DNA of 64,000 nt, from contig NZ_SMLZ01000116.1 in assembly GCF_009711415.1 (NCBI RefSeq), forward strand, positions 189,000 through 252,999, given 5' to 3'. Positions 1-64,000 of this stretch are shown here, one piece after another. Position 1 is the first letter of the stretch. The number at the start of each line of letters is the position of its first letter. A program made the position numbers and the translations under genes. The stretch is from Roseibium denhamense. Lineage in GTDB: Bacteria; Pseudomonadota; Alphaproteobacteria; Rhizobiales; Stappiaceae. The notes under the pieces were generated by a model. The model made no database searches and was not told the DNA's origin. It was given only the letters and a program-made list of their open reading frames with translations.

Positions 1-791
1 TAACCGTTCCTGTCGGCACCGGATGGATGGATCCCGGTGCCCATGACACGCTTGATTTCATGCTCGGCGGCGATGTGGCGACGGTGTCGGTCCAGTATTC
101 CTATCTGACGAGCGTCCTGTCCTTGCTCGCCCACCCGGATTATGGCGTGGACCAAGCCCGGGAACTCTTCAACGCCATATATGATCACTGGACCACGCTA
201 CCGCCGGACAGCCGGCCGGCGTTTTATGTCCATGGCCTCAGCCAGGGAGCATTCAATTCCCAGGCAACCTTACCGCTTCTGGATATGCTGGGAGATCCCA
301 TCCAAGGCGCGTTTTGGGCCGGATCGCCTTTCTTTTCCCGTTATTGGTCTGAAGTTCGCGACAACAGGAACCCAGGCAGTCCTGCCTGGAGGCCGACCTA
401 TGGCAACGGATCATTACTCCGGGTCATCGACCAGTATGGAGGTCTGAACGGAAATTACACACCGTGGGGACCCATTCGGGCGGTCTTTTTGAACTACGGA
501 AGCGACCCAATCGTCAACTTCACCTTCGACAGTGCGGTCAAGCCGCCTGCCTGGTTAAATGAACCGCGGGCGCCTGACGTGACCGGCAAGCTGACCTGGT
601 TTCCGGTTGTAACCATGCTGCAGCTGGCGCTGGATTCCATGTTTGCGCTCGATGTGCCGCGCTTTGGGCACTACTACGTCGCTCCGGATTATATCGATGG
701 ATGGGCAGCTGTTGTTGCGCCTGAAGGATGGACTGAAGACAAGGCAATCGAACTCAAGGTCATCTTCGAGGGACGTGGCCCTGCTTTTTAA
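1..791 (+). CDS. alpha/beta-hydrolase (Abhydrolase_9/DUF2319-type), 3' end only
   Basis: The reading frame is already open at the first bases of the window, so the gene starts upstream and only about 262 codons are seen. The visible part carries a nucleophile elbow GLSQG with its serine near base 240. It also has the glycine- and tyrosine-rich stretches (GTGWMDP, VQYSYL) that I associate with the membrane-anchored alpha/beta-hydrolase family PF10081. A late histidine (RFGHYY, near base 667) could complete the catalytic triad. In that family an N-terminal membrane region precedes the hydrolase domain; it would lie outside the window. The substrate is unknown. The gene ends 17 bases from the convergent patatin gene. 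Confidence 0.75.
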   Translation, partial: TVPVGTGWMDPGAHDTLDFMLGGDVATVSVQYSYLTSVLSLLAHPDYGVDQARELFNAIYDHWTTLPPDSRPAFYVHGLSQGAFNSQATLPLLDMLGDPIQGAFWAGSPFFSRYWSEVRDNRNPGSPAWRPTYGNGSLLRVIDQYGGLNGNYTPWGPIRAVFLNYGSDPIVNFTFDSAVKPPAWLNEPRAPDVTGKLTWFPVVTMLQLALDSMFALDVPRFGHYYVAPDYIDGWAAVVAPEGWTEDKAIELKVIFEGRGPAF

Positions 792-808
792 ACGCCTCGA
801 TGCAGCGT

Positions 809-1735
809 TCAGGTGAGCAACCGCTCAAGATCCCTTTTGAACGGATCCTTACTTCTGTCGGCGGCCGCCAGAATATCGCGCACCTTGAAGAAATCCATGG
901 CCGTGAACCGTCCTATCGGCGGTTCGACGAGAATATCCGGGCGGCTGCAAGCGAGCTTGGCCTGCACAAGGGAGTGCAAGGTGATCGAAAATGACCCGAT
1001 CCAGGTCTCCATCCCGCTCGGAAGTTTGCCATCATCAAGAAAATCACTGCCTGTAACGTCAACAGCAACGGTATGATGCTGACCGGCGTCTAGTATGGCA
1101 AAGGGTGTGGGGTCCACAAACCCTCCATCAATCAGCACTTTTCCCTCAATTTTTACCGGGGTGAGCAACATCGGCAAAGCCGATGAGGCTGCGATTGCCG
1201 GTAGCAACTGGCCATCGGTGAGGACGATCAAATCTTGTGTGTAGAAATCTGTCGCTACGATCTTGAGGGGAATGCGGAGCGTCTTGAAGTCGGGTGCAAG
1301 CGATTGCGGCAATATTGTTTCGAACAGGACTACAGGATCAATGATTGCCGGCCGCATGACGTTCAGGAGCGAGCCCCAGGTCCGGCCATCCTTCAAAAAG
1401 AGCTTCTGGAACAATTGGGTCTTTTGGGTGAACAGATCGACGGTAAAGGTCCGGATCTCCTTCCCGCTCATCCCGCTGGCGTAAAGGCCACCCAGGATTG
1501 CCCCCATGGACGTTCCGGAGATTTCTGCTGGCGTGACGCCAAGTTCGTCAATCGCTTCGAGGATTGGAATATGGGCGAAGGCCTTTGCAGCTCCACCGCC
1601 AAGCGCCAGTGAAAATCCGGTTTTCGTTTCCAAGGATGATGCCTCTAAGCTTTTGGAAAAGGCTGACCCGGCAAGTCCCGATGCCGCCAGCCCGGTAAGT
1701 CCGGTCGCGGTCTTCAGAAAAATGCGTCTCTTCAT
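809..1735 (-). CDS. Tat-exported patatin-like phospholipase
   Basis: This is a predicted serine lipid hydrolase of the patatin family, about 308 residues from the ATG at 1735. That start has an AGGA box seven bases upstream; a TTG two codons earlier is less likely. The N-terminus reads KRRIFLK followed by a small-residue hydrophobic stretch ending in AFS, a good twin-arginine signal, so export to the periplasm is expected. The catalytic serine sits in GTSMG near residue 76 and the aspartate in IDGGF near residue 205. The oxyanion-hole loop reads GGGAAKAF, where the usual motif has glycine after the basic residue. It lies 60 bases downstream of uraD on the same strand and may be read through from the purine operon, but nothing in its sequence ties it to purines. 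Confidence 0.82.
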   Translation of the reverse strand: MKRRIFLKTATGLTGLAASGLAGSAFSKSLEASSLETKTGFSLALGGGAAKAFAHIPILEAIDELGVTPAEISGTSMGAILGGLYASGMSGKEIRTFTVDLFTQKTQLFQKLFLKDGRTWGSLLNVMRPAIIDPVVLFETILPQSLAPDFKTLRIPLKIVATDFYTQDLIVLTDGQLLPAIAASSALPMLLTPVKIEGKVLIDGGFVDPTPFAILDAGQHHTVAVDVTGSDFLDDGKLPSGMETWIGSFSITLHSLVQAKLACSRPDILVEPPIGRFTAMDFFKVRDILAAADRSKDPFKRDLERLLT

Positions 1736-1800
1736 GGCCAATTCCTGTGATGGTGATCAAGACCACCGTAGCACAGACAAAATGGGAAACCTCCGGACCG

Positions 1801-2310
1801 TCACGCTTGGATACGATCTTCCAGTCGGAACCGGAATATCCGCGCGATCTGGGAGAGAGCCGTTTGAAACTCGGTTTCCGGGTCGGACCCGATCCGCGCC
1901 TCAAAGGCCTCAAGGATCATGTGTTTGGTTGCTCCCTTGACCGCAAATATGAAGGGAAAACCGAATGTGTGACGATAGCGGTCATTCAAGGTGGTGAACT
2001 GCTCGAACTCAGGCTTGGTCAGTGTGTCCAGGCCTGCCCCTGCCTGTTCCTTCTTGGAATCCTCGGCCATCTCCCCTGCAAGGGCTGCCTTTCCTGCAAG
2101 ATCCGGGTGGGCCCGGATGAGCGCGATCTGCTTGTCTTTCCCGGCTGTCAGCATCGCCCGCTCAAAGGCTGAAATGACGTCCTCGCGCGAGACAAACGGA
2201 CGCTTTTCGAACGCTTTTTCCGCAACCCAGGGCGAGTGTTCTGCAACATCGCCGAAGGCTGCGAGAAAATCGGAAAGGTTCAGCGCGTTGATCTCGTCGA
2301 CGGTTATCAT
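1801..2310 (-). CDS. uraD: 2-oxo-4-hydroxy-4-carboxy-5-ureidoimidazoline (OHCU) decarboxylase
   Basis: UraD decarboxylates OHCU to (S)-allantoin, the third step after urate oxidation. The 169-residue length matches the family. The catalytic histidine lies in RAHPDL near residue 68, followed by the AGKAAL region. The C-terminal half has the conserved NDRYRHTFGFPFIF stretch typical of the family. The gene starts only six bases after the puuD stop codon, so the two are almost certainly co-transcribed. With puuD and the hydroxyisourate hydrolase at 13157-13510, all three steps from urate to allantoin are encoded here. Confidence 0.93.
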   Translation of the reverse strand: MITVDEINALNLSDFLAAFGDVAEHSPWVAEKAFEKRPFVSREDVISAFERAMLTAGKDKQIALIRAHPDLAGKAALAGEMAEDSKKEQAGAGLDTLTKPEFEQFTTLNDRYRHTFGFPFIFAVKGATKHMILEAFEARIGSDPETEFQTALSQIARIFRFRLEDRIQA

Positions 2311-2316
2311 GCGGCC

Positions 2317-3498
2317 CTACTTTTGCTGCGCAATCCATGTTCCCAGAAGATCCCGTTCCTCCTGGGTCATGCCGGTTTCGTTGCCGAGCGGCATCGCATC
2401 TGATTGAACGGCCTGAGCCATGACAAGATCCGCGTAACGGCGCAAATGCTCGACGGTTTCAAGCTCAATCCCTTTCGGAGCTTCGTCAAAGCCATCATAG
2501 GTCGGGGCCGCTGCGTGACAGGTGGCGCAATGAGCCTGCGAAATTTCGATCACTCTCGCATCTGCGACCAGATCGCCGCCCGAATAGTCCCGCGGCGCTG
2601 TCATTATGATCGCGACAAGTGTCCCGGCAGCTGCCGTTGGCAGGGCCCACCAAAACTTGGCGATCGGATCTCCAGCATCATGGCGGTTCAGGAAATGACG
2701 CACCATCCCACCGATCAACAGGATAAGCGCCACCAGCAACCAAGCATGCGGATGGCCGGTCAGCATGGGATAATGGTTCGATACCATCATCAAAAGCACA
2801 GGCAGTGTCAGATAGTTGTTGTGGACCGAGCGCTGTTTGCCCATGGCGCCGAGGGCTGGGTCAGGCGCTTCGCCCGCCATGAGGCTTGCTGCGATTTTCT
2901 TTTGGTTCGGAATGATGATGCCGAACACGTTCACCGCCATGATTGTGCCCACAAACGCGCCGACATGGATCAAGGCACCGCGCCCGGAATAAACATGGGT
3001 GAACATGAATGCCGCAGCCATGATCAGCACGAAGACGCAAAATGCCAGAAGCGGTGTGTTCTTGCCGATCGGCGATTTGCAGAGCTGGTCATAAATCACC
3101 CAACCCGCAACGAGCGAGATGACCGATATCGCTACTGCATCAAGCGGTCGGAGCGGAAGCACACTAGGATCAATGAGATATGCGCTTGCATTGAAGTAAT
3201 ACATGACCACAAGGAGGGCAAAGCCGGTGACCCAGGTCAGATACGCTTCCCATTTGTACCAGATCAGGTCGTCGGGGAGTTCCTTTGGCGCGACCGTGTA
3301 TTTCTCGACGTGATAGAAGCCGCCGCCATGAACCTCCCAGGCAGTCCCCGCTACGCCTTCCTTCATGCCTTCGCGTTTGCGCAAGGAAAGATCAAGCGCA
3401 ATGAAGTAGAATGACGTGCCGATCCAGCCGATGCCGACAATGACATGCGCCCATCGAAAGAGCAGATTCAGCCAGTCCATTGCGAATGCAAAGGTCAT
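2317..3498 (-). CDS. puuD: membrane-bound urate oxidase with C-terminal cytochrome c domain (PuuD)
   Basis: PuuD is the bacterial integral-membrane urate oxidase that passes electrons to a fused cytochrome c instead of making hydrogen peroxide. The 393-residue protein begins with hydrophobic helices (WLNLLFRWAHVIVGIGWIG) and has about eight predicted membrane segments. It ends in a 70-residue c-type haem domain with CATCH at residues 324-328 and a possible axial methionine in AMPLGN. The length and fusion match the family. The chosen ATG at 3498 gives a short hydrophilic leader; a second ATG six codons in is possible. It lies between the BMP-type binding protein gene and uraD on the same strand, which fits a purine-breakdown operon. 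Confidence 0.93.
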   Translation of the reverse strand: MTFAFAMDWLNLLFRWAHVIVGIGWIGTSFYFIALDLSLRKREGMKEGVAGTAWEVHGGGFYHVEKYTVAPKELPDDLIWYKWEAYLTWVTGFALLVVMYYFNASAYLIDPSVLPLRPLDAVAISVISLVAGWVIYDQLCKSPIGKNTPLLAFCVFVLIMAAAFMFTHVYSGRGALIHVGAFVGTIMAVNVFGIIIPNQKKIAASLMAGEAPDPALGAMGKQRSVHNNYLTLPVLLMMVSNHYPMLTGHPHAWLLVALILLIGGMVRHFLNRHDAGDPIAKFWWALPTAAAGTLVAIIMTAPRDYSGGDLVADARVIEISQAHCATCHAAAPTYDGFDEAPKGIELETVEHLRRYADLVMAQAVQSDAMPLGNETGMTQEERDLLGTWIAQQK

Positions 3499-3581
3499 GA
3501 GAGTGCGTCCGGATGTTGATTTTGTGTTTTGTCAGGCCGCCGGTCCGGAATAGCCCGGACCGGTTTGGCCATCCTGCAAGT

Positions 3582-4655
3582 TTATTGCGGCAGCTGGTCG
3601 TCGATACCCTGGACGTACCAGTTCATGCCGAGGATCGCGCCGTCATCGAGGCGGACACCGTCTTCCGCTGCAACCGTGCCGTCCTGCTTGGTGATTGGGC
3701 CCGTAAAGGGTTCCCAGCCATCCTTGATCTTGGCTTCGGTTGCCTTGGCCATCTCGACCACATCTTCCGGCAAATTGGTGTAAGGCGCCATCACGACGTG
3801 CCCTTCCGCAAGACCTTCCCAGGAAGAGTGGCTTTCCCAGGTGCCATCCAGTACTTCCTGAACCCGGTGGATGTAGTAAGGTGCCCAGTCGTCAATGATC
3901 GAGGTGTATTGTGCATCAGGTGCGAATGCGATCATGTCGGACGCCTGACCGAAGCCTTTCATGCCGCGTTCCTGAGCAACCTGAAGCGGTGCCGTTGAAT
4001 CGGTATGCTGAGTGATGATATCAGCGCCCTGATCAAACAGAGCCTTGGCAGCATCTGCTTCCTTGCCCGGATCGAACCATGTGTTGACCCAAACGACCTT
4101 CACCTTGAAGTCCGGGTTCACGGATTGTGCGCCGAGCATAAATGCGTTGATGCCGGAGACCACTTCGGGGATCGGGAAGGATGCGATGTAGCCCGCAACG
4201 CCCGCTTCCGACTGCTTTGCCGCGATTTGACCGATGATGTAACGGCCCTGGTGGAACTTGGAATTGTAGGTGGCAACGTTTTCAGCTGTCTTGTAGCCGG
4301 TTGCGTGTTCGAACTTCACGTCCGGAAAGTCCTTGGCCACTTTGATCGTGGGATTCATGTAACCGAACGATGTCGTGAAAATGATGTCGCAGCCTTCGCG
4401 GGCGAATCGCTCAATTGCGCGCTCAGCATCCGGGCCTTCCGGAACGCTTTCAAGGTAGGCGGTCTCGACCTTGTCGCCGAACTTTTCTTCAACGGCCAAA
4501 CGGCCTTGGTCATGCTGGTAGGACCAGCCGAAATCGCCGACCGGGCCGACATAGACGAAACAGGCTTTTACATCCGCCGCATTCGCCGCGGAGCCGGCAG
4601 CAGCAAAAGCAATGGCCGCGACGGTGGCTTTGAGCAGTGATTTCATCAGTTTCAT
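3582..4655 (-). CDS. BMP-family ABC transporter substrate-binding protein
   Basis: This is the periplasmic binding protein of the adjacent importer, in the basic membrane protein (BMP/PnrA-like) family that binds nucleosides and purines. A Sec signal peptide covers about residues 1-26 (ending AANAAD). It is followed by the family-typical CFVYVGPVGDFGWSY. It has no lipobox cysteine, so it should be a soluble periplasmic protein. The start is ATG 4655 or ATG 4646; GAGGGG lies just before the first and about 10 bases before the second, so 4646 is a real alternative. Its place between xdh/ABC genes and puuD/uraD suggests a purine or related ligand; the exact ligand cannot be read from the sequence. 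Confidence 0.88.
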   Translation of the reverse strand: MKLMKSLLKATVAAIAFAAAGSAANAADVKACFVYVGPVGDFGWSYQHDQGRLAVEEKFGDKVETAYLESVPEGPDAERAIERFAREGCDIIFTTSFGYMNPTIKVAKDFPDVKFEHATGYKTAENVATYNSKFHQGRYIIGQIAAKQSEAGVAGYIASFPIPEVVSGINAFMLGAQSVNPDFKVKVVWVNTWFDPGKEADAAKALFDQGADIITQHTDSTAPLQVAQERGMKGFGQASDMIAFAPDAQYTSIIDDWAPYYIHRVQEVLDGTWESHSSWEGLAEGHVVMAPYTNLPEDVVEMAKATEAKIKDGWEPFTGPITKQDGTVAAEDGVRLDDGAILGMNWYVQGIDDQLPQ

Positions 4656-4744
4656 TCCCCTCTGTTTTGACATTTCGCGTGCGGTTCTTCTTGTCTCAAC
4701 GCCCTGACCGCGGCGGGCGCCGAGTGGACCGGTATCTGGGAGGA

Positions 4745-5659
4745 TTACCGGTCCGGAACGAAAGGTTTGCCAAGGCAAGCCGGAGTGTTCACCAATGTCA
4801 GCCGTCTGTTGGCAGAGATGAGCACGAGCACGGCTATTGTCGCAATATAGGGCAAACTGGACAGGAACTGCGACGGGATCCCGAGACCGAGGGCCTGGGC
4901 GTGCAGGTTGAGCACGCTGACCGCGCCGAACAAATAGGCCCCGATTACGACGCGCAACGGCAGCCATGACGCGAACACCACCAGCGCCAAGGCAATCCAG
5001 CCCCTGCCCGCAGTCATGTTTTCCACCCATTGAGGTGTATAGGCCAGCGACATATAGGCCCCAGCAAGGCCGGCGCAGGCGCCGCCGAACAAAACCGCCA
5101 TGAAGCGGATCTTGATTACCGAATAACCAAGGGCGTGGGCGGAGCCGTGGTTGTCGCCGACAGAGCGTAGAATCAGACCGGCTCTTGTGCGGAAGAGCAC
5201 ATAGGTGACGGCGATCACGAGCGCAAATCCCAGATAGACGATGGCGTCTTGCTGGAAGAAAACCGGGCCGATGAACGGGATATCAGATAGGCCCGGAATA
5301 TAGAGTTCCGGCAGGCGCAAACCTGGGACCCCGATAAATGCCTCTCCGATCATACCGGACAAACCGAGACCGAGGATCGTCAGCGCAAGGCCTGTTGCAA
5401 CCTGATTGGCGACTAGCACCAGCACCAGAAAGCCGAACAAGGCGGACATGGCCATCCCTGCGCCAATCGCCGCAATGACGCCGAGGGCACCGGAGCCGGT
5501 CAGATTGGCAATGGCAAACCCAACCACGGCGCCCATGATCATCATCCCCTCCACACCGAGGTTCAAAACGCCAGAGCGTTCGACGACCAGTTCCCCAAGC
5601 GCTGCGATTAACAACGGTGTTGCGGCCGTAATGACCGTCAGCAAAACAGCCTCAAACAT
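4745..5659 (-). CDS. BMP-type ABC transporter permease, second subunit
   Basis: This is an inner-membrane permease of the BPD_transp_2 family (304 residues, about eight to nine hydrophobic segments). It contains the conserved cytoplasmic segment ERSGVLNLGVEGMMIMGA near the N-terminus, typical of nucleoside/simple-sugar permeases. It has a strong ribosome site (GGAGG seven bases before ATG 5659). Its first eight bases overlap the end of the preceding permease gene, so translation is probably coupled. The two permeases, the duplicated ATPase and the BMP binding protein make a complete importer. Confidence 0.9.
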   Translation of the reverse strand: MFEAVLLTVITAATPLLIAALGELVVERSGVLNLGVEGMMIMGAVVGFAIANLTGSGALGVIAAIGAGMAMSALFGFLVLVLVANQVATGLALTILGLGLSGMIGEAFIGVPGLRLPELYIPGLSDIPFIGPVFFQQDAIVYLGFALVIAVTYVLFRTRAGLILRSVGDNHGSAHALGYSVIKIRFMAVLFGGACAGLAGAYMSLAYTPQWVENMTAGRGWIALALVVFASWLPLRVVIGAYLFGAVSVLNLHAQALGLGIPSQFLSSLPYIATIAVLVLISANRRLTLVNTPACLGKPFVPDR

Positions 5660-6743
5660 GGGATACCTCCGCGCTGGCCGGAGCTCTGCGGGAGGAGAAG
5701 CGGATTCGGTATAAGATTAGTGTGTCGCAAGCGAGCACAAAGAACAGCAAAAGGCCTTGAATAACGCTCGCGATCTTGTCGGATACGCCCATGGCCGATT
5801 GTACGCCCTCGCCGCCGATATAGGACAGGGCGAGCACGAAACCGGCGACGATAATCCCGACCGGGTTCAGCCGGCCGAGAAAGGCAACAATGATTGCCGT
5901 AAAGCCGTATCCGGGGGAAATCGTGGGCTGAAGCTGGTTCATTTCACCGGAGACGACCATGATCCCGGCGAGTCCGGCAAGCGCCCCGGACAAGCCGAAA
6001 GCAAACAGAGACAGGCGCTTTGACGAAAAGCCAGCAAAGCTGCCCGCTCGGGGGCTTTGACCCATAACCCGGATTTCAAACCCCTTGAGCGTCTTGGTCA
6101 GGATCACGGTCAGAACCAACGCGATCCCGATGGTGATCACGGTCGCCATGCTGATGCTTGTTCCGGGAATGGACGGTAGTGTCGCCGCGTCTGAAAAGAT
6201 CCGGGATTCTGGGAAATTGAACCCGTCCGGATCCCGCCAGGGGCCCCTCACCAGATAGTCGAGCAAAAGGCTTGCGACATAAACCAGCATGAGACTGGTC
6301 AGGATTTCGTTGGTGTTGAAGCGGGTTTTCAAAAAGGCCGGAATGAGGGCCCAGAGAGCGCCACCGATCATGCCGCATACCAGCATCAACGGCAAAGTAA
6401 GGAAGCTTTCGAAGCCCGGCAGCATGACCGGCAGAAACGAGCCGAACAATGCGCCGACCACGAACTGGCCTTCCGCGCCGATGTTCCAGTTGTTGGAGAG
6501 ATAGCAAACGGCCAGACCGCATGCGATCAACACCAAGGGCGTCGCGGCTGCGATCGTGTCTTCGAGAGACCAGGTCTGCGTCAGCGGATCAATGAAAAAC
6601 TTGTAGAGAGCTTCAAACGGGTTCAGGCCTGACAGGGCAAATATGATCCCGGCCGTCAACGCGGTCAGAAGAACGGCGATGACCGGGGACAGGAACACCA
6701 TGACTTCGCTGTGTTCCTTGCGCTTGACGAGTTCTATGCGCAT
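5652..6743 (-). CDS. BMP-type ABC transporter permease, first subunit
   Basis: This is the larger permease of the importer (363 residues, about nine to ten hydrophobic segments). It carries the NNWNIGAEGQFVVGA segment that corresponds to the NLGVEG loop of its partner. The start codon shares one base with the stop codon of the ATPase gene, which indicates tight translational coupling. Family members (YufP-like) import nucleosides. The location inside a purine-catabolism block favours a purine substrate, by inference. Confidence 0.9.
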   Translation of the reverse strand: MRIELVKRKEHSEVMVFLSPVIAVLLTALTAGIIFALSGLNPFEALYKFFIDPLTQTWSLEDTIAAATPLVLIACGLAVCYLSNNWNIGAEGQFVVGALFGSFLPVMLPGFESFLTLPLMLVCGMIGGALWALIPAFLKTRFNTNEILTSLMLVYVASLLLDYLVRGPWRDPDGFNFPESRIFSDAATLPSIPGTSISMATVITIGIALVLTVILTKTLKGFEIRVMGQSPRAGSFAGFSSKRLSLFAFGLSGALAGLAGIMVVSGEMNQLQPTISPGYGFTAIIVAFLGRLNPVGIIVAGFVLALSYIGGEGVQSAMGVSDKIASVIQGLLLFFVLACDTLILYRIRFSSRRAPASAEVSHV

Positions 6744-8323
6744 CAGGCGACCTCCCCTTGCGCTTCCGCGCCACCAGCCATCAACAGGCCAACCCGTTCC
6801 CGCGTCATGCCGGCGGCCGGTTCCGCGTCGGACAAATGTCCGCGGGAAATAACTGCGATCCGGTCCGCGATTTCGAAAATCTCATCGAGATCCTGGCTGA
6901 TCACGAGAACAGCGGAACCGGAGCGCGCCAAATCGATCAATGCCTGCCGGATCAGGGCAGCAGCGCCCGCATCAACGCCCCATGTCGGCTGGTTGACCAC
7001 CAGGACGCCCGGACGGCGGTCAAGCTCGCGTCCGACGACGAATTTTTGCAGATTCCCGCCCGATAACGATCTTGCCTCGGGATCGTCATGGGACATGCGT
7101 ACATCGTATTTTTGCTTGATCCGCTGCTCCAGTTCCCCTGCCTGGCGCTCAGAAACAAAACCGTTTCCGACAAGGCTGTCGCCGGTAGAGTGACGGGTCA
7201 GAACGATGTTTTCCGACAATTTCATGCCGGGCACCGCACCATGGCCGAGCCTTTCTTCAGGCACAAAAGCCGCATTTTGTTTCCGGCGCCAGGTGACAGA
7301 CTTCGACCCGCAGGGTTTGCCGTCCAGAGCGATCATGTCAGGGGCGACCGGCATTTCACCGGACACAGCATCAAAAAGCTCGCCCTGTCCATTGCCCGCG
7401 ACCCCGGCAATGGCAACCACTTCGCCTGCCTTCAGCTCAAGCGAAATGTTGGTCAAAGCCGTGGCAAACGGCGTGGATGCCTTGGCCGACAAGCTTTTCA
7501 GCACCAGTCTTTCAGCACCAACTTCGGTTTTCTTGGCAGCATTTACGGCGATGACTTCGGCACCTACCATTTTGCTCGCAAGGCTTGCTGCCGTCTCCTG
7601 CGCAGGGTCGCATTCATCGACGACCTTTCCGTGGCGCAAGATCGTTGCGTGATGGCAAATGCGCTGCACCTCTTCCAGGCGGTGGCTGATGTAAAGAACT
7701 GCACAACCTTCGCTTGCAAGCCGTTGAAGGGTCAAGAACAACTGGTCGGCTTCCTGAGGTGTCAGGACCGAGGTCGGCTCATCCATGATGATCAGGCGCG
7801 GTTCCTGCAACAAGCAACGGACGATCTCAATGCGTTGGCGAATTCCGACCGGAAGGTCAGCGACGATATCGGCCGGATTGAGCGGAAGGCCATAGTCTTT
7901 CGAGACTTCGGCAATACGGGCTGCGAGGTCCCGCATGTTTCCAGGTTTCGGCAGCGCAAGGGCAATGTTTTCAACAACGGTCAGGGCCTCGAACAGCGAG
8001 AAATGCTGGAAAACCATGCCGATCCCGAGATCACGCGCGGCGGCAGGGTTGCCGATGTCGACCCTGCGGCCATCCCACCAGATTTCGCCGGCATCGGGCT
8101 CGAGCGAGCCATAGAACATTTTGACGAGTGTTGATTTCCCTGCGCCATTCTCCCCGAGTAGCGCGTGAATTTCACCCTTGTTCAGCCTGATATCGACCGT
8201 ATCGTTTGCGAGTATGTCGCCAAATCTCTTGGTCAGTCCGCGCGCATCCAGCAAAGTGTCCTTTTCGGATCTATTCTGCTGCTCCATGCCCGCACTCACC
8301 TTATTCCGGTTGCTTTCTGCCAC
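6743..8323 (-). CDS. BMP-type ABC transporter ATP-binding protein, duplicated ATPase
   Basis: This 526-residue protein contains two ABC ATPase domains in one chain, as in ribose and nucleoside importers. Domain one has Walker A GENGAGKST near residue 58 and the family-typical weak signature LPVGIRQR. Domain two has a degenerate Walker A (AGVAGNGQGE) and a good signature LSGGNLQK. Such asymmetry is normal for this family. The GTG at 8323 follows GGGGGA at a good distance; ATG 8287, after AAGGTGAG, is an equally plausible start that trims 12 residues. It lies 24 bases downstream of xdhC. Confidence 0.9.
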   Translation of the reverse strand: MAESNRNKVSAGMEQQNRSEKDTLLDARGLTKRFGDILANDTVDIRLNKGEIHALLGENGAGKSTLVKMFYGSLEPDAGEIWWDGRRVDIGNPAAARDLGIGMVFQHFSLFEALTVVENIALALPKPGNMRDLAARIAEVSKDYGLPLNPADIVADLPVGIRQRIEIVRCLLQEPRLIIMDEPTSVLTPQEADQLFLTLQRLASEGCAVLYISHRLEEVQRICHHATILRHGKVVDECDPAQETAASLASKMVGAEVIAVNAAKKTEVGAERLVLKSLSAKASTPFATALTNISLELKAGEVVAIAGVAGNGQGELFDAVSGEMPVAPDMIALDGKPCGSKSVTWRRKQNAAFVPEERLGHGAVPGMKLSENIVLTRHSTGDSLVGNGFVSERQAGELEQRIKQKYDVRMSHDDPEARSLSGGNLQKFVVGRELDRRPGVLVVNQPTWGVDAGAAALIRQALIDLARSGSAVLVISQDLDEIFEIADRIAVISRGHLSDAEPAAGMTRERVGLLMAGGAEAQGEVA

Positions 8324-8347
8324 GCTGTCCCCCGCGCGTATGCCGCC

Positions 8348-9352
8348 TTATTGACCATGTGTTCGTTTTTGTGCAAGCCCCTCGCCTGCGGCAGCCTGTT
8401 GATGACTGGCCTCATCCCGTTCGAGAAGGTCAACGGCTATTCCGGCCGCGATGGCTGCCGGGTGTTTTGATTTTATTGCCGTCACCCCTACCGGGCAGAC
8501 CATTCTGGAAATCAGTCTCTCCGACACCCCTTGCGCTTTTAGACGTTTTTGAAAACGGGCCCGCTTGGTTTTGGAACCGATCACACCGCAATATTCGAAC
8601 CTTTGAGCCAGCAAAGCTCGTGCCATGATATGTTCATCCAGGGCATGCGAGTGCGTCATGGCCAGCACGAATGCGCCGCTTGGGGCTCCTTGAAGAACTT
8701 CGGCAGGGTCTGGCAGGCAGACCTTTTGAACATTGAAAGGCACGGCGCCGGGGAACTGGTCCGCCCTGCTATCCACCCAGGTTATGTCAAACGGCAGCGG
8801 TGCAAGGGCAAGAACAAGGGCGCGTCCAACATGACCGGCACCGAACAGATAAAGAGCCCGGCGGTGTTCGCCGAAGGTCTCAACGAGAACGTTTCCGCTG
8901 CTGTTTTTTACCAGTTTTGCTGAAGAATTGTGCTCTTTTTCAATAACCTGCCGGGCAGTGAGCTCATTGTTTTCAACGCTGGCCTTGGTCGAGAAGACGG
9001 ATTGTTGCCGCTCGAGACTTGCTAGGTGGTCAACCGTCTGCCGGTCTTCCGCATTGAGCACTTCAATTGCAACTTTCGTCCGGCCGCCGCAACACTGGCC
9101 GAGATCCGGGCCCAGAGAGACCGTTTCAAGGGAAAAGGACCGCTTTGCTGTCCGGGCGGCGTTTGAGGCATTTCGGATTGCCTCAAATTCAAGCGTCCCG
9201 CCGCCAATTGTGCCAAAAAAACCGCCATCTTCGCGAACCACCATCCGGGTGCCCGCGTCGCGCGGGGTCGATCCGTCCGCGCTGATAATGGTCACAAGGG
9301 CACATGCTTCCGATGTCTTCAGAACGTCCGCAATGTGCCCCCATACCTTCAT
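8348..9352 (-). CDS. xdhC: xanthine dehydrogenase accessory protein XdhC
   Basis: XdhC binds and delivers the sulfurated molybdenum cofactor to the large subunit of xanthine dehydrogenase. The protein has 334 residues. The N-terminal XdhC/CoxI domain contains GTIGGGTLE and the cysteine pair in LGQCCGGR. The C-terminal Rossmann-like half contains LFGAGHVGRAL near residue 170. The ATG overlaps the xdhB stop codon as ATGA. The order xdhA-xdhB-xdhC is the classic one. Confidence 0.93.
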   Translation of the reverse strand: MKVWGHIADVLKTSEACALVTIISADGSTPRDAGTRMVVREDGGFFGTIGGGTLEFEAIRNASNAARTAKRSFSLETVSLGPDLGQCCGGRTKVAIEVLNAEDRQTVDHLASLERQQSVFSTKASVENNELTARQVIEKEHNSSAKLVKNSSGNVLVETFGEHRRALYLFGAGHVGRALVLALAPLPFDITWVDSRADQFPGAVPFNVQKVCLPDPAEVLQGAPSGAFVLAMTHSHALDEHIMARALLAQRFEYCGVIGSKTKRARFQKRLKAQGVSERLISRMVCPVGVTAIKSKHPAAIAAGIAVDLLERDEASHQQAAAGEGLAQKRTHGQ

Positions 9353-11688
9353 TGGCCGGCCTTTCTTGCGCGCATGCCGTGAACGGCCTTCATGATGGCT
9401 TCAGGTGTCGCCGGCGCATCAAGGTCTGGCACCTCTCCGGGCGCAAGGCTCGCGACAGCATCGGTAATTGCGCAGAAAACGGCGTTTGCAAGCATGACCG
9501 GCGGTTCGCCGACGGCCTTTGACCGATAGATCGTCTCCTGCGGGTTCCCAGTGCCCTCGTAAAGCCGGACATGAAACTCTTCGGGAATGTCCGAAGCCGT
9601 CGGGATTTTATAGGTAGACGGCGCATGGGTTCGAAGACGGCCCTGCGCGTCCCAGACGAGCTCCTCTGTGGTCAGCCAGCCCATGCCCTGCACGAAGCCG
9701 CCTTCGATCTGGCCGAGATCGATGGCCGGATTTAGCGAATGCCCGACGTCATGGAGAATATCGACACGGTCGACAGTCATCTCGCCGGTCATTGTGTCGA
9801 TTGTCACTTCGGCACAGGCCCCGCCAAAGGCGAAGTAATAGAACGGACGGCCGGTCGCCGTGTCCCGGTCCCATGTGATTCCAGGCGTAGCATAGAAGCC
9901 CGCATGTGACAGCTGGATGCGCGCCATATGCGCCTGCTTGGCGATCTCGCTCAACGTGAAGCTCTGGTCGCCAATGATCACCTTATTGTCGCCGAAGTGA
10001 ATGGCTTCAGCGCCGCATTGATGCTGTTCACACAAGAAGGCTGTTATCCGCGCCTTGATTTCCTGAGCTGCCAGCTTTGCAGCCATGGCATTCAGGTCTG
10101 TGCCGGAGGAGGCCGCGGTTGGCCCTGTGTTTGGAACCTTCGAGGTGTTTGTGGCGGTAATCCGGACCTTGTCCAGTGTGATGCCGAATTCTTCCGCAAC
10201 GACCTGGGCCACCTTTTGATAAAGGCCCTGCCCCATCTCGGTGCCGCCATGGTTCAGATGGACCGACCCGTCCGTATAGAGATGGACCAGCGCTCCCGCC
10301 TGGTTGAGATGCTTCAAGGTGAAGGAGATGCCGAACTTGACCGGCGTCAGTGCAAGGCCCTTTTTCAGCACCGCATTTTCAGCGTTGAAGGCGGAGACGT
10401 CTTCGCGCCGCTGCCAATAGGCCGAACTCTCTTCAAGCTGGCCAATCAGGTGATGCATCACCTCATATTCTTCAACCGGCATGCCAAATGGCGTCTGGTT
10501 GCGCTCGCCGTCATAGAAATTGAGTTTGCGGATTTCCAGCGGATCCTTGCCGAGCTTGATGGCAATCGCGTCGATCATTCGCTCCGCGGCCAGCATGCCC
10601 TGTGGCCCGCCAAACCCCCGGAACGCCGTATTCGACACGGTGTCGGTTTTCAGCCGCCGCGAGCGGATCACGGCATCCGGGTAAAAGTAGCTGGAATCAG
10701 CGTGAAACAGCGTGCGGTCGTTGACACCAAGGGACAGATCGACCGAATAGCCGCAGCGGGACAGGAACTCCATATCGACTGCGCGAATCTTTCCGGTGCC
10801 GTCATGACCAATTTTCCAGTCCACCCGAAAATCATGCCGTTTACCGGTCATGATCATGTCGTCGTCCCGGTCCAAACGGATCTTGCAGGCCCTGCCGGTT
10901 GCGTGAGCAGCCAAGGCTGCAAGGCTCGCCCATTGGTTGGCCTGCGATTCCTTGCCGCCAAATCCGCCACCCATTCGCCGGACTTCCGCTGTGACCAGCG
11001 CATCCGGAACACCGAGAACCTTGGCGACAGTGTGCTGGATTTCGGTTGGGTGCTGGGTCGATGAATAAACAAGCATGCCGCCATCTTCCTGCGGGACGGC
11101 CATGGCAATCTGGCCTTCCAGGTAGAAATGCTCCTGACCTCCGATGCGCAAGCTGCCGCTTACAATCTCTTGTGACGCATTCATACCGGTTTCCGGTGAC
11201 CCGCGCCGGAATTGGTAATCCGGTAGCACCGTTGTTTCCGCGGCTACCGCATCTTCCTGCGTCAAGACCGGCGGGATGCTCGTGACCTCAGCCTTTACTT
11301 TCTTGGCCGCGCGCCGCGCCTGATCACGGGTCTCGGCAACGACCGCGAAGGCCACTTGTCCATGGAACAGGATGTCACCGTCTGCGAGAACCGGATCATC
11401 GCCGAACGCGGACGAACAGTCATTTGTTCCAGGAACATCGGCGGCGGTCAGAACCGCAACAACGCCGGGTGATTGACGCACGTCATCGAGATCCAGGGCC
11501 GTAACTTCACCCCGGACCGCCTGCCGGATCCAGCCCGGCACCACATGCAACGTGCCAGTGGGTTCGACCATATCGTCGATATAGGCGGCAGTCCCTGTGA
11601 CATGTTTTTCCGCGCTGTCATGGGCCAGCGCCTTGCAGACGGTTTTGAGCGGCGGCTGCATCGCAGCCTGGTCAAGCGGCGCGGTCAT
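9349..11688 (-). CDS. xdhB: xanthine dehydrogenase molybdopterin-binding subunit XdhB
   Basis: This is the large subunit, which oxidises hypoxanthine and xanthine to urate at the molybdenum centre. From ATG 11688 (preceded by GGGAGG) it has 779 residues, the normal length; a TTG two codons upstream is less likely. Molybdopterin-binding motifs are visible: GGGFGGKE near residue 240, AFRGFGGPQG further on, and the late VGEPP segment carrying the catalytic glutamate. It overlaps the end of xdhA by 17 bases. Confidence 0.95.
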   Translation of the reverse strand: MTAPLDQAAMQPPLKTVCKALAHDSAEKHVTGTAAYIDDMVEPTGTLHVVPGWIRQAVRGEVTALDLDDVRQSPGVVAVLTAADVPGTNDCSSAFGDDPVLADGDILFHGQVAFAVVAETRDQARRAAKKVKAEVTSIPPVLTQEDAVAAETTVLPDYQFRRGSPETGMNASQEIVSGSLRIGGQEHFYLEGQIAMAVPQEDGGMLVYSSTQHPTEIQHTVAKVLGVPDALVTAEVRRMGGGFGGKESQANQWASLAALAAHATGRACKIRLDRDDDMIMTGKRHDFRVDWKIGHDGTGKIRAVDMEFLSRCGYSVDLSLGVNDRTLFHADSSYFYPDAVIRSRRLKTDTVSNTAFRGFGGPQGMLAAERMIDAIAIKLGKDPLEIRKLNFYDGERNQTPFGMPVEEYEVMHHLIGQLEESSAYWQRREDVSAFNAENAVLKKGLALTPVKFGISFTLKHLNQAGALVHLYTDGSVHLNHGGTEMGQGLYQKVAQVVAEEFGITLDKVRITATNTSKVPNTGPTAASSGTDLNAMAAKLAAQEIKARITAFLCEQHQCGAEAIHFGDNKVIIGDQSFTLSEIAKQAHMARIQLSHAGFYATPGITWDRDTATGRPFYYFAFGGACAEVTIDTMTGEMTVDRVDILHDVGHSLNPAIDLGQIEGGFVQGMGWLTTEELVWDAQGRLRTHAPSTYKIPTASDIPEEFHVRLYEGTGNPQETIYRSKAVGEPPVMLANAVFCAITDAVASLAPGEVPDLDAPATPEAIMKAVHGMRARKAGQ

Positions 11689-13153
11689 GGTCAACCTCCC
11701 TCTTGATCAGAACATTCACATCTTCCGGAGCTGTGCCGCTGATTTCCATCAATGCTTTGGCCAGAAGCGCGCGTGCGGTTTCCATGCGGTACGCACTGCT
11801 CGCCCTCATATCCGTCATGGGCGTGAAATCACTGATGAGGCCCTGCATGGCAGCGCCCCATGTTGCCGGGTCTTCGAGGCTTGCACCTGCAAGGGCGGCT
11901 TCTGCGGTGGCAGCCCGCTTGGGCGTGCCGGCCATGCCTCCATACGCGATGCGCGCCTCGGTGATCACGCCATCTGAAAGCGCAAACCGGAACCCGGCCA
12001 TCACCGCAGAAATATCCTGGTCAAACCGTTTGGATATCTTGTAGCACCGGAACACTTGGTTGGCGGATAATCCGGGCACGAAGAGACCGGTCACAAACTC
12101 GCCATCCCGCCTGTCCTGTTTTCCGTATTCCAGGAAAAAGTCTTCCAGCGGCAAAGCCCGGGAACCATCGGCCGAGTGAAGCTCCAAGGTTGCCCCGAGC
12201 GCAATCAAGGCAGGCGGCGTGTCGCCAATCGGCGATCCGTTGGCAATGTTGCCGCCGATTGTTCCAGATGCCCGGACTTGTTTGGATCCGATCCGTTTCC
12301 AAAGCGCCCCAAGGCTCGTCTCGATCCGGGTCATCGCTGCTTCAGTCGCGGCATAGGTTGCCGTGGCGCCGATCAAAACACCGGAGCCGGTTTCTTCGAC
12401 CCGGTCCAGTTCTTCGATCCGCCCCAACCAGATGATTTTGGGAAGCTCTGCCAGGTTTTTTGTGACCCAGAGCGCGACATCGGTCGCACCGGCGACAATG
12501 GTCGCATCCGGATGCTGGGCATAAAGCGCGGCAAGACCGTCAAGGGTCGAGGGCGATGCAAAAAAACCATTGCTATCGCCAAGATACACATCCCGGCTGT
12601 CGGCAAGATCCTGCAACTTTTGGCGTGTTTCGTTCGCCCGCCATGTAAAGGCGTCATCGGCTGCGTCAAAACAAGCTTCCAGCGCAGCATCGACAATTGG
12701 GCGGTAACCAGTGCACCGGCAGAGATTGCCAGCAAGCCACTCTGTTACTGTTTTTCGTGATTTCTGTTTCTCTTCGGCATGATAGAGCGTGAAAAGGGTC
12801 ATGATGAAACCGGGAGTGCAAAAACCGCACTGGGACCCATGCAGGTCGACCATCGCCTTTTGCACCGGATGCAGCCTCTGATCACTTGCCAGGTCTTCGA
12901 CCGTGACGAGCTCCGCCCCGTCGATCATGCCCAGAAGCTGGATGCAGCTATTGACCGGTTGATACACCATTTTTCCGCCAACCAGCCGGCCAAGCGCCAC
13001 CGTGCAAGCGCCGCAATCGCCCTCCCCGCAGCCTTCCTTGGTGCCGGTTTCCCTTCGTCTCAGGCGCAGGTAATCCAAGAGAGTTTCAGTTGGGCCGACC
13101 GAGTCGAGTTCGACAACTTCGCCATTTTTTAGGAAACGGATCGTGTCGCGCAT
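11672..13153 (-). CDS. xdhA: xanthine dehydrogenase iron-sulfur/FAD subunit XdhA
   Basis: This is the small subunit, which carries electrons from the molybdenum centre through two 2Fe-2S clusters to FAD and NAD+. The first cluster motif is CGEGDCGAC at residues 42-50. The second uses CGFC near residue 113 and CRC near residue 146. The FAD-binding domain follows from about residue 185, with the GATDVALWVTK loop. The length of 493 residues matches bacterial XdhA. A GGAG box lies eight bases before the ATG. The gene starts four bases after the hydroxyisourate hydrolase stop. Confidence 0.95.
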   Translation of the reverse strand: MRDTIRFLKNGEVVELDSVGPTETLLDYLRLRRRETGTKEGCGEGDCGACTVALGRLVGGKMVYQPVNSCIQLLGMIDGAELVTVEDLASDQRLHPVQKAMVDLHGSQCGFCTPGFIMTLFTLYHAEEKQKSRKTVTEWLAGNLCRCTGYRPIVDAALEACFDAADDAFTWRANETRQKLQDLADSRDVYLGDSNGFFASPSTLDGLAALYAQHPDATIVAGATDVALWVTKNLAELPKIIWLGRIEELDRVEETGSGVLIGATATYAATEAAMTRIETSLGALWKRIGSKQVRASGTIGGNIANGSPIGDTPPALIALGATLELHSADGSRALPLEDFFLEYGKQDRRDGEFVTGLFVPGLSANQVFRCYKISKRFDQDISAVMAGFRFALSDGVITEARIAYGGMAGTPKRAATAEAALAGASLEDPATWGAAMQGLISDFTPMTDMRASSAYRMETARALLAKALMEISGTAPEDVNVLIKREVDHDRAA

Positions 13154-13156
13154 GCC

Positions 13157-13510
13157 CTAACTCCCGCGATAGGTGGAGTAACCGAACGGGGACAGCAGGA
13201 GCGGCACATGATAATGGCCGTCTTGTTCTGCAATTCCGAAGCGGATTGGGATGATGTCGAGGAACAGCGGATCGGGAAGAGGCTGCCCTGTTCTTTTCAG
13301 GTAGGCTCCGGCCATGAACCTGAGTTCATACGTGCCGGGCGTAAATGCATCGCCGTCGAGGATCGGGCCGTCCACCCGGCCATCCGAATTGGTGATGTGT
13401 GTGGAAACATGGGCTGGGGTATCGTCCGTTATCGACCACAGCTCTATCGCAAGCGCCTCGGCCGGGCGGCCCAGAGCCGTGTCCAAAACATGCGTTGTCA
13501 AACGCCCCAT
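13157..13510 (-). CDS. uraH: 5-hydroxyisourate hydrolase
   Basis: This transthyretin-related enzyme hydrolyses 5-hydroxyisourate, the product of PuuD, to OHCU. The start at ATG 13510 is supported by a GGAGAGGG ribosome site and gives 117 residues, the normal family length. The open frame extends upstream but without family similarity. Active-site features are visible: the N-terminal TTHVLDTA with its histidine near residue 7, and the C-terminal signature YRGS ending the protein. No signal peptide is apparent. It heads the xdhABC gene string. Confidence 0.94.
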
Positions 13511-13607
13511 ATTGACCCTCTCCCTAGCACGGCGCGGTGCCGCATATTCCATCATTTGAAAAATGTGCCTCAAAAAAACGCAGATCCAAAGCGCTCATTT
13601 GCGATCT

Positions 13608-14567
13608 TTATGATGCCTTTTTGGCATCAAGAGAAGGTATATGTTCTTTCAAGGCGATCACGGCATGGTCGAAAAACATGCCCGGAGCCAGGGCAAGCGC
13701 GCGCAGGGACGAGGTTACCACACACAGCCGGTCCGCCTGAAGCGGTTGATCTGACAAGGGAACAAAAACCAGGTGACCCGCAGCCAGGTCTTCCTCGCAG
13801 CCAATACGGGTCTGGAAACCTATGACGTTTTCTTCCCTTGCGAGCGCCCGCATGAGCCTTAAGGAATTCGCCTCGACATAGGTGCGTGATGCGCCTGGTA
13901 TGCGCCGCCGCACGGCATCAATTCTGGTTCGCAGCGACAGCCCTTCGGCCGGTAGGGCCACAGGATAGGCAAGGCAGTCCTGGAGACTGAGATCCTTAAC
14001 GGCAGCTAGCGGATGGCTCGGTGCCATGAGTGCGCCGATGACCAGATCCTGGTGAAAGGCTGTTGTGAGCGCCGATGTTTCCGGCGGATCGAAGGTAAAA
14101 CCCACATCCGCTTCCGCCGCTTCGACCTTCCGCACTGCCTCTTGCGACGAGGAAACGGAAATATTCACATGAATGCCGGGATAGGTGGCGCGGAAAGAAC
14201 TGATGACCGCTGGCAGCAATTTTTCGGCGACGCTTTCCACACAGGCAATGGAAACCGTGCCCCGTCTGAGGCCCTTCAAGGCATCGAGCTCTGCAACGGT
14301 TCCTTCAAAATCGGAATAAGTCCGCCGGATATGGGCAAGCAGGACCTCACCGGCCTGTGACAGCCGGAGCCGCCGCCCCACCCTGTCAAACAGTTGTAGA
14401 CCAAGGGATTCTTCGAGCCACAGGATCTGGCGGTTCACGGCGGACGAGGCGACATTGAGCTCGCGGGACGCAGCCCGGATCGATCCGGCTTCAGCCGCAG
14501 CCAGGAAGTAGCGCATTGCCGGGCTGTAAAGGTTGCGCGAAAGTTCCTGGGTGCGGCCGGTACGCAT
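13608..14567 (-). CDS. LysR-family transcriptional regulator
   Basis: This is a 319-residue regulator with an N-terminal winged helix-turn-helix (about residues 15-70: YFLAAAEAGSIRAASREL, then VASSAVNRQI) and a periplasmic-binding-like effector domain. It lies 98 bases upstream of the hydroxyisourate hydrolase gene on the same strand, so it may be co-transcribed with the purine operon or control it. Which ligand it senses cannot be seen. The start at ATG 14567 has no strong ribosome site. Confidence 0.87.
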   Translation of the reverse strand: MRTGRTQELSRNLYSPAMRYFLAAAEAGSIRAASRELNVASSAVNRQILWLEESLGLQLFDRVGRRLRLSQAGEVLLAHIRRTYSDFEGTVAELDALKGLRRGTVSIACVESVAEKLLPAVISSFRATYPGIHVNISVSSSQEAVRKVEAAEADVGFTFDPPETSALTTAFHQDLVIGALMAPSHPLAAVKDLSLQDCLAYPVALPAEGLSLRTRIDAVRRRIPGASRTYVEANSLRLMRALAREENVIGFQTRIGCEEDLAAGHLVFVPLSDQPLQADRLCVVTSSLRALALAPGMFFDHAVIALKEHIPSLDAKKAS

Positions 14568-14578
14568 GTGTTGGGCTC

Positions 14579-15556
14579 TTAGGGCAGCAGCACGGTGGTG
14601 CCGGTGGTTTTCCGCCCTTCGAGATCGGAATGCGCCTGAACGGCATCGGCAAGCCGGTATTCCTGATTGATCCCGATCTTCACGATCCCTTTTTGCACCA
14701 CGTCGAACAACTCGCCCGCGGTCGCCTCAAGGTCTTCGCGCGTTGCGATATAGTTGAAAAGTGATGGCCTTGTCGCAAAGAGAGATCCCTTTTGGGCAAG
14801 AAGGGCAAGGTTGAAATCGGTAATCGGCCCGGATGACTGGCCGAAACTCACCCACATGCCACGCGGCTTCAAACAATCGAGCGACCCGGGATAGGTATCT
14901 TGTCCCACGGAATCATAGACGACATCGCAGCCTTTACCGTCCGTGATTTCCTTGACCCGCTCCACGAAGTTCTCTGTCCGGTAGTTGATCATATGCTGGT
15001 ACCCATGGGCCTTCGCCAGCTCGATCTTGTCTTCGGATCCGGCCGTTCCGATCACCGTAGCACCGAGATGAGCGGCCCATTGTCCGGCGATCAAGCCGAC
15101 ACCGCCGGCGGCTGCATGAAACAAAAGCGTGGTTTCCGGACCCACCTTGTAGGTCTGACGCAGAAGATACTGGGCGGTCATGCCTTTCAACATCATGGCA
15201 GCTGCGGTTTTGTCGTCGATCCCTTCCGGCACCACCACAAGGCTGGCGGCAGGCACGAGACGCTCCTGGGCATATGCCCCCAGCGGACCCACATAGGCAA
15301 CGCGGTCGCCTGGTTTCACATGATCGACCCCCTCGCCCACGGAAAGCACGATACCGGCCCCCTCATTGCCGGGGCTGAACGGCAGGCCGGTTGGCGCGGG
15401 ATAAAGACCGGATCGGAAATATGTATCGATGAAATTCAGGCCGATCGCCGTGTGGCGGATCCGCGCTTCGCCTGCACCCGGTTCTCCGATCTCAATATGC
15501 TCCCAGGTCATAACCTCAGGGCCGCCAGTCTCATTCACACGCACTGCCTGAACCAT
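14579..15556 (-). CDS. NADPH:quinone oxidoreductase, medium-chain zinc-less type
   Basis: This is a 325-residue member of the quinone oxidoreductase branch of medium-chain dehydrogenases, which reduces quinones with NADPH. ATG 15556 has GGGAGA five bases upstream and is preferred over the ATG four codons earlier. Visible features are the N-terminal IGLNFIDTYFRSGLYP region, the signature GNEGAGIV, and the nucleotide-binding turn AAAGGVGLIAGQ. The zinc ligands of alcohol dehydrogenases are absent. It ends 11 bases before the LysR start on the same strand; a functional link is not evident. Confidence 0.88.
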   Translation of the reverse strand: MVQAVRVNETGGPEVMTWEHIEIGEPGAGEARIRHTAIGLNFIDTYFRSGLYPAPTGLPFSPGNEGAGIVLSVGEGVDHVKPGDRVAYVGPLGAYAQERLVPAASLVVVPEGIDDKTAAAMMLKGMTAQYLLRQTYKVGPETTLLFHAAAGGVGLIAGQWAAHLGATVIGTAGSEDKIELAKAHGYQHMINYRTENFVERVKEITDGKGCDVVYDSVGQDTYPGSLDCLKPRGMWVSFGQSSGPITDFNLALLAQKGSLFATRPSLFNYIATREDLEATAGELFDVVQKGIVKIGINQEYRLADAVQAHSDLEGRKTTGTTVLLP

Positions 15557-15697
15557 AATTTCTCCCATTTGGCCGATCTTGTCGGGCCAATCAGCTCGCG
15601 GTTTGAATTTTTTTGGACATTAGTGATTTCTACCGGCAACGCAAAGGGCCGGCTGAAAAAACACCTTCAGTGCTTGTGATGCGCAGTTGTACCCTGG

Positions 15698-16456
15698 TCA
15701 GTCGACGCGGTCGATAAGCTGCTGCACGGCGGACACCGAGAAGAGATAGAGGCTTGCAACAACGAATGCGACCAATGCAAGCCCAGTCAAGGTCATGCCG
15801 TTGAGAATGGCATAACCAGCCAGGGCCATCCAACCAAGCGTCACCGGCAAGGTCACGATTCGCCAGCGTTTAACGCGCACCGGGTGGACAAAACGGACCG
15901 GAGCGAATGTCAGCGCGCAACACAGCAAAATGATTGCGATTGTGAAGGCTTCGGACGGAGACAGAACGAACAAGCCGAAGACAACCATGTTCCAGCCGGC
16001 CGGAAAGCCCTTGAAGGACCCGTCCAGCGTCTTCATGCCGTTGTCGGCGAAGTAGAGTGCCCCTGTGAACACGATCAAGCCGCCGCAAATCCAGTTCCAT
16101 GGCTCGGACAGCATCAGGCTCCAGGACAGAGCGAAAGCTGGCAGGAAGACATAGGTCGCGTAATCAATCACGAAGTCGAGAGACGCTCCCGACCAGCGCG
16201 GCAAGCGTTCAGCGATCCTATATTTCCGTGCAAGCGGCCCGTCGATCCCGTCGACAAAAAGGGCAAGGCCCAGCCAGGCGAACATTTCGGCCCATTTTCC
16301 CTGCGCGCCCGCAAGCAGCGCTGCCAATGCAATTGGTGCGCCGGATGCTGTCAGAATATGAATCAAAAACAGCGCGGGCTCTGGGGCCTCTTTGTCCGGG
16401 GTAATGTCCGCCACGTTTGTTCCTCGAAGACGCTGGCTCACGAGCGGTGCGCCCAT
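15698..16456 (-). CDS. pcs: phosphatidylcholine synthase (CDP-alcohol phosphatidyltransferase)
   Basis: Pcs condenses CDP-diacylglycerol directly with choline to make phosphatidylcholine, a pathway typical of alphaproteobacteria. The 252-residue protein has about seven membrane segments. The CDP-alcohol phosphotransferase motif is complete: DGIDGPLAR at residues 69-77 and GASLDFVID at 90-98. The stretch FADNGMKTLDGSFKGFPAGWN is characteristic of Pcs rather than of PssA or PgsA. The start has a weak AGGA box. It stands alone between the quinone oxidoreductase and the DUF2182 gene. Confidence 0.9.
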   Translation of the reverse strand: MGAPLVSQRLRGTNVADITPDKEAPEPALFLIHILTASGAPIALAALLAGAQGKWAEMFAWLGLALFVDGIDGPLARKYRIAERLPRWSGASLDFVIDYATYVFLPAFALSWSLMLSEPWNWICGGLIVFTGALYFADNGMKTLDGSFKGFPAGWNMVVFGLFVLSPSEAFTIAIILLCCALTFAPVRFVHPVRVKRWRIVTLPVTLGWMALAGYAILNGMTLTGLALVAFVVASLYLFSVSAVQQLIDRVD

Positions 16457-16697
16457 GGGTCCTGATCAGGTTGCCCCTACCGGAAATGCGCGCGAAACAC
16501 GCAGCAACCTTGCATAGGTTTAATATTGCAAAAATATGACGCTGTGAACCGGTAATCTGGTTTGTCGCTGGGCGGCTATTGAACCGGAAAGGCTCGTTCA
16601 GCCAAAAAACTGATCGATATTGCGGCGGCACCACGTCCCGCCGACCGTCGTTTAAAATTTGGATGCGCTCAACAATCTGCTTTTGCGCAGCGTCCCG

Positions 16698-17636
16698 TCA
16701 ACCACCGCCTCCAGCGCGGGTCAGCGCAAACAGTAAGGCGCTTCCCCAGACGAGGAAAAATAATCCGATGAACCTCGGGAACCACTGGGTGATCAACGAC
16801 TTTTCCAGAGCCATAAGGCCGCCGAGCGCGGCAATCCAGAAGATGTTCATCAAGCCGACTGCGAACATGACGGCCATCACCGCCCAGCAGCAACCGAGGC
16901 AATAAAGGCCTTGGCGCCAGCCTTCAGCAATCGCCGCAGTTTGCGGATGTTCTTTGCTTGGACGGTCAAACACCCATTTCGGATACCAGCACCGGTCGAG
17001 GCAGGCGCGCTTTTGCGGGCTAAATTGATAGAAACCGGCAACCAGAAGCACCGTCACGGTCAAAGCCATGCTAACCGGAGCCATCATCGGGCTGATCGCG
17101 CCAGCAGACACCAGCCCCCACTGCATGATCGTTGCGATTGCAGCGTAGCCGAACCAAACCGACAGATAGCCCACGGCGGCCAGCAAGGTCACAATCGTCA
17201 ATGAACGAGCAGCGAGACCATTTTGATGCTGCTTATGGAAAGCGCGCAGCATCGGCACCGCGGAGGGGAGCATCATCGCGAGCGCCATCATCGCCCACAT
17301 CATGTAGATCTTCAGAAAGTCGCCAGCAGTCAATGCTTCGCTCGGCATGCCGAACGTCGCCCCTGCGGGCAGGCAGAGAACGGCAAGCGCGGCCCGTGCC
17401 TCTTCCGGCAAGCCCCGGAAGAAATTGAACTGGTTCAGGAGCCCCATCCCGGGCCCGGCCTCACTCATGTCCATCACCGGGATCATGTCGATGACCATTG
17501 CGGCCAGATACGCCCAGCCAGTGAACGCCAGCACTCCGACCGCACCCAGGGTAATCCGCCAAGCCGGATCAGGCTGCCGGGAAACGCCAATCCGTTCCGT
17601 CTGAAACCCTTGATGCCTAGATGTATCGATGCTCAT
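16698..17636 (-). CDS. DUF2182 predicted metal-binding membrane protein
   Basis: This is a 312-residue integral membrane protein with about six to seven hydrophobic segments. It matches the DUF2182 family by the methionine-rich segment MWAMMALAMMLPSAVPML, the cytoplasmic YQFSPQKRACLDRC and the later GLYCLGCCWAVM. These conserved Cys/Met/His residues are why the family is called metal-binding; its function is unknown. DUF2182 genes often sit beside DUF1326 genes, but none is present here. It is divergent from the FAD hydroxylase gene. Confidence 0.85.
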   Translation of the reverse strand: MSIDTSRHQGFQTERIGVSRQPDPAWRITLGAVGVLAFTGWAYLAAMVIDMIPVMDMSEAGPGMGLLNQFNFFRGLPEEARAALAVLCLPAGATFGMPSEALTAGDFLKIYMMWAMMALAMMLPSAVPMLRAFHKQHQNGLAARSLTIVTLLAAVGYLSVWFGYAAIATIMQWGLVSAGAISPMMAPVSMALTVTVLLVAGFYQFSPQKRACLDRCWYPKWVFDRPSKEHPQTAAIAEGWRQGLYCLGCCWAVMAVMFAVGLMNIFWIAALGGLMALEKSLITQWFPRFIGLFFLVWGSALLFALTRAGGGG

Positions 17637-17840
17637 GAGACCGGTAAATGTTTCCAGCGCGCCCTACTCTAAAGTCTCCTTAGGCGATACGGGGAGAGCC
17701 GGCGTTGATATTTCTCATGGTTTCGACCCTTTTCGGTGTTAAAAGCCGAAACTGATTGAAACTGTGCGCTTTCGTCCCGTTGAAGCGGGGCATCTACCGG
17801 CCGATGTTTGGCCCTAGAATAAGCGCAACCGGAACACATC

Positions 17841-19043
17841 ATGGAACACCAAAAACGTCCTTCACACTTTGATATCGCAGTTGTTGGCGGCGGACCGGCC
17901 GGGCGTTCTGCGGCTCTTGTCCTCGCGCGTCAGGGCTTTTCGGTTGCCTTGCTGGCGCCAGATTCAGATCCAGCTGATGGTCGAACGACAGCGCTGTGGC
18001 AGAAATCAATTGCGGTTTTGAAGGAAATCGGTGTTTGGGACGATCTGGAGCTAAAGGCCGCTCCGCTTCAAAAAATGCGGATGATTGACGATACCGGGCG
18101 CCTGGTCAGGGCTCCGGAGGTGACGTTTGACAGCTCAGAGCTCGGACTGAACGAGTTCGGTTTCAACATCCGCAATTCCGACCTGAATGAGGCATTAAGT
18201 GCAGCCTGTGGAAACGCCGATACGCTGACCCATTTCAACGCGCGCCTAGAAACAGCGTCCTTCGAACAGGATCACGTTTCACTTAACGGTGACAACGGGA
18301 CCGAGATCCGGGCGAACCTTGCGGTGGCTGCCGACGGCCGGTCGTCCCGGCTCCGGGATGCGGCCGGTATTGAGGTCAAACGCTGGTCCTATCCGCAAGT
18401 AGCCGTCGTCCTGAACCTCGATCACGATCGCCCACATCAGAACATGTCCGTGGAGTTTCACACGCCCAGCGGCCCATTCACGCTTGTCGCACTGCCCGGA
18501 CGGTCCTCGTCACTTGTGTGTGTCGTCACTGCAGAAGAGGCAGAGCGGCTTTGCGGTCTGGACACATCCGTGCTCGAAATGGAACTGGAACGCCGGGCAC
18601 ATTCCATCTTCGGCAAATTCCGGATCACGACGAAACCGCAGAGTTTCCCCCTCTCCGGGCTTTCGGCGCCAAAGCTCGTTGGCAAGAGATTGGCTCTGGT
18701 GGGGGAAACCGCTCATGTCTTTCCGCCCATTGGCGCGCAAGGCTTGAACCTGTCACAGCGCGATGTCGGAGACCTTGCAGATGTCCTTGCTAAAGCTGCA
18801 GCGAGCGGCAAGGACTTTGAAAGCGACACGATTCTGGCCGCCTATGAGACCAAGCGCAGCGCCGATGTCCGTAGCCGAACATTTGCCGTCGATGCGTTGA
18901 ACAGGTCCCTCCTCACCGATTTCCTGCCGGTGCAGGCCGCAAGAAGCGCGGGAATGTATCTCGCCGACAAAATCGGGCCGTTTCGCCGTCTCTTAATGCG
19001 TGAGGGCATCGCGCCTGGAACCGGATTTCAGCTCCGCTCCTGA
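17841..19043 (+). CDS. UbiH/UbiF-type FAD-dependent hydroxylase
   Basis: This is a 400-residue flavoprotein monooxygenase. The dinucleotide-binding GGGPAG lies at residues 16-21 and a second FAD motif near residue 288 reads GETAHVFPPIGAQGLNL. This GQGLN-type ending is typical of ubiquinone-ring hydroxylases, although GE replaces the common GD. The likely role is one of the aromatic hydroxylations in ubiquinone synthesis; which carbon it acts on cannot be assigned. It ends three bases from the convergent DUF1801 gene. Confidence 0.85.
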   Translation: MEHQKRPSHFDIAVVGGGPAGRSAALVLARQGFSVALLAPDSDPADGRTTALWQKSIAVLKEIGVWDDLELKAAPLQKMRMIDDTGRLVRAPEVTFDSSELGLNEFGFNIRNSDLNEALSAACGNADTLTHFNARLETASFEQDHVSLNGDNGTEIRANLAVAADGRSSRLRDAAGIEVKRWSYPQVAVVLNLDHDRPHQNMSVEFHTPSGPFTLVALPGRSSSLVCVVTAEEAERLCGLDTSVLEMELERRAHSIFGKFRITTKPQSFPLSGLSAPKLVGKRLALVGETAHVFPPIGAQGLNLSQRDVGDLADVLAKAAASGKDFESDTILAAYETKRSADVRSRTFAVDALNRSLLTDFLPVQAARSAGMYLADKIGPFRRLLMREGIAPGTGFQLRS

Positions 19044-19046
19044 AAA

Positions 19047-19469
19047 TCAGCTTTTGCGGCTGGCACGCGCGCTTTTGGCAGCATGATAGGTGAAAGCCAT
19101 TGTCACCATGGCTCGAACTTGAGCCTCCGGCAACGGCTTTTCCGCCTGGAAATGCACACTGCGGTTGCCGCCGAATTCCAAGTCCGGGAACAGATCGCGC
19201 CAATCGCCGACAAGCGTTGTATTGCAGCTGACGAAGAGTGCGGCATGGTCCCGCTTCGGGCCCATGGCATCAAGCCGGATCGGCGTTCCGGTTTTGGGCC
19301 TGAGCGGTTGAATGCTTAACTGCGCCCACTTGACGGATTCCTGCAGACGGCCAATCGCAGGGTTTGCCTTAGCGACCTCGTGGATTAGGGCGCGCAACTG
19401 AGCCAAGACTTGCGTCGTCGCCTCCGGATAGGCGGTCCATAAATTGGAAGTTTCAGCTGATTGGATCAC
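19047..19469 (-). CDS. DUF1801 domain protein
   Basis: This is a 140-residue cytoplasmic protein starting at GTG 19469. It matches the small alpha+beta family DUF1801 (IRLEESVKWAQ-like segment, here GRLQESVKWAQ, and the hydrophobic HAALFVSC strand). The family has no established biochemical role. No catalytic motif is visible. It sits between convergent ubiH-like and AEC transporter genes. Confidence 0.75.
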   Translation of the reverse strand: MIQSAETSNLWTAYPEATTQVLAQLRALIHEVAKANPAIGRLQESVKWAQLSIQPLRPKTGTPIRLDAMGPKRDHAALFVSCNTTLVGDWRDLFPDLEFGGNRSVHFQAEKPLPEAQVRAMVTMAFTYHAAKSARASRKS

Positions 19470-19488
19470 AGCTCACGGGCCTCTCGCA

Positions 19489-20442
19489 CTATTGCAACGG
19501 CAGATATCCCTCGCTCAAACCGAGGATGAAAAGCGTCACGGTGAGCATGGAGACCAATGTTCCGAAGAGCACAAAACTCGAGGCCCGTTGGACGTATGTT
19601 CCATATTGCTGGGCAATAACGAAGACATTTGTTGCAGGTGGCAGACAGGCCATGAGCACCGCTGTGGCAACCCAGTCAGGGTCGAAACCGCCGATCCAAA
19701 GCAACAGCATCAAAATCAGTAGAGGATGAACGACGAGCTTCACTGCCAGAACGATCGGCAGCTCCACCGTAATCCGCCCGCTTGGGCGCAGTGCGATGCT
19801 GACCCCCATCGCAAACAGGGCGCATGGCGCAGCGGCGTTGGACAGGTACAGGAGCATGGTGTTGATCGCGGTTGGAGGCTGGAACTCGATGGCTGCGGCG
19901 CCAACACCGGCCATGGTGGCAAGAATAAACGGATGCGTAAAAATCCGCACCAGGATCGTCTTGACCGTTTCAAGCGGTGATTGCGTTTCCGTCCCCGCCA
20001 AAGCCATGAGAAGCGGGGCCAGCACAAACATCAGCATATTGTCGAAGGTCAGGATCAGGGCGGTTGGCACGGTTGCTTCCTGACCAAGAACGGCGAGCGT
20101 CAGGCCGGGCCCCATGTAGCCGACGTTGGAGTAAGACCCGGCGATCCCGAGGATGGTCGATTCTGCAATGTTGCCCCGGGTGACCATCACACCGACGCAG
20201 AAGGAAATTGCAAAGACGATGTAAGTGGTGAAGGTCGTTGCCGAGATATAGGCAATGTTGGCAAGCTGGTCGAAGGGCGTTTGCGACAGCAACCGGAAGA
20301 ACAGGGCCGGCAGGGCCAGGTAGATCACAAAAAAATTCAGCCAGCTCAACCCGCTTTCGGGAAGGTCTTTGAACTTGCCCGCGGCAAAGCCCAAAAAAAT
20401 CAGCCCAAAAAACGGGAGCGCAAGTGAGATGACATTCTGCAT
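19489..20442 (-). CDS. AEC-family (auxin efflux carrier-like) transporter
   Basis: This is a 317-residue membrane protein with about ten hydrophobic segments in two halves, as in bacterial AEC/MdcF-type carriers. It starts with LALPFFGLIFLGFAAGKF and has the conserved NFFVIYLALPALFF segment in helix two. Bacterial members move carboxylates such as malate or malonate. The substrate here is unknown. It is divergent from the acyltransferase gene. Confidence 0.85.
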   Translation of the reverse strand: MQNVISLALPFFGLIFLGFAAGKFKDLPESGLSWLNFFVIYLALPALFFRLLSQTPFDQLANIAYISATTFTTYIVFAISFCVGVMVTRGNIAESTILGIAGSYSNVGYMGPGLTLAVLGQEATVPTALILTFDNMLMFVLAPLLMALAGTETQSPLETVKTILVRIFTHPFILATMAGVGAAAIEFQPPTAINTMLLYLSNAAAPCALFAMGVSIALRPSGRITVELPIVLAVKLVVHPLLILMLLLWIGGFDPDWVATAVLMACLPPATNVFVIAQQYGTYVQRASSFVLFGTLVSMLTVTLFILGLSEGYLPLQ

Positions 20443-20624
20443 GGATCGTCCGCGATAGCATCTTGAGGCCGCCGGTCAGCACTGGTTGCTTGCATCGCAA
20501 ATCGAGTTTGGCTAAGCACGCGGTGCATTCCACTGTAGCAGCGGCCTGCATACCAATCAGGTCTTGCGCAAATCTGCAAGTGCAGCAAGTCAAGCAACCG
20601 GCCGGATCGTCCACTCTTGGACAA

Positions 20625-21593
20625 ATGAAAGACGTTGAAAGTATGCCAGCTGCCCCAGGGCAATTATCAAGATGGGTGAAATTTCAGAACGGGCTGGAGT
20701 ACCACCTTCTGAAAACAGCGATCTTTCTGTTCCGGCTTATCCCTGTGGATACCGCCTCGGCGATCATGGGGTGGTTCTGGCGGCATCTTGCGCCCTTCAA
20801 TGCCCGGCATAAGCGCGCGCTTGAGAACCTCGAACTGGCAATGCCCGATCTTTCCGCCGCAGAGCGCGAAAGGATCACGCGGAACATGTGGGAAAATCTT
20901 GGACGCGTGGCGGCCGAGACGTTCCATATCGACCGGCTTTTAAAACAATCGAACCGTTATACCGCGGTTGCGGATGACGTCACCAGTGACGTTCTGAAGG
21001 GAAACCAAGCCTGCATTTTCGTCTCCATGCACAGCGGCAATTGGGAGCTGTGTGTTCAGCCGGCGGTCGAAGCAGGTGTCACCATCACCGGTGTCTACCA
21101 GGCCTTGCGCAATCCGAAGGCGGATGAGGTCTTGAGAGAGATGCGGCAGGACCTTTACCGCGGCGGTTTGCTGTCCAAGGGACATAAGACCGCGCGGATG
21201 CTCCTGTCCACGCTCAAGACCGGCGGTGTTGTAGCGATCATGGGCGACCTTCGGGAAACGAGGGGAATTGCCGTTGAGTTTTTCGGACGCACCGCCTACG
21301 CAAATCCGGTTCCAGCCTCCATGGCAAGGGCGTGCAATGTTCCCATCGTTCTTGGCCGCGTGGTCCGGACCAAGGGTGTCCATTTCCGAATCGAAGGCAA
21401 AGCCATCCCCGTCCGGGTTACCGATGACCGTCAAGCCGATATTTTGGCAACAACGGCCAATATGCATGCCGTGTTCGAGGAATGGATCCGGGAGCATCCG
21501 GACCAATGGATGTGGATCCACAAGAAGTGGGCCGCTCCCAAAAGCCGCGCCAAGGCGAAGCAGACCAGAAAAGGCGGCCTCGCCCGGACCTGA
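20625..21593 (+). CDS. lipid A biosynthesis lauroyl-type acyltransferase (LpxL/HtrB family)
   Basis: This is an inner-membrane enzyme that adds a secondary acyl chain to a lipid A precursor. It has about 322 residues from ATG 20625; ATG 20643 is an alternative, and the longer open frame upstream has no family similarity. The catalytic H-x4-E motif is HSGNWE near residue 136. Later conserved segments are MGDLRETRG, the FFGRTA loop and WMWIHKKW near the C-terminus. A hydrophobic N-terminal helix ([13 protein letters not shown]) anchors it. It precedes the malyl-CoA lyase-like gene by 95 bases. Confidence 0.88.
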
Positions 21594-21688
21594 GCCCCGG
21601 CGGGCACCAGCCTTTGACTTTCGGCGGATGGTTGCAGCGCAGCATCACAGCTATAGCTACTCATCGAACAGTTGGAGGAACCGCCGAA

Positions 21689-22729
21689 ATGAAGTCACCG
21701 AAATCATTCTATGCCCCTTTGGCCATCGGAGCCCCGCAACCCTATCGGGATCGGCCTGTCGCTCTGGAGCGGATGATTCATTTCGTGCCTCCGCATATCG
21801 AAAAGATGCGGGCCAAGGTGCCTGACCTGATTGATAAGGTTGACGTGGTGCTCGGCAACCTGGAAGACGCGATCCCTGCGGACGCCAAGATCGATGCCCG
21901 CAAAGGCTTTATCCAGCTGGCGGCCGACAATGATTTCAAGGACACCGGTCTTTGGACACGGGTCAACTGCTTGAACAGTCCTTGGTTTCTCGATGATATC
22001 CTGCAGATAGTTCCAGCCGTCGGAGACAAGCTGGATGTCATAATGCTGCCAAAGGTCGAGGGCGCCTGGGATATCCATTACCTTGATCAGTTGCTCGCGC
22101 AGCTTGAGGCGCAGGCAGGCTTGACCAAGCCGATCATGATCCATGCGATTTTGGAAACGGCCGAGGGCGTCAAGAATGTTGAAGAAATCGCAGCCGCAAG
22201 TCCGCGGATGCATGGAATGAGCCTTGGACCGGCAGATCTTGCAGCCTCGCGCGGGATGAAAACCACCCGGGTTGGCGGCGGCCATCCGGATTATGCGGTC
22301 CTGTCGGATGAAGATGGCGCCGCCGGACGCACCGCCTACCAGCAGGATCTGTGGCATTACACCGTCGGCAAGATGGTGGATGCCTGCTTGTCTTACGGTT
22401 TGAAACCCTTTTATGGACCTTTCGGTGACTTTTCTGATTCAGATGCCTGCCAAAGCCAGTTCCGGAACGCCTTTTTGATGGGATGTCTTGGGGCCTGGTC
22501 ACTTCATCCATCGCAAATTGACATCGCCAAGACCGTTTTCTCACCTGATCCGGGTGAAGTGGCTTTCGCCAAAAAAATCCTGGATGCGATGCCCGATGGA
22601 ACGGGTGCTGTGATGATTGACGGCAAGATGCAAGATGACGCGACTTGGAAGCAGGCGAAGGTCATTGTCGATCTTGCACGCCTTGTTGCCTCAAAGGACA
22701 AGGCCATGGGTGATATCTACGGTCTTTAG
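21689..22729 (+). CDS. HpcH/HpaI-type CoA ester lyase, L-malyl-CoA/beta-methylmalyl-CoA lyase-like
   Basis: This is a 346-residue member of the citrate-lyase beta/malyl-CoA lyase fold that cleaves or forms malyl-CoA-type esters using Mg2+. The start at ATG 21689 has a perfect GGAGG ten bases upstream; the frame is open further back without similarity. The acidic metal-binding segment LEDAIP lies near residue 58, with [15 protein letters not shown] and [14 protein letters not shown] following. The C-terminal GPFGDFSD and WSLHPSQI are strongly like the Mcl1 enzymes of the ethylmalonyl-CoA pathway. It is slightly longer than those, so it may be a paralogue; no other pathway gene lies nearby. Confidence 0.82.
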
Positions 22730-22748
22730 AAATTCGCAAGATCAGGCC

Positions 22749-22754
22749 TATAAT
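22749..22754 (+). promoter_or_regulatory. possible -10 box before hspQ
   Basis: A perfect TATAAT hexamer lies 77 bases before the hspQ start in a 100-base intergenic gap. The -35 region at the right distance is weak (TTAGAA). I see no clear heat-shock sigma-32 type promoter here. Confidence 0.3.
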
Positions 22755-22831
22755 CTTTACGGTTGCAAAGGTTGCATGCGGTGGGGCAACGCGGTATCCC
22801 GGCAATGTATGCACTATGCGGATGAGTAAAT

Positions 22832-23155
22832 ATGCGTACTGCGAAATTTAAAATCGGCCAGGTTGTGCGCCATCGGATCTACCCTTTTCGCGGGGTGATT
22901 TTCGATGTCGACCCGACCTTCAGCAATACGGAAGAATGGTGGGATTCGATCCCCGAAGACGTGCGTCCCGTGCGTGATCAACCGTTTTACCACCTCCTCG
23001 CGGAAAACGAGGAGACCGAGTACGTTGCCTATGTGAGCGAACAGAACCTTGTGCCTGACATGACCGGCGAACCGGTGCGCCATCCCCAGGTCGAGGAAAT
23101 CTTCGAAGAGCAATCTGACGGCTCATATCTGCCTAGAAGCGTTGAAATGCACTAG
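22832..23155 (+). CDS. hspQ: heat shock protein HspQ
   Basis: HspQ is a small hemimethylated-DNA-binding/YccV-like protein that acts as a specificity factor for Lon protease in enterobacteria. The 107-residue length and the family segments match: KFKIGQVVRHR at the start, GVIFDVDP, then PFYHLLAEN and YVAYVSEQNL. The alphaproteobacterial form has this same short beta-rich fold without a signal peptide. A strong bidirectional terminator follows. Confidence 0.92.
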   Translation: MRTAKFKIGQVVRHRIYPFRGVIFDVDPTFSNTEEWWDSIPEDVRPVRDQPFYHLLAENEETEYVAYVSEQNLVPDMTGEPVRHPQVEEIFEEQSDGSYLPRSVEMH

Positions 23156-23223
23156 ATCAGCTTTGGGTGTCGCCGATAAAACGCTAGACGCTTCAACACC
23201 CACCGCAGTCAGACAGAAACTTA

Positions 23224-23260
23224 AAAAGCCGTCCGGAATTCATCCCGGACGGCTTTTCTG
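23224..23260. terminator. bidirectional rho-independent terminator
   Basis: A 13-base perfect inverted repeat (23224-23236 and 23245-23257) with an eight-base loop carries A-rich and T-rich ends. It therefore works as a terminator on both strands, between convergent hspQ and the IalB gene. Confidence 0.9.
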
Positions 23261-23285
23261 TGTTCAGCATTGTTGCTTGAGCAAC

Positions 23286-23897
23286 TTACTGTGAGTTTTG
23301 GGCGTCGATCAGCTTCTGGCGCGCTTCGTCCGCGCGCTTCTGCAATTCGCTTTGAAGCTGTTCCTGGCGCTTTTGCAGCTCGGCGATATCCATCGGCGCG
23401 CCGTCATAAACGGCTGTAAACCCGATCAAGGTCACGTCGAAGACAATCTCTTTCGCCTGCTGATTGAACGGCGCGACCCGCATCTGACCGCCCTGCTTCA
23501 TCGCATTGATGAAAGTGTCGTCAATCGCAAGCTCTGCATAGCATGCATTCGGCGCGCAGATGCTGTATTTCGCCTGCACGACCTTGCCGTCGTCAATCTG
23601 TATACGCAGACCCGGTTGAATCAGAACACCTGTTGGAACAGCAACGAGCAGCTTCTTACGGGCTTCGCCTTCCGTTTCCTGGATCGCGACATTGCTCAAA
23701 AACTGGCCGGTATTTGTCCGCAGTTCGATGGAAATGAAGCAGATTTCCTTCTGCGTATTCGGGTTGGTGTTACACGCCTTTGTCCACGGGCTTTTTTCAC
23801 CCTCTTGAGCAAAAGCGGGAGCACCGGCAAAAGAAGACAAAGCAACGAATGCACCGGCCGCGCATCCCAGCAATCCTCTTTTCAAAACACTCTTCAT
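23286..23897 (-). CDS. invasion-associated locus B (IalB) family periplasmic protein
   Basis: This is a 203-residue secreted protein of the IalB family, first known from Bartonella, common in alphaproteobacteria, and without a firm biochemical role. ATG 23897 has GAGGACG upstream and starts a clear signal peptide that ends in PAFA. The mature part has paired cysteines (KACNTNPNT, EICFIS, SICAPNACYAEL) likely to form disulfides. The C-terminus is a charged Gln/Glu/Lys-rich helix (about the last 35 residues) predicted to be a coiled coil; many IalB proteins lack it. Confidence 0.87.
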   Translation of the reverse strand: MKSVLKRGLLGCAAGAFVALSSFAGAPAFAQEGEKSPWTKACNTNPNTQKEICFISIELRTNTGQFLSNVAIQETEGEARKKLLVAVPTGVLIQPGLRIQIDDGKVVQAKYSICAPNACYAELAIDDTFINAMKQGGQMRVAPFNQQAKEIVFDVTLIGFTAVYDGAPMDIAELQKRQEQLQSELQKRADEARQKLIDAQNSQ

Positions 23898-24160
23898 AGA
23901 AACGTCCTCAATCATTCTTGAGCGAAACTCGCGCAGTTCTGCGGCATTCAGAGCCGGTCTGCAAGGGGCGCTCAAACAATCCACCTACGAATTTGAAGGT
24001 TACACATCCAATTTGGGCAATAGGGTGACACTTATGCAACGGATGGCCTCAGCTTGAAACAAATCTGAATATCTCGGTCATACTGCCTTGCGCCTCGCGC
24101 ACCTTTGTTAACCCTGTGATAGTCTTGGCGGCGAGAATCAATGGGTTTTTGGCGGTGATC

Positions 24161-26050
24161 ATGCGGAGCCTTGTTGCTCAAAGCTTAGTCTTAAAGAGCA
24201 TCCATTTCACAAAAAGACTGTTCCGGTGCGGCAGCGCAGCGGCGTTTTTGTGCGCTTCGGTCATGGCCCACCCCGCTTCCAGCGCCGCTGAGGAACAGGA
24301 TGTGCCGTGGGTACACGGCATCGCAATGCATGGCGAACCCGCGCTTGAGCCCGGTCAACCGTTTCCATACGCCAATCCGCAAGCCCCTAAAGGCGGTACG
24401 TTGACACTTGGCGTACAAGGCACGTTCGACAGCTTGAACCAGTTTATCGTCCAGGGCGGCTGGACATCAGCCCGGGGGATGCGGGAACGTCAGTTTGGCA
24501 ACAATATCTATGAGAGCCTTATGGTCCGGTCTTATGCCGAACCATTTTCGCTTTATGGCCTGATCGCCCAGACAGTGCGGATGCCGGAGAGCCGCGAATG
24601 GATCGAGTTTGAACTCAATCCCGACGCACGTTTTTCAGACGGCTCGCAGGTGACGGTCGATGACATCATTTTCTCCCTGGAAACCATCGCGGCGAAAGGC
24701 CGTCCGCCGTTCCGCAATTGGTATGCCGCTATCGTGCAAAAGGAGATTACCGGGCCAAACCGCTTGAAACTGACCTTCGAAAACGGCGAGAACCGGGAGC
24801 TGCCGCTTCTGATCGCACTGGCGCCTGTTTTTTCCAAACAGGCTACAGACGCCGACACATTTGACAAGTCGACCCTGATGCCGCCGGTTGCCTCTGGGCC
24901 TTATGTGTTCAAATCGATCGATCCGGGCCGCCGCGTAGTCTACGAACGAAATCCGGACTATTGGGCCGCAGATTTGCCGGTCAAGGCCGGCTTTGACAAT
25001 TTTGATGAGATCCGGATCGACTATTTCCGCGATGAAACCAGCCTTCAGGAAGCCTTCAAAAAAGGACTAGTCGATGCGCTGCAGTTCCGCGATCCCGTCC
25101 GATGGTCGAATGGTTTCGACTTCCCAGCGGCCGAAGCCGGTGATGTGGTAAAACTCGCCATTCCTTATGGTATTCCTGCGAACATGCAGGGTTTGGCTTT
25201 CAACACCCGTCGGCCCCAATTCGCGGATCCTTCAGTGCGCAAAGCCCTGCGGATGCTATTTGATTTCAAATGGGTGAACCAAAACCTCTACTATGGGCTC
25301 TACACACGCACGGCCGGTTACTGGGACAATTCAGATCTTTCGTCCATTGGCAGGCCTGCAAGCGAACGCGAACGCGAGCTGCTTGCCCCCTTCCCCGGCG
25401 CTGTTGACCCAGACGTCCTGGAGGGCACCTGGCGTCCGTCCGATGCCGATGGCAGCGGCCGCGACAGAAAGGTGCTGCGGGCTGCACTCGATCAGTTCCG
25501 GAGCGCCGGATATGCGCTTCAGGACAGGAGCCTAGTGCATTCTGAAACCGGCGACGCCCTTGCCTTTGAAATCCTCGCCAAGAACGAAGACGAGGAGAAG
25601 CTTGCCCTCGCCTACATCCGTACCCTTGAGCTCCTCGGCATCCAGGCCACCGTGCGCAGTGTCGATCCAGCGCAATTCGAAGAACGGCGGACAAAGCGCG
25701 AGTTCGACATGGTATTCAATACATGGACGGCGTCCTTGTCGCCGGGCGCGGAACAGTATGGACGCTGGTCGTCGCAAGCCGCCGAGACCCAGGGATCTTT
25801 CAATTTTGTCGGGGCAAATGAACCGGCAATCGATGCCCTGGTCGATGCGATGGTTGGGGCCCGCACCAAAAGCGATTTCGTTGACGCTGTCAGAGCCTTT
25901 GACCGTGTCCTGATTTCAGGCGCTTACGCCGTTCCGCTTTTTCACGTCTCGGACGATTGGGTCGCGCACTGGACGCGGATCAGCCCGCCTGAAAACCACT
26001 CCCTTTACGGACATCAATTCGACACCTGGTGGGCATCCCCAAACAATTGA
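24161..26050 (+). CDS. family 5 extracellular solute-binding protein, YejA-like
   Basis: This is a large periplasmic binding protein for peptides or peptide-like compounds. The mature N-terminus has HGIAMHGEPAL and PYANPQAPKGG, which mark the YejA/microcin-C branch of family 5. From ATG 24161 it has about 629 residues; a GTG at 24116 is an alternative. The signal peptide is rather long with an Arg/Lys-rich front. No yejB, yejE or yejF permease or ATPase genes follow. Instead an AMP-binding homologue begins 24 bases later, so this is an orphan binding protein or one that uses a transporter encoded elsewhere. Confidence 0.85.
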   Translation: MRSLVAQSLVLKSIHFTKRLFRCGSAAAFLCASVMAHPASSAAEEQDVPWVHGIAMHGEPALEPGQPFPYANPQAPKGGTLTLGVQGTFDSLNQFIVQGGWTSARGMRERQFGNNIYESLMVRSYAEPFSLYGLIAQTVRMPESREWIEFELNPDARFSDGSQVTVDDIIFSLETIAAKGRPPFRNWYAAIVQKEITGPNRLKLTFENGENRELPLLIALAPVFSKQATDADTFDKSTLMPPVASGPYVFKSIDPGRRVVYERNPDYWAADLPVKAGFDNFDEIRIDYFRDETSLQEAFKKGLVDALQFRDPVRWSNGFDFPAAEAGDVVKLAIPYGIPANMQGLAFNTRRPQFADPSVRKALRMLFDFKWVNQNLYYGLYTRTAGYWDNSDLSSIGRPASERERELLAPFPGAVDPDVLEGTWRPSDADGSGRDRKVLRAALDQFRSAGYALQDRSLVHSETGDALAFEILAKNEDEEKLALAYIRTLELLGIQATVRSVDPAQFEERRTKREFDMVFNTWTASLSPGAEQYGRWSSQAAETQGSFNFVGANEPAIDALVDAMVGARTKSDFVDAVRAFDRVLISGAYAVPLFHVSDDWVAHWTRISPPENHSLYGHQFDTWWASPNN

Positions 26051-26074
26051 TCGGACCTTTGGAAACGAAAGCAC

Positions 26075-27706
26075 ATGAAAGTCACGCCTGAGAGCCTAAG
26101 AAACGAGTATCATGAAAGCGGAGCCTGGTCCGATGTGCCGCTGGATGAACTCTTCCGCATAACGGCCGCCGAACATCCCGACCGGCTTGCCATCGTAGAC
26201 GCACCGGATCGCGCGTCCTGGACGGGCGGCACGCCCCGAAAGCTGACCTATGCCGAGGCGGACCGGGAAATCGACCGGCTGGCCGCTTTTTTCGGTGTGG
26301 TCGGGCTGACCTCCGACCATGTCGTCGGCGTCCAGGCCCCAAATACCGTGGATACGGTGGTTGCGATATTGGCAGCTTTGAGAGCAAATCTCATTGTTTC
26401 GCCCCTCCCCCTTCACTGGCGCCAGAAGAACGTGCTGGAAGCTCTGAACTCCATCGGGGCCAAAGGTTTTATTGCAGCCGACCGGGTTGAGACCCGGGAT
26501 GTTGGAGCAGCGGCGCGGGATGTCGCCGCGGACCTCTTCTCCCTGCGTTTTGTGTTCGGCCTCGGCAAGGATATTCCGGACGGCCTGATTGAACTCGGCC
26601 CAATGCTGGCGGAAATGGGCGACGACCTGTCTTTCACACCGGGCGCGCGTCCCGAACCTGCTGATCACACAGCAACGATCTGCTGGAGCCGGAGCGGTGA
26701 GGAAAATGTTCCGGTCACCAGATGCCACAATCATTGGACGGCGGCCGGACAACTTGTCGTTCACGAGGCGCACATCAAACCGGCGAGCACCATGTTGGTG
26801 CCCTATACTTTGAGCGGCCTGACAGGACTTGGCGCCGGGCTCGGACCCTGGCTTTTGACCGGAGGCACATTGCATCTGCACCATCCGACAAGCCTCGAAA
26901 ATCTTGCGGCCCACGCAAACGCGATATCGGCCGATCTGGTCATGACACCGGGGCCGCTCGCCCAAACGCTCGACCGGAAACTGAAAGCCGACAACACGAC
27001 AATCCTAGCCGCTTGGAACATCTCGGCGCCTCATCCGGCGACCTTTGCCCCGAAAAGGCGGCTTGTCGATTTGCATATTGCTGATGAGTTCGCCTTGACG
27101 GCCAAGGCCCGCGGGCCATCCGCCAAGATCAGGGCGACCGCGCTGGGAAAGCATAGCGGGCCAAACGGGTGTGAAAGCGGGCCAGCCCTTCTGGAAATCG
27201 ACGTCACCGAGGAAATCGATAACCAACCCCCACGCCTGCTTGTGCGCGGTGCCATGGTGCCGGACGTCGGCTGGCATACGATGAATGGCGAACACCGGCG
27301 GGTCCGGCATGAAGGCAATGGTTATCTGAACACTGCCATTAAGGTCGTCCGGTCCGACGGCGGAATATCCGGCTTTGGTATTCCGGGGCAATACGCTCTC
27401 GGAACCGGCAATCTTGAAACAATAGACGTGATCTACGCCAGTTTTCCGGGGGTCAAAGAAGCTGCGGCCTTCATTGTTGAAGACCCTGTGGTCGGTGCGC
27501 GAATGTATGCTGCACTGGTGCCAAGTCCTGGAAACGTGCCTGATGCCGGAGCATTCTTCTCTTATCTTGACGCGGAAGGCGTAGATCTTGCCAAGATCCC
27601 TCATCGGGTGTTGATTTTACAGTCGCTGCCGCGTAACGCGGATGGTACGATTTGCCGGGAGCGCTTAACAATGCGGACGCAGCGGTTGCCTGCAGCCGTG
27701 GCCTAG
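26075..27706 (+). CDS. AMP-binding (acyl-CoA synthetase-like) protein with degraded active site
   Basis: This 543-residue protein has the overall layout of an ANL-superfamily adenylating enzyme: an N-terminal LTYAEADREIDRLAAFF segment, a large domain, and a small C-terminal domain with LPRNADG. The key motifs are damaged. The phosphate loop near residue 202 reads WSRSGEENVPV rather than a TSGTTGxPK-type loop. The C-terminal catalytic lysine of the GKxxR motif is missing (GTICR near residue 521). I infer a catalytically weak or dead protein, perhaps a binding or regulatory one. It is sandwiched between a binding protein gene and a degenerate receiver gene, all closely spaced. Confidence 0.75.
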   Translation: MKVTPESLRNEYHESGAWSDVPLDELFRITAAEHPDRLAIVDAPDRASWTGGTPRKLTYAEADREIDRLAAFFGVVGLTSDHVVGVQAPNTVDTVVAILAALRANLIVSPLPLHWRQKNVLEALNSIGAKGFIAADRVETRDVGAAARDVAADLFSLRFVFGLGKDIPDGLIELGPMLAEMGDDLSFTPGARPEPADHTATICWSRSGEENVPVTRCHNHWTAAGQLVVHEAHIKPASTMLVPYTLSGLTGLGAGLGPWLLTGGTLHLHHPTSLENLAAHANAISADLVMTPGPLAQTLDRKLKADNTTILAAWNISAPHPATFAPKRRLVDLHIADEFALTAKARGPSAKIRATALGKHSGPNGCESGPALLEIDVTEEIDNQPPRLLVRGAMVPDVGWHTMNGEHRRVRHEGNGYLNTAIKVVRSDGGISGFGIPGQYALGTGNLETIDVIYASFPGVKEAAAFIVEDPVVGARMYAALVPSPGNVPDAGAFFSYLDAEGVDLAKIPHRVLILQSLPRNADGTICRERLTMRTQRLPAAVA

Positions 27707-27719
27707 GTGGGGACTGGGG

Positions 27720-28901
27720 ATGGACGTGGAAACCTCGCTATCATGGCGTGGACCATATTGGTATGCCGGGCGGCGGCCGATACGAAACAACTTTGCCGAT
27801 CTACCCGAAGATCTAGATGTGTCGCTGACCCAGTTCTTTGCGCGCGGCGGACAGATGCCGTCTGCGGTCCCTGCGGCGGTCGTCGTTGATATCGCTGCTG
27901 TTCCTGACCCCGAACGAAAGCCATTTTTCGATTGGCTGTCCCCGCAAATACAAGCCCTGTCCTGCGAAGTGCCTGTCTACATCCTGACCGATGGTCAGGA
28001 CCATGTCCCCCAGGTTTCAAATGTCACGGCGATCCTGGAACGGCAGGTTCCGGATGACGTGCTCCTGATGCTGATCTGCATTCATCAAAGAGCTCTTATC
28101 CGGTCCGACGAAGCAAGGATCCGCCGCCAGGTCTTTGGCAGCAATCCGGCCGCTGAACCGGCTCCCCATCATTCGGGGACAAGCAGTCTTCTCGTCATCG
28201 GCCTGAGCGGCCGCTTTCTGGAGTGGCAGGCTGCCAGCGATCACAAGGTGGAGGTCATCGGCGCCTTCGACGGGAACATGGCGACCGAATTCATGTCCCA
28301 GCGGGCCTTTGACGCCGTTGTGATCGATACGAATTTCGAAGAATCCATCGACTATATGCAACAAATCCGCAGGGACGCGCGTTTTGCCGGGATCCCGGTT
28401 CTTGCGGTTTGTGAGGGCGAATATGACGCTCAGGTTCTCTTCAGAAACGGGGCTTCCGACGTGCTCCTGGGGTCGAACCTGAAAGAGACTCTTTCCAAGA
28501 GGCTTGAAGCTGCGATCCGCTTTGGAAAGCGCAGAAGGCTGGCCGACCGGGTCCTTGCGCAAAGTCACAATTGGTTGCGGCAGCAGTTCAAAGAAGGTGG
28601 TCTGTCGGTTCAAAAATACACGTCATACCTTGAGACCTGCAGCGATATGCTCGCCTCCCGCGGCCTGGACCTATGGGAGATGCGGCTGATCCCAGAGAAT
28701 TTCGGTGTTACCCCTCCAGTGGGCGATGCCTTGCACGAACTTCAAAGCACCCTTCTTTCCATCGCGGATGCCACAAGCCGGGATGAAGATCTTGTGTGTC
28801 TCGTCCATGAACTCGGCCCGGTGGCGGTTCTGAAGAACGAAGCAGGACCGGAGAATTTGCGCCGGCGGATTCACTCAATCATTGCGCATACGGTTCTTTA
28901 G
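27720..28901 (+). CDS. protein with two receiver-like domains, output unknown
   Basis: This 393-residue cytoplasmic protein starts 14 bases after the AMP-binding gene. Residues 150-275 resemble a response-regulator receiver domain, with a candidate phospho-aspartate in VVIDTN near residue 201. The conserved threonine and lysine positions are not clear, so phosphorylation is doubtful. Residues 45-135 may be a second, more diverged receiver (VVVDIAAVP, VYILTDG). The C-terminal 110 residues are helical and I do not recognise them. PleD-type proteins have two receivers before a GGDEF domain, but no GGDEF motif is seen here. Confidence 0.6.
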   Translation: MDVETSLSWRGPYWYAGRRPIRNNFADLPEDLDVSLTQFFARGGQMPSAVPAAVVVDIAAVPDPERKPFFDWLSPQIQALSCEVPVYILTDGQDHVPQVSNVTAILERQVPDDVLLMLICIHQRALIRSDEARIRRQVFGSNPAAEPAPHHSGTSSLLVIGLSGRFLEWQAASDHKVEVIGAFDGNMATEFMSQRAFDAVVIDTNFEESIDYMQQIRRDARFAGIPVLAVCEGEYDAQVLFRNGASDVLLGSNLKETLSKRLEAAIRFGKRRRLADRVLAQSHNWLRQQFKEGGLSVQKYTSYLETCSDMLASRGLDLWEMRLIPENFGVTPPVGDALHELQSTLLSIADATSRDEDLVCLVHELGPVAVLKNEAGPENLRRRIHSIIAHTVL

Positions 28902-29008
28902 AACACGACGATGTTACCGGTCTTCGCGCGGGCCGCGCACCAGGGTTTTGGTTTTTGGTCCAATCCGGTTAGGCTACCGGCAAACGCGAACACTTTTCAG
29001 GTTGTCAT

Positions 29009-29689
29009 ATGCAAGAAATGCCGCCAATTACCATCGATGTCGTATCTGACGTGATGTGCCCATGGTGCTTTATTGGAAAGCGCCGGCTTGAGGCCGCCAT
29101 TCGCGCGGTGCCGGATCTCGACATCCAGGTCCGTTGGCATCCGTTTCAGCTGGACAGCACACTCCCGAAAACCGGCAAGGACCGGCAGCAATATCTCAAT
29201 GACAAGTTCGGAGGAGCTGACCGGGCCCGTCATGTCTATAGCCAGATCGAGCTGGCCGGCAAATCGGAAGGAATCGATTTTGCATTCGACAAGATCAAGC
29301 TGTCGCCGAATACACTGGATTGCCACAGGTTGATCCTTTGGTCGCGTGCGGACGATCTTCAGGACGAGGTTGTCGAGCTTCTGTTTCGCGCGTATTTCCT
29401 CAATGGAGAAAACCTGGCCGATGCCAAGGTTCTGGTGCGCATTTCCGAAGAAGCGGGCATGCAATCGGATCTCGTGGAACATTTGCTCGCGACAGAGACA
29501 GATCTCGACAAGACGCGGCAGCAGATAGAAAAGGCCCAGGAAAGCGGCGTGACTGGGGTGCCTTGCTTTATCATCGACAGCCGGTTTGTGGTGGCAGGTG
29601 CAGAAAAACCGGAGACCCTCGCCGCCGCCCTGACCCATGCCAATGAAACCCGCACGAGTGCAGATATGCCGTCCTTCGGGTCCAGCTAG
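29009..29689 (+). CDS. FrnE-like DsbA-family oxidoreductase
   Basis: This is a 226-residue thioredoxin-fold protein of the DsbA/FrnE branch. The redox motif CPWC lies at residues 17-20 right after the first strand (IDVVSDVMCPWCFIGKR), followed by the helical insertion and the cis-proline loop in TGVPCFII near residue 185. There is no signal peptide, so it acts in the cytoplasm, as FrnE proteins do. The likely role is thiol-disulfide exchange under oxidative stress. Confidence 0.88.
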   Translation: MQEMPPITIDVVSDVMCPWCFIGKRRLEAAIRAVPDLDIQVRWHPFQLDSTLPKTGKDRQQYLNDKFGGADRARHVYSQIELAGKSEGIDFAFDKIKLSPNTLDCHRLILWSRADDLQDEVVELLFRAYFLNGENLADAKVLVRISEEAGMQSDLVEHLLATETDLDKTRQQIEKAQESGVTGVPCFIIDSRFVVAGAEKPETLAAALTHANETRTSADMPSFGSS

Positions 29690-30163
29690 GGCTCAACTTC
29701 TTGCCTTATTTCGTAGCCCCGCCCCCTCATCCGCGGGTTTCTGCGGGCGCCTCCAGATCTTGTTAACCGTCTCAGGCACAAGCGGTAAAAAACAAACGCC
29801 AAATTTTTGACAAGAATTAACACGCATAGCGCGAATATGAGCCCGGAGTCGCGTCAGCCGGTTATCAATTAAGTAGTTTTCTGGATGAAGCATCGATCAC
29901 GCTCGAGTGATTTTTCTTGCATAGCGGCTTTTGAGCCACACCTATTAACAGAAAGTAGCCAGAAACACGTCAATTTGTGATGTTTGTTACACCCATTCAA
30001 CGGATTGAGGTGCGATAATGGCAAAATCGTGACTGTGCAGTGGAGACACCTTCGCAAGAAGCCGAATAAGAACAAGCGATTGCGATCAATGAGCTCAAAA
30101 TGAGCCAAGTTAATATGCTCCTAGCGCGGTGATGTTTGGTTGTATGAGCCTTGGGAGGCGAAT
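29690..30163. other. 474-base intergenic region, no gene seen
   Basis: This stretch is visibly AT-richer than its surroundings and holds no frame with coding character. I see no tRNA, no clear terminator after the FrnE gene and no convincing promoter. It may carry regulatory sites for the secreted protein gene that follows. Confidence 0.5.
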
Positions 30164-30763
30164 ATGCAACGGAATACCAGAGCAGGAACTATTGCGCTTG
30201 GCCTCATCATTGCCCTGGCGGGCAGCGCAACTGCGGCCCCACTGCCGCAGGAAACTATTACGATCCCGGATGACCGGCTGGCAGTGACAGTCGCCTCCGC
30301 TAGCCTTGATCAGGTTGACCCGCTGGAAAGCGAGTTCACAATTTGGGTTGGTGAGATCGAACTCGAGGGGCGAAAAACCGTTTGGGTAGAATTGATCGAT
30401 TCCTACGGAGAGGTCATCTACGATTCGGAAGTAAACCGGAATGAGACCCATCTGTTGCCTGACGGACGTGCTGTCGTTGTCCGCGCAATGGCGCCAGAAA
30501 CAGCTGTTGCGGGCAAGGACGAATCCCGTCTTGTGCTTGATGGAGCTCTTACCGTGACCCGCCGTGTCGTCAATGACGCTGCCGGTGCTACAACTGTCGA
30601 ACTTATTGAAACCGGAACCGAAGCACCTGCAAAGCGCGGGACCATGCTTCAAGTTGCCGATTTCGGTCAGATGGTCTGGGAGCGCGTAGTGGCGTTTTTT
30701 GATGCAGCGGGCACCCGGGTCAAGGTCGCCTGGAACTGGATTGTCGACACACTCCAGGCCTGA
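30164..30763 (+). CDS. secreted protein of unknown function
   Basis: I do not recognise this 199-residue protein. ATG 30164 is set by a strong GGGAGG ribosome site five bases upstream. A Sec signal peptide (IALGLIIALAGSATAA) covers about residues 7-25. The mature part is acidic and beta-rich in appearance (VWVELIDSYGEVIYDSEV) with no cysteine, then an amphipathic helical C-terminus with three tryptophans. It is followed by a strong stem-loop, so it is probably a single-gene unit. Its neighbours do not suggest a role. Confidence 0.7.
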   Translation: MQRNTRAGTIALGLIIALAGSATAAPLPQETITIPDDRLAVTVASASLDQVDPLESEFTIWVGEIELEGRKTVWVELIDSYGEVIYDSEVNRNETHLLPDGRAVVVRAMAPETAVAGKDESRLVLDGALTVTRRVVNDAAGATTVELIETGTEAPAKRGTMLQVADFGQMVWERVVAFFDAAGTRVKVAWNWIVDTLQA

Positions 30764-30786
30764 CACTTGTATCGAAAACACGATTT

Positions 30787-30813
30787 GAGCCAGCGGTCGC
30801 GCACCGCTGGCTC
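30787..30813 (+). terminator. stem-loop, probable terminator
   Basis: A perfect 11-base inverted repeat (30787-30797 and 30803-30813) with a five-base loop lies 24 bases after the stop codon of the secreted protein gene. The following T-run is poor, so termination may be partial. Confidence 0.6.
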
Positions 30814-30939
30814 ACGCATTTAAAGTTGGCATCCATCACACGCGGTAACGGTCACGTGAGCGGCTTTTTTCGCCTTCGCGGAAAGGTGCCGGTTTTTTCT
30901 TCTTCAAGTGAATTTTTCCATTACTTTCAGAATGCTGCA

Positions 30940-30968
30940 TGATCTAATCCATCCTACAGAACGTAACC
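30940..30968 (+). promoter_or_regulatory. candidate ECF sigma-E type promoter for the cfa operon
   Basis: TGATCT at 30940-30945 is followed after exactly 18 bases by TAACC at 30964-30968, 66 bases before the FAD oxidoreductase start. This resembles, as I remember them, the TGATC-type -35 and TA-type -10 elements of Rhodobacter RpoE (singlet-oxygen sigma factor) promoters. The same arrangement is found before the ChrR-like gene. Confidence 0.42.
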
Positions 30969-31034
30969 GAGCTGTAATTGAAACATGGCGCGCGCAGTTA
31001 GCGTTATATCGCCCGTTAATACAAAGGATTGGAT

Positions 31035-32333
31035 ATGCGTATTGCCGTCATCGGCTCTGGGATCTCCGGAAACAGCGCAGCATGGGCACTTTGCAACAAT
31101 CATGATGTGGTCATTTATGAAAAGCGCGGCCGGACCGGCGGACACAGCGCAACAGCCGATATTCACTATGACGGTCAAAGCATGTCGGTCGACACCGGCT
31201 TCATCGTCTATAACGAGCTCAACTATCCGAATTTCACCGCCCTACTTGATCATTTAGGCGTCGCGACGGAAATCAGCGACATGAGCTTTTCATTGTCGGC
31301 GGACAACGGGAAGCTTGAATGGTGCGGTGACAACCTGAACAGCATTTTTGCCCAGCGGCAAAACCTTGTCTCCATCCGGTTCCTCCGGATGCTCCGGGAC
31401 ATTTTCCGCTTCAACAAAAGTGCGGTTATCGACCTCAAAAACGGCTCGCTCGCAGGACAAACCCTGGGCGGCTACCTGCGCGACGAAGGCTATTCCGACG
31501 GCTTCATCAACGACTATCTGCTGGCTATGGGTGCTGCAATCTGGTCCACGCCAATCAATGAAATGCGCGCCTATCCCGCAGAGAGTTTTGTTTCCTTTTT
31601 CGACAATCACAGACTGCTATCGCTCGACCGCCAGCTTTGGCGCACGGTCTCTGGCGGCAGCCGGAACTACGTTGCAAAACTCCTGGAGCCGCTGGCGGGC
31701 AAAATCCGGCTTGCAAGCCCAGTGACCCGGATTGTGCGTGAAGGCGGACAGGTTCACGTAACCGACAGTTCAGGCCATGTCGACACATTCGATCATGTGA
31801 TCCTGGCGAGCCATACCGACCAGAGCCTCGCCATGCTCGGGGACCCGAGCGAACAGGAACGCGAAATTCTGTCAGCGATCCGCTACCGGCCCAACGAGGT
31901 TTATCTGCATCGGGACGAGCAGCTCATGCCGAAGCGCAAGAAAGTGTGGGCGTCCTGGAACTACATGTCCGACCGTGAGGCGGGTGAAACAAAGGACGTA
32001 ACAGTCAGCTACTGGATGAACCGGCTTCAAAATCTTGACCGCCGCAAACCGGTCTTCGTCACGCTGAACCCGTTCCAGCCGCCCCGGGACGATATGACAT
32101 TCGAAAAATATGTTTATGACCACCCGCAGTTTGATGCGGCGGCTTTGAATGCAAAACGCAGGCTGGACGAAATCCAAGGCAAGAACAACACATGGTTCTG
32201 CGGTGCATGGACCGGGCATGGCTTTCATGAGGACGGTCTGAAGTCCGGCCTGGCGGTTGCGAAAGCTCTTGGCGCTGAATTGCCTTGGGAAAGCGGTTCG
32301 GCGAATACTTATGTACTGGACGCTGCCGAATGA
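31035..32333 (+). CDS. FAD-dependent oxidoreductase of the cfa operon
   Basis: This is a 432-residue amine-oxidase-like flavoprotein. ATG 31035 has AGGA seven bases upstream; a TTG two codons earlier is unlikely. The N-terminus holds the dinucleotide-binding MRIAVIGSGISGNSAAW and then RTGGHSAT, typical of this family. The C-terminal FAD-binding segment is FCGAWTGHGFHEDGLKSG. In many bacteria it is encoded with DUF1365 and cyclopropane-fatty-acid synthase genes, exactly as here. It probably acts on unsaturated or methylated membrane acyl chains; the precise reaction is not known to me for this protein. Its end overlaps the next start as ATGA. Confidence 0.87.
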   Translation: MRIAVIGSGISGNSAAWALCNNHDVVIYEKRGRTGGHSATADIHYDGQSMSVDTGFIVYNELNYPNFTALLDHLGVATEISDMSFSLSADNGKLEWCGDNLNSIFAQRQNLVSIRFLRMLRDIFRFNKSAVIDLKNGSLAGQTLGGYLRDEGYSDGFINDYLLAMGAAIWSTPINEMRAYPAESFVSFFDNHRLLSLDRQLWRTVSGGSRNYVAKLLEPLAGKIRLASPVTRIVREGGQVHVTDSSGHVDTFDHVILASHTDQSLAMLGDPSEQEREILSAIRYRPNEVYLHRDEQLMPKRKKVWASWNYMSDREAGETKDVTVSYWMNRLQNLDRRKPVFVTLNPFQPPRDDMTFEKYVYDHPQFDAAALNAKRRLDEIQGKNNTWFCGAWTGHGFHEDGLKSGLAVAKALGAELPWESGSANTYVLDAAE

Positions 32334-33208
32334 CGTCGCATACCTCTGCGAGCACAATGCGTGAAAACGGGCCTGCCCCGGACCCTGCGCTTGTGCTCTA
32401 CAGCGGTTCTGTCATGCATCACCGGATGAAGCCGGCCGAACACCGCTTCAGTTACTCGGTTTTTTCGATCCTGGTTGATCTCGATCGGCTCAAAGACGCT
32501 GCAAGATCGAGCATGCTGTTCTCCGTCAACCGGTTCAACTTCATGTCGCTGCATGTGAAAGATCATGGCCCGCGGGACGGAAGCGATCTACGTGCTCATG
32601 TCGAAGGGCTGCTCTTGGAAAAGGGCATTCCGGCGCCGCACCGGATCCTCATGCTCGCCTATCCCAGACTTCTGGGATATGGCTTCAACCCGCTCACAGT
32701 CTACTATGCTTATGACGCACAGAACGTGTTAACCGCGCTTGTCTATGAGGTCCGCAACACGTTCGGTGGTCAGCACACCTATGTGGCACCGATTGAAAAC
32801 GGCCAACGGACCGATGCCGGCATACGCCAGGAGCAGGACAAGGAATTCTATGTATCGCCCTTCATCCCGATGAAGCAGCGGTATTTTTTTAGAATGCTCC
32901 CTCCCGGCCGGTCCGTGCGTGTCCGGATTCTCGAAAAGGATGCGGACGGACCGCTCCTGTCCGCGACATTTGCCGGCGAACAAAAACCGGCAACCACAGC
33001 TCAAATCTTCCGCGAGTGTATTCGCGTTCCGCTGCTGACGTTCAAAGTCATGGCAGCGATCCATTGGGAGGCCTTTAAAATCTGGCGCAAGCGTGTACCA
33101 TTTGTTCCCAGGCGTGGAGCGAATGTTGCGGGTGGGCCTTCGCAGACTGCAAATCTTCACATGCCATTGGCATCAAATCCGATTAACAATCAAGAGGTTC
33201 GGTCATGA
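32330..33208 (+). CDS. DUF1365 domain protein
   Basis: This 292-residue protein belongs to DUF1365, a family of unknown function nearly always encoded between an FAD oxidoreductase and a cyclopropane synthase. The start at ATG 32330 overlaps the upstream stop as ATGA, and its own stop overlaps the cfa start in the same way, so the three proteins are translationally coupled. Family segments visible are SGSVMHHRMKPAEHRFSYSVF, YPRLLGYGFNPLTVYYAYD, and KEFYVSPFIPM. No catalytic motif is established. Confidence 0.87.
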   Translation: MTSHTSASTMRENGPAPDPALVLYSGSVMHHRMKPAEHRFSYSVFSILVDLDRLKDAARSSMLFSVNRFNFMSLHVKDHGPRDGSDLRAHVEGLLLEKGIPAPHRILMLAYPRLLGYGFNPLTVYYAYDAQNVLTALVYEVRNTFGGQHTYVAPIENGQRTDAGIRQEQDKEFYVSPFIPMKQRYFFRMLPPGRSVRVRILEKDADGPLLSATFAGEQKPATTAQIFRECIRVPLLTFKVMAAIHWEAFKIWRKRVPFVPRRGANVAGGPSQTANLHMPLASNPINNQEVRS

Positions 33209-34434
33209 ATGAGCCTGTTGTGCTGTCTCCTTCCAACTTCCGACGGGAACTGAAGGGTGCGCCACGAATTGCCAAGATGGCAGCAAGCCTAGCGGTCAAG
33301 ATCCGTTACGGCCAACTCGACATAACCTTTCCGGACGGCCGGAACTTCCGGATATTGGGCACTGAGCCGGGTCCGGCAGGTGTTCTTAAAATCCACGACT
33401 GGCGTTTTTTCAAAATGGTCGTGAAATCCGGCGACGTAGGCGTCGGCGAAGCCTTTATGGCGGGGTACTGGTCATCTCCGGATGTAACCACGTTCCTGGA
33501 GGTTTTCTGCCTGAACCAGGAATCCACCATGGAGGCGCTGCAAGGCCAGCCCTTGACCCGGCTCCTTCTGTCGGTCCGGCACTGGCTCAACAGAAACACC
33601 AAGAAAGGCTCCAAACGGAACATCTCCGCGCACTACGACCTTGGAAATGCCTTTTATCAGGAGTGGCTCGATCCTTCGATGACCTACTCTTCTGCGGTCT
33701 ACAGCAACGAAACCAATGACCTGGAACAGGCACAACGCCAAAAATACGAGCTCCTTGCCCGGCAGACGGGGATCGAGCCCGGGCACAGTGTTCTGGAGAT
33801 CGGATGTGGCTGGGGCGGATTTGCCGAATATGTTGCCAAGAATGTCGGTGCGAATGTGCGGGCGCTGACTATCTCCCGGGAGCAGTTTGAATATGCCCAG
33901 GAGCGGATCTTCAAAGCCGGCTTGAACGAAAAAGTCGACGTCGTATTCCAGGATTACCGCGATGAAAAAGGCATTTACGACCGGATTGCGTCCATCGAGA
34001 TGTTTGAGGCAGTTGGTGAGAAATACTGGGCGACCTATTTCCGCCAGGTTGCCCAGTGTTTGAAGCCGGGTGGCAAGGCCGGTCTGCAAATCATCACCAT
34101 TCAGGACACCATGTTCGACGACTACAGGCGCGGCACCGACTTCATTCAGCGGTACATCTTTCCCGGCGGTATGCTGCCGCCCCCTGGAAAGCTGGCGGAG
34201 CTGGGAAAATCAATCGGACTGGATCTGGCGGAACAGACCATTTTTGGCCAGGATTACGCCCGTACCCTATCCGAATGGCGGCAGCGTTTCCGCCAGGCGT
34301 GGCCCAACATCCGGCCCTTGGGGTTTGACGAACGTTTCAAACGGCTTTGGGAATTCTATCTGCATTATTGTGAAGCCGGTTTCCGGGCCGGTAACATCGA
34401 TGTACGGCAGATGGTTTATGTCAAACCCGCCTGA
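33205..34434 (+). CDS. cfa: cyclopropane-fatty-acyl-phospholipid synthase family methyltransferase
   Basis: This 409-residue enzyme transfers a methyl or methylene group from S-adenosylmethionine to double bonds of membrane phospholipid chains. The SAM-binding motif EIGCGWGGFAEY lies near residues 197-208, preceded by the SAHYDLGN-type segment (ISAHYDLGNAFYQ) and the active-site MTYSSA loop. The QRYIFPGGMLP and HYARTL-like (DYARTLSEWRQRF) segments also fit. The N-terminal 110 residues form the usual lipid-binding domain. The gene closes the three-gene operon and is followed by a terminator. Confidence 0.93.
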   Translation: MNEPVVLSPSNFRRELKGAPRIAKMAASLAVKIRYGQLDITFPDGRNFRILGTEPGPAGVLKIHDWRFFKMVVKSGDVGVGEAFMAGYWSSPDVTTFLEVFCLNQESTMEALQGQPLTRLLLSVRHWLNRNTKKGSKRNISAHYDLGNAFYQEWLDPSMTYSSAVYSNETNDLEQAQRQKYELLARQTGIEPGHSVLEIGCGWGGFAEYVAKNVGANVRALTISREQFEYAQERIFKAGLNEKVDVVFQDYRDEKGIYDRIASIEMFEAVGEKYWATYFRQVAQCLKPGGKAGLQIITIQDTMFDDYRRGTDFIQRYIFPGGMLPPPGKLAELGKSIGLDLAEQTIFGQDYARTLSEWRQRFRQAWPNIRPLGFDERFKRLWEFYLHYCEAGFRAGNIDVRQMVYVKPA

Positions 34435-34460
34435 ACTTTCCTAACAGCGAACGAGCAAAC

Positions 34461-34485
34461 GGCCGGAAATCATCCGGCCATTTTT
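34461..34485 (+). terminator. rho-independent terminator after cfa
   Basis: A perfect seven-base stem (34461-34467 with 34473-34479, all G/C plus one A/T pair), a five-base loop and a run of five T residues follow the cfa stop codon by 27 bases. Confidence 0.88.
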
Positions 34486-34552
34486 CTTGAGCATAGGGCG
34501 TTTTGTCGGAAGCGCCCAAAGATGCTCACGCACTTCAAGGTTGATCAGTTTT

Positions 34553-34582
34553 GGGCGGTAAATCGAGTTCGATTTATCGCCC
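34553..34582. repeat. long inverted repeat between convergent genes
   Basis: Two 14-base arms (34553-34566 and 34569-34582) pair with a single G-U position. It lies between the cfa terminator and the end of the SDR gene. No T-run flanks it on either side. It may act as an RNA end-stabilising or terminating hairpin for the SDR transcript. Confidence 0.5.
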
Positions 34583-34640
34583 GATTGTCTGAGCGGTCCT
34601 TCATATTTGTGGGTTTGGCGCTCGGACCACCTGCTGGTGT

Positions 34641-35438
34641 CTATTTCTTGTCCCAGCCGGTGGTTCTGCGGACGATCGCGAAATAGGCACGATAGGGCAA
34701 ATGCTGAAGAAATTTTAGCTGCCGCACAAATGCTGCCGGAAAGGCAATCTCAAAGCGCTTGGGATCGGCTAGGCCCTTGCGGATCTGACGCACGGCTTCT
34801 GCCGGTGAGATCAGATGGGGCATTGGAAACGGATTTGATTTGGTTGCTGGCGTGTCTACAAATCCGGGGTTAATCACCTGTATCCGGATTCCTGCCCGGT
34901 CAAGATCGAACTTGAGAGCTTCTGCCATATTGATGAGGCCGGCTTTCGTCGCGCCATAAGCGGCTGATGTGGGGAGGCCGCGATATCCGGCAACGCTGGA
35001 CACGATGGCAATCTGCCCCTGCCCGGCGTCCTTCATGCTCTCTAGTGCCGGGAACAAAACGTTCACCGTGCCGAGCAGATTGACATCGAAACTCCTCCGG
35101 TAAGCTTCGATATCCGAATCCAGTCCATCTTGGGGAAGATAAATGCCGGCATTTGCGATCAAAAGCGCGATCGGGCCAAGTTCGGACCGGATGCTGGCAG
35201 CGTGCGCCGCCATGGTTTCGGTCTCCGAAACGTCACCCGGATAAGGCACAATCCGCCCCTTGAGCGAGACCGCCTTTTCTTCCAGCTCTGTGAGAGGCTC
35301 TTTGGACCTCGCCGTTACCGCGACGGTCCATCCGTCCCGGGCAAGATCAAGCGCCAATTCGCAACCGATCCCTGAGCTTGCGCCCGTTACCCACGCGCAG
35401 CCGTCAGAAAGAGACGCAACATATTGATTTGAGGGCAA
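34641..35438 (-). CDS. SDR-family NAD(P)-dependent oxidoreductase
   Basis: This is a 265-residue classical short-chain dehydrogenase. The cofactor motif TGASSGIG lies at residues 18-25, NAG at 96-98, and the catalytic YxxxK is Y161-K165 with the serine in IVSSVAG. The substrate is unknown. It lies 59 bases downstream of the ChrR-like cupin gene on the same strand. SDR genes often accompany cfa/DUF1365 sets in alphaproteobacteria, so a lipid- or aldehyde-related role under oxidative stress is a fair guess. Confidence 0.88.
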   Translation of the reverse strand: MPSNQYVASLSDGCAWVTGASSGIGCELALDLARDGWTVAVTARSKEPLTELEEKAVSLKGRIVPYPGDVSETETMAAHAASIRSELGPIALLIANAGIYLPQDGLDSDIEAYRRSFDVNLLGTVNVLFPALESMKDAGQGQIAIVSSVAGYRGLPTSAAYGATKAGLINMAEALKFDLDRAGIRIQVINPGFVDTPATKSNPFPMPHLISPAEAVRQIRKGLADPKRFEIAFPAAFVRQLKFLQHLPYRAYFAIVRRTTGWDKK

Positions 35439-35497
35439 AATACTCTCCGTTGGGTGTTTTCAGTGTCTACGCACTCACCCAAAGGACCAGATCTTTT

Positions 35498-36163
35498 TTA
35501 GCGCATAAAGGGCGCGAACCAGCGTCCAACTGGACCGGTCAGTTCCAAGCGGCCTGCTGTGACCGCAAAGCAAATGCAGTCTTCGCCTGCATCCGCAATC
35601 GGGCGGTGGTCGACGTCGCCATCGGCAAAAGCAACATCACCCGCGACGTAGTGGTCGTCCTCATCCTGGAAGCCGCCCTGAAGAACAAGTGTCAATTCTG
35701 TGCCATGGTGCGTATGCGATGGCATCGCACGCCCGGCACGTACCCAGAGCAAGCTTGTGGAACACCCGTCGATTTCGCCGAACTTGCACTCCTTCACGCC
35801 AGGAAGAAGTGTCTTCCAGGGCAAGGAGTCCATTGACGTTCCGACGATTGACCGAAGGCTTTGCGGAACTGGGGAATTATCATTCCCAGCATCCACAGGC
35901 ACCACGGTATTTGTTGCTGTCGGCAGCGCCTCATCGAAAATCGCATCCAGGATCGCGTCCCGGCTGGAAAGTGGCACGCCGTCGGCATCATCCAGCCCCA
36001 CGCCGCCGAGCGCCTCAAGAGATGACACGTATCCACGGTTGGATCCGTTCAACTCCAGATGAGCACCCACCAGCGCTTGCGCCGGATATGACAGGCTACC
36101 AGCCGCATAACCGGCCAGAAGTTCATCCATTCCTGTCACGTGATTTTCCATTACCGCTCTCAT
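35498..36163 (-). CDS. ChrR-like cupin protein, orphan, zinc cysteines lost
   Basis: This 221-residue protein is built like ChrR, the anti-sigma factor of RpoE in Rhodobacter. It has a short N-terminal anti-sigma domain (residues 1-85) and a C-terminal cupin (110-221). The cupin keeps the metal residues in HTHHGTE and the later DHRP. In the N-terminal domain the pattern HLxLCxxC has become HLELNGSN (residues 35-42), so both zinc cysteines are asparagine, while the first histidine remains. No sigma factor gene lies upstream, although rpoE-chrR pairs are normally adjacent. It may therefore no longer be a zinc-dependent anti-sigma factor. Confidence 0.83.
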   Translation of the reverse strand: MRAVMENHVTGMDELLAGYAAGSLSYPAQALVGAHLELNGSNRGYVSSLEALGGVGLDDADGVPLSSRDAILDAIFDEALPTATNTVVPVDAGNDNSPVPQSLRSIVGTSMDSLPWKTLLPGVKECKFGEIDGCSTSLLWVRAGRAMPSHTHHGTELTLVLQGGFQDEDDHYVAGDVAFADGDVDHRPIADAGEDCICFAVTAGRLELTGPVGRWFAPFMR

Positions 36164-36466
36164 TGTTCCCTAGAGCCTTTCGTTATACCTAATGGCACTA
36201 CGAGCTTCGATCTACGTCAGATCATCTTTGTCACTATAAATACCGGAAATAGAATTCTAAACTAGATCCTTCCGCGATTAACTCTTGCTCCATTTTCAAT
36301 GGTTTGAAAGAAATTCCGAAGCAAAACGCCATGGGCTGATTGGTAATACGGCCACGCCATCCTACATTGCACGCTTGAACAGCATGGCAGGGGCGATTAG
36401 CGTCCTAACCATCAGAACACATTGAAACTCCGGACTTAACCGGGCCACACATACTGGATCCAAACT
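36164..36466. other. 303-base divergent intergenic region
   Basis: This gap separates the ChrR-like gene from cysK. I looked for an rpoE-type sigma gene or a remnant of one in both strands and saw none. Apart from the candidate promoter at 36196-36224 nothing is recognised. A 3' portion near 36300 is AT-rich and could hold the cysK promoter. Confidence 0.5.
36196..36224 (-). promoter_or_regulatory. candidate ECF sigma-E type promoter for the ChrR-like/SDR unit
   Basis: On the minus strand TGATCT (36224-36219) is followed after 18 bases by TAGTG (36200-36196), 32 bases before the start of the ChrR-like gene. The -35 hexamer and spacing are identical to those of the motif before the cfa operon, which supports shared control. 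Confidence 0.38.
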
Positions 36467-37501
36467 ATGACTGTCTCTCCCTCCGTGGTCGAAGCCATCG
36501 GCAATACACCGCTGATCCGCCTCAAGGCGCTGTCAGAGGAGACCGGCTGCGAAATTTTGGGGAAAGCCGAATTCATAAACCCCGGTCAATCGGTCAAGGA
36601 CCGGCCGGCACGGCAAATGATTCTAGAAGCGGAGAAACGCGGGCAGTTGAAGCCTGGCGGTGTGATCGTGGAAGGAACGGCCGGAAACACAGGCATCGGC
36701 CTGGCGCTTGTTGCCGGGGCACGCGGATATCGGACAGTCATCGTGATCCCTGAAACCCAGACCCAGGAAAAGAAAGACATGCTGCGGATGTGCGGCGCAG
36801 AGCTGCTGGAAGTCCCAGCCAAGCCGTTCAAGGATCCCAATAACTATCAGCATGTCGCCCGCAGGCTCGCGGAAGACCTTGCAAAGACCGAACCCAATGG
36901 TGTTCTTTTCGCCGACCAATGGAACAATCTGGACAACCGTAAAGCCCACTACACGACCACCGGTCCGGAGATTCTGTCCCAAACCGGTGGGGGCGTCGAT
37001 GCTTTCATTTGTGCTGTTGGCTCTGGCGGCACGCTCGGCGGTGTGTCCAAATATCTGCAAGAGAACAAACCAGGTGTCGTCATTGGCTGTGCGGATCCGA
37101 GAGGCGCGGCGATGCGATCTCTCTTCACAGCGGGTCAGGCTGTTGCCTCTGAAGGCGGGTCCGTTGCCGAAGGTATCGGATTAGGCCGGTCAACCGTGAT
37201 TGTGGAAGACCTGAAGATCGATCATGCCTATACGATCGGCGACGAGGAAGCTCTTCCCCTCGTGTTTCAGCTCGCAGAGCATGAGGGACTGCTCCTTGGC
37301 GGTTCATCAGCAATCAACCTGGCCGGTGCCAAGCGGCTGGCAGAGGAACTCGGCCCCGGAAAGACGATTGTGACGATCTTGTGCGATCATGGGACCCGAT
37401 CCCAATCAAAGATCTACAACCCGGCGTTCCTCCGGTCCAAAAATCTTCCGGTTCCAGGTTGGCTTGAGCGGGAAAGCCAGCTGACGCCACCCTTTGCCTG
37501 A
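36467..37501 (+). CDS. cysK: cysteine synthase A (PLP-dependent O-acetylserine sulfhydrylase type)
   Basis: This enzyme makes cysteine from O-acetylserine and sulfide. The protein has 344 residues. The PLP lysine is K44 in GQSVKDRP, the phosphate loop is EGTAGNTGIGL near residue 70, and SGGTLGGV and GGSSAIN further on complete the fold type II features. It is somewhat longer than typical CysK (about 310-325), with the extension at the C-terminus. It starts 303 bases from the ChrR-like gene and 31 bases before the cardiolipin synthase gene. Confidence 0.9.
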   Translation: MTVSPSVVEAIGNTPLIRLKALSEETGCEILGKAEFINPGQSVKDRPARQMILEAEKRGQLKPGGVIVEGTAGNTGIGLALVAGARGYRTVIVIPETQTQEKKDMLRMCGAELLEVPAKPFKDPNNYQHVARRLAEDLAKTEPNGVLFADQWNNLDNRKAHYTTTGPEILSQTGGGVDAFICAVGSGGTLGGVSKYLQENKPGVVIGCADPRGAAMRSLFTAGQAVASEGGSVAEGIGLGRSTVIVEDLKIDHAYTIGDEEALPLVFQLAEHEGLLLGGSSAINLAGAKRLAEELGPGKTIVTILCDHGTRSQSKIYNPAFLRSKNLPVPGWLERESQLTPPFA

Positions 37502-37531
37502 TGGTTCGCATGACCTTGTAGAGGGCACCCA

Positions 37532-39046
37532 ATGGACGCGGACACCACAGGACTTGACCGGGATGCTGCTGCGGCAGACCGTGTGCTGCAGGACGCAGCA
37601 ACAGATGTCGGCGTTCTCGACACGGTAGCCAACAATCTCGGACTGGTCGCCGGCCTCGTTGCGGTCATCTATGTCACGGCGGGCCTTTGCGCGGTCCGAG
37701 AAGTCATGAATTCCAGAACGTCACAGGGGTCGGTCGCCTGGCTCCTGTCCTTGTTCTTTATCCCCTATGTCACCGTTCCGCTTTACTTCATCTTCGGGTG
37801 GCGGTCCTTTTCCGACTACGCAAAAATCCAGTCCACGCTTGGCAGATCCGAGCGCGCCCGCAGAGCAGATGAACTGGGTTTGACCGATCACACGGAGACG
37901 CGCGAGTGGCCGGTCCTGTCGCGCGTGGCGGGTGTTCCCTTTCTTGCCGGTAACAAGGTCAAGCTGCTAATTGACGGCGACATGACCTTCGCCGATATCA
38001 AGTCCGCGATTGCAGACGCCAAAAACAGCGTTTTCTTCCAGTTCTTTGCAGTTCATGACGACCAACTTGGAAAGGAAATGGCTGACGCCCTTATTGAGCG
38101 TGCGAAAGCCGGAGTGGACGTCTGTTTCCTCTATGACGATGTTGGCAGTCACAGTCTGTCCAATGCCTATATCGAGAAGCTCAAAGCGGCGGGTGTGCAA
38201 GTGTGTGGGTTCAATGAAAACCACCGCTTCTTGCGGCTGCTGGGCCCAATGCGTCTGAATTACCGCAACCACCGCAAGCTGGTCGTGACCGATTATCAGA
38301 CTGCCTTTGTCGGCGGGCACAATGTGGCCGATCAGTATGTGGGACGTTCGGAGCGTTTCGGGCACTGGCGGGACACCCATGTGCGGGTGCAAGGTCCGGC
38401 CGCCGTTGCCTGCGCGCTTTGCTTCGTCGAGGACTGGCTCTGGGCCAGCGGCAAGCATATCGACCTACCGCTTGTAAGCGATATTCCCATGCCCGGCGAC
38501 GAACCGGTCCTGGTGATGCCGACAGGCCCGGCGGACAAGCTGGAGGAATGCGCCATCGCGTTCGTGGAAGCCGCTGCCCAGGCAAAATGGCGGCTCTGGA
38601 TCACGACCCCTTATCTGGTGCTTTCCGTGGATATCCAGACGGCCCTGGCATCGGCCGCCATGCGCGGCGTGGATGTCCGGATCCTGTTGCCAGAAAAACG
38701 GGACCATTGGACTGTCTGGCTTGCCTCACACGCCTATGAGGACATGCTGGTCCAGCGGGGCGTGAAGGTCTACCGCTATACTGACGGTTTCATGCATCAG
38801 AAAGTGACATTGATGGATAATGACCTTGTATCCATCGGAACGGTGAATTTCGACAACCGGTCATTCCAGATAAATTTCGAACTAACTCTCTGGTTCACGC
38901 ATGAGCGGATCATTGGAGAGGTCAGCGACATGCTGATGAAGGATTTTGCAAGCGCAAGGCTGACTTGGCCGGATGCTTTTCAGTCTCGGAGCTACGTCTT
39001 CCAGGTCCTGGCACAGGGCGCCCGCCTTCTATCTCCGATCCTGTAA
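37532..39046 (+). CDS. cls: cardiolipin synthase, two-HKD phospholipase D family
   Basis: This makes cardiolipin from two phosphatidylglycerols or a related donor pair. The 504-residue protein has two N-terminal membrane helices (VAGLVAVIYVTAGLC and VAWLLSLFFIPYVTVPLYFIF). Two HKD motifs follow: HRKLVVTD near residue 247 with GGHN after it, and HQKVTLMD near residue 422 with GTVNFDNRS. A GAGG ribosome site supports the start. The N-terminus is about 30 residues longer than usual before the first helix. Confidence 0.92.
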   Translation: MDADTTGLDRDAAAADRVLQDAATDVGVLDTVANNLGLVAGLVAVIYVTAGLCAVREVMNSRTSQGSVAWLLSLFFIPYVTVPLYFIFGWRSFSDYAKIQSTLGRSERARRADELGLTDHTETREWPVLSRVAGVPFLAGNKVKLLIDGDMTFADIKSAIADAKNSVFFQFFAVHDDQLGKEMADALIERAKAGVDVCFLYDDVGSHSLSNAYIEKLKAAGVQVCGFNENHRFLRLLGPMRLNYRNHRKLVVTDYQTAFVGGHNVADQYVGRSERFGHWRDTHVRVQGPAAVACALCFVEDWLWASGKHIDLPLVSDIPMPGDEPVLVMPTGPADKLEECAIAFVEAAAQAKWRLWITTPYLVLSVDIQTALASAAMRGVDVRILLPEKRDHWTVWLASHAYEDMLVQRGVKVYRYTDGFMHQKVTLMDNDLVSIGTVNFDNRSFQINFELTLWFTHERIIGEVSDMLMKDFASARLTWPDAFQSRSYVFQVLAQGARLLSPIL

Positions 39047-39129
39047 CGTTCTCATACGAAAATGCAGTGCTTTGGTTTGCCGGGAAATTGTGCAAGAACA
39101 TCCAGTGACCTCACACCGGATGCCCGCTC

Positions 39130-39780
39130 ATGATTGAGAATGTTGTTCCTGCCCTCCCTGTTCTCACCGCATTCACTGCGGCAGCTCTCGTGCTCACATT
39201 GACGCCCGGGCCGGATATGACCCTGTTCATGTCCAAAACACTCAAGCAGGGCCAGCGGGCCGGTGTTGCGGCAGTGCTAGGGGCAACCTCCGGGCTCATC
39301 GTTCACACGGTCCTTGCTGCGGTCGGTCTATCCGCCCTTTTGTCGGCATCCGCCACCGCGTTCACCGTTCTCAAGATCGCCGGGGCCGGTTACCTGCTAT
39401 GGCTTGCCTATCAGGCATTGCGCCACGGAACGGCGTTCCGGGTCGACCAGACAGGCGCCGACTCCGAATCCGTCCGGCGCGTGTGGCTGCAGGCACTTTG
39501 GGTAAACATCCTGAACCCGAAGATCGTGCTGTTTTTTGTGACGTTCTTGCCGCAGTTCGTCAGTGCAAGCGATCCATATGCGGTCTATAAACTGCTGTTT
39601 TTAGGGTTTTACTTCCTGGTCCTTGGGTTTCCGATTTGCCTGGCCATGGTGTTCGGCGCTGGCGCATTTGCAGCATTTTTGAAGTCATCACCGACGATCA
39701 TGCGGCTCTTTGATTGGGTATTCGCCGGTATCATGGCCAGTTTTGCGGTAAAGCTGCTCACCGCACGTGCCAATGCCTGA
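39130..39780 (+). CDS. LysE-family exporter
   Basis: This is a 216-residue amino acid exporter of the LysE/RhtB family with six predicted membrane segments. The family signature LTLTPGPDMTLFMSKTLKQG in helix one and GATSGLIVHT in helix two are clear, as is the WVNILNPKIVLFF segment in the middle. The substrate is unknown. It starts 84 bases after cls. Confidence 0.9.
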   Translation: MIENVVPALPVLTAFTAAALVLTLTPGPDMTLFMSKTLKQGQRAGVAAVLGATSGLIVHTVLAAVGLSALLSASATAFTVLKIAGAGYLLWLAYQALRHGTAFRVDQTGADSESVRRVWLQALWVNILNPKIVLFFVTFLPQFVSASDPYAVYKLLFLGFYFLVLGFPICLAMVFGAGAFAAFLKSSPTIMRLFDWVFAGIMASFAVKLLTARANA

Positions 39781-40109
39781 TGATCAGTAAGCTTTTGGGA
39801 ACAGCCTCAGCCACCAGAAATCCGGCACCGACCCTTTTTGTCCTTTTTACAAGCGTTTATCGAAGTTATTTAGAGTGATACCTTTAGACCCATTTTGAGG
39901 TGTCCATACCAATCGCCCATGCATCCTAGACCAAAACAGGCCTTGTCCGACCGGGCAAATTCAGGGTGAAAACAGCATCCGTGCGCTTCTCCTAACCGCA
40001 CTTCGTTGTCCGGGTTTGGCGGTTGTCTTGAAAATTCCGACATGTAGCATTGACGCCCTTTCCCGCGGACGGCACCTTCAAGGTCCTGCCACCTTTCCGG
40101 AGACTCTCC
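39781..40109. other. 329-base intergenic region, no gene seen
   Basis: The gap between the LysE and AlaX genes has no coding frame of its own and no clear hairpin or tRNA. The AlaX reading frame is open for 20 codons back into it, but ATG 40110 is the better start. Confidence 0.5.
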
Positions 40110-40826
40110 ATGACCACCCATTTGTTTCGCGATGATGCTTATCTGCGCAGCTGCGAGGCAAAGGTTCTTGGCGTTAATGACCGGGGCGGCATCGTGCTGG
40201 ACCGGACTGTCTTTTACGCAACAGGCGGCGGTCAGCCCGGTGACAGCGGCATCTTGGAGTTTGAAGACGGTTCGACGCTCGGCATTGCTACGGCTGTCTA
40301 TGACGCGGACGGATCCACGGTGATCCATGTGCCGGCTGAAGGACAACAGCTTCCTGCAGAAGGCGTGTCGGTGGTTGCACATGTCGACTGGCAGCGCCGG
40401 TACCGTTTAATGCGCGTCCATACGGCTCTTCATTTACTGTCCGTCGCCCTGCCCTTTCCCGTCACCGGCGGGCAAATTGGCGACGGCGAAGGCCGGCTTG
40501 ATTTTGATATGGGCGAAGAGGCCCTAGACAAAGATGGATTGGCCGCACGCCTGAACGAGATGGCCAGTGCCGATCATCCGGTCGCAAGCGAATGGATCAC
40601 CGACGAGGAACTGGACGCCAATCCCGGCCTTGTCAAAACGATGAAGGTCAAGCCCCCGCGCGGGAACGGAAAGGTCCGGCTAGTCCGTATCGGGGAGACA
40701 GTGGATTTGCAGCCATGCGGAGGCACGCACGTGGCTCGAACCTCAGAAATAGGAACGCTTGCTCTTGGCAAATCCGAGAAAAAGGGAAAACAGAACCGGC
40801 GAGTTCGAATCCGTCTGACGGACTGA
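40110..40826 (+). CDS. alanyl-tRNA editing protein AlaX
   Basis: This is a freestanding editing domain that hydrolyses mis-charged Ser-tRNA(Ala) or Gly-tRNA(Ala). From ATG 40110 (GGAGA seven bases upstream) it has 238 residues. The zinc motif HTALH is at residues 104-108 and the CGGTH motif at about 203-207, as in the AlaRS editing domain. The N-terminal GGGQPGDSG and the beta-barrel preceding it correspond to the AlaX-M type. It lies 39 bases upstream of the GFA gene. Confidence 0.92.
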   Translation: MTTHLFRDDAYLRSCEAKVLGVNDRGGIVLDRTVFYATGGGQPGDSGILEFEDGSTLGIATAVYDADGSTVIHVPAEGQQLPAEGVSVVAHVDWQRRYRLMRVHTALHLLSVALPFPVTGGQIGDGEGRLDFDMGEEALDKDGLAARLNEMASADHPVASEWITDEELDANPGLVKTMKVKPPRGNGKVRLVRIGETVDLQPCGGTHVARTSEIGTLALGKSEKKGKQNRRVRIRLTD

Positions 40827-40865
40827 CGCACAATAGATTGCACGGAATGAAAGGGCGCGTTCAAG

Positions 40866-41339
40866 ATGAAACTTTCAGGCAGTTGCCGATGCGGTGGCAT
40901 CACGTATGAAGTGGACAGCAAGACGCCCTATCCTTACATGCGGTGTTATTGCTCCATCTGCCGGAAGATTGGTGGCAGCGGTGGTTATGCTGTGAATCTT
41001 ATGGCCGACTATGGCAGCCTGAAACTCAGGGGCGCCGAAAAGAAGGCCGTTTATCAGGCGGAAATTGACGGCAAAACGAGCCCGGCGGAGCGTCATTTCT
41101 GCAAGGCCTGCGGGAGTCATCTGTGGGTGTGGGACCCCCGCTGGCCGGAGCTTGTCCACCCCCACGCAGGTTCAGTTGACACGGCCCTGCCAAGCCCACC
41201 CGAAATTGTTCACATCATGCTCCGTGATAAGCCGGACTGGGTAGATGTTCCAAACGGCCCCGGACACGTTCATTTTGATGGCTATCCGGACAAATCCATA
41301 GAAGACTGGCACAAATCAAAGGGACTGTTTGAGTCTTAG
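40866..41339 (+). CDS. GFA-family (CENP-V/Gfa-like) zinc protein
   Basis: This 157-residue protein belongs to the GFA family, named for glutathione-dependent formaldehyde-activating enzyme. The zinc-site cysteines are all present: C7 and C9 in SCRCGG, C27, C29 and C32 in CYCSIC, and C79 and C82 in CKACGS. The substrate of most family members is not known. It lies nine bases before the sulfurtransferase gene, so the AlaX, GFA and sulfurtransferase genes are probably one transcript. Confidence 0.88.
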   Translation: MKLSGSCRCGGITYEVDSKTPYPYMRCYCSICRKIGGSGGYAVNLMADYGSLKLRGAEKKAVYQAEIDGKTSPAERHFCKACGSHLWVWDPRWPELVHPHAGSVDTALPSPPEIVHIMLRDKPDWVDVPNGPGHVHFDGYPDKSIEDWHKSKGLFES

Positions 41340-41348
41340 GGAGACACA

Positions 41349-42203
41349 ATGACGACCACGCCTCTCGTCACGACACAGTGGCTAGCCGATCACCTGAAAT
41401 CACCGGATATCGTCATCCTGGACGCGTCCTGGCATCTCCCGCAAATGGGCCGGAACGCCGAATCCGAGTATCAGGATGCGCATATTCCCGGCGCGATCCC
41501 GTTTGATATTGACGATGTCAGCGATCCTGCGTCCGGCCTGCCCCATACCATGCCGCAACCTCACGCATTTTCCTCAAAGATGCGCAAGATGGGAATCGGG
41601 GACGGTCAGACCATCGTTGCCTATGACGGCATCGGTTTCTTTTCCGCCCCAAGGGTCTGGTGGATGTTCAAGGCAATGGGTGTCAGGGATGTTTTCGTCC
41701 TCGACGGCGGTCTTCCGAAGTGGACATCAGAAGGCCGTCCGCTGGAAGACGGACCACCGCGCCAACGTCCGCCGCGCCATTTCACCGCCCGGCTCGACCA
41801 CGGCACCATGGCCGATATTGAGGCCGTAAAGCGCGCAACGCAGTCCGGCGACCGGCAGCTGTTGGATGCCCGGTCGCCCGGTCGCTTCTCTGGCGAAGAG
41901 AAAGAGCCCCGTGCGGGTATGCGGTCCGGTCACATGCGGGGCGCCAAGAACCTCCACTATGCGAAACTGGTCAATGAAGACGGTACATTGAAGTCGGCCG
42001 CCGAGTTGAAAACGCTCTATGAGGCAGCAGGTATCGACCTTGCCCGGCCGGTTATCACGACGTGCGGGTCAGGCGTCACCGCAGCCATTCTGACCCTGGG
42101 TCTTACCGTCCTTGGGAGCAGCGACCTCAAACTTTATGATGGTTCATGGGCCGAATGGGGAGGCCGGGTTGACACAGACGTGTCAACCGATCCAGCGGCT
42201 TAG
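41349..42203 (+). CDS. sseA: 3-mercaptopyruvate sulfurtransferase
   Basis: This two-domain rhodanese moves sulfur from 3-mercaptopyruvate to cyanide or thiols. The protein has 284 residues. The N-terminal inactive rhodanese domain covers about 1-140 (DASWHLP, YQDAHIPGA). The C-terminal active one has the loop CGSGVTA near residue 238, which is the mercaptopyruvate-specific form rather than the thiosulfate type. There is no signal peptide, so it is cytoplasmic. A GGGAGA ribosome site supports the start. Confidence 0.92.
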   Translation: MTTTPLVTTQWLADHLKSPDIVILDASWHLPQMGRNAESEYQDAHIPGAIPFDIDDVSDPASGLPHTMPQPHAFSSKMRKMGIGDGQTIVAYDGIGFFSAPRVWWMFKAMGVRDVFVLDGGLPKWTSEGRPLEDGPPRQRPPRHFTARLDHGTMADIEAVKRATQSGDRQLLDARSPGRFSGEEKEPRAGMRSGHMRGAKNLHYAKLVNEDGTLKSAAELKTLYEAAGIDLARPVITTCGSGVTAAILTLGLTVLGSSDLKLYDGSWAEWGGRVDTDVSTDPAA

Positions 42204-42220
42204 ATCCGGCGCAACGGGCT

Positions 42221-43561
42221 CTAGGTCCCTGTCTTGAGGCGGTTAAAGAAGGACCGGATCTCGGCGGATATTTCTGTTGCGCTCGCTTTCATCCGGTCCG
42301 AAGCCTCAAGGAAAGTCCGGGCGGCCTCATCAGTTGCTCCGATTGCATCTCCGACCGAGGAAATATTGCCGTTCAAGTTTTGCGATCCGTCGGCAACGCT
42401 TTGAACACTGTGCGATATCTCATCGGTTGCGGCCCCCTGCTCCTCGATGGCCGCTGCGATGGACGCTGTCATTTCATCGAGCCGGTTCACAACAGTCGAG
42501 ATTTCCTGGATCGAAGCCACCGATGCATCGGTCGATTCTTGTATCTCTGACACCTGCTGGCTGATTTCTTCGGTTGCTCTGGCGGTCTGTTCGGCAAGGG
42601 TTTTGACTTCGCTTGCGACAACCGCGAAGCCCTTGCCGGCATCCCCCGCCCTCGCCGCTTCGATTGTGGCGTTCAGTGCTAGAAGGTTGGTTTGTTCGGC
42701 GATTGCCTGGATCAACCCAACTACGTCTCCGATTTTTTGCGCAGCACCTGCAAGCCCGCCCACCTTTTGGCTTGATTGTTCCGTGCCAGCGGCAGCCCTG
42801 CTTGCAATGTCCGAAGCTCCGGAAATCTGTTTCGAGATCTCCTGTATGGAACTCGATAGTTCTTCTGTCGCGGACGCTACGGTCTGAATGTTAACGCTGG
42901 AATCATTTGATATGTGCCGGGCATTGGACACCTGGTCCTGCGCCGCCATGGACAAGGAAGACAATTCGGCAGCTTCCGCAGCTATTTGCTCCAAACCGGC
43001 ATCGACATCCGTGATCGGCTTATCGACGCGCTGCCGGAACTCCTCGATAGCTTCATTCAGCTTACGTGTTTGCTCGGCGCGTTCATGCAGCAGCTGGTCT
43101 TCATAGGTGGAAATTGCGAGATCCATGTCGAGCATTACTGCAGCCGCAACAGCGTCCAGGTACGGCCCAGGGTCTCTGAATAGGCCCCCGAACTTTCGGG
43201 CGACAATCTTCAACAGGCGCCCCAGCACAAAGCGGTATCCGGCGATATACCACCGCGGCTCGAGGCCAATGCGGCAGTGGACATGGCCGATACGGTTGAT
43301 GCTTTCAAAATAGTCGTCGTCAAAACCGCTCGTGAAAAGCTTTTCCCAGTGCGTCTTTTGCGCCGAGACCAGGCGGGGCTGTTTGCTCCCCACCATCTCA
43401 GCCATATCCGGCTCCGAACGGACATGCTGGTAAAATCCCTCCAGCAAATCATCGAGGCTCGGCTTGATGGTCGGCCAGATATTCTGAAGGCGCGCAATAT
43501 GCTCTTGGTCGACCTCTGCAAATCGAAGCCTTTTTTGAAAATCACCTAAATGGTCTGTCAT
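42221..43561 (-). CDS. globin-coupled methyl-accepting chemotaxis protein (HemAT-like)
   Basis: This is a soluble aerotaxis receptor. Residues 1-165 are a sensor globin with the proximal histidine in the stretch [19 protein letters not shown] (most likely H95), which binds haem and oxygen. A short linker leads to a methyl-accepting signalling domain (about 200-440). The highly conserved hairpin tip near residues 290-330 contains [20 protein letters not shown] and [15 protein letters not shown]. No membrane segments are present. The protein should signal through CheA/CheW, which are not encoded here. Confidence 0.92.
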
Positions 43562-43920
43562 ATGAATCCCTCACAGCTTTACGAAGGGTGAGCTTCAACC
43601 ATTAAAGAAACCATAAATTGTTTTAGGTGTTCCCTACTATACTATTGTCCACGATATATTTCCGGATGCGTTTTGGGTAAATACGATCAGTATTTCTTAT
43701 TTGTTTTCGGCATCACTTCAACAGTTTGGCCTCTGCTTTTGGCCAGCGCAGCGCAAGCCTTGCCGGCCCAAAGCGGCAACAGATTTTCCGGGGACCTCAA
43801 TGGCGGCGTTTTAGAGCTAAGAACATGTTTCTGATGACAAATTTAAGCAATCTGCACCGCGGGTTTCTTGCGGGAAAACACGGGTACCTGCAGACCTAGA
43901 CACCGCGCCAAACAGACCGT
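43562..43920. other. 359-base intergenic region, no gene seen
   Basis: This stretch lies between the chemoreceptor start and the HD-protein end, both on the minus strand. Its first 130 bases are AT-rich and probably carry the chemoreceptor promoter. I see no coding frame, RNA gene or clear terminator. Confidence 0.45.
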
Positions 43921-44742
43921 TTAACCGTGCAGCAAAGCGTCCGGTTTCGATGCTCCACGTCCCTGCTTGTTGTGGGTCAGCTTGATGAATAAGTCTGCAC
44001 GGCTGCCTTCCAGGTGATGACCCGGCCAGACTTCAAGCGCATCCGCTAGGTCCTGCTTTGGATAGAGAGCGGAAATCTCTTTCAATATGCGTGGTGTCAG
44101 CCTCTTTTTGCCCATGTTGAACACGTCACACATGGCGCCCCGGCTGAGCAAGTGTGCCTCTGCACCGTGGCGTCTGGCAGACACATATCCGTTCAGATGA
44201 AGGCCAATCGCGTCGGCAATCTGCCTGACTTTTGCCCGGTCCTGTCCTTTGCCAATCAGATGCTTGAATGTCCGTTCAGCCCCCTGGACTGTGAAACAAC
44301 ACGCGCAGGGCTCCTCTTCCCGGCCAGCCGCAAGTCCGACATCATGAAGAATTGCGCTACAGAACAGAATCTCGCGATCCACCTCGTAACCAGAATACGC
44401 GCCGAGTAACATCCCGAAGTAATAGGTCCGCCAGGAATGACGCATAATCTCAAGCCCCTGCACCTCTTCGGCGAATGCAAGGCTGTCCTGAACCAGCGTT
44501 GTTTCGGCCGGTAGTAAACCATCCAGGGTCGAACCGTACGTCCGGATCAAGCCGGCCTTGTCGGCAAGCACATCAAAAAACTGAAGAGATGCCATCCGTC
44601 CCAGATTGGCGGTCACCGCGATTTTCTCCATTCGGGTCAATCGCCCTTTCGCATGCCTTCCGTGCCTTCTGCCCCATTCCAGTGACCCTATTGCAGGTTT
44701 ACGTTTTGGCGTCTCGCATTGGTGCTTCACGCTGGCCTCCAT
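43921..44742 (-). CDS. HD-domain phosphohydrolase-like protein
   Basis: This is a predicted metal-dependent phosphohydrolase of the HD superfamily, about 273 residues. The HD pair is in AILHDVGLAAG, and an upstream MRHSWRTYYFG histidine and a later IGLHLNGYV histidine fit the metal site. A cysteine cluster CACC follows the HD motif. The start is uncertain: ATG 44742 is chosen because a further-upstream frame would run into the TetR gene on the other strand; ATG 44631 is an alternative closer to the conserved part. It is divergent from the TetR gene and may be its target. Confidence 0.72.
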   Translation of the reverse strand: MEASVKHQCETPKRKPAIGSLEWGRRHGRHAKGRLTRMEKIAVTANLGRMASLQFFDVLADKAGLIRTYGSTLDGLLPAETTLVQDSLAFAEEVQGLEIMRHSWRTYYFGMLLGAYSGYEVDREILFCSAILHDVGLAAGREEEPCACCFTVQGAERTFKHLIGKGQDRAKVRQIADAIGLHLNGYVSARRHGAEAHLLSRGAMCDVFNMGKKRLTPRILKEISALYPKQDLADALEVWPGHHLEGSRADLFIKLTHNKQGRGASKPDALLHG

Positions 44743-44745
44743 ATT

Positions 44746-44801
44746 ATGTACCGTTTCGCATATTAATAGACGGCAGATTATTTTTATGCAAGACAGTACA
44801 G
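44746..44801. promoter_or_regulatory. inverted repeat in the HD/TetR divergent promoter, candidate operator
   Basis: Two 16-base arms (44746-44761 and 44786-44801) pair at 12 of 16 positions, with TGTAC/GTACA and GCAT/ATGC cores intact. They flank the AT-rich centre of the 60-base divergent gap. A TetR protein encoded next door is the obvious candidate binder. Confidence 0.45.
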
Positions 44802-44802
44802 A

Positions 44803-45432
44803 ATGAGCAAGCAAGCAAACCGCGGCCGCCCGCGCCAGTTCGACGATGACATTGCCCTGGACCAAATCATGCATGTGTTTTGGAAGAACGGGTATTCTTC
44901 GACCAGCCTTGACCAGATCGCAGCGGCAACCGGCCTAAACCGGCCCAGCCTTTATGCCGCCTTTGGCAGTAAAAAGGATATGTATCTGAAGGTGGTCAAC
45001 CGATTTGCCGACAGGATGAACGCGCATCTCAAACAAGCTGGCGAAAAAGAAAGCGGGGCTGCTCCAAAACTAAAGTCAATTTTCTCAGCGGCCATCGATC
45101 TTTACACAGGGAGCACGGACGTGTCCGATGCGTCTCTTGGCTGTCTCGCCATCTCAACGCTCCAATCGGAAGCGGTAACGGATCCGGATTTTCAAGCCGC
45201 ACTTGATGAGGTTCTCATGCGGATGGATGCCGGGTTTACAGCCCTGCTCAAGCGCGAAATGGGCGGCAGTCTGCCGGAAGATGCAGCGGAAATAGCGGGC
45301 AGCCAGTTGGCGATGTTTCTCCATGGATTATCAGTCCGGGCCCGCATCGGCCACAAACCCGGAACGCTCAAGCTGCTCGCAAATGACGTAATCGAAAAAT
45401 TGGTCAGACACGAAAAAACCCCGGATAGATGA
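44803..45432 (+). CDS. TetR/AcrR-family transcriptional regulator
   Basis: This 209-residue repressor has an N-terminal helix-turn-helix (about residues 17-60, with GYSSTSLDQIAAATGLNRPSLY) typical of the TetR family. The start GRPRQFD is common among regulators of detoxification or efflux genes. The C-terminal ligand domain contains LGCLAISTL. It diverges from the HD-protein gene across a 60-base gap that contains a candidate operator. The ligand is unknown. Confidence 0.9.
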   Translation: MSKQANRGRPRQFDDDIALDQIMHVFWKNGYSSTSLDQIAAATGLNRPSLYAAFGSKKDMYLKVVNRFADRMNAHLKQAGEKESGAAPKLKSIFSAAIDLYTGSTDVSDASLGCLAISTLQSEAVTDPDFQAALDEVLMRMDAGFTALLKREMGGSLPEDAAEIAGSQLAMFLHGLSVRARIGHKPGTLKLLANDVIEKLVRHEKTPDR

Positions 45433-45443
45433 TCCGGGATTTT
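45413..45443. terminator. bidirectional terminator between tetR and aapP
   Basis: A seven-base perfect stem (45420-45426 with 45432-45438) and a five-base loop lie between convergent genes. On the minus strand it is followed by six T residues, a strong terminator for the aap operon; on the plus strand the T-run is shorter. The TetR stop codon lies within the loop and stem. Confidence 0.85.
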
Positions 45444-45466
45444 CGTTATTGAAGTTTGCCGCCTGA

Positions 45467-46270
45467 TCAGTGATGCAGGATCTGGCTCAGGAACAGTTTC
45501 GTCCGCTCATGCTGCGGATTGGTGAAGAACGGCTCCGGTTCGTTCTGCTCTACGATCTGACCCGCATCCATGAAGATCACCCGGTTGGCGACCTTGCGCG
45601 CGAAGCCCATTTCGTGGGTTACGCACAACATGGTCATGCCTTCTTCGGCAAGCCCGACCATCACGTCAAGCACTTCCTTGATCATCTCCGGATCAAGTGC
45701 GGATGTCGGCTCATCGAACAGCATGATTTTCGGGTTCATGCAAAGTGAGCGCGCGATGGCAACACGTTGCTGCTGGCCGCCGGACAGTTGCCCCGGATAT
45801 TTGAGAGCCTGTTCCGGGATCTTGACACGCTCAAGATAGTGCATCGCGATCTCTTCGGCTTCCTTCTTCGGCATTTTGCGCACCCAGATCGGTGCCAGGG
45901 TGCAATTCTCAAGGATCGTCAGATGCGGGAAGAGATTGAAGTGCTGGAAACACATGCCAACTTCGCGCCGGATCTCGTCGATCTTTTTCAGATCGTCCGT
46001 CAGCTCGTTTCCGTCGACGATAATGTTGCCCGCCTGATGCTCTTCAAGACGGTTGATGCAGCGGATCATGGTGGATTTGCCAGAGCCCGATGGGCCGCAG
46101 ATCACGATGCGCTCGCCGCGCATCACCTTCAGGTTGATATCCCGCAGAACGTGGAAATCACCATACCACTTGTTCATATTTTTTATTTCGACCGCGACAT
46201 CCGTCTCGGAAATCATCATCTTTGAGCGGTCTGCCGCGAGATCGTCGTCGCGTAAAGCGTTTTCAGTCAT
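45467..46270 (-). CDS. aapP: general L-amino acid ABC transporter ATP-binding protein
   Basis: This is the ATPase of the Aap importer (267 residues). Walker [10 protein letters not shown] lies at residues 59-67, the signature LSGGQQQR near 163, and Walker [11 protein letters not shown] near 187. The N-terminal 25 residues are an extra hydrophilic extension compared with GlnQ. It is the last gene of the minus-strand operon aapJ-aapQ-aapM-aapP and runs into a terminator. Confidence 0.93.
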
Positions 46271-46339
46271 TCTTGTTACTCCACGAGTGTTTGTGAGCCG
46301 GGGCGCTGCGCTTTGATCCCGCGCGCCCCGGTGTGACCG

Positions 46340-47491
46340 TTATCGTTTGTGTCCGGTGTGCAGTTTCTTCTCCATGAAAATGGAGTATCGCGACATTCCG
46401 AAACAGAAGACGAAGAACACGATAGCTGCGAACAGATAGCCGGTATGGCCCTGACTTGGTGTCGACCACGTCGGATCCGTGAAGGACGACTGGATCTGGC
46501 CAAGCAGGTCGAACATGCCGACAATCAGTACAAGCGTCGTGTCCTTGAACAGCCCGATGAAAGTGTTGACGATGCCCGGGATCACGAGTTTCAACGCCTG
46601 TGGCAGGATGATGAGATACATCATCGGCCAGAAGCGCAGGCCAAGGGCCATCGCCCCTTCATACTGGCCTTTCGGGATCGCCTGAAGACCACCACGGACC
46701 ACCTCCGCCATGTAGGCCGCCGAGAACAAGGTCACCCCGATCAAAACCCGGAGCAGCTTGTCGAACGTGACCCCTTCCGGCAGGAACAGCGGCAACATCA
46801 CCGAAGACATGAACAGAACGGTGATCAACGGAACGCCGCGCCAGAACTCGATAAAGATGATCGACACCAGTTTAATGACCGGCATCTTCGACCGCCGCCC
46901 AAGTGCAAGTGCAATGCCGAGCGGAAGCGAAGCCACAATCCCGGTAACGGCAATTACCAGGGTCACCAGCAAACCGCCCCAAACCGCTGTTTCGACGATC
47001 GGCAGAATGACGGTTCCGCCAATGACCAAGCCGGTCAGAAGGAAGTAGGCAACGATTGGAAACGCAACCAGGAACAGAAGCGCATTGGTCCGCTTGAACG
47101 GCATGCTTGGCATGGCCAAAGGCACCAGCAAAGCTGCGAACAAGAAGTAGACGATGTTGACGCGCCAGATCTCCTCGGTCGGATACCGCCCGTAGATGAA
47201 CTGCGGGAAATAAGCCTCCACATAGGCCCAGCAGGCCCCGCTATGACCGCCATCCTGCGGAAGGCATGCCTCACGGTTGTCGCCAGTCCAGACCGCATCG
47301 ATAAGCGCGAACTGGATCAAAGGGGCAATCAATGAATAGGCAATCAGCACGCCGATCACAGTCAGAACTGTGTTTCCGATCGACGAAAACAGGTTGGCCC
47401 GCATCCAGCCGATCACACCGCTTGTCGAGACCGGCGCCGGAAGTGTCGGCGCCTCCTCTGTTCTCACTTCAAACACTGAGTTTGTAGACAT
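46340..47491 (-). CDS. aapM: general L-amino acid ABC transporter permease AapM
   Basis: This is a 383-residue inner-membrane permease with about eight hydrophobic segments, larger than GlnP-type permeases as expected for AapM. The binding-protein-dependent loop EVVRGGLQAIPKGQYEGAMALG is in the C-terminal half. The long periplasmic stretch with CLPQDGGHSGACWAYV contains two cysteines that may pair. It starts 11 bases after the aapQ stop. Confidence 0.93.
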   Translation of the reverse strand: MSTNSVFEVRTEEAPTLPAPVSTSGVIGWMRANLFSSIGNTVLTVIGVLIAYSLIAPLIQFALIDAVWTGDNREACLPQDGGHSGACWAYVEAYFPQFIYGRYPTEEIWRVNIVYFLFAALLVPLAMPSMPFKRTNALLFLVAFPIVAYFLLTGLVIGGTVILPIVETAVWGGLLVTLVIAVTGIVASLPLGIALALGRRSKMPVIKLVSIIFIEFWRGVPLITVLFMSSVMLPLFLPEGVTFDKLLRVLIGVTLFSAAYMAEVVRGGLQAIPKGQYEGAMALGLRFWPMMYLIILPQALKLVIPGIVNTFIGLFKDTTLVLIVGMFDLLGQIQSSFTDPTWSTPSQGHTGYLFAAIVFFVFCFGMSRYSIFMEKKLHTGHKR

Positions 47492-47502
47492 GTGTGCGCT
47501 CC

Positions 47503-48720
47503 TTACCGTTCGACGAGCGCCATGCGCTGGTTGTACCAGTTCATGAAGGCTGAGGTGATCAGGCTGAGCGAGAGATAGACCGCCATCCAGATCGCAATGA
47601 TTTCAATCGCCTGACCGGTCTGATTCAGAACCGTGCCGCCCATGGACACAAGGTCCGGATAGGCAATGGCAACGGCCAGGGACGAGTTCTTGGTCAGGTT
47701 AAGATATTGGGACGTCAGCGGCGGGATGATCACCCGCATTGCCTGCGGAATGATGACCAGCCGAAGCGTCGGGCTGTTGCGTAGGCCAAGCGCATGGGCT
47801 GCCTCCGTTTGCCCGTGATTGACGGCCTGAATGCCAGCTCTGACGATCTCGGCGATAAAGGCTGCCGTGTAGATGGCAAGGGCAGCTGTCAACGCAAGAA
47901 ACTCAGGAATAAGCCGGGCACCAACGCCGAGCTCAAATCCACGCCGGAGGATAGGTCCTTCCTCGACGAAGTTCGGATGCTCCAGATACATCGGCATGCC
48001 GGTCATCAAGTATGTGATGACCGGGAGACAAATAATCAGACCAAGCGCTGTCCGGAATATAGGAAATTGCTGTCCCGTCGCATCCTGCCGCTTCTTGGCC
48101 CATTTGGCGATAAAGAAAGTGGCGGCAATTGCGATGATCAGCGCGTAGCCGATAAATGCAGAGCCAGGCTCCCAGACCGGTTTCGGCCCATAAAGACCGG
48201 TGATGTTCAGGTGGAAGTTCTCGAACCCGAACGACCATTTGTCCCGCTTGTCAGGGACAGCCCGCAGCACAGCGAAGTACCAGAAGAAAATTTGAAGAAG
48301 CAGCGGAACGTTGCGAACAAGCTCAACATACCAGTAAGAGATCTGCCGGACGACCCAATTGTTGGACAAACGGGCAATACCGACGATGAACCCGATGATG
48401 GTCGCAAAGAAAATACCGACAACAGCAACAAACAGGGTGTTCAAGAACCCGACGAAAATCGCCCGCCCGTAGCTTGATGATTCAGTATAATCGACAAGAG
48501 CCTGGCTCGTGCCAAAACCGGCTGAAATATCAAGAAAACCCCAACCGGAGGCAATGTTTTGCCGCTCCAGGTTGGCAATGGTGTTCGATACGATGAAGTA
48601 TCCGAAAAAGATAAGCGTGCCTATCAGGAGGACCTGATAAAAGAGCCCGCGTACTTTAGGATCGTTCACCAGCGAAGCACGTGCCGGCGCTTGCGCCGAG
48701 TCCTGCTCCATGACTGCCAT
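47503..48720 (-). CDS. aapQ: general L-amino acid ABC transporter permease AapQ
   Basis: This is a 405-residue permease, paired with AapM. It has about eight hydrophobic segments and the permease-ATPase contact loop EIVRAGIQAVNHGQTEAAHALG. The insert between the first and second half (about residues 75-200) is typical of AapQ. It lies downstream of aapJ with a stem-loop between them, which usually lowers expression of the membrane and ATPase subunits compared with the binding protein. Confidence 0.93.
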   Translation of the reverse strand: MAVMEQDSAQAPARASLVNDPKVRGLFYQVLLIGTLIFFGYFIVSNTIANLERQNIASGWGFLDISAGFGTSQALVDYTESSSYGRAIFVGFLNTLFVAVVGIFFATIIGFIVGIARLSNNWVVRQISYWYVELVRNVPLLLQIFFWYFAVLRAVPDKRDKWSFGFENFHLNITGLYGPKPVWEPGSAFIGYALIIAIAATFFIAKWAKKRQDATGQQFPIFRTALGLIICLPVITYLMTGMPMYLEHPNFVEEGPILRRGFELGVGARLIPEFLALTAALAIYTAAFIAEIVRAGIQAVNHGQTEAAHALGLRNSPTLRLVIIPQAMRVIIPPLTSQYLNLTKNSSLAVAIAYPDLVSMGGTVLNQTGQAIEIIAIWMAVYLSLSLITSAFMNWYNQRMALVER

Positions 48721-48907
48721 AGAACCTCGCCCAAGTTGTCACGAGTGAGCCCGGCCTGCCAGAGGCAGCCTCTCCTCATTCGTGTCTGAACTGCTTCCGG
48801 TGTTTCTTTTTGCGCTTAAACGCGCGCCCCTATCGGCGGAAGCAATTCGTCCCCCCACGCGGTTTCCGGATTTGTCCGGAATTTTTGGCGTGGACTAAAT
48901 TTATTGA

Positions 48908-48938
48908 GGGTTCCGGCGGCGTATCGCTGCCGGAACCC
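48908..48938 (-). terminator. stem-loop between aapJ and aapQ
   Basis: A perfect ten-base stem (48908-48917 with 48929-48938) and an 11-base loop lie 26 bases past the aapJ stop. The T-run is poor. Such hairpins typically stabilise the binding-protein message or end most transcripts there, giving more binding protein than permease. Confidence 0.75.
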
Positions 48939-48963
48939 CATCATCCCCGTTTAGAACGGTGGA

Positions 48964-49980
48964 TTAGCGGACCGGCGCTGCGTAGAGGAACCCGCCATCA
49001 GACCACAGAGCATTCACGCCACGGGAGATGCCGAGCGGTGTGTCCGGGCCAACGTTGGCGTTGAAGGACTCTTCGTAGTTACCGACGTTTTTGATGATGT
49101 TGTAAGCCCAGTCGTTGGACAGGCCGATACCTTCACCAAATGCACCGTCAACACCCAGAAGACGCTTGATGGATGGGTTGTCGGAACCCTTCATTTCGTC
49201 AACGTTTGCGGAGGTGACGCCGAGTTCCTCAGCGTTGATCATTGCATTGAGGGTCCATTTAGCAATGTTGAACCACTCATCGTCGCCCTGACGGACAACC
49301 GGACCAAGCGGCTCTTTGGAGATGATCTCCGGAAGAACCATGTGGTCGCCTGGGTTGGTCAGTTTCAGGCGCTGTGCGTACAGGCCGGAAGCGTCCGTGG
49401 TGTAAACATCGCAGCGGCCGGCGTCATATGCAGCGACAACTTCGTCAGCTTTTTCAAAAGCGACGATTTCGTACGGCATGTTGTTGGCACGGAAGTAGTC
49501 GGCAACGTTCAGCTCGGTTGTCGTACCGGTGTTGGTGCAGACAGATGCGCCGGACAGCTCCAGAGCGGACGTAACGCCCAGGTCCTTGCGGACCATGAAG
49601 CCCTGACCGTCATAGTAGTTGACGCCAGCAAAGTTCAGACCCAGCTGGGTGTCGCGGGACATGGTCCAGGTGGTGTTCCGTGACAGAACGTCGACTTCGC
49701 CGGACTGAAGCGCGGTGAAACGCTCTTTAGCAGACAGCGGGGTGAACTTAACCGCTTCAGCATCACCGAAAACGGCAGATGCCATTGCACGGCAGAGATC
49801 AACGTCGAGACCAGTCCAGTTCCCCTGTGCATCCGGGTTTGAGAAGCCCGGAAGGCCTTGGCTCACACCACACTGGATGAAGCCTTTGCCTTTGATGTCT
49901 TCCAGCGTTGTCGCACTAGCAGCCGTCGCTGTTGCTCCCAGTGCAGCGCCGAGTACGAGCGGAAGGAATTTATTAGTCAT
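48964..49980 (-). CDS. aapJ: general L-amino acid ABC transporter substrate-binding protein AapJ
   Basis: This is the periplasmic binding protein for a broad range of L-amino acids. From ATG 49980 it has 338 residues with a Sec signal ending ASATT. The mature region shows the family pattern CGVSQGLPGFSNPDAQGNW-type N-terminus and RNTTWTMSRD in the middle. Two internal cysteines around VCTNTGTT and AGRCDVY are likely paired. It heads the aap operon. A second homologue lies 410 bases upstream. Confidence 0.93.
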   Translation of the reverse strand: MTNKFLPLVLGAALGATATAASATTLEDIKGKGFIQCGVSQGLPGFSNPDAQGNWTGLDVDLCRAMASAVFGDAEAVKFTPLSAKERFTALQSGEVDVLSRNTTWTMSRDTQLGLNFAGVNYYDGQGFMVRKDLGVTSALELSGASVCTNTGTTTELNVADYFRANNMPYEIVAFEKADEVVAAYDAGRCDVYTTDASGLYAQRLKLTNPGDHMVLPEIISKEPLGPVVRQGDDEWFNIAKWTLNAMINAEELGVTSANVDEMKGSDNPSIKRLLGVDGAFGEGIGLSNDWAYNIIKNVGNYEESFNANVGPDTPLGISRGVNALWSDGGFLYAAPVR

Positions 49981-50392
49981 GGATATGCAGCCTTTATTTG
50001 TTACCCATACTTTATTACGCCGGGCATGACATGAAGACATCTTCATCGTCTCGTAGCTGGACGATCTCGGCCTTTACGGCCATTTCCTCCAGACGTCTTC
50101 CGTCCCACCCAACGGCCCCATACGATGGCATTTAGCTGTTCGGGTCAAGTACTTGCTGCGCGGATCTTGTCAAAATTCTAAAGACTGCTTTCATTTGCGA
50201 TTAACAAAAATGCACAAAACGCGAACATGGCGCACATCCGCGCACACGCTGCCTAGATCGTGTGCATTGCGCAAATTCACCCTATCTCGATGAAATCCGC
50301 CGGGCTTGTGCCTGACCGTCCTAAGCCGGTGACGGACAAGCGCCCGGGCAATGCCCAGGCGCACCGGTTTGATCTCTCAAATCACGTCTGGG
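49981..50392. other. 412-base intergenic region with aapJ promoter
   Basis: This gap holds the presumed aapJ promoter and a perfect seven-base dyad with two-base centre (50031-50037 and 50040-50046), 50-66 bases before the aapJ start, which could be an operator. The 50340-50362 hairpin belongs to the end of the upstream gene. I see no other gene. Confidence 0.5.
50340..50362 (-). terminator. stem-loop after the second AapJ-like gene
   Basis: Two 11-base arms (50340-50350 and 50352-50362) pair with one mismatch, 30 bases past the stop of the paralogous binding-protein gene. There is no clear T-run, so it may be a partial terminator. Confidence 0.55.
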
Positions 50393-51412
50393 TTATCGAA
50401 TCGGCGGGGCATACAGAACGCCGCCATCGTTCCACAGCGCATTTATGCCCCGGCTAATCTCCAGTGGTGTCTCGGGTCCGACATTGCGTTCGAACACATC
50501 ACCATAGTTTCCGACAGCACGGATGATCCGGACGGCCCAATCCTTGTCGAGGCCAAGCGCCTCACCAAAATTTCCGTCAACACCCAGGAGACGCTTGATG
50601 GACGGGTTATCCGATCCAAGCATTTCGTCCACATTTTGCTGGGTGACGCCAAGTTCCTCGGCGTTGATCAAAACGTTCAGTGTCCACTTGGCAATGTTGA
50701 ACCACTTATCATCGCCCTGGCGGACAACCGGCCCCAGGGGTTCCTTGGAAATGATTTCCGGCAGGATCATATGGTCTTCGGGATTGGTCAGTTTAAGCCG
50801 GTTGGCATGCAGGCCCGACTTGTCAGTCGTATAGACATCACAGCGCCCGGCGTCATAGGCCTGCGTGACTTCGTCATTCTTTTCGAATGCGACCACTTCA
50901 TAGGGCATGTCATTGACCCGGAAATAATCCGCAACGTTGAGTTCCGTCGTCGTGCCGGTGGCCGTGCAGACCGACGCACCAGCAAGCTCCAGGGCCGATG
51001 TTATGCCCAGCTCCTTGCGGACCATCATGGCTTGGCCATCGTAGTACATCACGCCTGCAAAATTGGCCCCGAGATTGGTGTCGCGGGACATGGTCCAGGT
51101 TGTTGTGCGCGACAGAACATCAATCTCGCCCGATTGCAGCGCGGTAAACCGTTCCGGGGATGACAACGGCCGGAATTTCACAGCAGTCGGGTCATCAAAA
51201 ACGGCGGCAGCGATAGCCCGGCAATAGTCTACGTCAAGGCCAGTCCAAGCTCCCTCCGCATCGGGATTGGAAAACCCGGGATTGCCCTGACTGACGCCGC
51301 AGGTGAAAAACCCGTTTTCCCGGACGGTGTCCAGGGTCGCGGCGGCCGCCGGCACGAAGTTCACGCCCAATGTTGCAATTGCAAGAATGATTTTCGAAGC
51401 AGTTCGTTTCAT
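50393..51412 (-). CDS. second AapJ-like amino acid binding protein
   Basis: This is a tandem paralogue of aapJ with 339 residues from ATG 51412, which has a strong AGGAGG ribosome site. The signal peptide ends in AAAAT. The mature part is nearly collinear with AapJ (CGVSQGNPGFSNPDAEG, RTTTWTMSRD, the same paired cysteines), and by eye most positions are identical. It has its own start region and a downstream hairpin, so it is probably transcribed separately and feeds the same AapQMP channel with a different ligand range. Confidence 0.9.
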   Translation of the reverse strand: MKRTASKIILAIATLGVNFVPAAAATLDTVRENGFFTCGVSQGNPGFSNPDAEGAWTGLDVDYCRAIAAAVFDDPTAVKFRPLSSPERFTALQSGEIDVLSRTTTWTMSRDTNLGANFAGVMYYDGQAMMVRKELGITSALELAGASVCTATGTTTELNVADYFRVNDMPYEVVAFEKNDEVTQAYDAGRCDVYTTDKSGLHANRLKLTNPEDHMILPEIISKEPLGPVVRQGDDKWFNIAKWTLNVLINAEELGVTQQNVDEMLGSDNPSIKRLLGVDGNFGEALGLDKDWAVRIIRAVGNYGDVFERNVGPETPLEISRGINALWNDGGVLYAPPIR

Positions 51413-51639
51413 CAGTATTGTCCTCCTGAGGCTGGAAATACCGCTCCGGAAGACCTTGATTTCAAATGACCATTGCGAAAAATCTGTAGGTCCAATGGCA
51501 AAAAGCGCTATGGATTGGCATGAACATGGCGCAGCCTTGGCAGACAGGTTGCGCTTCGCAGGACAAGCGTTTCCCGCAGACCGCCGCTCTACCGTCCCGG
51601 CAAGCGAAAGGCCGGGGCACATCGCACAAGTAGGATAGA

Positions 51640-52815
51640 ATGACCAGCAAGACCTCCAAACCGGCAAAAACCGACACTCTTCTTGCCCATGCGGGCCGTG
51701 ACCCGTCGTCCTTCCACGGGTTTGTAAACCCGCCCGTTGTTCATGCCTCGACGGTGCTTTATCCCGACACCGGCACGATGGTGAGCAACGGCCAGCGCTA
51801 TTCCTATGCCCGAAGGGGCAATCCGACGACAGATTCGCTGGAGGGAGCGCTGAGAGAGCTGGAAGGGGCGGCAGGTGTCAAACTGGCGAACTCTGGCCTG
51901 AACGCAATTGCACTGGCGATCCTCTCTTGCGTCAAGGCCGGTGATCATATCCTGATCGCGGACACGGCTTACGGCCCAACAAGGTATTTCGCCGATACTG
52001 TGCTGCCAGGGCTTAATGTGGATGTTGAGTATTACCCCCCGGCTCTCGGGGCGGACATCAAGGCGCTTTTCAAACCCAACACTACGGCAGTCTTCACAGA
52101 GGCACCGGGCTCCCTCACCTTTGAAATGCAGGATGTCCCGGCAATCGCCTCTGCCGCCCACGTAATCGGCGCAACTGTCCTTATGGATAACACCTGGGCG
52201 AGCCCCCTTTTCTGTCAGCCGATTTCACTCGGTGTCGATCTCTCCATTCAGGCCGGAACGAAATATATTGTCGGCCATTCCGACGTCATGCTTGGAACCA
52301 TCGCCGCCAGCGAGAAAGCCTGGGCTGCGCTGGACACATTGACGGGCGCCATGGGCAGCCACGTTGCTCCGGACGACGTTTACCTCGGGCTCCGCGGTCT
52401 CAGAACACTCTCGGTCCGCCTGGAACGCCACCAGAAAAACACTGCCGCAGTGCTCGATTGGTTGAAGAACCAGCCGCATGTGGGCCAGATCCGCTATCCG
52501 GCACTGGAAACAGACCCTGGCTACAGTATCTGGCAACGTGATTTTTCGGGCGCCTCAGGCTTATGCGGTTTTGACTTCGCTGACGGTACCAGCCAACAAG
52601 CGGCCTATGCGTTCCTTGATGCGCTAGATGTTTTTGGGCTCGGTTATTCCTGGGGCGGCTTTGAAAGCCTGGCCATTCCAGTGCGGCTGAAAGGAATGCG
52701 ATCCGCGACCCCCGTAGATCCGCAGCTTCAATCCGTGCGCCTTCATATCGGGCTAGAAGATCCGGAGGATCTGATCGCCGATATGGCTCAGGCATTCGAC
52801 AAAGCTTTCAGCTGA
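51640..52815 (+). CDS. metC: cystathionine beta-lyase
   Basis: This PLP enzyme of the Cys/Met-metabolism family cleaves cystathionine to homocysteine. The 391-residue length fits. The PLP lysine lies in AGTKYIVGHSD near residue 207, preceded by the MDNTWASPL aspartate loop. The combination of YSYARRGNPTT, GSLTFEMQD and the final SWGGFESL motif is typical of alphaproteobacterial MetC. It diverges from the second binding-protein gene over 227 bases. Confidence 0.9.
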   Translation: MTSKTSKPAKTDTLLAHAGRDPSSFHGFVNPPVVHASTVLYPDTGTMVSNGQRYSYARRGNPTTDSLEGALRELEGAAGVKLANSGLNAIALAILSCVKAGDHILIADTAYGPTRYFADTVLPGLNVDVEYYPPALGADIKALFKPNTTAVFTEAPGSLTFEMQDVPAIASAAHVIGATVLMDNTWASPLFCQPISLGVDLSIQAGTKYIVGHSDVMLGTIAASEKAWAALDTLTGAMGSHVAPDDVYLGLRGLRTLSVRLERHQKNTAAVLDWLKNQPHVGQIRYPALETDPGYSIWQRDFSGASGLCGFDFADGTSQQAAYAFLDALDVFGLGYSWGGFESLAIPVRLKGMRSATPVDPQLQSVRLHIGLEDPEDLIADMAQAFDKAFS

Positions 52816-52915
52816 TTGATGGATTCCATGACAAAGTTTCATGGGATCAAAACATTGCGGCAGACGCCGGCGATGACGAAATGGTGGGGACCAGCCAACC
52901 GGAAAGGCACCGACC

Positions 52916-53755
52916 ATGACCATCCAGCGCATTGCAGCTTTTTCTCACGGGGACACCGGTGGCAATCCGGCCGGTGTCCTCATTAGTCCGTCCCACCCTC
53001 CGGTCGACAAGATGCGGGCCATTGCAGCTGAGGTTGGATTTTCCGAGACCGCCTTTTCTGCACCTGACGCGGACGGCGCTTGGCGTGTCCGTTACTTTTC
53101 GCCCCAGTCTGAAGTGCCCTTTTGCGGGCACGCCACGATCGCGCTTGGATCCGCGCTTACCCGGCAGTTCGGACCGGGCACCTACAGACTGATCCTAAAC
53201 AACAGCAATATCACGGTGGAAGGATCTGAAGACGGCGGCCTCTACACGGCTGCCCTACAATCCCCGCCGACCCGCAGCCGCCCCGCAGACGCTGATACCC
53301 TTCAAAAGGTCCTCACGCTTTTCGGTTTTGCTGAAGATCAGATTGATTATCGTATTCCGCCGGCAATTGTTCATGGCGGGGCGGATCATTTTTCCCTGAC
53401 GTTGACGTCCCGCGAGGCTCTGGCGTCGATGGCATACGACCAGGAGGCCGGACGCCGGCTCATGGAGGACCATGGCTGGGTGACCATTATGCTGGCCTAT
53501 TCTGAGAGCCCGCAGCAGTTCCATACCAGGAATGCATTTGCGTCCGGTGGGGTCTACGAGGATCCGGCAACAGGGGCTGCCAGTGCCGCTTTCGCTGGGT
53601 ATCTGCGCGATATCGATTGGCCGCATGGCGGACGCATCGAAATCAGTCAAGGGGCCGACATGGGAATGCCGAGCCAAATTCATGCTGAAATCGGGGATGA
53701 AAAAAGCGGCTCAATCCGGGTCTCGGGGACCGCGCGGATCATGCAGGACCGGTAG
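52916..53755 (+). CDS. PhzF-family isomerase-like protein
   Basis: This 279-residue protein belongs to the PhzF/diaminopimelate-epimerase-like fold. The active-site glutamate is in SETAF (about residue 44). FTPxxE-like contacts are replaced by RYFSPQSEVPFCGHAT, and the second-domain EDPATGAA is conserved. No phenazine genes are nearby, so this is a PhzF-family enzyme of unknown substrate. It is convergent with the LABN gene. Confidence 0.87.
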   Translation: MTIQRIAAFSHGDTGGNPAGVLISPSHPPVDKMRAIAAEVGFSETAFSAPDADGAWRVRYFSPQSEVPFCGHATIALGSALTRQFGPGTYRLILNNSNITVEGSEDGGLYTAALQSPPTRSRPADADTLQKVLTLFGFAEDQIDYRIPPAIVHGGADHFSLTLTSREALASMAYDQEAGRRLMEDHGWVTIMLAYSESPQQFHTRNAFASGGVYEDPATGAASAAFAGYLRDIDWPHGGRIEISQGADMGMPSQIHAEIGDEKSGSIRVSGTARIMQDR

Positions 53756-53807
53756 GTGTTCACGCTGAGCGGAATGGATTTTGCGCAATACCCGCTCTGC
53801 ACAACGT

Positions 53808-54122
53808 TCAGATCGTCGGGTCTTTCCGCTTTTCGTTGAAAATCAGCCAAAGGTTCCGGAAATAGATGAGTAGGCCGAGCCCTTGGCCTGCGATAAAGAC
53901 CGGATCCTGACGCTGAATGGCATAGACTAGCAGCAGGGACCCGCCCGCCACCGAGAAAAACCAGAAGGCTACCGGAACTATGGACCGGCCGACGCGTTCG
54001 GAAGCGATCCACTGGATGACAAACCGCATCATGAACATGGCTTGAGCAAAGAAACCCAAGATGATCCAGAAATCGAATTGCTCGATGAAAACGGTATAGA
54101 ACCAGTCAATCAGCGCGGTCAT
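53808..54122 (-). CDS. small membrane protein of the lipid A biosynthesis N-terminal (LABN) family
   Basis: This 104-residue protein has three hydrophobic segments and matches the LABN domain (FWIILGFFAQAMFMMRFVIQW, then FWFFSVAGGSLLL, YAIQRQDPVFIAGQ). The domain is found either alone or fused to lipid A or glycosyltransferase proteins. Here it lies 59 bases downstream of a family 2 glycosyltransferase gene in the same operon, so a supporting role in the same glycolipid step is likely. The exact function is unknown. Confidence 0.88.
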   Translation of the reverse strand: MTALIDWFYTVFIEQFDFWIILGFFAQAMFMMRFVIQWIASERVGRSIVPVAFWFFSVAGGSLLLVYAIQRQDPVFIAGQGLGLLIYFRNLWLIFNEKRKDPTI

Positions 54123-54181
54123 TACACGTCCAGTTAAGTTGTTGCCAGGCGGCGGTGTTATCCGGTCAAATACGGCTTATT

Positions 54182-54943
54182 TCAGGTTAGCGGGCGCACC
54201 GTCGGAATTTTTCTACGGCGTCGGCGCAGCCACCAGACACCCACAAGATCCAGAATTCCCACAAGAGCCCGGTCGAAGATACCGTATTTGGACGTACCGT
54301 GCCGCCTCTGCCGGTCCTGCACGTCGATATGGACGACGCCATAACCTTCCCGGATCACGAGAGCGGGCAAGAACCGGTGCCAGCTGTCAAAATACGGGAT
54401 TTGCAAGAACACCTCACGGCGCAGGGCCTTGAGCCCGCACCCACTGTCTCGTGTGTTGTCCTTCAGAATTGCCCCGCGAACCTTGTTGGCAAACCTGGAT
54501 GCATACCGTTTGGCAAGGCTTGCCTTGCGACCCAGACGCTGCCCTGCGGCCAGGGCGACAGACGGCCCGGCGGCTTCAAGCGCGTCCAGCAGTTGCGGGA
54601 TATAGGCCGGATTGTTCTCGCCGTCGCCATCGATGGTGGCAACGACATCGCCACGGGCGTTTTGAACGCCTGTGCGGACCGCGCAGCTCTGCCCGCAAGA
54701 TGTCTCATGGCGGATCGGTCTCAGCCAGTCATGGGTTGCGGCATAGTCCTGCAGCACGATGTCCGTCCCATCCGAAGAGCCGTCATCGATGACGATGACC
54801 TCGAATTTGCGGTCCTTCAGAGCGTTCTCGATTTCGTCCAAAAGGATTGGAAGGTTCTCAGCTTCATCCTTGGCGGGCACGACGACGGTCACCGCCAATG
54901 CACCTTTTGAGGCAGCCAGTCCTTCCATGTAGCTCTGTGTCAT
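54182..54943 (-). CDS. family 2 glycosyltransferase, polyprenyl-phosphate sugar synthase type
   Basis: This 253-residue enzyme resembles dolichol-phosphate-mannose synthase, ArnC and the RgtE-type enzymes that load a sugar onto a polyprenyl phosphate carrier. Motifs in order: VVVPAKDEAENLP, VIDDGSSDGT, TIDGDGENNP (the metal-binding aspartates), and the RQRRHGTSKY segment after which only a short hydrophobic tail remains. The start at ATG 54943 overlaps the stop of the PAP2 gene as ATGA. It would make the sugar donor for the GT39 protein in the same operon. Confidence 0.88.
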   Translation of the reverse strand: MTQSYMEGLAASKGALAVTVVVPAKDEAENLPILLDEIENALKDRKFEVIVIDDGSSDGTDIVLQDYAATHDWLRPIRHETSCGQSCAVRTGVQNARGDVVATIDGDGENNPAYIPQLLDALEAAGPSVALAAGQRLGRKASLAKRYASRFANKVRGAILKDNTRDSGCGLKALRREVFLQIPYFDSWHRFLPALVIREGYGVVHIDVQDRQRRHGTSKYGIFDRALVGILDLVGVWWLRRRRRKIPTVRPLT

Positions 54944-55851
54944 ACGCCTGTCCGTTCTGCGGCTTGAGATCGACTGCCATCCAAGTGAATACGGGCTGCA
55001 CCGCGCTGGCCGCGCGCAACCTGCCAAACCGCCCGCAGGCACGCTTTTGCAGAACGCGCACTCATGTTCGGAACGATCTTCCCGGCATCATTGAGATGAA
55101 AGCCGATCCGGCGCCGCGCCATGGCCCGCACCGTAAAGAATGTGAATGCCATGCCCAAGAGCGTTCCGGCGATCACGTCGCTGGGGTAATGGGCACCCAC
55201 CATGACCCGGCTGAAAGCAATCCAGAAGGCGGCCACAATAATCAGCCAGCGATAGGCGGGGAAAATGAAAGCAAGGGCGGTTGCCAGTGCCGCGATTGTC
55301 GTGGAATGCCCCGATGGGAAGCTGGTGTAAGTCCCGTCAAACGCGAGGAAGTCGAACCGCACCGGCCCAACTTCTTCATAGAGTTTGGGACGCGCCCGGC
55401 CAAGCGACCACTTGAACGCGATCGCGATCAGGCCGGTGGCAGCCACAGAGTAGAAGATAAAGGTCGCGTAGGTGAACAGTGCCCCAACGGCCATACGCAG
55501 CCGGAAGGCATACTTGCCGGCATCCAATGCTAGCAGACCGAGGCAGGTCAGGCCGCTTGACCACAAAATCCAGTCGGATTTGCCGAAGTCGGTAAAGGCT
55601 CGGAAAGCGGCCCTATATTCACCGGGCAATGATCGCAGCCACGGATATGTCGGAACGTCGAACGCGACGACCGCGATCCCAACGGTCAAAAGAAGGACTG
55701 CAAGGATATCCTGCGGCCTCTGACCGGGGGGCAGCGGATCCCGGTTATGGACGGGGCGATCGCGGCGGCCTGCATACAGTATTGCTGCCCGCCGGGTGTT
55801 TCCGCGCATACGCGAAAAAGTTCGCCGGACAAAACTACTGCTGTTGCTCAT
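54940..55851 (-). CDS. PAP2-family membrane phosphatase (LpxE-like)
   Basis: This 303-residue protein has about six membrane segments and the complete PAP2 catalytic signature: KWSLGRARP at residues 147-155, SFPSGH at 177-182, and SRVMVGAHYPSD at 214-225. Family members remove phosphate from lipid A, undecaprenyl diphosphate or phosphatidylglycerophosphate. Because it is encoded between an ArnT-like and an ArnC-like protein, a lipid A phosphatase role is the best guess. It overlaps the GT39 gene by 17 bases. Confidence 0.87.
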   Translation of the reverse strand: MSNSSSFVRRTFSRMRGNTRRAAILYAGRRDRPVHNRDPLPPGQRPQDILAVLLLTVGIAVVAFDVPTYPWLRSLPGEYRAAFRAFTDFGKSDWILWSSGLTCLGLLALDAGKYAFRLRMAVGALFTYATFIFYSVAATGLIAIAFKWSLGRARPKLYEEVGPVRFDFLAFDGTYTSFPSGHSTTIAALATALAFIFPAYRWLIIVAAFWIAFSRVMVGAHYPSDVIAGTLLGMAFTFFTVRAMARRRIGFHLNDAGKIVPNMSARSAKACLRAVWQVARGQRGAARIHLDGSRSQAAERTGV

Positions 55852-57643
55852 CGTTTGTGTCTGTTCCCGTTGGTGCGGGGCCTTTCTGATAAAGCGCTAT
55901 ATCAACAAGGTCACCGCCATTGATGTTGAGGCCGTCTACCCTTTTTCGCACTACCGGCACAAGACCAATTTCGGAAGCAGCCGCCAAAAACGCCTGTTCT
56001 TCCCGGCTTTCAATAAGGGCGATATGGCACGCGGCTGCGGACGGTGCAGGTGCATTTTTCAAGAACTCCGCAGCCTCTTGGGTTGAGATGATCTGTGTGT
56101 TTGTACCTTCCAAGAAGATGAAACTCGGTTCGTGGAAGCCCGTCGTGACGACCTGACGTGCACTTTGCTGAGCGCACCCAGGGACCGTGTCCATGGCCTC
56201 AACGAGGCGGGGGCTGACCCAGATTGGCGTTAAAGCAGGGCCGACAAAGCCCCAAACACCAACGGCAACAAAGGCTGCCGCGCCCATGACGGGGAAAAGC
56301 GCGGCCAATGCCTGACCGCGTAACAAACGTCCAGCTGCGGCAAGCGCGAATACCGCACCGATGGCCGCCAGAACTGCTCCCGGCGGCGAGGGCCAGGCCC
56401 CCAGCACAAACGGACCAACGAAAGCAGCGGCAGCGACGCCAACGGCAGGCACTGCAAGAAGTATTGCACACAGCCATTTCACCCAAGGCCGGCTTGCTTG
56501 CCCTGCGCCATCCATCAGGGCCGCTGCCACAAGCATCGCTAAGGCCGGCAGGATCGGCATGGTGTAGTGCGGCAGCTTGGTGGCGACAATTTCAAACACG
56601 ATCCAGGTCGGCACGGCCCAGCACAGGCAAAACACGACAAGGGCGCTGCTGCGCTCGCGCCAGATGACCGGCAAAGCCAGAATGAAGAATGCAGGCAACG
56701 GCCAGAAGACCCCAAACATTGCCCCAAGATGGGTCAAGGGCGGGGCGCCGTGTCCTTCCTGGCCCTCTCCTACTTTCCCAAGAAGATCCCGCCCGATGGC
56801 CTCCGTGAAAAATGTCCCATCGGTCGCAATCCAGATCGCAATCAGCCAGGGAAGAACCAGAAGCAGCATCCAAATCAGGCCGAGGATCGGAGAAGCCGCG
56901 TAAAACCAGCGCGCGCGCCGGCGCACAATCATCAGCCCAATCACCGTCAGGGAGACCACCATGGGCCCGACCGGCCCCTTAATCAGGATGCCGGCTGCCA
57001 GCGATGTCCAAAAAATAAAGCCAAGGCCCCAGAGACGCTCATCCGCCTCTTTCAACCAGATCCGCGCAAGCGCGCCCTGCGCGAGGATAATCGTGGCGAA
57101 CAACATGGCGTCGGTCTTGGCAAGCCGCGCTTCAACACCGACTATAATGGCCAGGGCCACGAAGGTTGAGGCCACCAAGGCGGGAGCCGGTCCCATAAAG
57201 GCTCTTGCAGCCCAAAAGGTTGCCAGAACGGACAGCACCGCCCCGATCAGGGATGGCAGCCGGTACACCCAGAGCGGCGCTTCCTCATTATAGCCCGTCG
57301 CCTTGGCCGCTGCCGCCTGGAGCCAATAGATACCGACCGGTTTCTTGTGGCGGGCCTGGTCCTGGAAACGGATATCGATGTAATCGTCCGTCTCCAGCAT
57401 CTGTTTGGTGGCCTGAGTGTAGCGCGGCTCATCCCGGTCAAGCGGCGGGACGGTCCACTGTCCCGGCACAAACAGCACCAAAGACAACAGCAGCAGAAAC
57501 AGAGGAGCGCTTAGGTCATGACCGAAAACGCGAAGCCAGACCGGCTTTTTGACAGGTCCAGCATTTGCAGCCCCGGCTACGCCTGCGGAGCCATTGTCCT
57601 GGCCACCTTCAGCCATTTCTGCTGTATCGGATTTCGTTGACAT
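55835..57643 (-). CDS. family 39 glycosyltransferase (ArnT-like)
   Basis: This 602-residue membrane protein has about twelve hydrophobic segments and the ArnT/PMT-type acidic motif LDRDEPRY near residues 68-75 in the first periplasmic loop. Such enzymes move a sugar from a polyprenyl phosphate donor to lipid A or protein on the periplasmic side. ATG 57643 has GAGGA five bases upstream; the longer frame is dismissed. The first 40 residues are hydrophilic and Ala/Gly-rich. It is the first gene of a four-gene operon with PAP2, GT2 and LABN genes. Confidence 0.86.
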   Translation of the reverse strand: MSTKSDTAEMAEGGQDNGSAGVAGAANAGPVKKPVWLRVFGHDLSAPLFLLLLSLVLFVPGQWTVPPLDRDEPRYTQATKQMLETDDYIDIRFQDQARHKKPVGIYWLQAAAAKATGYNEEAPLWVYRLPSLIGAVLSVLATFWAARAFMGPAPALVASTFVALAIIVGVEARLAKTDAMLFATIILAQGALARIWLKEADERLWGLGFIFWTSLAAGILIKGPVGPMVVSLTVIGLMIVRRRARWFYAASPILGLIWMLLLVLPWLIAIWIATDGTFFTEAIGRDLLGKVGEGQEGHGAPPLTHLGAMFGVFWPLPAFFILALPVIWRERSSALVVFCLCWAVPTWIVFEIVATKLPHYTMPILPALAMLVAAALMDGAGQASRPWVKWLCAILLAVPAVGVAAAAFVGPFVLGAWPSPPGAVLAAIGAVFALAAAGRLLRGQALAALFPVMGAAAFVAVGVWGFVGPALTPIWVSPRLVEAMDTVPGCAQQSARQVVTTGFHEPSFIFLEGTNTQIISTQEAAEFLKNAPAPSAAACHIALIESREEQAFLAAASEIGLVPVVRKRVDGLNINGGDLVDIALYQKGPAPTGTDTNDEQQQ

Positions 57644-57817
57644 CAATCCTCGTTCCACTGATTTGTTCCTGCCGCCGGCGGTATTGTTCAACGGCAAGGC
57701 CAGTTCTGTCACGGTTCCTACATGAGGTTTTGGCAAAGGGAAACACGAACTTGTCCAACGCCCAGCCTAGCCAATAGGAATAGGCAGCACTTCCAACAAC
57801 TTGCACAGATTGTCCTC

Positions 57818-58657
57818 ATGACATTGATCGCCCATATCACCGACCTTCACCTGCGCCCGCGCGGACTTCCCTGTTACCGTGTTTCAGACACCAATATGCT
57901 CGCCGAACGAGCGATGGCCGCCTTGCGCGCGCTGCAACCACGGCCAGATGCCGTTGTCATTACAGGCGATCTGACGGACCGTAGTGACCCGCGTGAATAT
58001 GCCGTTGCCCGCAACCTGCTTGCCCGGCTCGATCTACCGGTCTTCATTGTTCCCGGCAATCACGACAGCACAGATGACATGCGCCGTGAAATGGACGCTT
58101 TCCTGGGGCCGGTAAACGCCAATACGGGCAAAATCTGCTACAGCACGGACATTGGAGACATTCGGCTCGTCGCCCTTGATACGCATATGCCGGGAAAACC
58201 TACCGGGGAAATCGGGAAAGATCAGCTTCTCTGGCTACAAAAGGAACTGTCCGCGCATCCAAAGCCGACACTGATCGCCCTGCACCATCCGCCAGCCCTG
58301 AGCGGCATTGCCCATATGGACGCGATCGGTCTGATTGACGCCCCTGCCCTTGCCGAGGTTATCCAACCGCACGCGCATGTTGAACGGCTCTTATGCGGAC
58401 ACTTGCACCGTCCGATCATTTCCGGATTTGCCGGGAAAATCATGACATTGGCACCGAGTACCTGCCATCAGGTTGTCTTGGACCTGACCGAAAATGGGCC
58501 AGCGCATTTCAACTTCGAGCCCGCGGCCTTTTTCCTGCACCGTTACACACAGGAAACCGGTACAGTCACACACACGGCCTATGTCGAATCGTATCCGGGT
58601 CCTTATGATTTCTTCTCAGATCCAGGCGTGACCTGGCCAGGAGATGATGCCACATGA
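57818..58657 (+). CDS. metallophosphoesterase, CpdA-like
   Basis: This 279-residue enzyme belongs to the class III cyclic-AMP phosphodiesterase branch. The di-metal motifs are in order: DLHLRP at residues 9-14, GDLTDR, GNHDS, then HHPPA and GHLHRP. The substrate is not certain: cyclic AMP, other phosphodiesters or phosphomonoesters are possible in this family. The ATG at 57818 has a weak ribosome site but begins exactly at the conserved first strand. It overlaps the next gene as ATGA. Confidence 0.85.
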   Translation: MTLIAHITDLHLRPRGLPCYRVSDTNMLAERAMAALRALQPRPDAVVITGDLTDRSDPREYAVARNLLARLDLPVFIVPGNHDSTDDMRREMDAFLGPVNANTGKICYSTDIGDIRLVALDTHMPGKPTGEIGKDQLLWLQKELSAHPKPTLIALHHPPALSGIAHMDAIGLIDAPALAEVIQPHAHVERLLCGHLHRPIISGFAGKIMTLAPSTCHQVVLDLTENGPAHFNFEPAAFFLHRYTQETGTVTHTAYVESYPGPYDFFSDPGVTWPGDDAT

Positions 58658-59196
58658 CACCAGACCCGTTCTATCCTTCAGTCCTCGCAAGGGCATTTGC
58701 CGTACTTTGCTTGCTCTTCGTTGCAGCATGCGGTGCCCTGCCCGGCGGTAGCGATCTGCAGGATAAGACGGTTCTGACGGATGTGCCGGTCAGCAGTACC
58801 GAGATGCTCTCCCTGCTCAATGCCTACCGCCAGCAAAACGGGCTGCCGCCGCTCCGGCACGACCCAAGGCTCGATCAGGTCTCCCAAGGCATGGCGCAGC
58901 ACATTGCCAAGCGCGACAGCATGGATACCTGGCAACACAGCGCATTCGGCCTGTCGAGCCGCTTGGAGAAGGCCGACTACCCGAATTATGCAGGCGCTGA
59001 GAACCTTGGGGCGGGATATGCGGACCTCGGCGCCGCGTTTCGGGGCTGGCAGGGGTCATCGGGCCACAATAAGAACCTCCTCAACCCCTATGTCACGCGC
59101 GTTGGAATAGCCCGGACCAACCGGAACACAGGAACCTGGCGGAACTTCTGGGTCATGACGTTGTCCCGGCCTGTTTCCGATGGCCGCCCAGGTTAA
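58654..59196 (+). CDS. CAP-domain (SCP/PR1) lipoprotein
   Basis: This 180-residue protein has a signal peptide with a lipobox VAACG (acylated cysteine near residue 26), so it should be anchored to the outer membrane. The rest is a single CAP domain with the conserved stretch LLNAYRQQNGLPPLRHDPRL, the HSAFG segment and AENLGAGY. Bacterial CAP proteins have no agreed catalytic role. It is coupled to the phosphodiesterase gene and convergent with the YcaO gene. Confidence 0.87.
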   Translation: MTPDPFYPSVLARAFAVLCLLFVAACGALPGGSDLQDKTVLTDVPVSSTEMLSLLNAYRQQNGLPPLRHDPRLDQVSQGMAQHIAKRDSMDTWQHSAFGLSSRLEKADYPNYAGAENLGAGYADLGAAFRGWQGSSGHNKNLLNPYVTRVGIARTNRNTGTWRNFWVMTLSRPVSDGRPG

Positions 59197-59406
59197 GAAG
59201 CGCCGCATCTGGTTCCAACGTCAGAGCGTGCGCGATCCGCGTTGATCTAACCCCGATAGCTGTTTGATTGAGAGATGGTCGTGGATCTTTGGGTGGATCT
59301 GATGAAACGCCTGATGCTCTTGACCACAAACTTGCTCCTCACCGTCCTGGCGCTGAAACCCGCTCAGTGCACACCGAGACTTGAGCCGACCTGCAAACCC
59401 ATGTGC

Positions 59407-60723
59407 CTAGAACGGAAAAGGCCTTGCTGCGAATTCCTCTTCGCTCGCCCGTTGCTGCCGCCAGCCGCGGTCGACCACGCCTTGAAACAGGCGCTCCTTG
59501 CCAAACCGGGGCTGCCAGGAACACAAATCCGCAGAAAACAATTTTACGCACGGGATCTTAAGATCGTCGCGGGTCGCGTCAAACTCCCAGATCTGAAAGT
59601 CCCGGGCCGCGAGGTCGTCCAGCAAGGCCGCAAACGAATACTCTGTCATAAGACCGGCGCTGTCCGCCATTGGCGCCGATTGAAGCGGCAGGTCATCGAA
59701 GACACTGCGCCCGCGCGCGTACGCAAGATGAGACGGCACCTTTCCCGTCGAAGCCATGTAAGCTTTGTCCATCAAGCGGAGTGAATTTTCCGACTGAAGC
59801 ATCTCTGTAGCAGCACTTTGAAGTGCGGCGACGAAGGTCCAGCCCGCACCGGCGCCTAGTGCTGTGTCTTTTCCGTCCGGACTGCAAGAAATCGACACTG
59901 CGATATGCACCGGTAAATCCGTATCAACGGCGAGGCAAAAGGTTTGCCGGCTTCTATTCGCGAGAAAACGCGTTAGACTTTCGTCTAATTTTTCTTGCAG
60001 AATCCGATTTTCGACGCGGGTTATCCCCAGCCGGTTGTACCACATTTGGGCGACTGCATCGCGCTCGGCGAGCTCAAGAAGCGCCCGTTCGCGCGCGCCC
60101 GCCCTGTCCGTCCAGACGGCACATCCACTTGTCGATGTCAGACCCGGACCCAACCGGTCCAAGGGCCCGCTGCAGTCAAGGAAAACCATTTCTGGAGGCA
60201 GGCGACCTGTCGTACGCCCGTCCAGGCGCACGACATCGACCCAATCCTCATCTTCATTTCGGTGCGGAGCAGAGGAACCCCTGTGTGACGCCGGCTCCTG
60301 CTTGAATTGTTCAAGGGAAATTGCCTGGGCTGGGCTGAAACCAAGGATCGGAAAATAATCTACCATTGGTTGCTTTTCGGGTTTTGCGGCGGATATCCTG
60401 TCCACCCGCCCAGATCGGCAAAGGCTTATCCGTTCAGCTAATTCGCCAAGACAACTCAAGACTGCATCGGCATCGGTGAGACCTTGCCCGCCTGCCGGAA
60501 GCCGAACCGGAGAAGCACCTGCCCCATCGGCAACAGAGACAATCCCGGTCCAAAATTTGACCGGGCATTCCCCCGTTGTCATCGGTCTCAGGTCGGGATT
60601 GAAGGAGGACAAAAGAGGCGCAAACGGCATGAGCGCTTCTGCGATGGTGATGCCGTCTTGTCCGTCCGGTCCGGTTACGGCTTTTGCAAGTCCGGAATGC
60701 TCCAAGGCTTTTAGGTGGTCCAT
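59407..60723 (-). CDS. YcaO-domain peptide-modifying enzyme of a RiPP cluster
   Basis: YcaO proteins use ATP to activate backbone amides and form azoline rings, thioamides or amidines in peptides. From ATG 60723 the protein has 438 residues; a TTG six codons upstream is less likely. All three ATP/Mg motifs are present: LGELAER (E94, E97, R98), LLELAERDA (E217, E220, R221, D222) and ATEMLQS (E307, Q310). The C-terminus ends RPFPF, a shortened form of the proline-rich tail of azoline-forming members. No E1-like partner or dehydrogenase gene is fused to it or lies beside it within the window. It diverges from two small NHLP-type genes. Confidence 0.87.
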   Translation of the reverse strand: MDHLKALEHSGLAKAVTGPDGQDGITIAEALMPFAPLLSSFNPDLRPMTTGECPVKFWTGIVSVADGAGASPVRLPAGGQGLTDADAVLSCLGELAERISLCRSGRVDRISAAKPEKQPMVDYFPILGFSPAQAISLEQFKQEPASHRGSSAPHRNEDEDWVDVVRLDGRTTGRLPPEMVFLDCSGPLDRLGPGLTSTSGCAVWTDRAGARERALLELAERDAVAQMWYNRLGITRVENRILQEKLDESLTRFLANRSRQTFCLAVDTDLPVHIAVSISCSPDGKDTALGAGAGWTFVAALQSAATEMLQSENSLRLMDKAYMASTGKVPSHLAYARGRSVFDDLPLQSAPMADSAGLMTEYSFAALLDDLAARDFQIWEFDATRDDLKIPCVKLFSADLCSWQPRFGKERLFQGVVDRGWRQQRASEEEFAARPFPF

Positions 60724-60991
60724 CAAGTTACTCTTGCCCAACTGGGTACATATTCAACTCGCATTCTTCCAACTAGCCCAGCATTACTTGAATTTTAAAC
60801 TGCCCTCAGTAATTGCACCGCTGCGCGTATTCACAATATAGGTTGTAATTTTTGAGCGCCTCCGGTTAGCGTTGAAAGTGGAACAGGCAAGTAATCGAAG
60901 CCTTCAAGAAGCGTATAACTTCGAAATACTTCCATTGTCCAACAGCGTCAAACAAACCGGCCAAACAAAGCCGGCTACCTGGAGAACGACA
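60724..60991. promoter_or_regulatory. divergent promoter region between YcaO and the first precursor gene
   Basis: This 268-base gap must hold promoters for both the YcaO gene and the precursor operon. Its central part (about 60770-60850) is AT-rich. The precursor reading frame is open back to 60872 but the ribosome site at ATG 60992 marks the real start. I see no defined operator; the neighbouring SARP-type protein is a candidate regulator. Confidence 0.45.
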
Positions 60992-61285
60992 ATGCGTACA
61001 GACAAGTATACCCAAAACACTGTCGAGTTGGGCCGCAAGCTGGCGTCCATTATTTCCGACCCAGCAGCCCGTGATGCCTTTCTGGCAGACACAGAAACGG
61101 CCCTTCAGAAAAACGGTGGCAATTCCGAGCTTACTGTCTACGCCGATACTGTTGACCATGTTCATCTGATCATCCCGGCGCAGGTCGACGCGACGCGTGT
61201 GGCCGCAGATGATGCTGCATATTTTGAGGAACTCGGCCGCCTCGCGCTCGGCAACTGTGTCTACAAGGAAGAACTGCCGGAGTGA
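60992..61285 (+). CDS. NHLP-type RiPP precursor peptide, copy 1
   Basis: This 97-residue protein has the layout of nitrile-hydratase-like leader peptides (NHLP). An N-terminal helix (ELGRKLASIISDPAARDAFL, about 12-31) is followed by a beta region ending in HVHLIIP at residues 56-62. That proline marks the usual end of the leader. The following tail has the box DDAAYFEELG (73-82) and a single cysteine (C89, in LGNCVYK) eight residues from the end. GGAG eight bases upstream sets the start. It is far too short for a nitrile hydratase and lacks its metal motif. It sits first in a two-gene string next to YcaO. Confidence 0.78.
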   Translation: MRTDKYTQNTVELGRKLASIISDPAARDAFLADTETALQKNGGNSELTVYADTVDHVHLIIPAQVDATRVAADDAAYFEELGRLALGNCVYKEELPE

Positions 61286-61295
61286 TTTTTCAAAC

Positions 61296-61318
61296 AAGGC
61301 CGGGCAGCGCCCGGCCTT
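61296..61318 (+). terminator. strong stem-loop between the two precursor genes
   Basis: A perfect ten-base G/C-rich stem (61296-61305 with 61309-61318) with a three-base loop lies between the first precursor stop and the second precursor ribosome site. Only three T residues follow, so it is likely a leaky terminator or an RNA-stability element that makes copy 1 more abundant than copy 2. Confidence 0.7.
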
Positions 61319-61338
61319 TGGTGGACAGGAGACTTCTC

Positions 61339-61626
61339 ATGGCACGGTTCCCATTCTACAGGCAGAACATCCAAGCTTTGGGACGTTTGATTGCTGAGGC
61401 AAGGCTTGATGAAAACAAGCGGAAAGCTCTCATCGACAACCCCAAGAAGTATCTGGCTGAAATTGGTCTGCCTGAAAAAACCACCGAACTCATGTCATTC
61501 GCGGTGATCGACGATCCGGACCGGAAATCGGTTGCCCTCCCCTATAAATTGGATACCGAACTGGTCCGGTCAGACGACAGCAGCTATCTTGGCAGTCTGG
61601 GCGCCCAATTCCAAAGAGCGCACTAG
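61339..61626 (+). CDS. NHLP-type RiPP precursor peptide, copy 2
   Basis: This 95-residue protein is a paralogue of copy 1. It shares the start pattern YRQNIQALGR (copy 1: YTQNTVELGR), the helix ending in a DNPKKYLAEIGLP segment, and a strand ending ALPY (residues 66-69). Its tail has DDSSYLGSLG (79-88), matching copy 1 in spacing, but no cysteine and several serines. GGAG lies eight bases upstream of ATG 61339. Its stop codon overlaps that of the convergent regulator by four bases. Serine rather than cysteine would be the likely modified residue if the tail is the core. Confidence 0.75.
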   Translation: MARFPFYRQNIQALGRLIAEARLDENKRKALIDNPKKYLAEIGLPEKTTELMSFAVIDDPDRKSVALPYKLDTELVRSDDSSYLGSLGAQFQRAH

Positions 61627-63620
61627 GCTTGGTGGCCACCGCCGAAAAAGAAGCGTTTGACCAAGGTCACCCCCTGATCGTAGCGGTGCCTCGTCCGGGG
61701 GTCTTGGAAGAAATTTGATTTCGCGGCCCATTCCTCAGGATTATGGAGCCCCAGTCCGGTGTTTTTCACGATCGCATCATATTTCTCGCGATAGCGCTCC
61801 AAGACTTGCAGGGCCTCTGGCTCCCGGCCGGCGCAGACCAAAGCAGCAACACGTGTTGTGAGGCCAGATATGCTGCTTTGAGAGGCCCTTTCGACAAACT
61901 TTGCAGCCATGTCGTAGTCTTCTGAAGCGAAATAGACATTGGCATAATATTCATAGAACAGTCTTGGAACTGCAGCCACCAGAGACATCGCTTCTTCCGC
62001 ATTCCGCCTAGCCAATGCGACGTCGCCCGAAAATGCCAAACCCTCGGCAACCGACATCAGATTGGTTGGGTCAACGGTATTCAACCTGCCCGCTTGAAGG
62101 AATGCACGGCGCGCCATATCCGGCATATCCGACTGAAGCAAAGCCCAACCATGGGCCCTCTGGTTCCACGGCTGCCAGGGATCCAGGGTCACGGCTCTTT
62201 CGCAGAGGGACAAAATACTATCCATCTGCATCCCACGGTCTTTTTCCTTCACTGGATAATTGACCAGGTGCTTTAGGTTGATCATGGCTTTGGCCGAGAA
62301 CACCATGGAAAAGTTATTGTAGTTGCCTTCCAATTCCTCAAGCAATTGCAGGGCTTTACGGTCTGAACCTGGATCGAACTCCCACATCAAAGCTTCGGCT
62401 TGGCACCAGCGCGCAAATGCGGCGCTGTTTTTTGGGTCGCGCAACCTGTTTGTCGTATGAAGATGGATCCGGCTGATCGTGTGACTGGCAGCGGCATGGA
62501 CGCTATCCCACAGGCGCAGGTCCACTATTTCGTTGAAAACGATCCGGCCATCGGCGCGGTCTTCGAACTGGATCGCCGTCTTGCCGCTCTGTTCATTGTG
62601 ACGGAACTTCAGGAGGTAACTGCCCAGTTCGGAGCCGTTGACCAGCATTGACGAAGCCGGATCATCAAAACCTCCGCCCCCCTCATAAAGATCATATGAG
62701 CGAAAGCCTGAAAGACCGGCAATGACTTCGTCCTTCAAATGCTGGATCTCAATCAGTTCTTGCTTGTTGATTTCGCTCGACAATATGGAAACCGAAGGCA
62801 GGATGATTTCACCCGTCTTTTTCGCTGTCTGTTGCAGAGCACGCTGGTCGCGAGCCTGCCGGGCAGCCGGTACACCATGGCCCATTGCAGCGCGCGGCAA
62901 CTGATCTTCCAGAAGCGCTCTGGTTTCCTCTGACGGCTCAATATCGAGATGCAGCTGAAGTTCACGCTCGCAACTCTTGAGTTGATGTTCGGCCCGCTCT
63001 CGTTGGCCAAGGGCGAGATAGAGCCTCATGAGCACTCTGTGCGCGGTTTCAAATGCCGGATCCATTTTCAGAAGAAACAAGGCCCCGGCTTCAACGCGAA
63101 CTCCATCATCGCTTGTATCTTCCGGATCCAGGTCTTTAAGAACGAGCGAGAAAATATCCGCATTGATCCTTTCCCGTTCGACCACGAGCCATGCGCCGAA
63201 TTCCGGATCGAGATCTTCATAGCCGGCTAGAAAGTCTCCGCGCCACAATTCCGCGGCTGCCCGAAATGCCTGCGCACTGCCGTCTTCGATCAACTCGCCG
63301 AGGCACAATAAATCAGATTGGAACACCGCACTGTCGACGTGAAGATGGCCGCTGGAGGACATGACATAGTCAACGCCCGCTTCCGTTTCCGCGGATTTGA
63401 GCTGCTTGAGCGCTTGGCGCAAAGACTGCATTGCCTTGAGACGTTCCGCATTGCTCCACAGGAGATCTGCCAGGCGGTCACGGCTGTCACCCATGCTGCG
63501 CTGGCGGATCAAATACCCCAGAATCGCTAATGCTTTACGTGTCTTTACGGATATGGGATCGCCATCCGCTCCGATCAGCAATGGACGTCCCAAACAGGCA
63601 AAATAGGGGCCGTTTGCCAT
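61623..63620 (-). CDS. SARP-like regulator with BTAD domain and TPR-type C-terminus
   Basis: This 665-residue protein starts with an OmpR-type winged helix (about 1-75, RKALAILGYLIRQ) and a bacterial transcriptional activator domain (BTAD, about 80-245, with FLAGYEDLDPEFGAWLVVERERI). The middle (about 270-390) looks like the TolB/FlgO-like domain seen in CadC-type and SARP-like proteins. The C-terminal half is a helical repeat region. ATG 63620 has GGGGA upstream. Similar regulators sit beside NHLP/YcaO peptide clusters in other proteobacteria, so I infer it controls the precursor and YcaO genes. It converges on precursor copy 2 with overlapping stop codons. Confidence 0.82.
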   Translation of the reverse strand: MANGPYFACLGRPLLIGADGDPISVKTRKALAILGYLIRQRSMGDSRDRLADLLWSNAERLKAMQSLRQALKQLKSAETEAGVDYVMSSSGHLHVDSAVFQSDLLCLGELIEDGSAQAFRAAAELWRGDFLAGYEDLDPEFGAWLVVERERINADIFSLVLKDLDPEDTSDDGVRVEAGALFLLKMDPAFETAHRVLMRLYLALGQRERAEHQLKSCERELQLHLDIEPSEETRALLEDQLPRAAMGHGVPAARQARDQRALQQTAKKTGEIILPSVSILSSEINKQELIEIQHLKDEVIAGLSGFRSYDLYEGGGGFDDPASSMLVNGSELGSYLLKFRHNEQSGKTAIQFEDRADGRIVFNEIVDLRLWDSVHAAASHTISRIHLHTTNRLRDPKNSAAFARWCQAEALMWEFDPGSDRKALQLLEELEGNYNNFSMVFSAKAMINLKHLVNYPVKEKDRGMQMDSILSLCERAVTLDPWQPWNQRAHGWALLQSDMPDMARRAFLQAGRLNTVDPTNLMSVAEGLAFSGDVALARRNAEEAMSLVAAVPRLFYEYYANVYFASEDYDMAAKFVERASQSSISGLTTRVAALVCAGREPEALQVLERYREKYDAIVKNTGLGLHNPEEWAAKSNFFQDPRTRHRYDQGVTLVKRFFFGGGHQA

Positions 63621-63806
63621 CAATTCCCCATGCTGTTGCAGTCATGTTCATAATACTTAGGCGTTACAACCGCCGACACTAGAACAACCCGTAATACAAC
63701 ATCAGTCTATCACGGTCGTTTCACGCTGAAAACGCATGTTAGGACTGATGTTGGCTTTGTATCCGTCCGGTCTGGGCGGGAGAGATAGAACCGGTGGGTG
63801 GTTATT

Positions 63807-64000
63807 ATGTCTAAAACAGCGTACTCGCAACAAGCGCCCGATTTCGAGCAGGAGCCTGCGATTGAGGCCATCAAGCGGATGATCCGCTACACCAAGAAGG
63901 AGTCCGACAAGGACGGCCGGACATTTTGCTCCTACTTCCTGGACATGGCGCTGCAGTCACTAGAAGACGGATCCGAAGACCTTGATACAATGCTGAAAAG
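63807..64000 (+). CDS. 5' end of an unrecognised gene, divergent from the regulator
   Basis: ATG 63807 opens a frame that is still open at the window edge, giving about 64 residues. The sequence is charged (SKTAYSQQAPDF, then helix-forming RMIRYTKKESDKDG) with one cysteine (FCSYF). I do not recognise it. Codon use looks like that of true genes, and it diverges from the SARP-like regulator, so it may be part of the peptide cluster and under the same control. Confidence 0.6.
   Translation, partial: MSKTAYSQQAPDFEQEPAIEAIKRMIRYTKKESDKDGRTFCSYFLDMALQSLEDGSEDLDTMLK

Follow-up and report, generated by a model that had tools for sequence, protein, structure and literature searches.

YcaO enzymes that act on NHLP-type precursors are already known (MprC, NstD), and tandem NHLPs ending in cysteine have been noted in Burkholderia. 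In the available text of the MprC report (PMC12455567), MprC and MprD represent an azoline-forming YcaO system working on the NHLP leaders of MprE1-10, NstD/NstC are named in the same source, and an RRE is reportedly used by YcaOs that modify NHLPs, MprC among them. The tandem precursors, NHLP-Burk (TIGR03795; Haft 2010, PMC2887384), are described in the accessible part of that paper as NHLP-related gene pairs, one member of which ends in Cys, and no NHLP exporter of any of the three types was found with them. What these paired precursors give rise to is left open in the available portions of the 2010 and 2015 papers. Moreover, it is stated for Actinobacteria that most stand-alone YcaOs have no known function (PMC8442711, accessible text).

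Here we discuss a locus in Roseibium denhamense where a YcaO gene lies next to two small genes, P1 and P2 (Table 1). It is situated at the end of the window, by which we mean the whole stretch of 64,000 nucleotides analysed, part of a 451-kb contig in a 4.8-Mb genome. An earlier note on this DNA had described the open reading frames with the strands and lengths found here (97 and 95 residues for the small proteins included), a SARP/BTAD regulator converging on the small genes, which the BTAD domain bears out, and a further gene starting at the window edge, which in full encodes 85 residues. The YcaO gene is divergent from P1/P2, and the BTAD gene converges on P2 with overlapping stop codons. 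Sequence comparisons make us lean, with modest conviction, towards a stand-alone YcaO system that would act on one cysteine of P1, the product most likely being a thiazoline. In more general terms, the likely picture is a small folded protein in which one invariant Cys close to the C-terminal end is altered by an enzyme that uses ATP.

Table 1. Features of the YcaO locus in window coordinates.
Feature	Position	Strand	Remarks
YcaO enzyme, unfused, 444 aa	59407..60741	-	TTG start, alternative ATG at 60723
P1, Cys-bearing NHLP-type candidate precursor, 97 aa	60992..61285	+	Gly82 and Cys89 invariant, 48/48
Hairpin between P1 and P2	61296..61318	+	10-bp stem, 3-nt loop
P2, NHLP-type paralogue without conserved Cys, 95 aa, variable tail	61339..61626	+	
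BTAD/TPR regulator, 666 aa	61623..63623	-	PF03704 E 6.9e-12; 47/47 loci
Edge gene, 85-aa protein, loosely linked neighbour	63807..64000 (ends L003 7064)	+	

In a survey of 87 genomes of the family (thresholds E<=1e-15 for YcaO and E<=1e-6 for P1), YcaO and P1 are present in the same 48 genomes. These are 42 of the 45 in the window's own genus (g1, apparently Roseibium with Labrenzia), 5/5 in g4 (apparently Pannonibacter) and 1/1 in g5; the two were found in no genome of g2, g3, g6 and g7. Among the 47 loci fetched, P1, P2, the BTAD gene, the edge gene and a CAP gene occur in every one and a phosphodiesterase gene in 44, in one common order. The three members of the genus without YcaO and P1 keep the flanks, and YcaO, P1 and P2 are jointly gone from the site (the absence of P2 being judged within the fetched stretch only); the BTAD gene is also missing in two of these stretches and retained in one. 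The edge gene, by contrast, stays in place in all three, and it was hence ruled out as a firm member of the locus. Co-inheritance, common order and joint loss agree with the earlier proposal that YcaO and the small proteins form one pathway. The gene set described in the note is confirmed; it is not a lone cluster, the locus being fixed in most of the genus.

The locus keeps the same genomic place and changes faster than its flanks. With the window as reference, the median identities are 43% (YcaO), 47% (P1), 45% (P2) and 52% (BTAD protein), compared with 76% for CAP, 73% for both the edge gene and a 268-aa ORF, 66% for the phosphodiesterase, and 60% for a 212-aa ORF and the DUF192 gene. Beyond position 64000, the edge gene is followed by tRNA-Arg, an NDUS4-type gene and two ORFs without family, and farther away by DUF192, cold-shock and Sir2 genes; the window-side flank consists of CAP, metallophosphoesterase, PMT-type and PAP2 genes. 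Past the edge, where the note had thought that the pathway might continue, none of the six genes read was recognised as part of it. Irrespective of the side, none of the ten neighbours (four window-side, six beyond the edge) was recognised as encoding a transporter, a protease, a known RiPP enzyme, LanM, an rSAM protein, a dehydrogenase or an E1-like protein, and none is a TfuA gene. A search of the whole genome with TIGR03882, the model for fused-type C domains, gave nothing at E<=0.01, and defence models gave zero matches to the five proteins scanned. The NHLP exporter model TIGR03797 has 87 matches in the genome; they were rejected as an NHLP exporter, since all are below the cut-off and similar matches occur in 14/14 control genomes.

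This setting bears on a scenario in which YcaO marks the P1 Cys and P1, modified but left whole and perhaps partnered by P2, has an intracellular role such as redox or metal sensing, with nothing cut or exported. The neighbourhood free of transporter and protease genes would suit it, and so would inheritance at one site (no P1 match among 72,556 plasmid records) and the seven-residue tail that follows the P1 Cys in 46/48 genomes. Thioamidation of uL16 is, moreover, an example of in-place protein modification by a YcaO (PMC13063428, available text). However, it would be odd for a housekeeping system that YcaO, P1 and P2 outpace six flanks (60-76%) and that three genus members live without the locus. 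We regard this scenario as rather unlikely, yet as one to be taken seriously.

The YcaO protein was held to be catalytically intact in the earlier note, and this stands. It matches PF02624 above the cut-off (E 5e-36), and E100, E103, E223, E226 and Q316 are invariant in an alignment of 35 rows, in which the ExxE and ExxER motifs, likewise invariant, align to their TruD/LynD counterparts. We take the acidic residues of these motifs to be ATP/Mg-binding. The best NCBIfam model is TIGR03604 (90.1 bits, short of its cut-off of 219.25), and no S12/RimO-type YcaO model is among the NCBIfam matches; the RimO-associated housekeeping type was part of what the note had named as a possible refutation. 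A profile of the 35 rows matches the known structures of TruD (2e-29), LynD (1e-28) and MusD (4e-20), and far more weakly the archaeal YcaOs MJ1094 (2.8e-6) and 6ci7 (9e-4). In the AlphaFold model (pLDDT 85, pTM 0.87), for which LynD is the top fold match and MusD comes after it, the N-terminal 54 residues are arranged as helix-strand-strand-helix-strand; no RRE was recognised in the model, and this counts against the stand-alone azoline reading. The C-terminus reads RPFPF in 40/48. Taken together, the comparisons support a YcaO that is intact, unfused, of the TruD/LynD type and inherited with an NHLP-type pair. The genome's only other YcaO (L005 8847-11494, contig C1) adjoins a TfuA protein (PF07812, 1.3e-47), and the two are closest to McrA-glycine thioamidation models, below their cut-offs.

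The title of the MusD structure (7u58) refers to ATP-dependent peptidase activity, and its place as third sequence match, and after LynD in the fold matches, lends something to another scenario: YcaO would be an ATP-dependent peptidase cutting before the Cys and freeing a short Cys-headed peptide. Both TruD and LynD match the YcaO better than MusD does, and we hold such a cut to be improbable; further evidence that bears on it comes from remoter loci (see below).

The small proteins had been likened to NHLP leaders with short, variable tails. Their paralogy is upheld (hhalign 98.7%, E 1.8e-16), and the leader likeness in part: a profile of P1, P2 and their single relatives matches nitrile hydratase alpha (1v29, 1.8e-7) and the NHLP leader MprE7 (8TB1, 3.7e-5), but against the NHLP model TIGR03793 P2 scores only 25.6 bits (E 7.9e-6, cut-off 50.9), five relatives likewise stay below the cut-off, and P1 has no NCBIfam match at E<=1. 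As to the tails, variability holds for P2 and not for P1, which is conserved mainly in its C-terminal half (mean column conservation 0.77 for residues 49-97 vs 0.54 for residues 1-48). In P1, Gly precedes the last Cys by seven positions in all 48 sequences (Gly82-x6-Cys89), and seven residues follow this Cys in all but two of them, eight in the window. P2 starts with MARFP in most loci, has no conserved Cys, and carries a Cys within its last 15 residues in only 4/48. The P2 tails, of unlike lengths, end in Asn in 34/48 and in Leu-Asn in 24/48.

Several of these features count against the reading that we lean towards, i.e., the missed TIGR03793 cut-off of P1 and P2, and a P1 core that is conserved, unlike those of many NHLP RiPPs, which vary. 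The same holds for the lack of a Gly-Gly type cleavage motif in the P1 tail (alignments inspected by eye; absent from the P2 tail as well) and for the poor AlphaFold model of P1 (pLDDT 68), with which a fold search gave zero matches. Moreover, P1-P2 pairs without an adjoining YcaO, present in 2/87 genomes, weigh in the same direction. One such second pair is in the window's own genome (contig C39, L140 9348-10117) and the other in one other genome (L211 3761-4464), each in a fetched stretch without YcaO; both second P1 copies keep Gly-x6-Cys and have a longer tail.

The spacer between P1 and P2 holds a GC-rich hairpin in most loci, and its structure is kept across relatives while its sequence is not. 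The mean perfect stem is 10.9, vs 5.9 in same-length upstream control stretches, and in 36/47 loci it was reached by <5% of 50 shuffles (by more in the other 11). Five T in a row are found in only 4/48. This element looks like an mRNA 3'-end or an attenuator that would favour P1. Upstream of P1, many Roseibium loci (e.g., L042, L057, L061) contain an inverted repeat, GAAAgcaGTCAA...TAGTAAA / TTTACTAAaGTTTGACttaTTTC. The repeat was dropped as an operator because it exceeds all 30 shuffles in only 14/48 loci, the window not among them. The same upstream regions have a GTGACCATCC box; repeat and box may be where the regulator binds, though without significance in the window.

In the thiazoline reading, P1 would be the substrate; its leader would be folded and nitrile-hydratase-like, and its core, G82-x6-C89, very short. 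Using ATP, YcaO would activate the carbonyl of the backbone that precedes C89, most likely closing it to a thiazoline (-18 Da). As no dehydrogenase was recognised nearby, the thiazoline would stay, or be hydrolysed with release of a C-terminal piece. P2, a P1 duplicate minus the Cys, would probably serve as partner or docking subunit, and the hairpin in front of it would cause it to be made in smaller amount. The BTAD/TPR protein would set the expression of the locus.

Relatives with a single NHLP gene shed light on the origin of the pair. A P1 profile search of 397 genomes across the order matched 18, nine in the own family and nine in others. Eight of the nine outside genomes, seven from one genus (f18, in which 7/8 genomes match) and one from f25, have just one NHLP gene, flanked by YcaO and a convergent BTAD gene, with edge-gene relatives in six of the eight loci; the ninth match (L149) is a classic NHLP beside a fused-size YcaO, located elsewhere in the tree. 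The single precursors end in LGC[LCH][RK]P-x-x tails (RGCR in L145), and all eight have Gly-x6-Cys, counting the first of two adjoining Cys. In a YcaO tree of 46 rows, drawn with a midpoint root and with ten of the 48 pair-type enzymes sampled, these ten and the eight single-NHLP enzymes group together vs 28 others (100/98). If the root lies outside, L145, the precursor of which ends Cys-Arg, is the first branch. The shared Gly-x6-Cys and the joint YcaO grouping suggest that the pair probably arose in the Roseibium-Pannonibacter line by duplication of one Cys-bearing precursor, with loss of the Cys from one copy.

The same data weigh on the idea that P2 is the real substrate, its variable tail being the core, with P1 as the partner. 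P2 has the better NHLP score and the variable tail with its frequent terminal Asn. However, the scarcity of Cys near the P2 end, the Cys and P1-like Gly-x6-Cys of the single precursor in other families, and a hairpin that would make P1 the abundant product all speak for P1, and we consider a substrate role of P2 very improbable. A search for related loci based on P2 found no relative. Class-wide, the P profile matched five of 385 genomes besides the own, and four loci fetched from three of these five contain different NHLPs but lack this type of YcaO. In another family of the class, L181 (G496 contig C42, 8387-12110) carries an array of seven NHLP-type precursors, six of them with a Gly-Gly motif.

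Thus far, the discussion has concerned NHLP-type loci. From 33 other YcaO matches, 27 remoter loci were fetched (L172-177, L182-202). A regulator profile spanning the whole protein matches 20 of these stretches at <=1e-50, L174 weakly and the other six not at all; the three matches checked (L173, L186, L183) all have a BTAD domain, in one case joined to a cyclase domain. In 21/27 loci, 22 proteins with a near-terminal Cys were found, and a small residue is at position -7 of that Cys in 22/22 (12 G, 9 A, 1 S), the background frequency of G/A/S at -7 of a Cys being 0.283. Ten of the 22 were chosen for a Cys-Arg end, so that their penultimate Cys is by choice, nine came via blastp and three via a pattern requiring the small residue; 19/19 are therefore free of the latter bias, with the proviso that sister pairs are not independent. 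The Cys is penultimate in the remote precursors, including the 9/22 obtained via blastp, which were not chosen for that trait. This recurrence is in keeping with the improbable peptidase, as a cut before a penultimate Cys would free a dipeptide, Cys-X.

Such a precursor was not found in the remaining six loci (L176, L185, L193, L199, L201, L202), two of which (L201 and L202) have YcaOs of fused size, and this counts against the reading that we lean towards. Eleven precursors compared with Pfam/NCBIfam gave no match below E 0.1 except an IniB-related one (5e-5, L182). For the remote 150-aa precursors an NHLP origin was not adopted, hhalign giving just 38%. Animal-type haem peroxidase genes lie beside some remote YcaO loci (L172 10669-12225, L173 6832-8451, L184 10592-12358); among the four loci tested, the domain is above the cut-off in these three and below it in L175, and a literature search on YcaO, heme peroxidase and RiPP together returned no paper. 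Within the window's own family, the remoter YcaO type is present in 3/3 genomes of g3, 9/14 of g7, and two genus members that also have P1.

These look-alike sets elsewhere in the order suggest that peptide-modifying pathways of an as yet undescribed class exist, a view to which we give about an even chance in the following form. Stand-alone YcaOs, mostly beside BTAD/TPR-type regulators, would act on one C-terminal or near-terminal Cys of a folded scaffold of ~95-200 aa, read via a small-residue-x6-Cys signature common to scaffolds with no or weak similarity, with an animal-type haem peroxidase joining in at some loci; -Cys-X would be the ancestral ending, lengthened later in the NHLP branch. 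The class is not named in the literature found, a search that mostly left subscription papers outside. A one-Cys signature on unlike scaffolds would help to find the partners of stand-alone YcaOs. Moreover, one enzyme and one small protein would constitute a minimal system for YcaO action where neither an E1-like partner nor an RRE is recognised, and P1/P2 would represent a natural experiment, with duplication of a precursor and loss of the reactive residue from one of the copies.

How, then, does the locus compare with the known systems, as far as their available descriptions go? The bottromycin and streptamidine YcaOs (PMC8442711, PMC4603692) are likewise unfused and without an E1-like partner, but they go with other precursors and genes, and streptamidine belongs to Actinobacteria and Firmicutes. 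The MprC system shares the combination of YcaO and NHLP, and it is the MprE7 structure that the P profile matches; MprC, however, has an RRE and an oxidase partner, whereas here no RRE was recognised and no oxidase adjoins, and it introduces two to six rings in ten precursors, in contrast to the single invariant Cys of P1. NHLP-Burk, finally, also has a tandem NHLP pair near a YcaO-containing protein. There, a cyclodehydratase-docking fusion is accompanied by a large kinase and the Cys is terminal in one member, whereas here the 444-aa YcaO is unfused and the P1 Cys is ninth from the end; a search of the genome with TIGR03795 gives nothing even at E 10. Judged by the accessible descriptions, the nearest known organisation is that of the tandem NHLP-Burk precursors of 2010.
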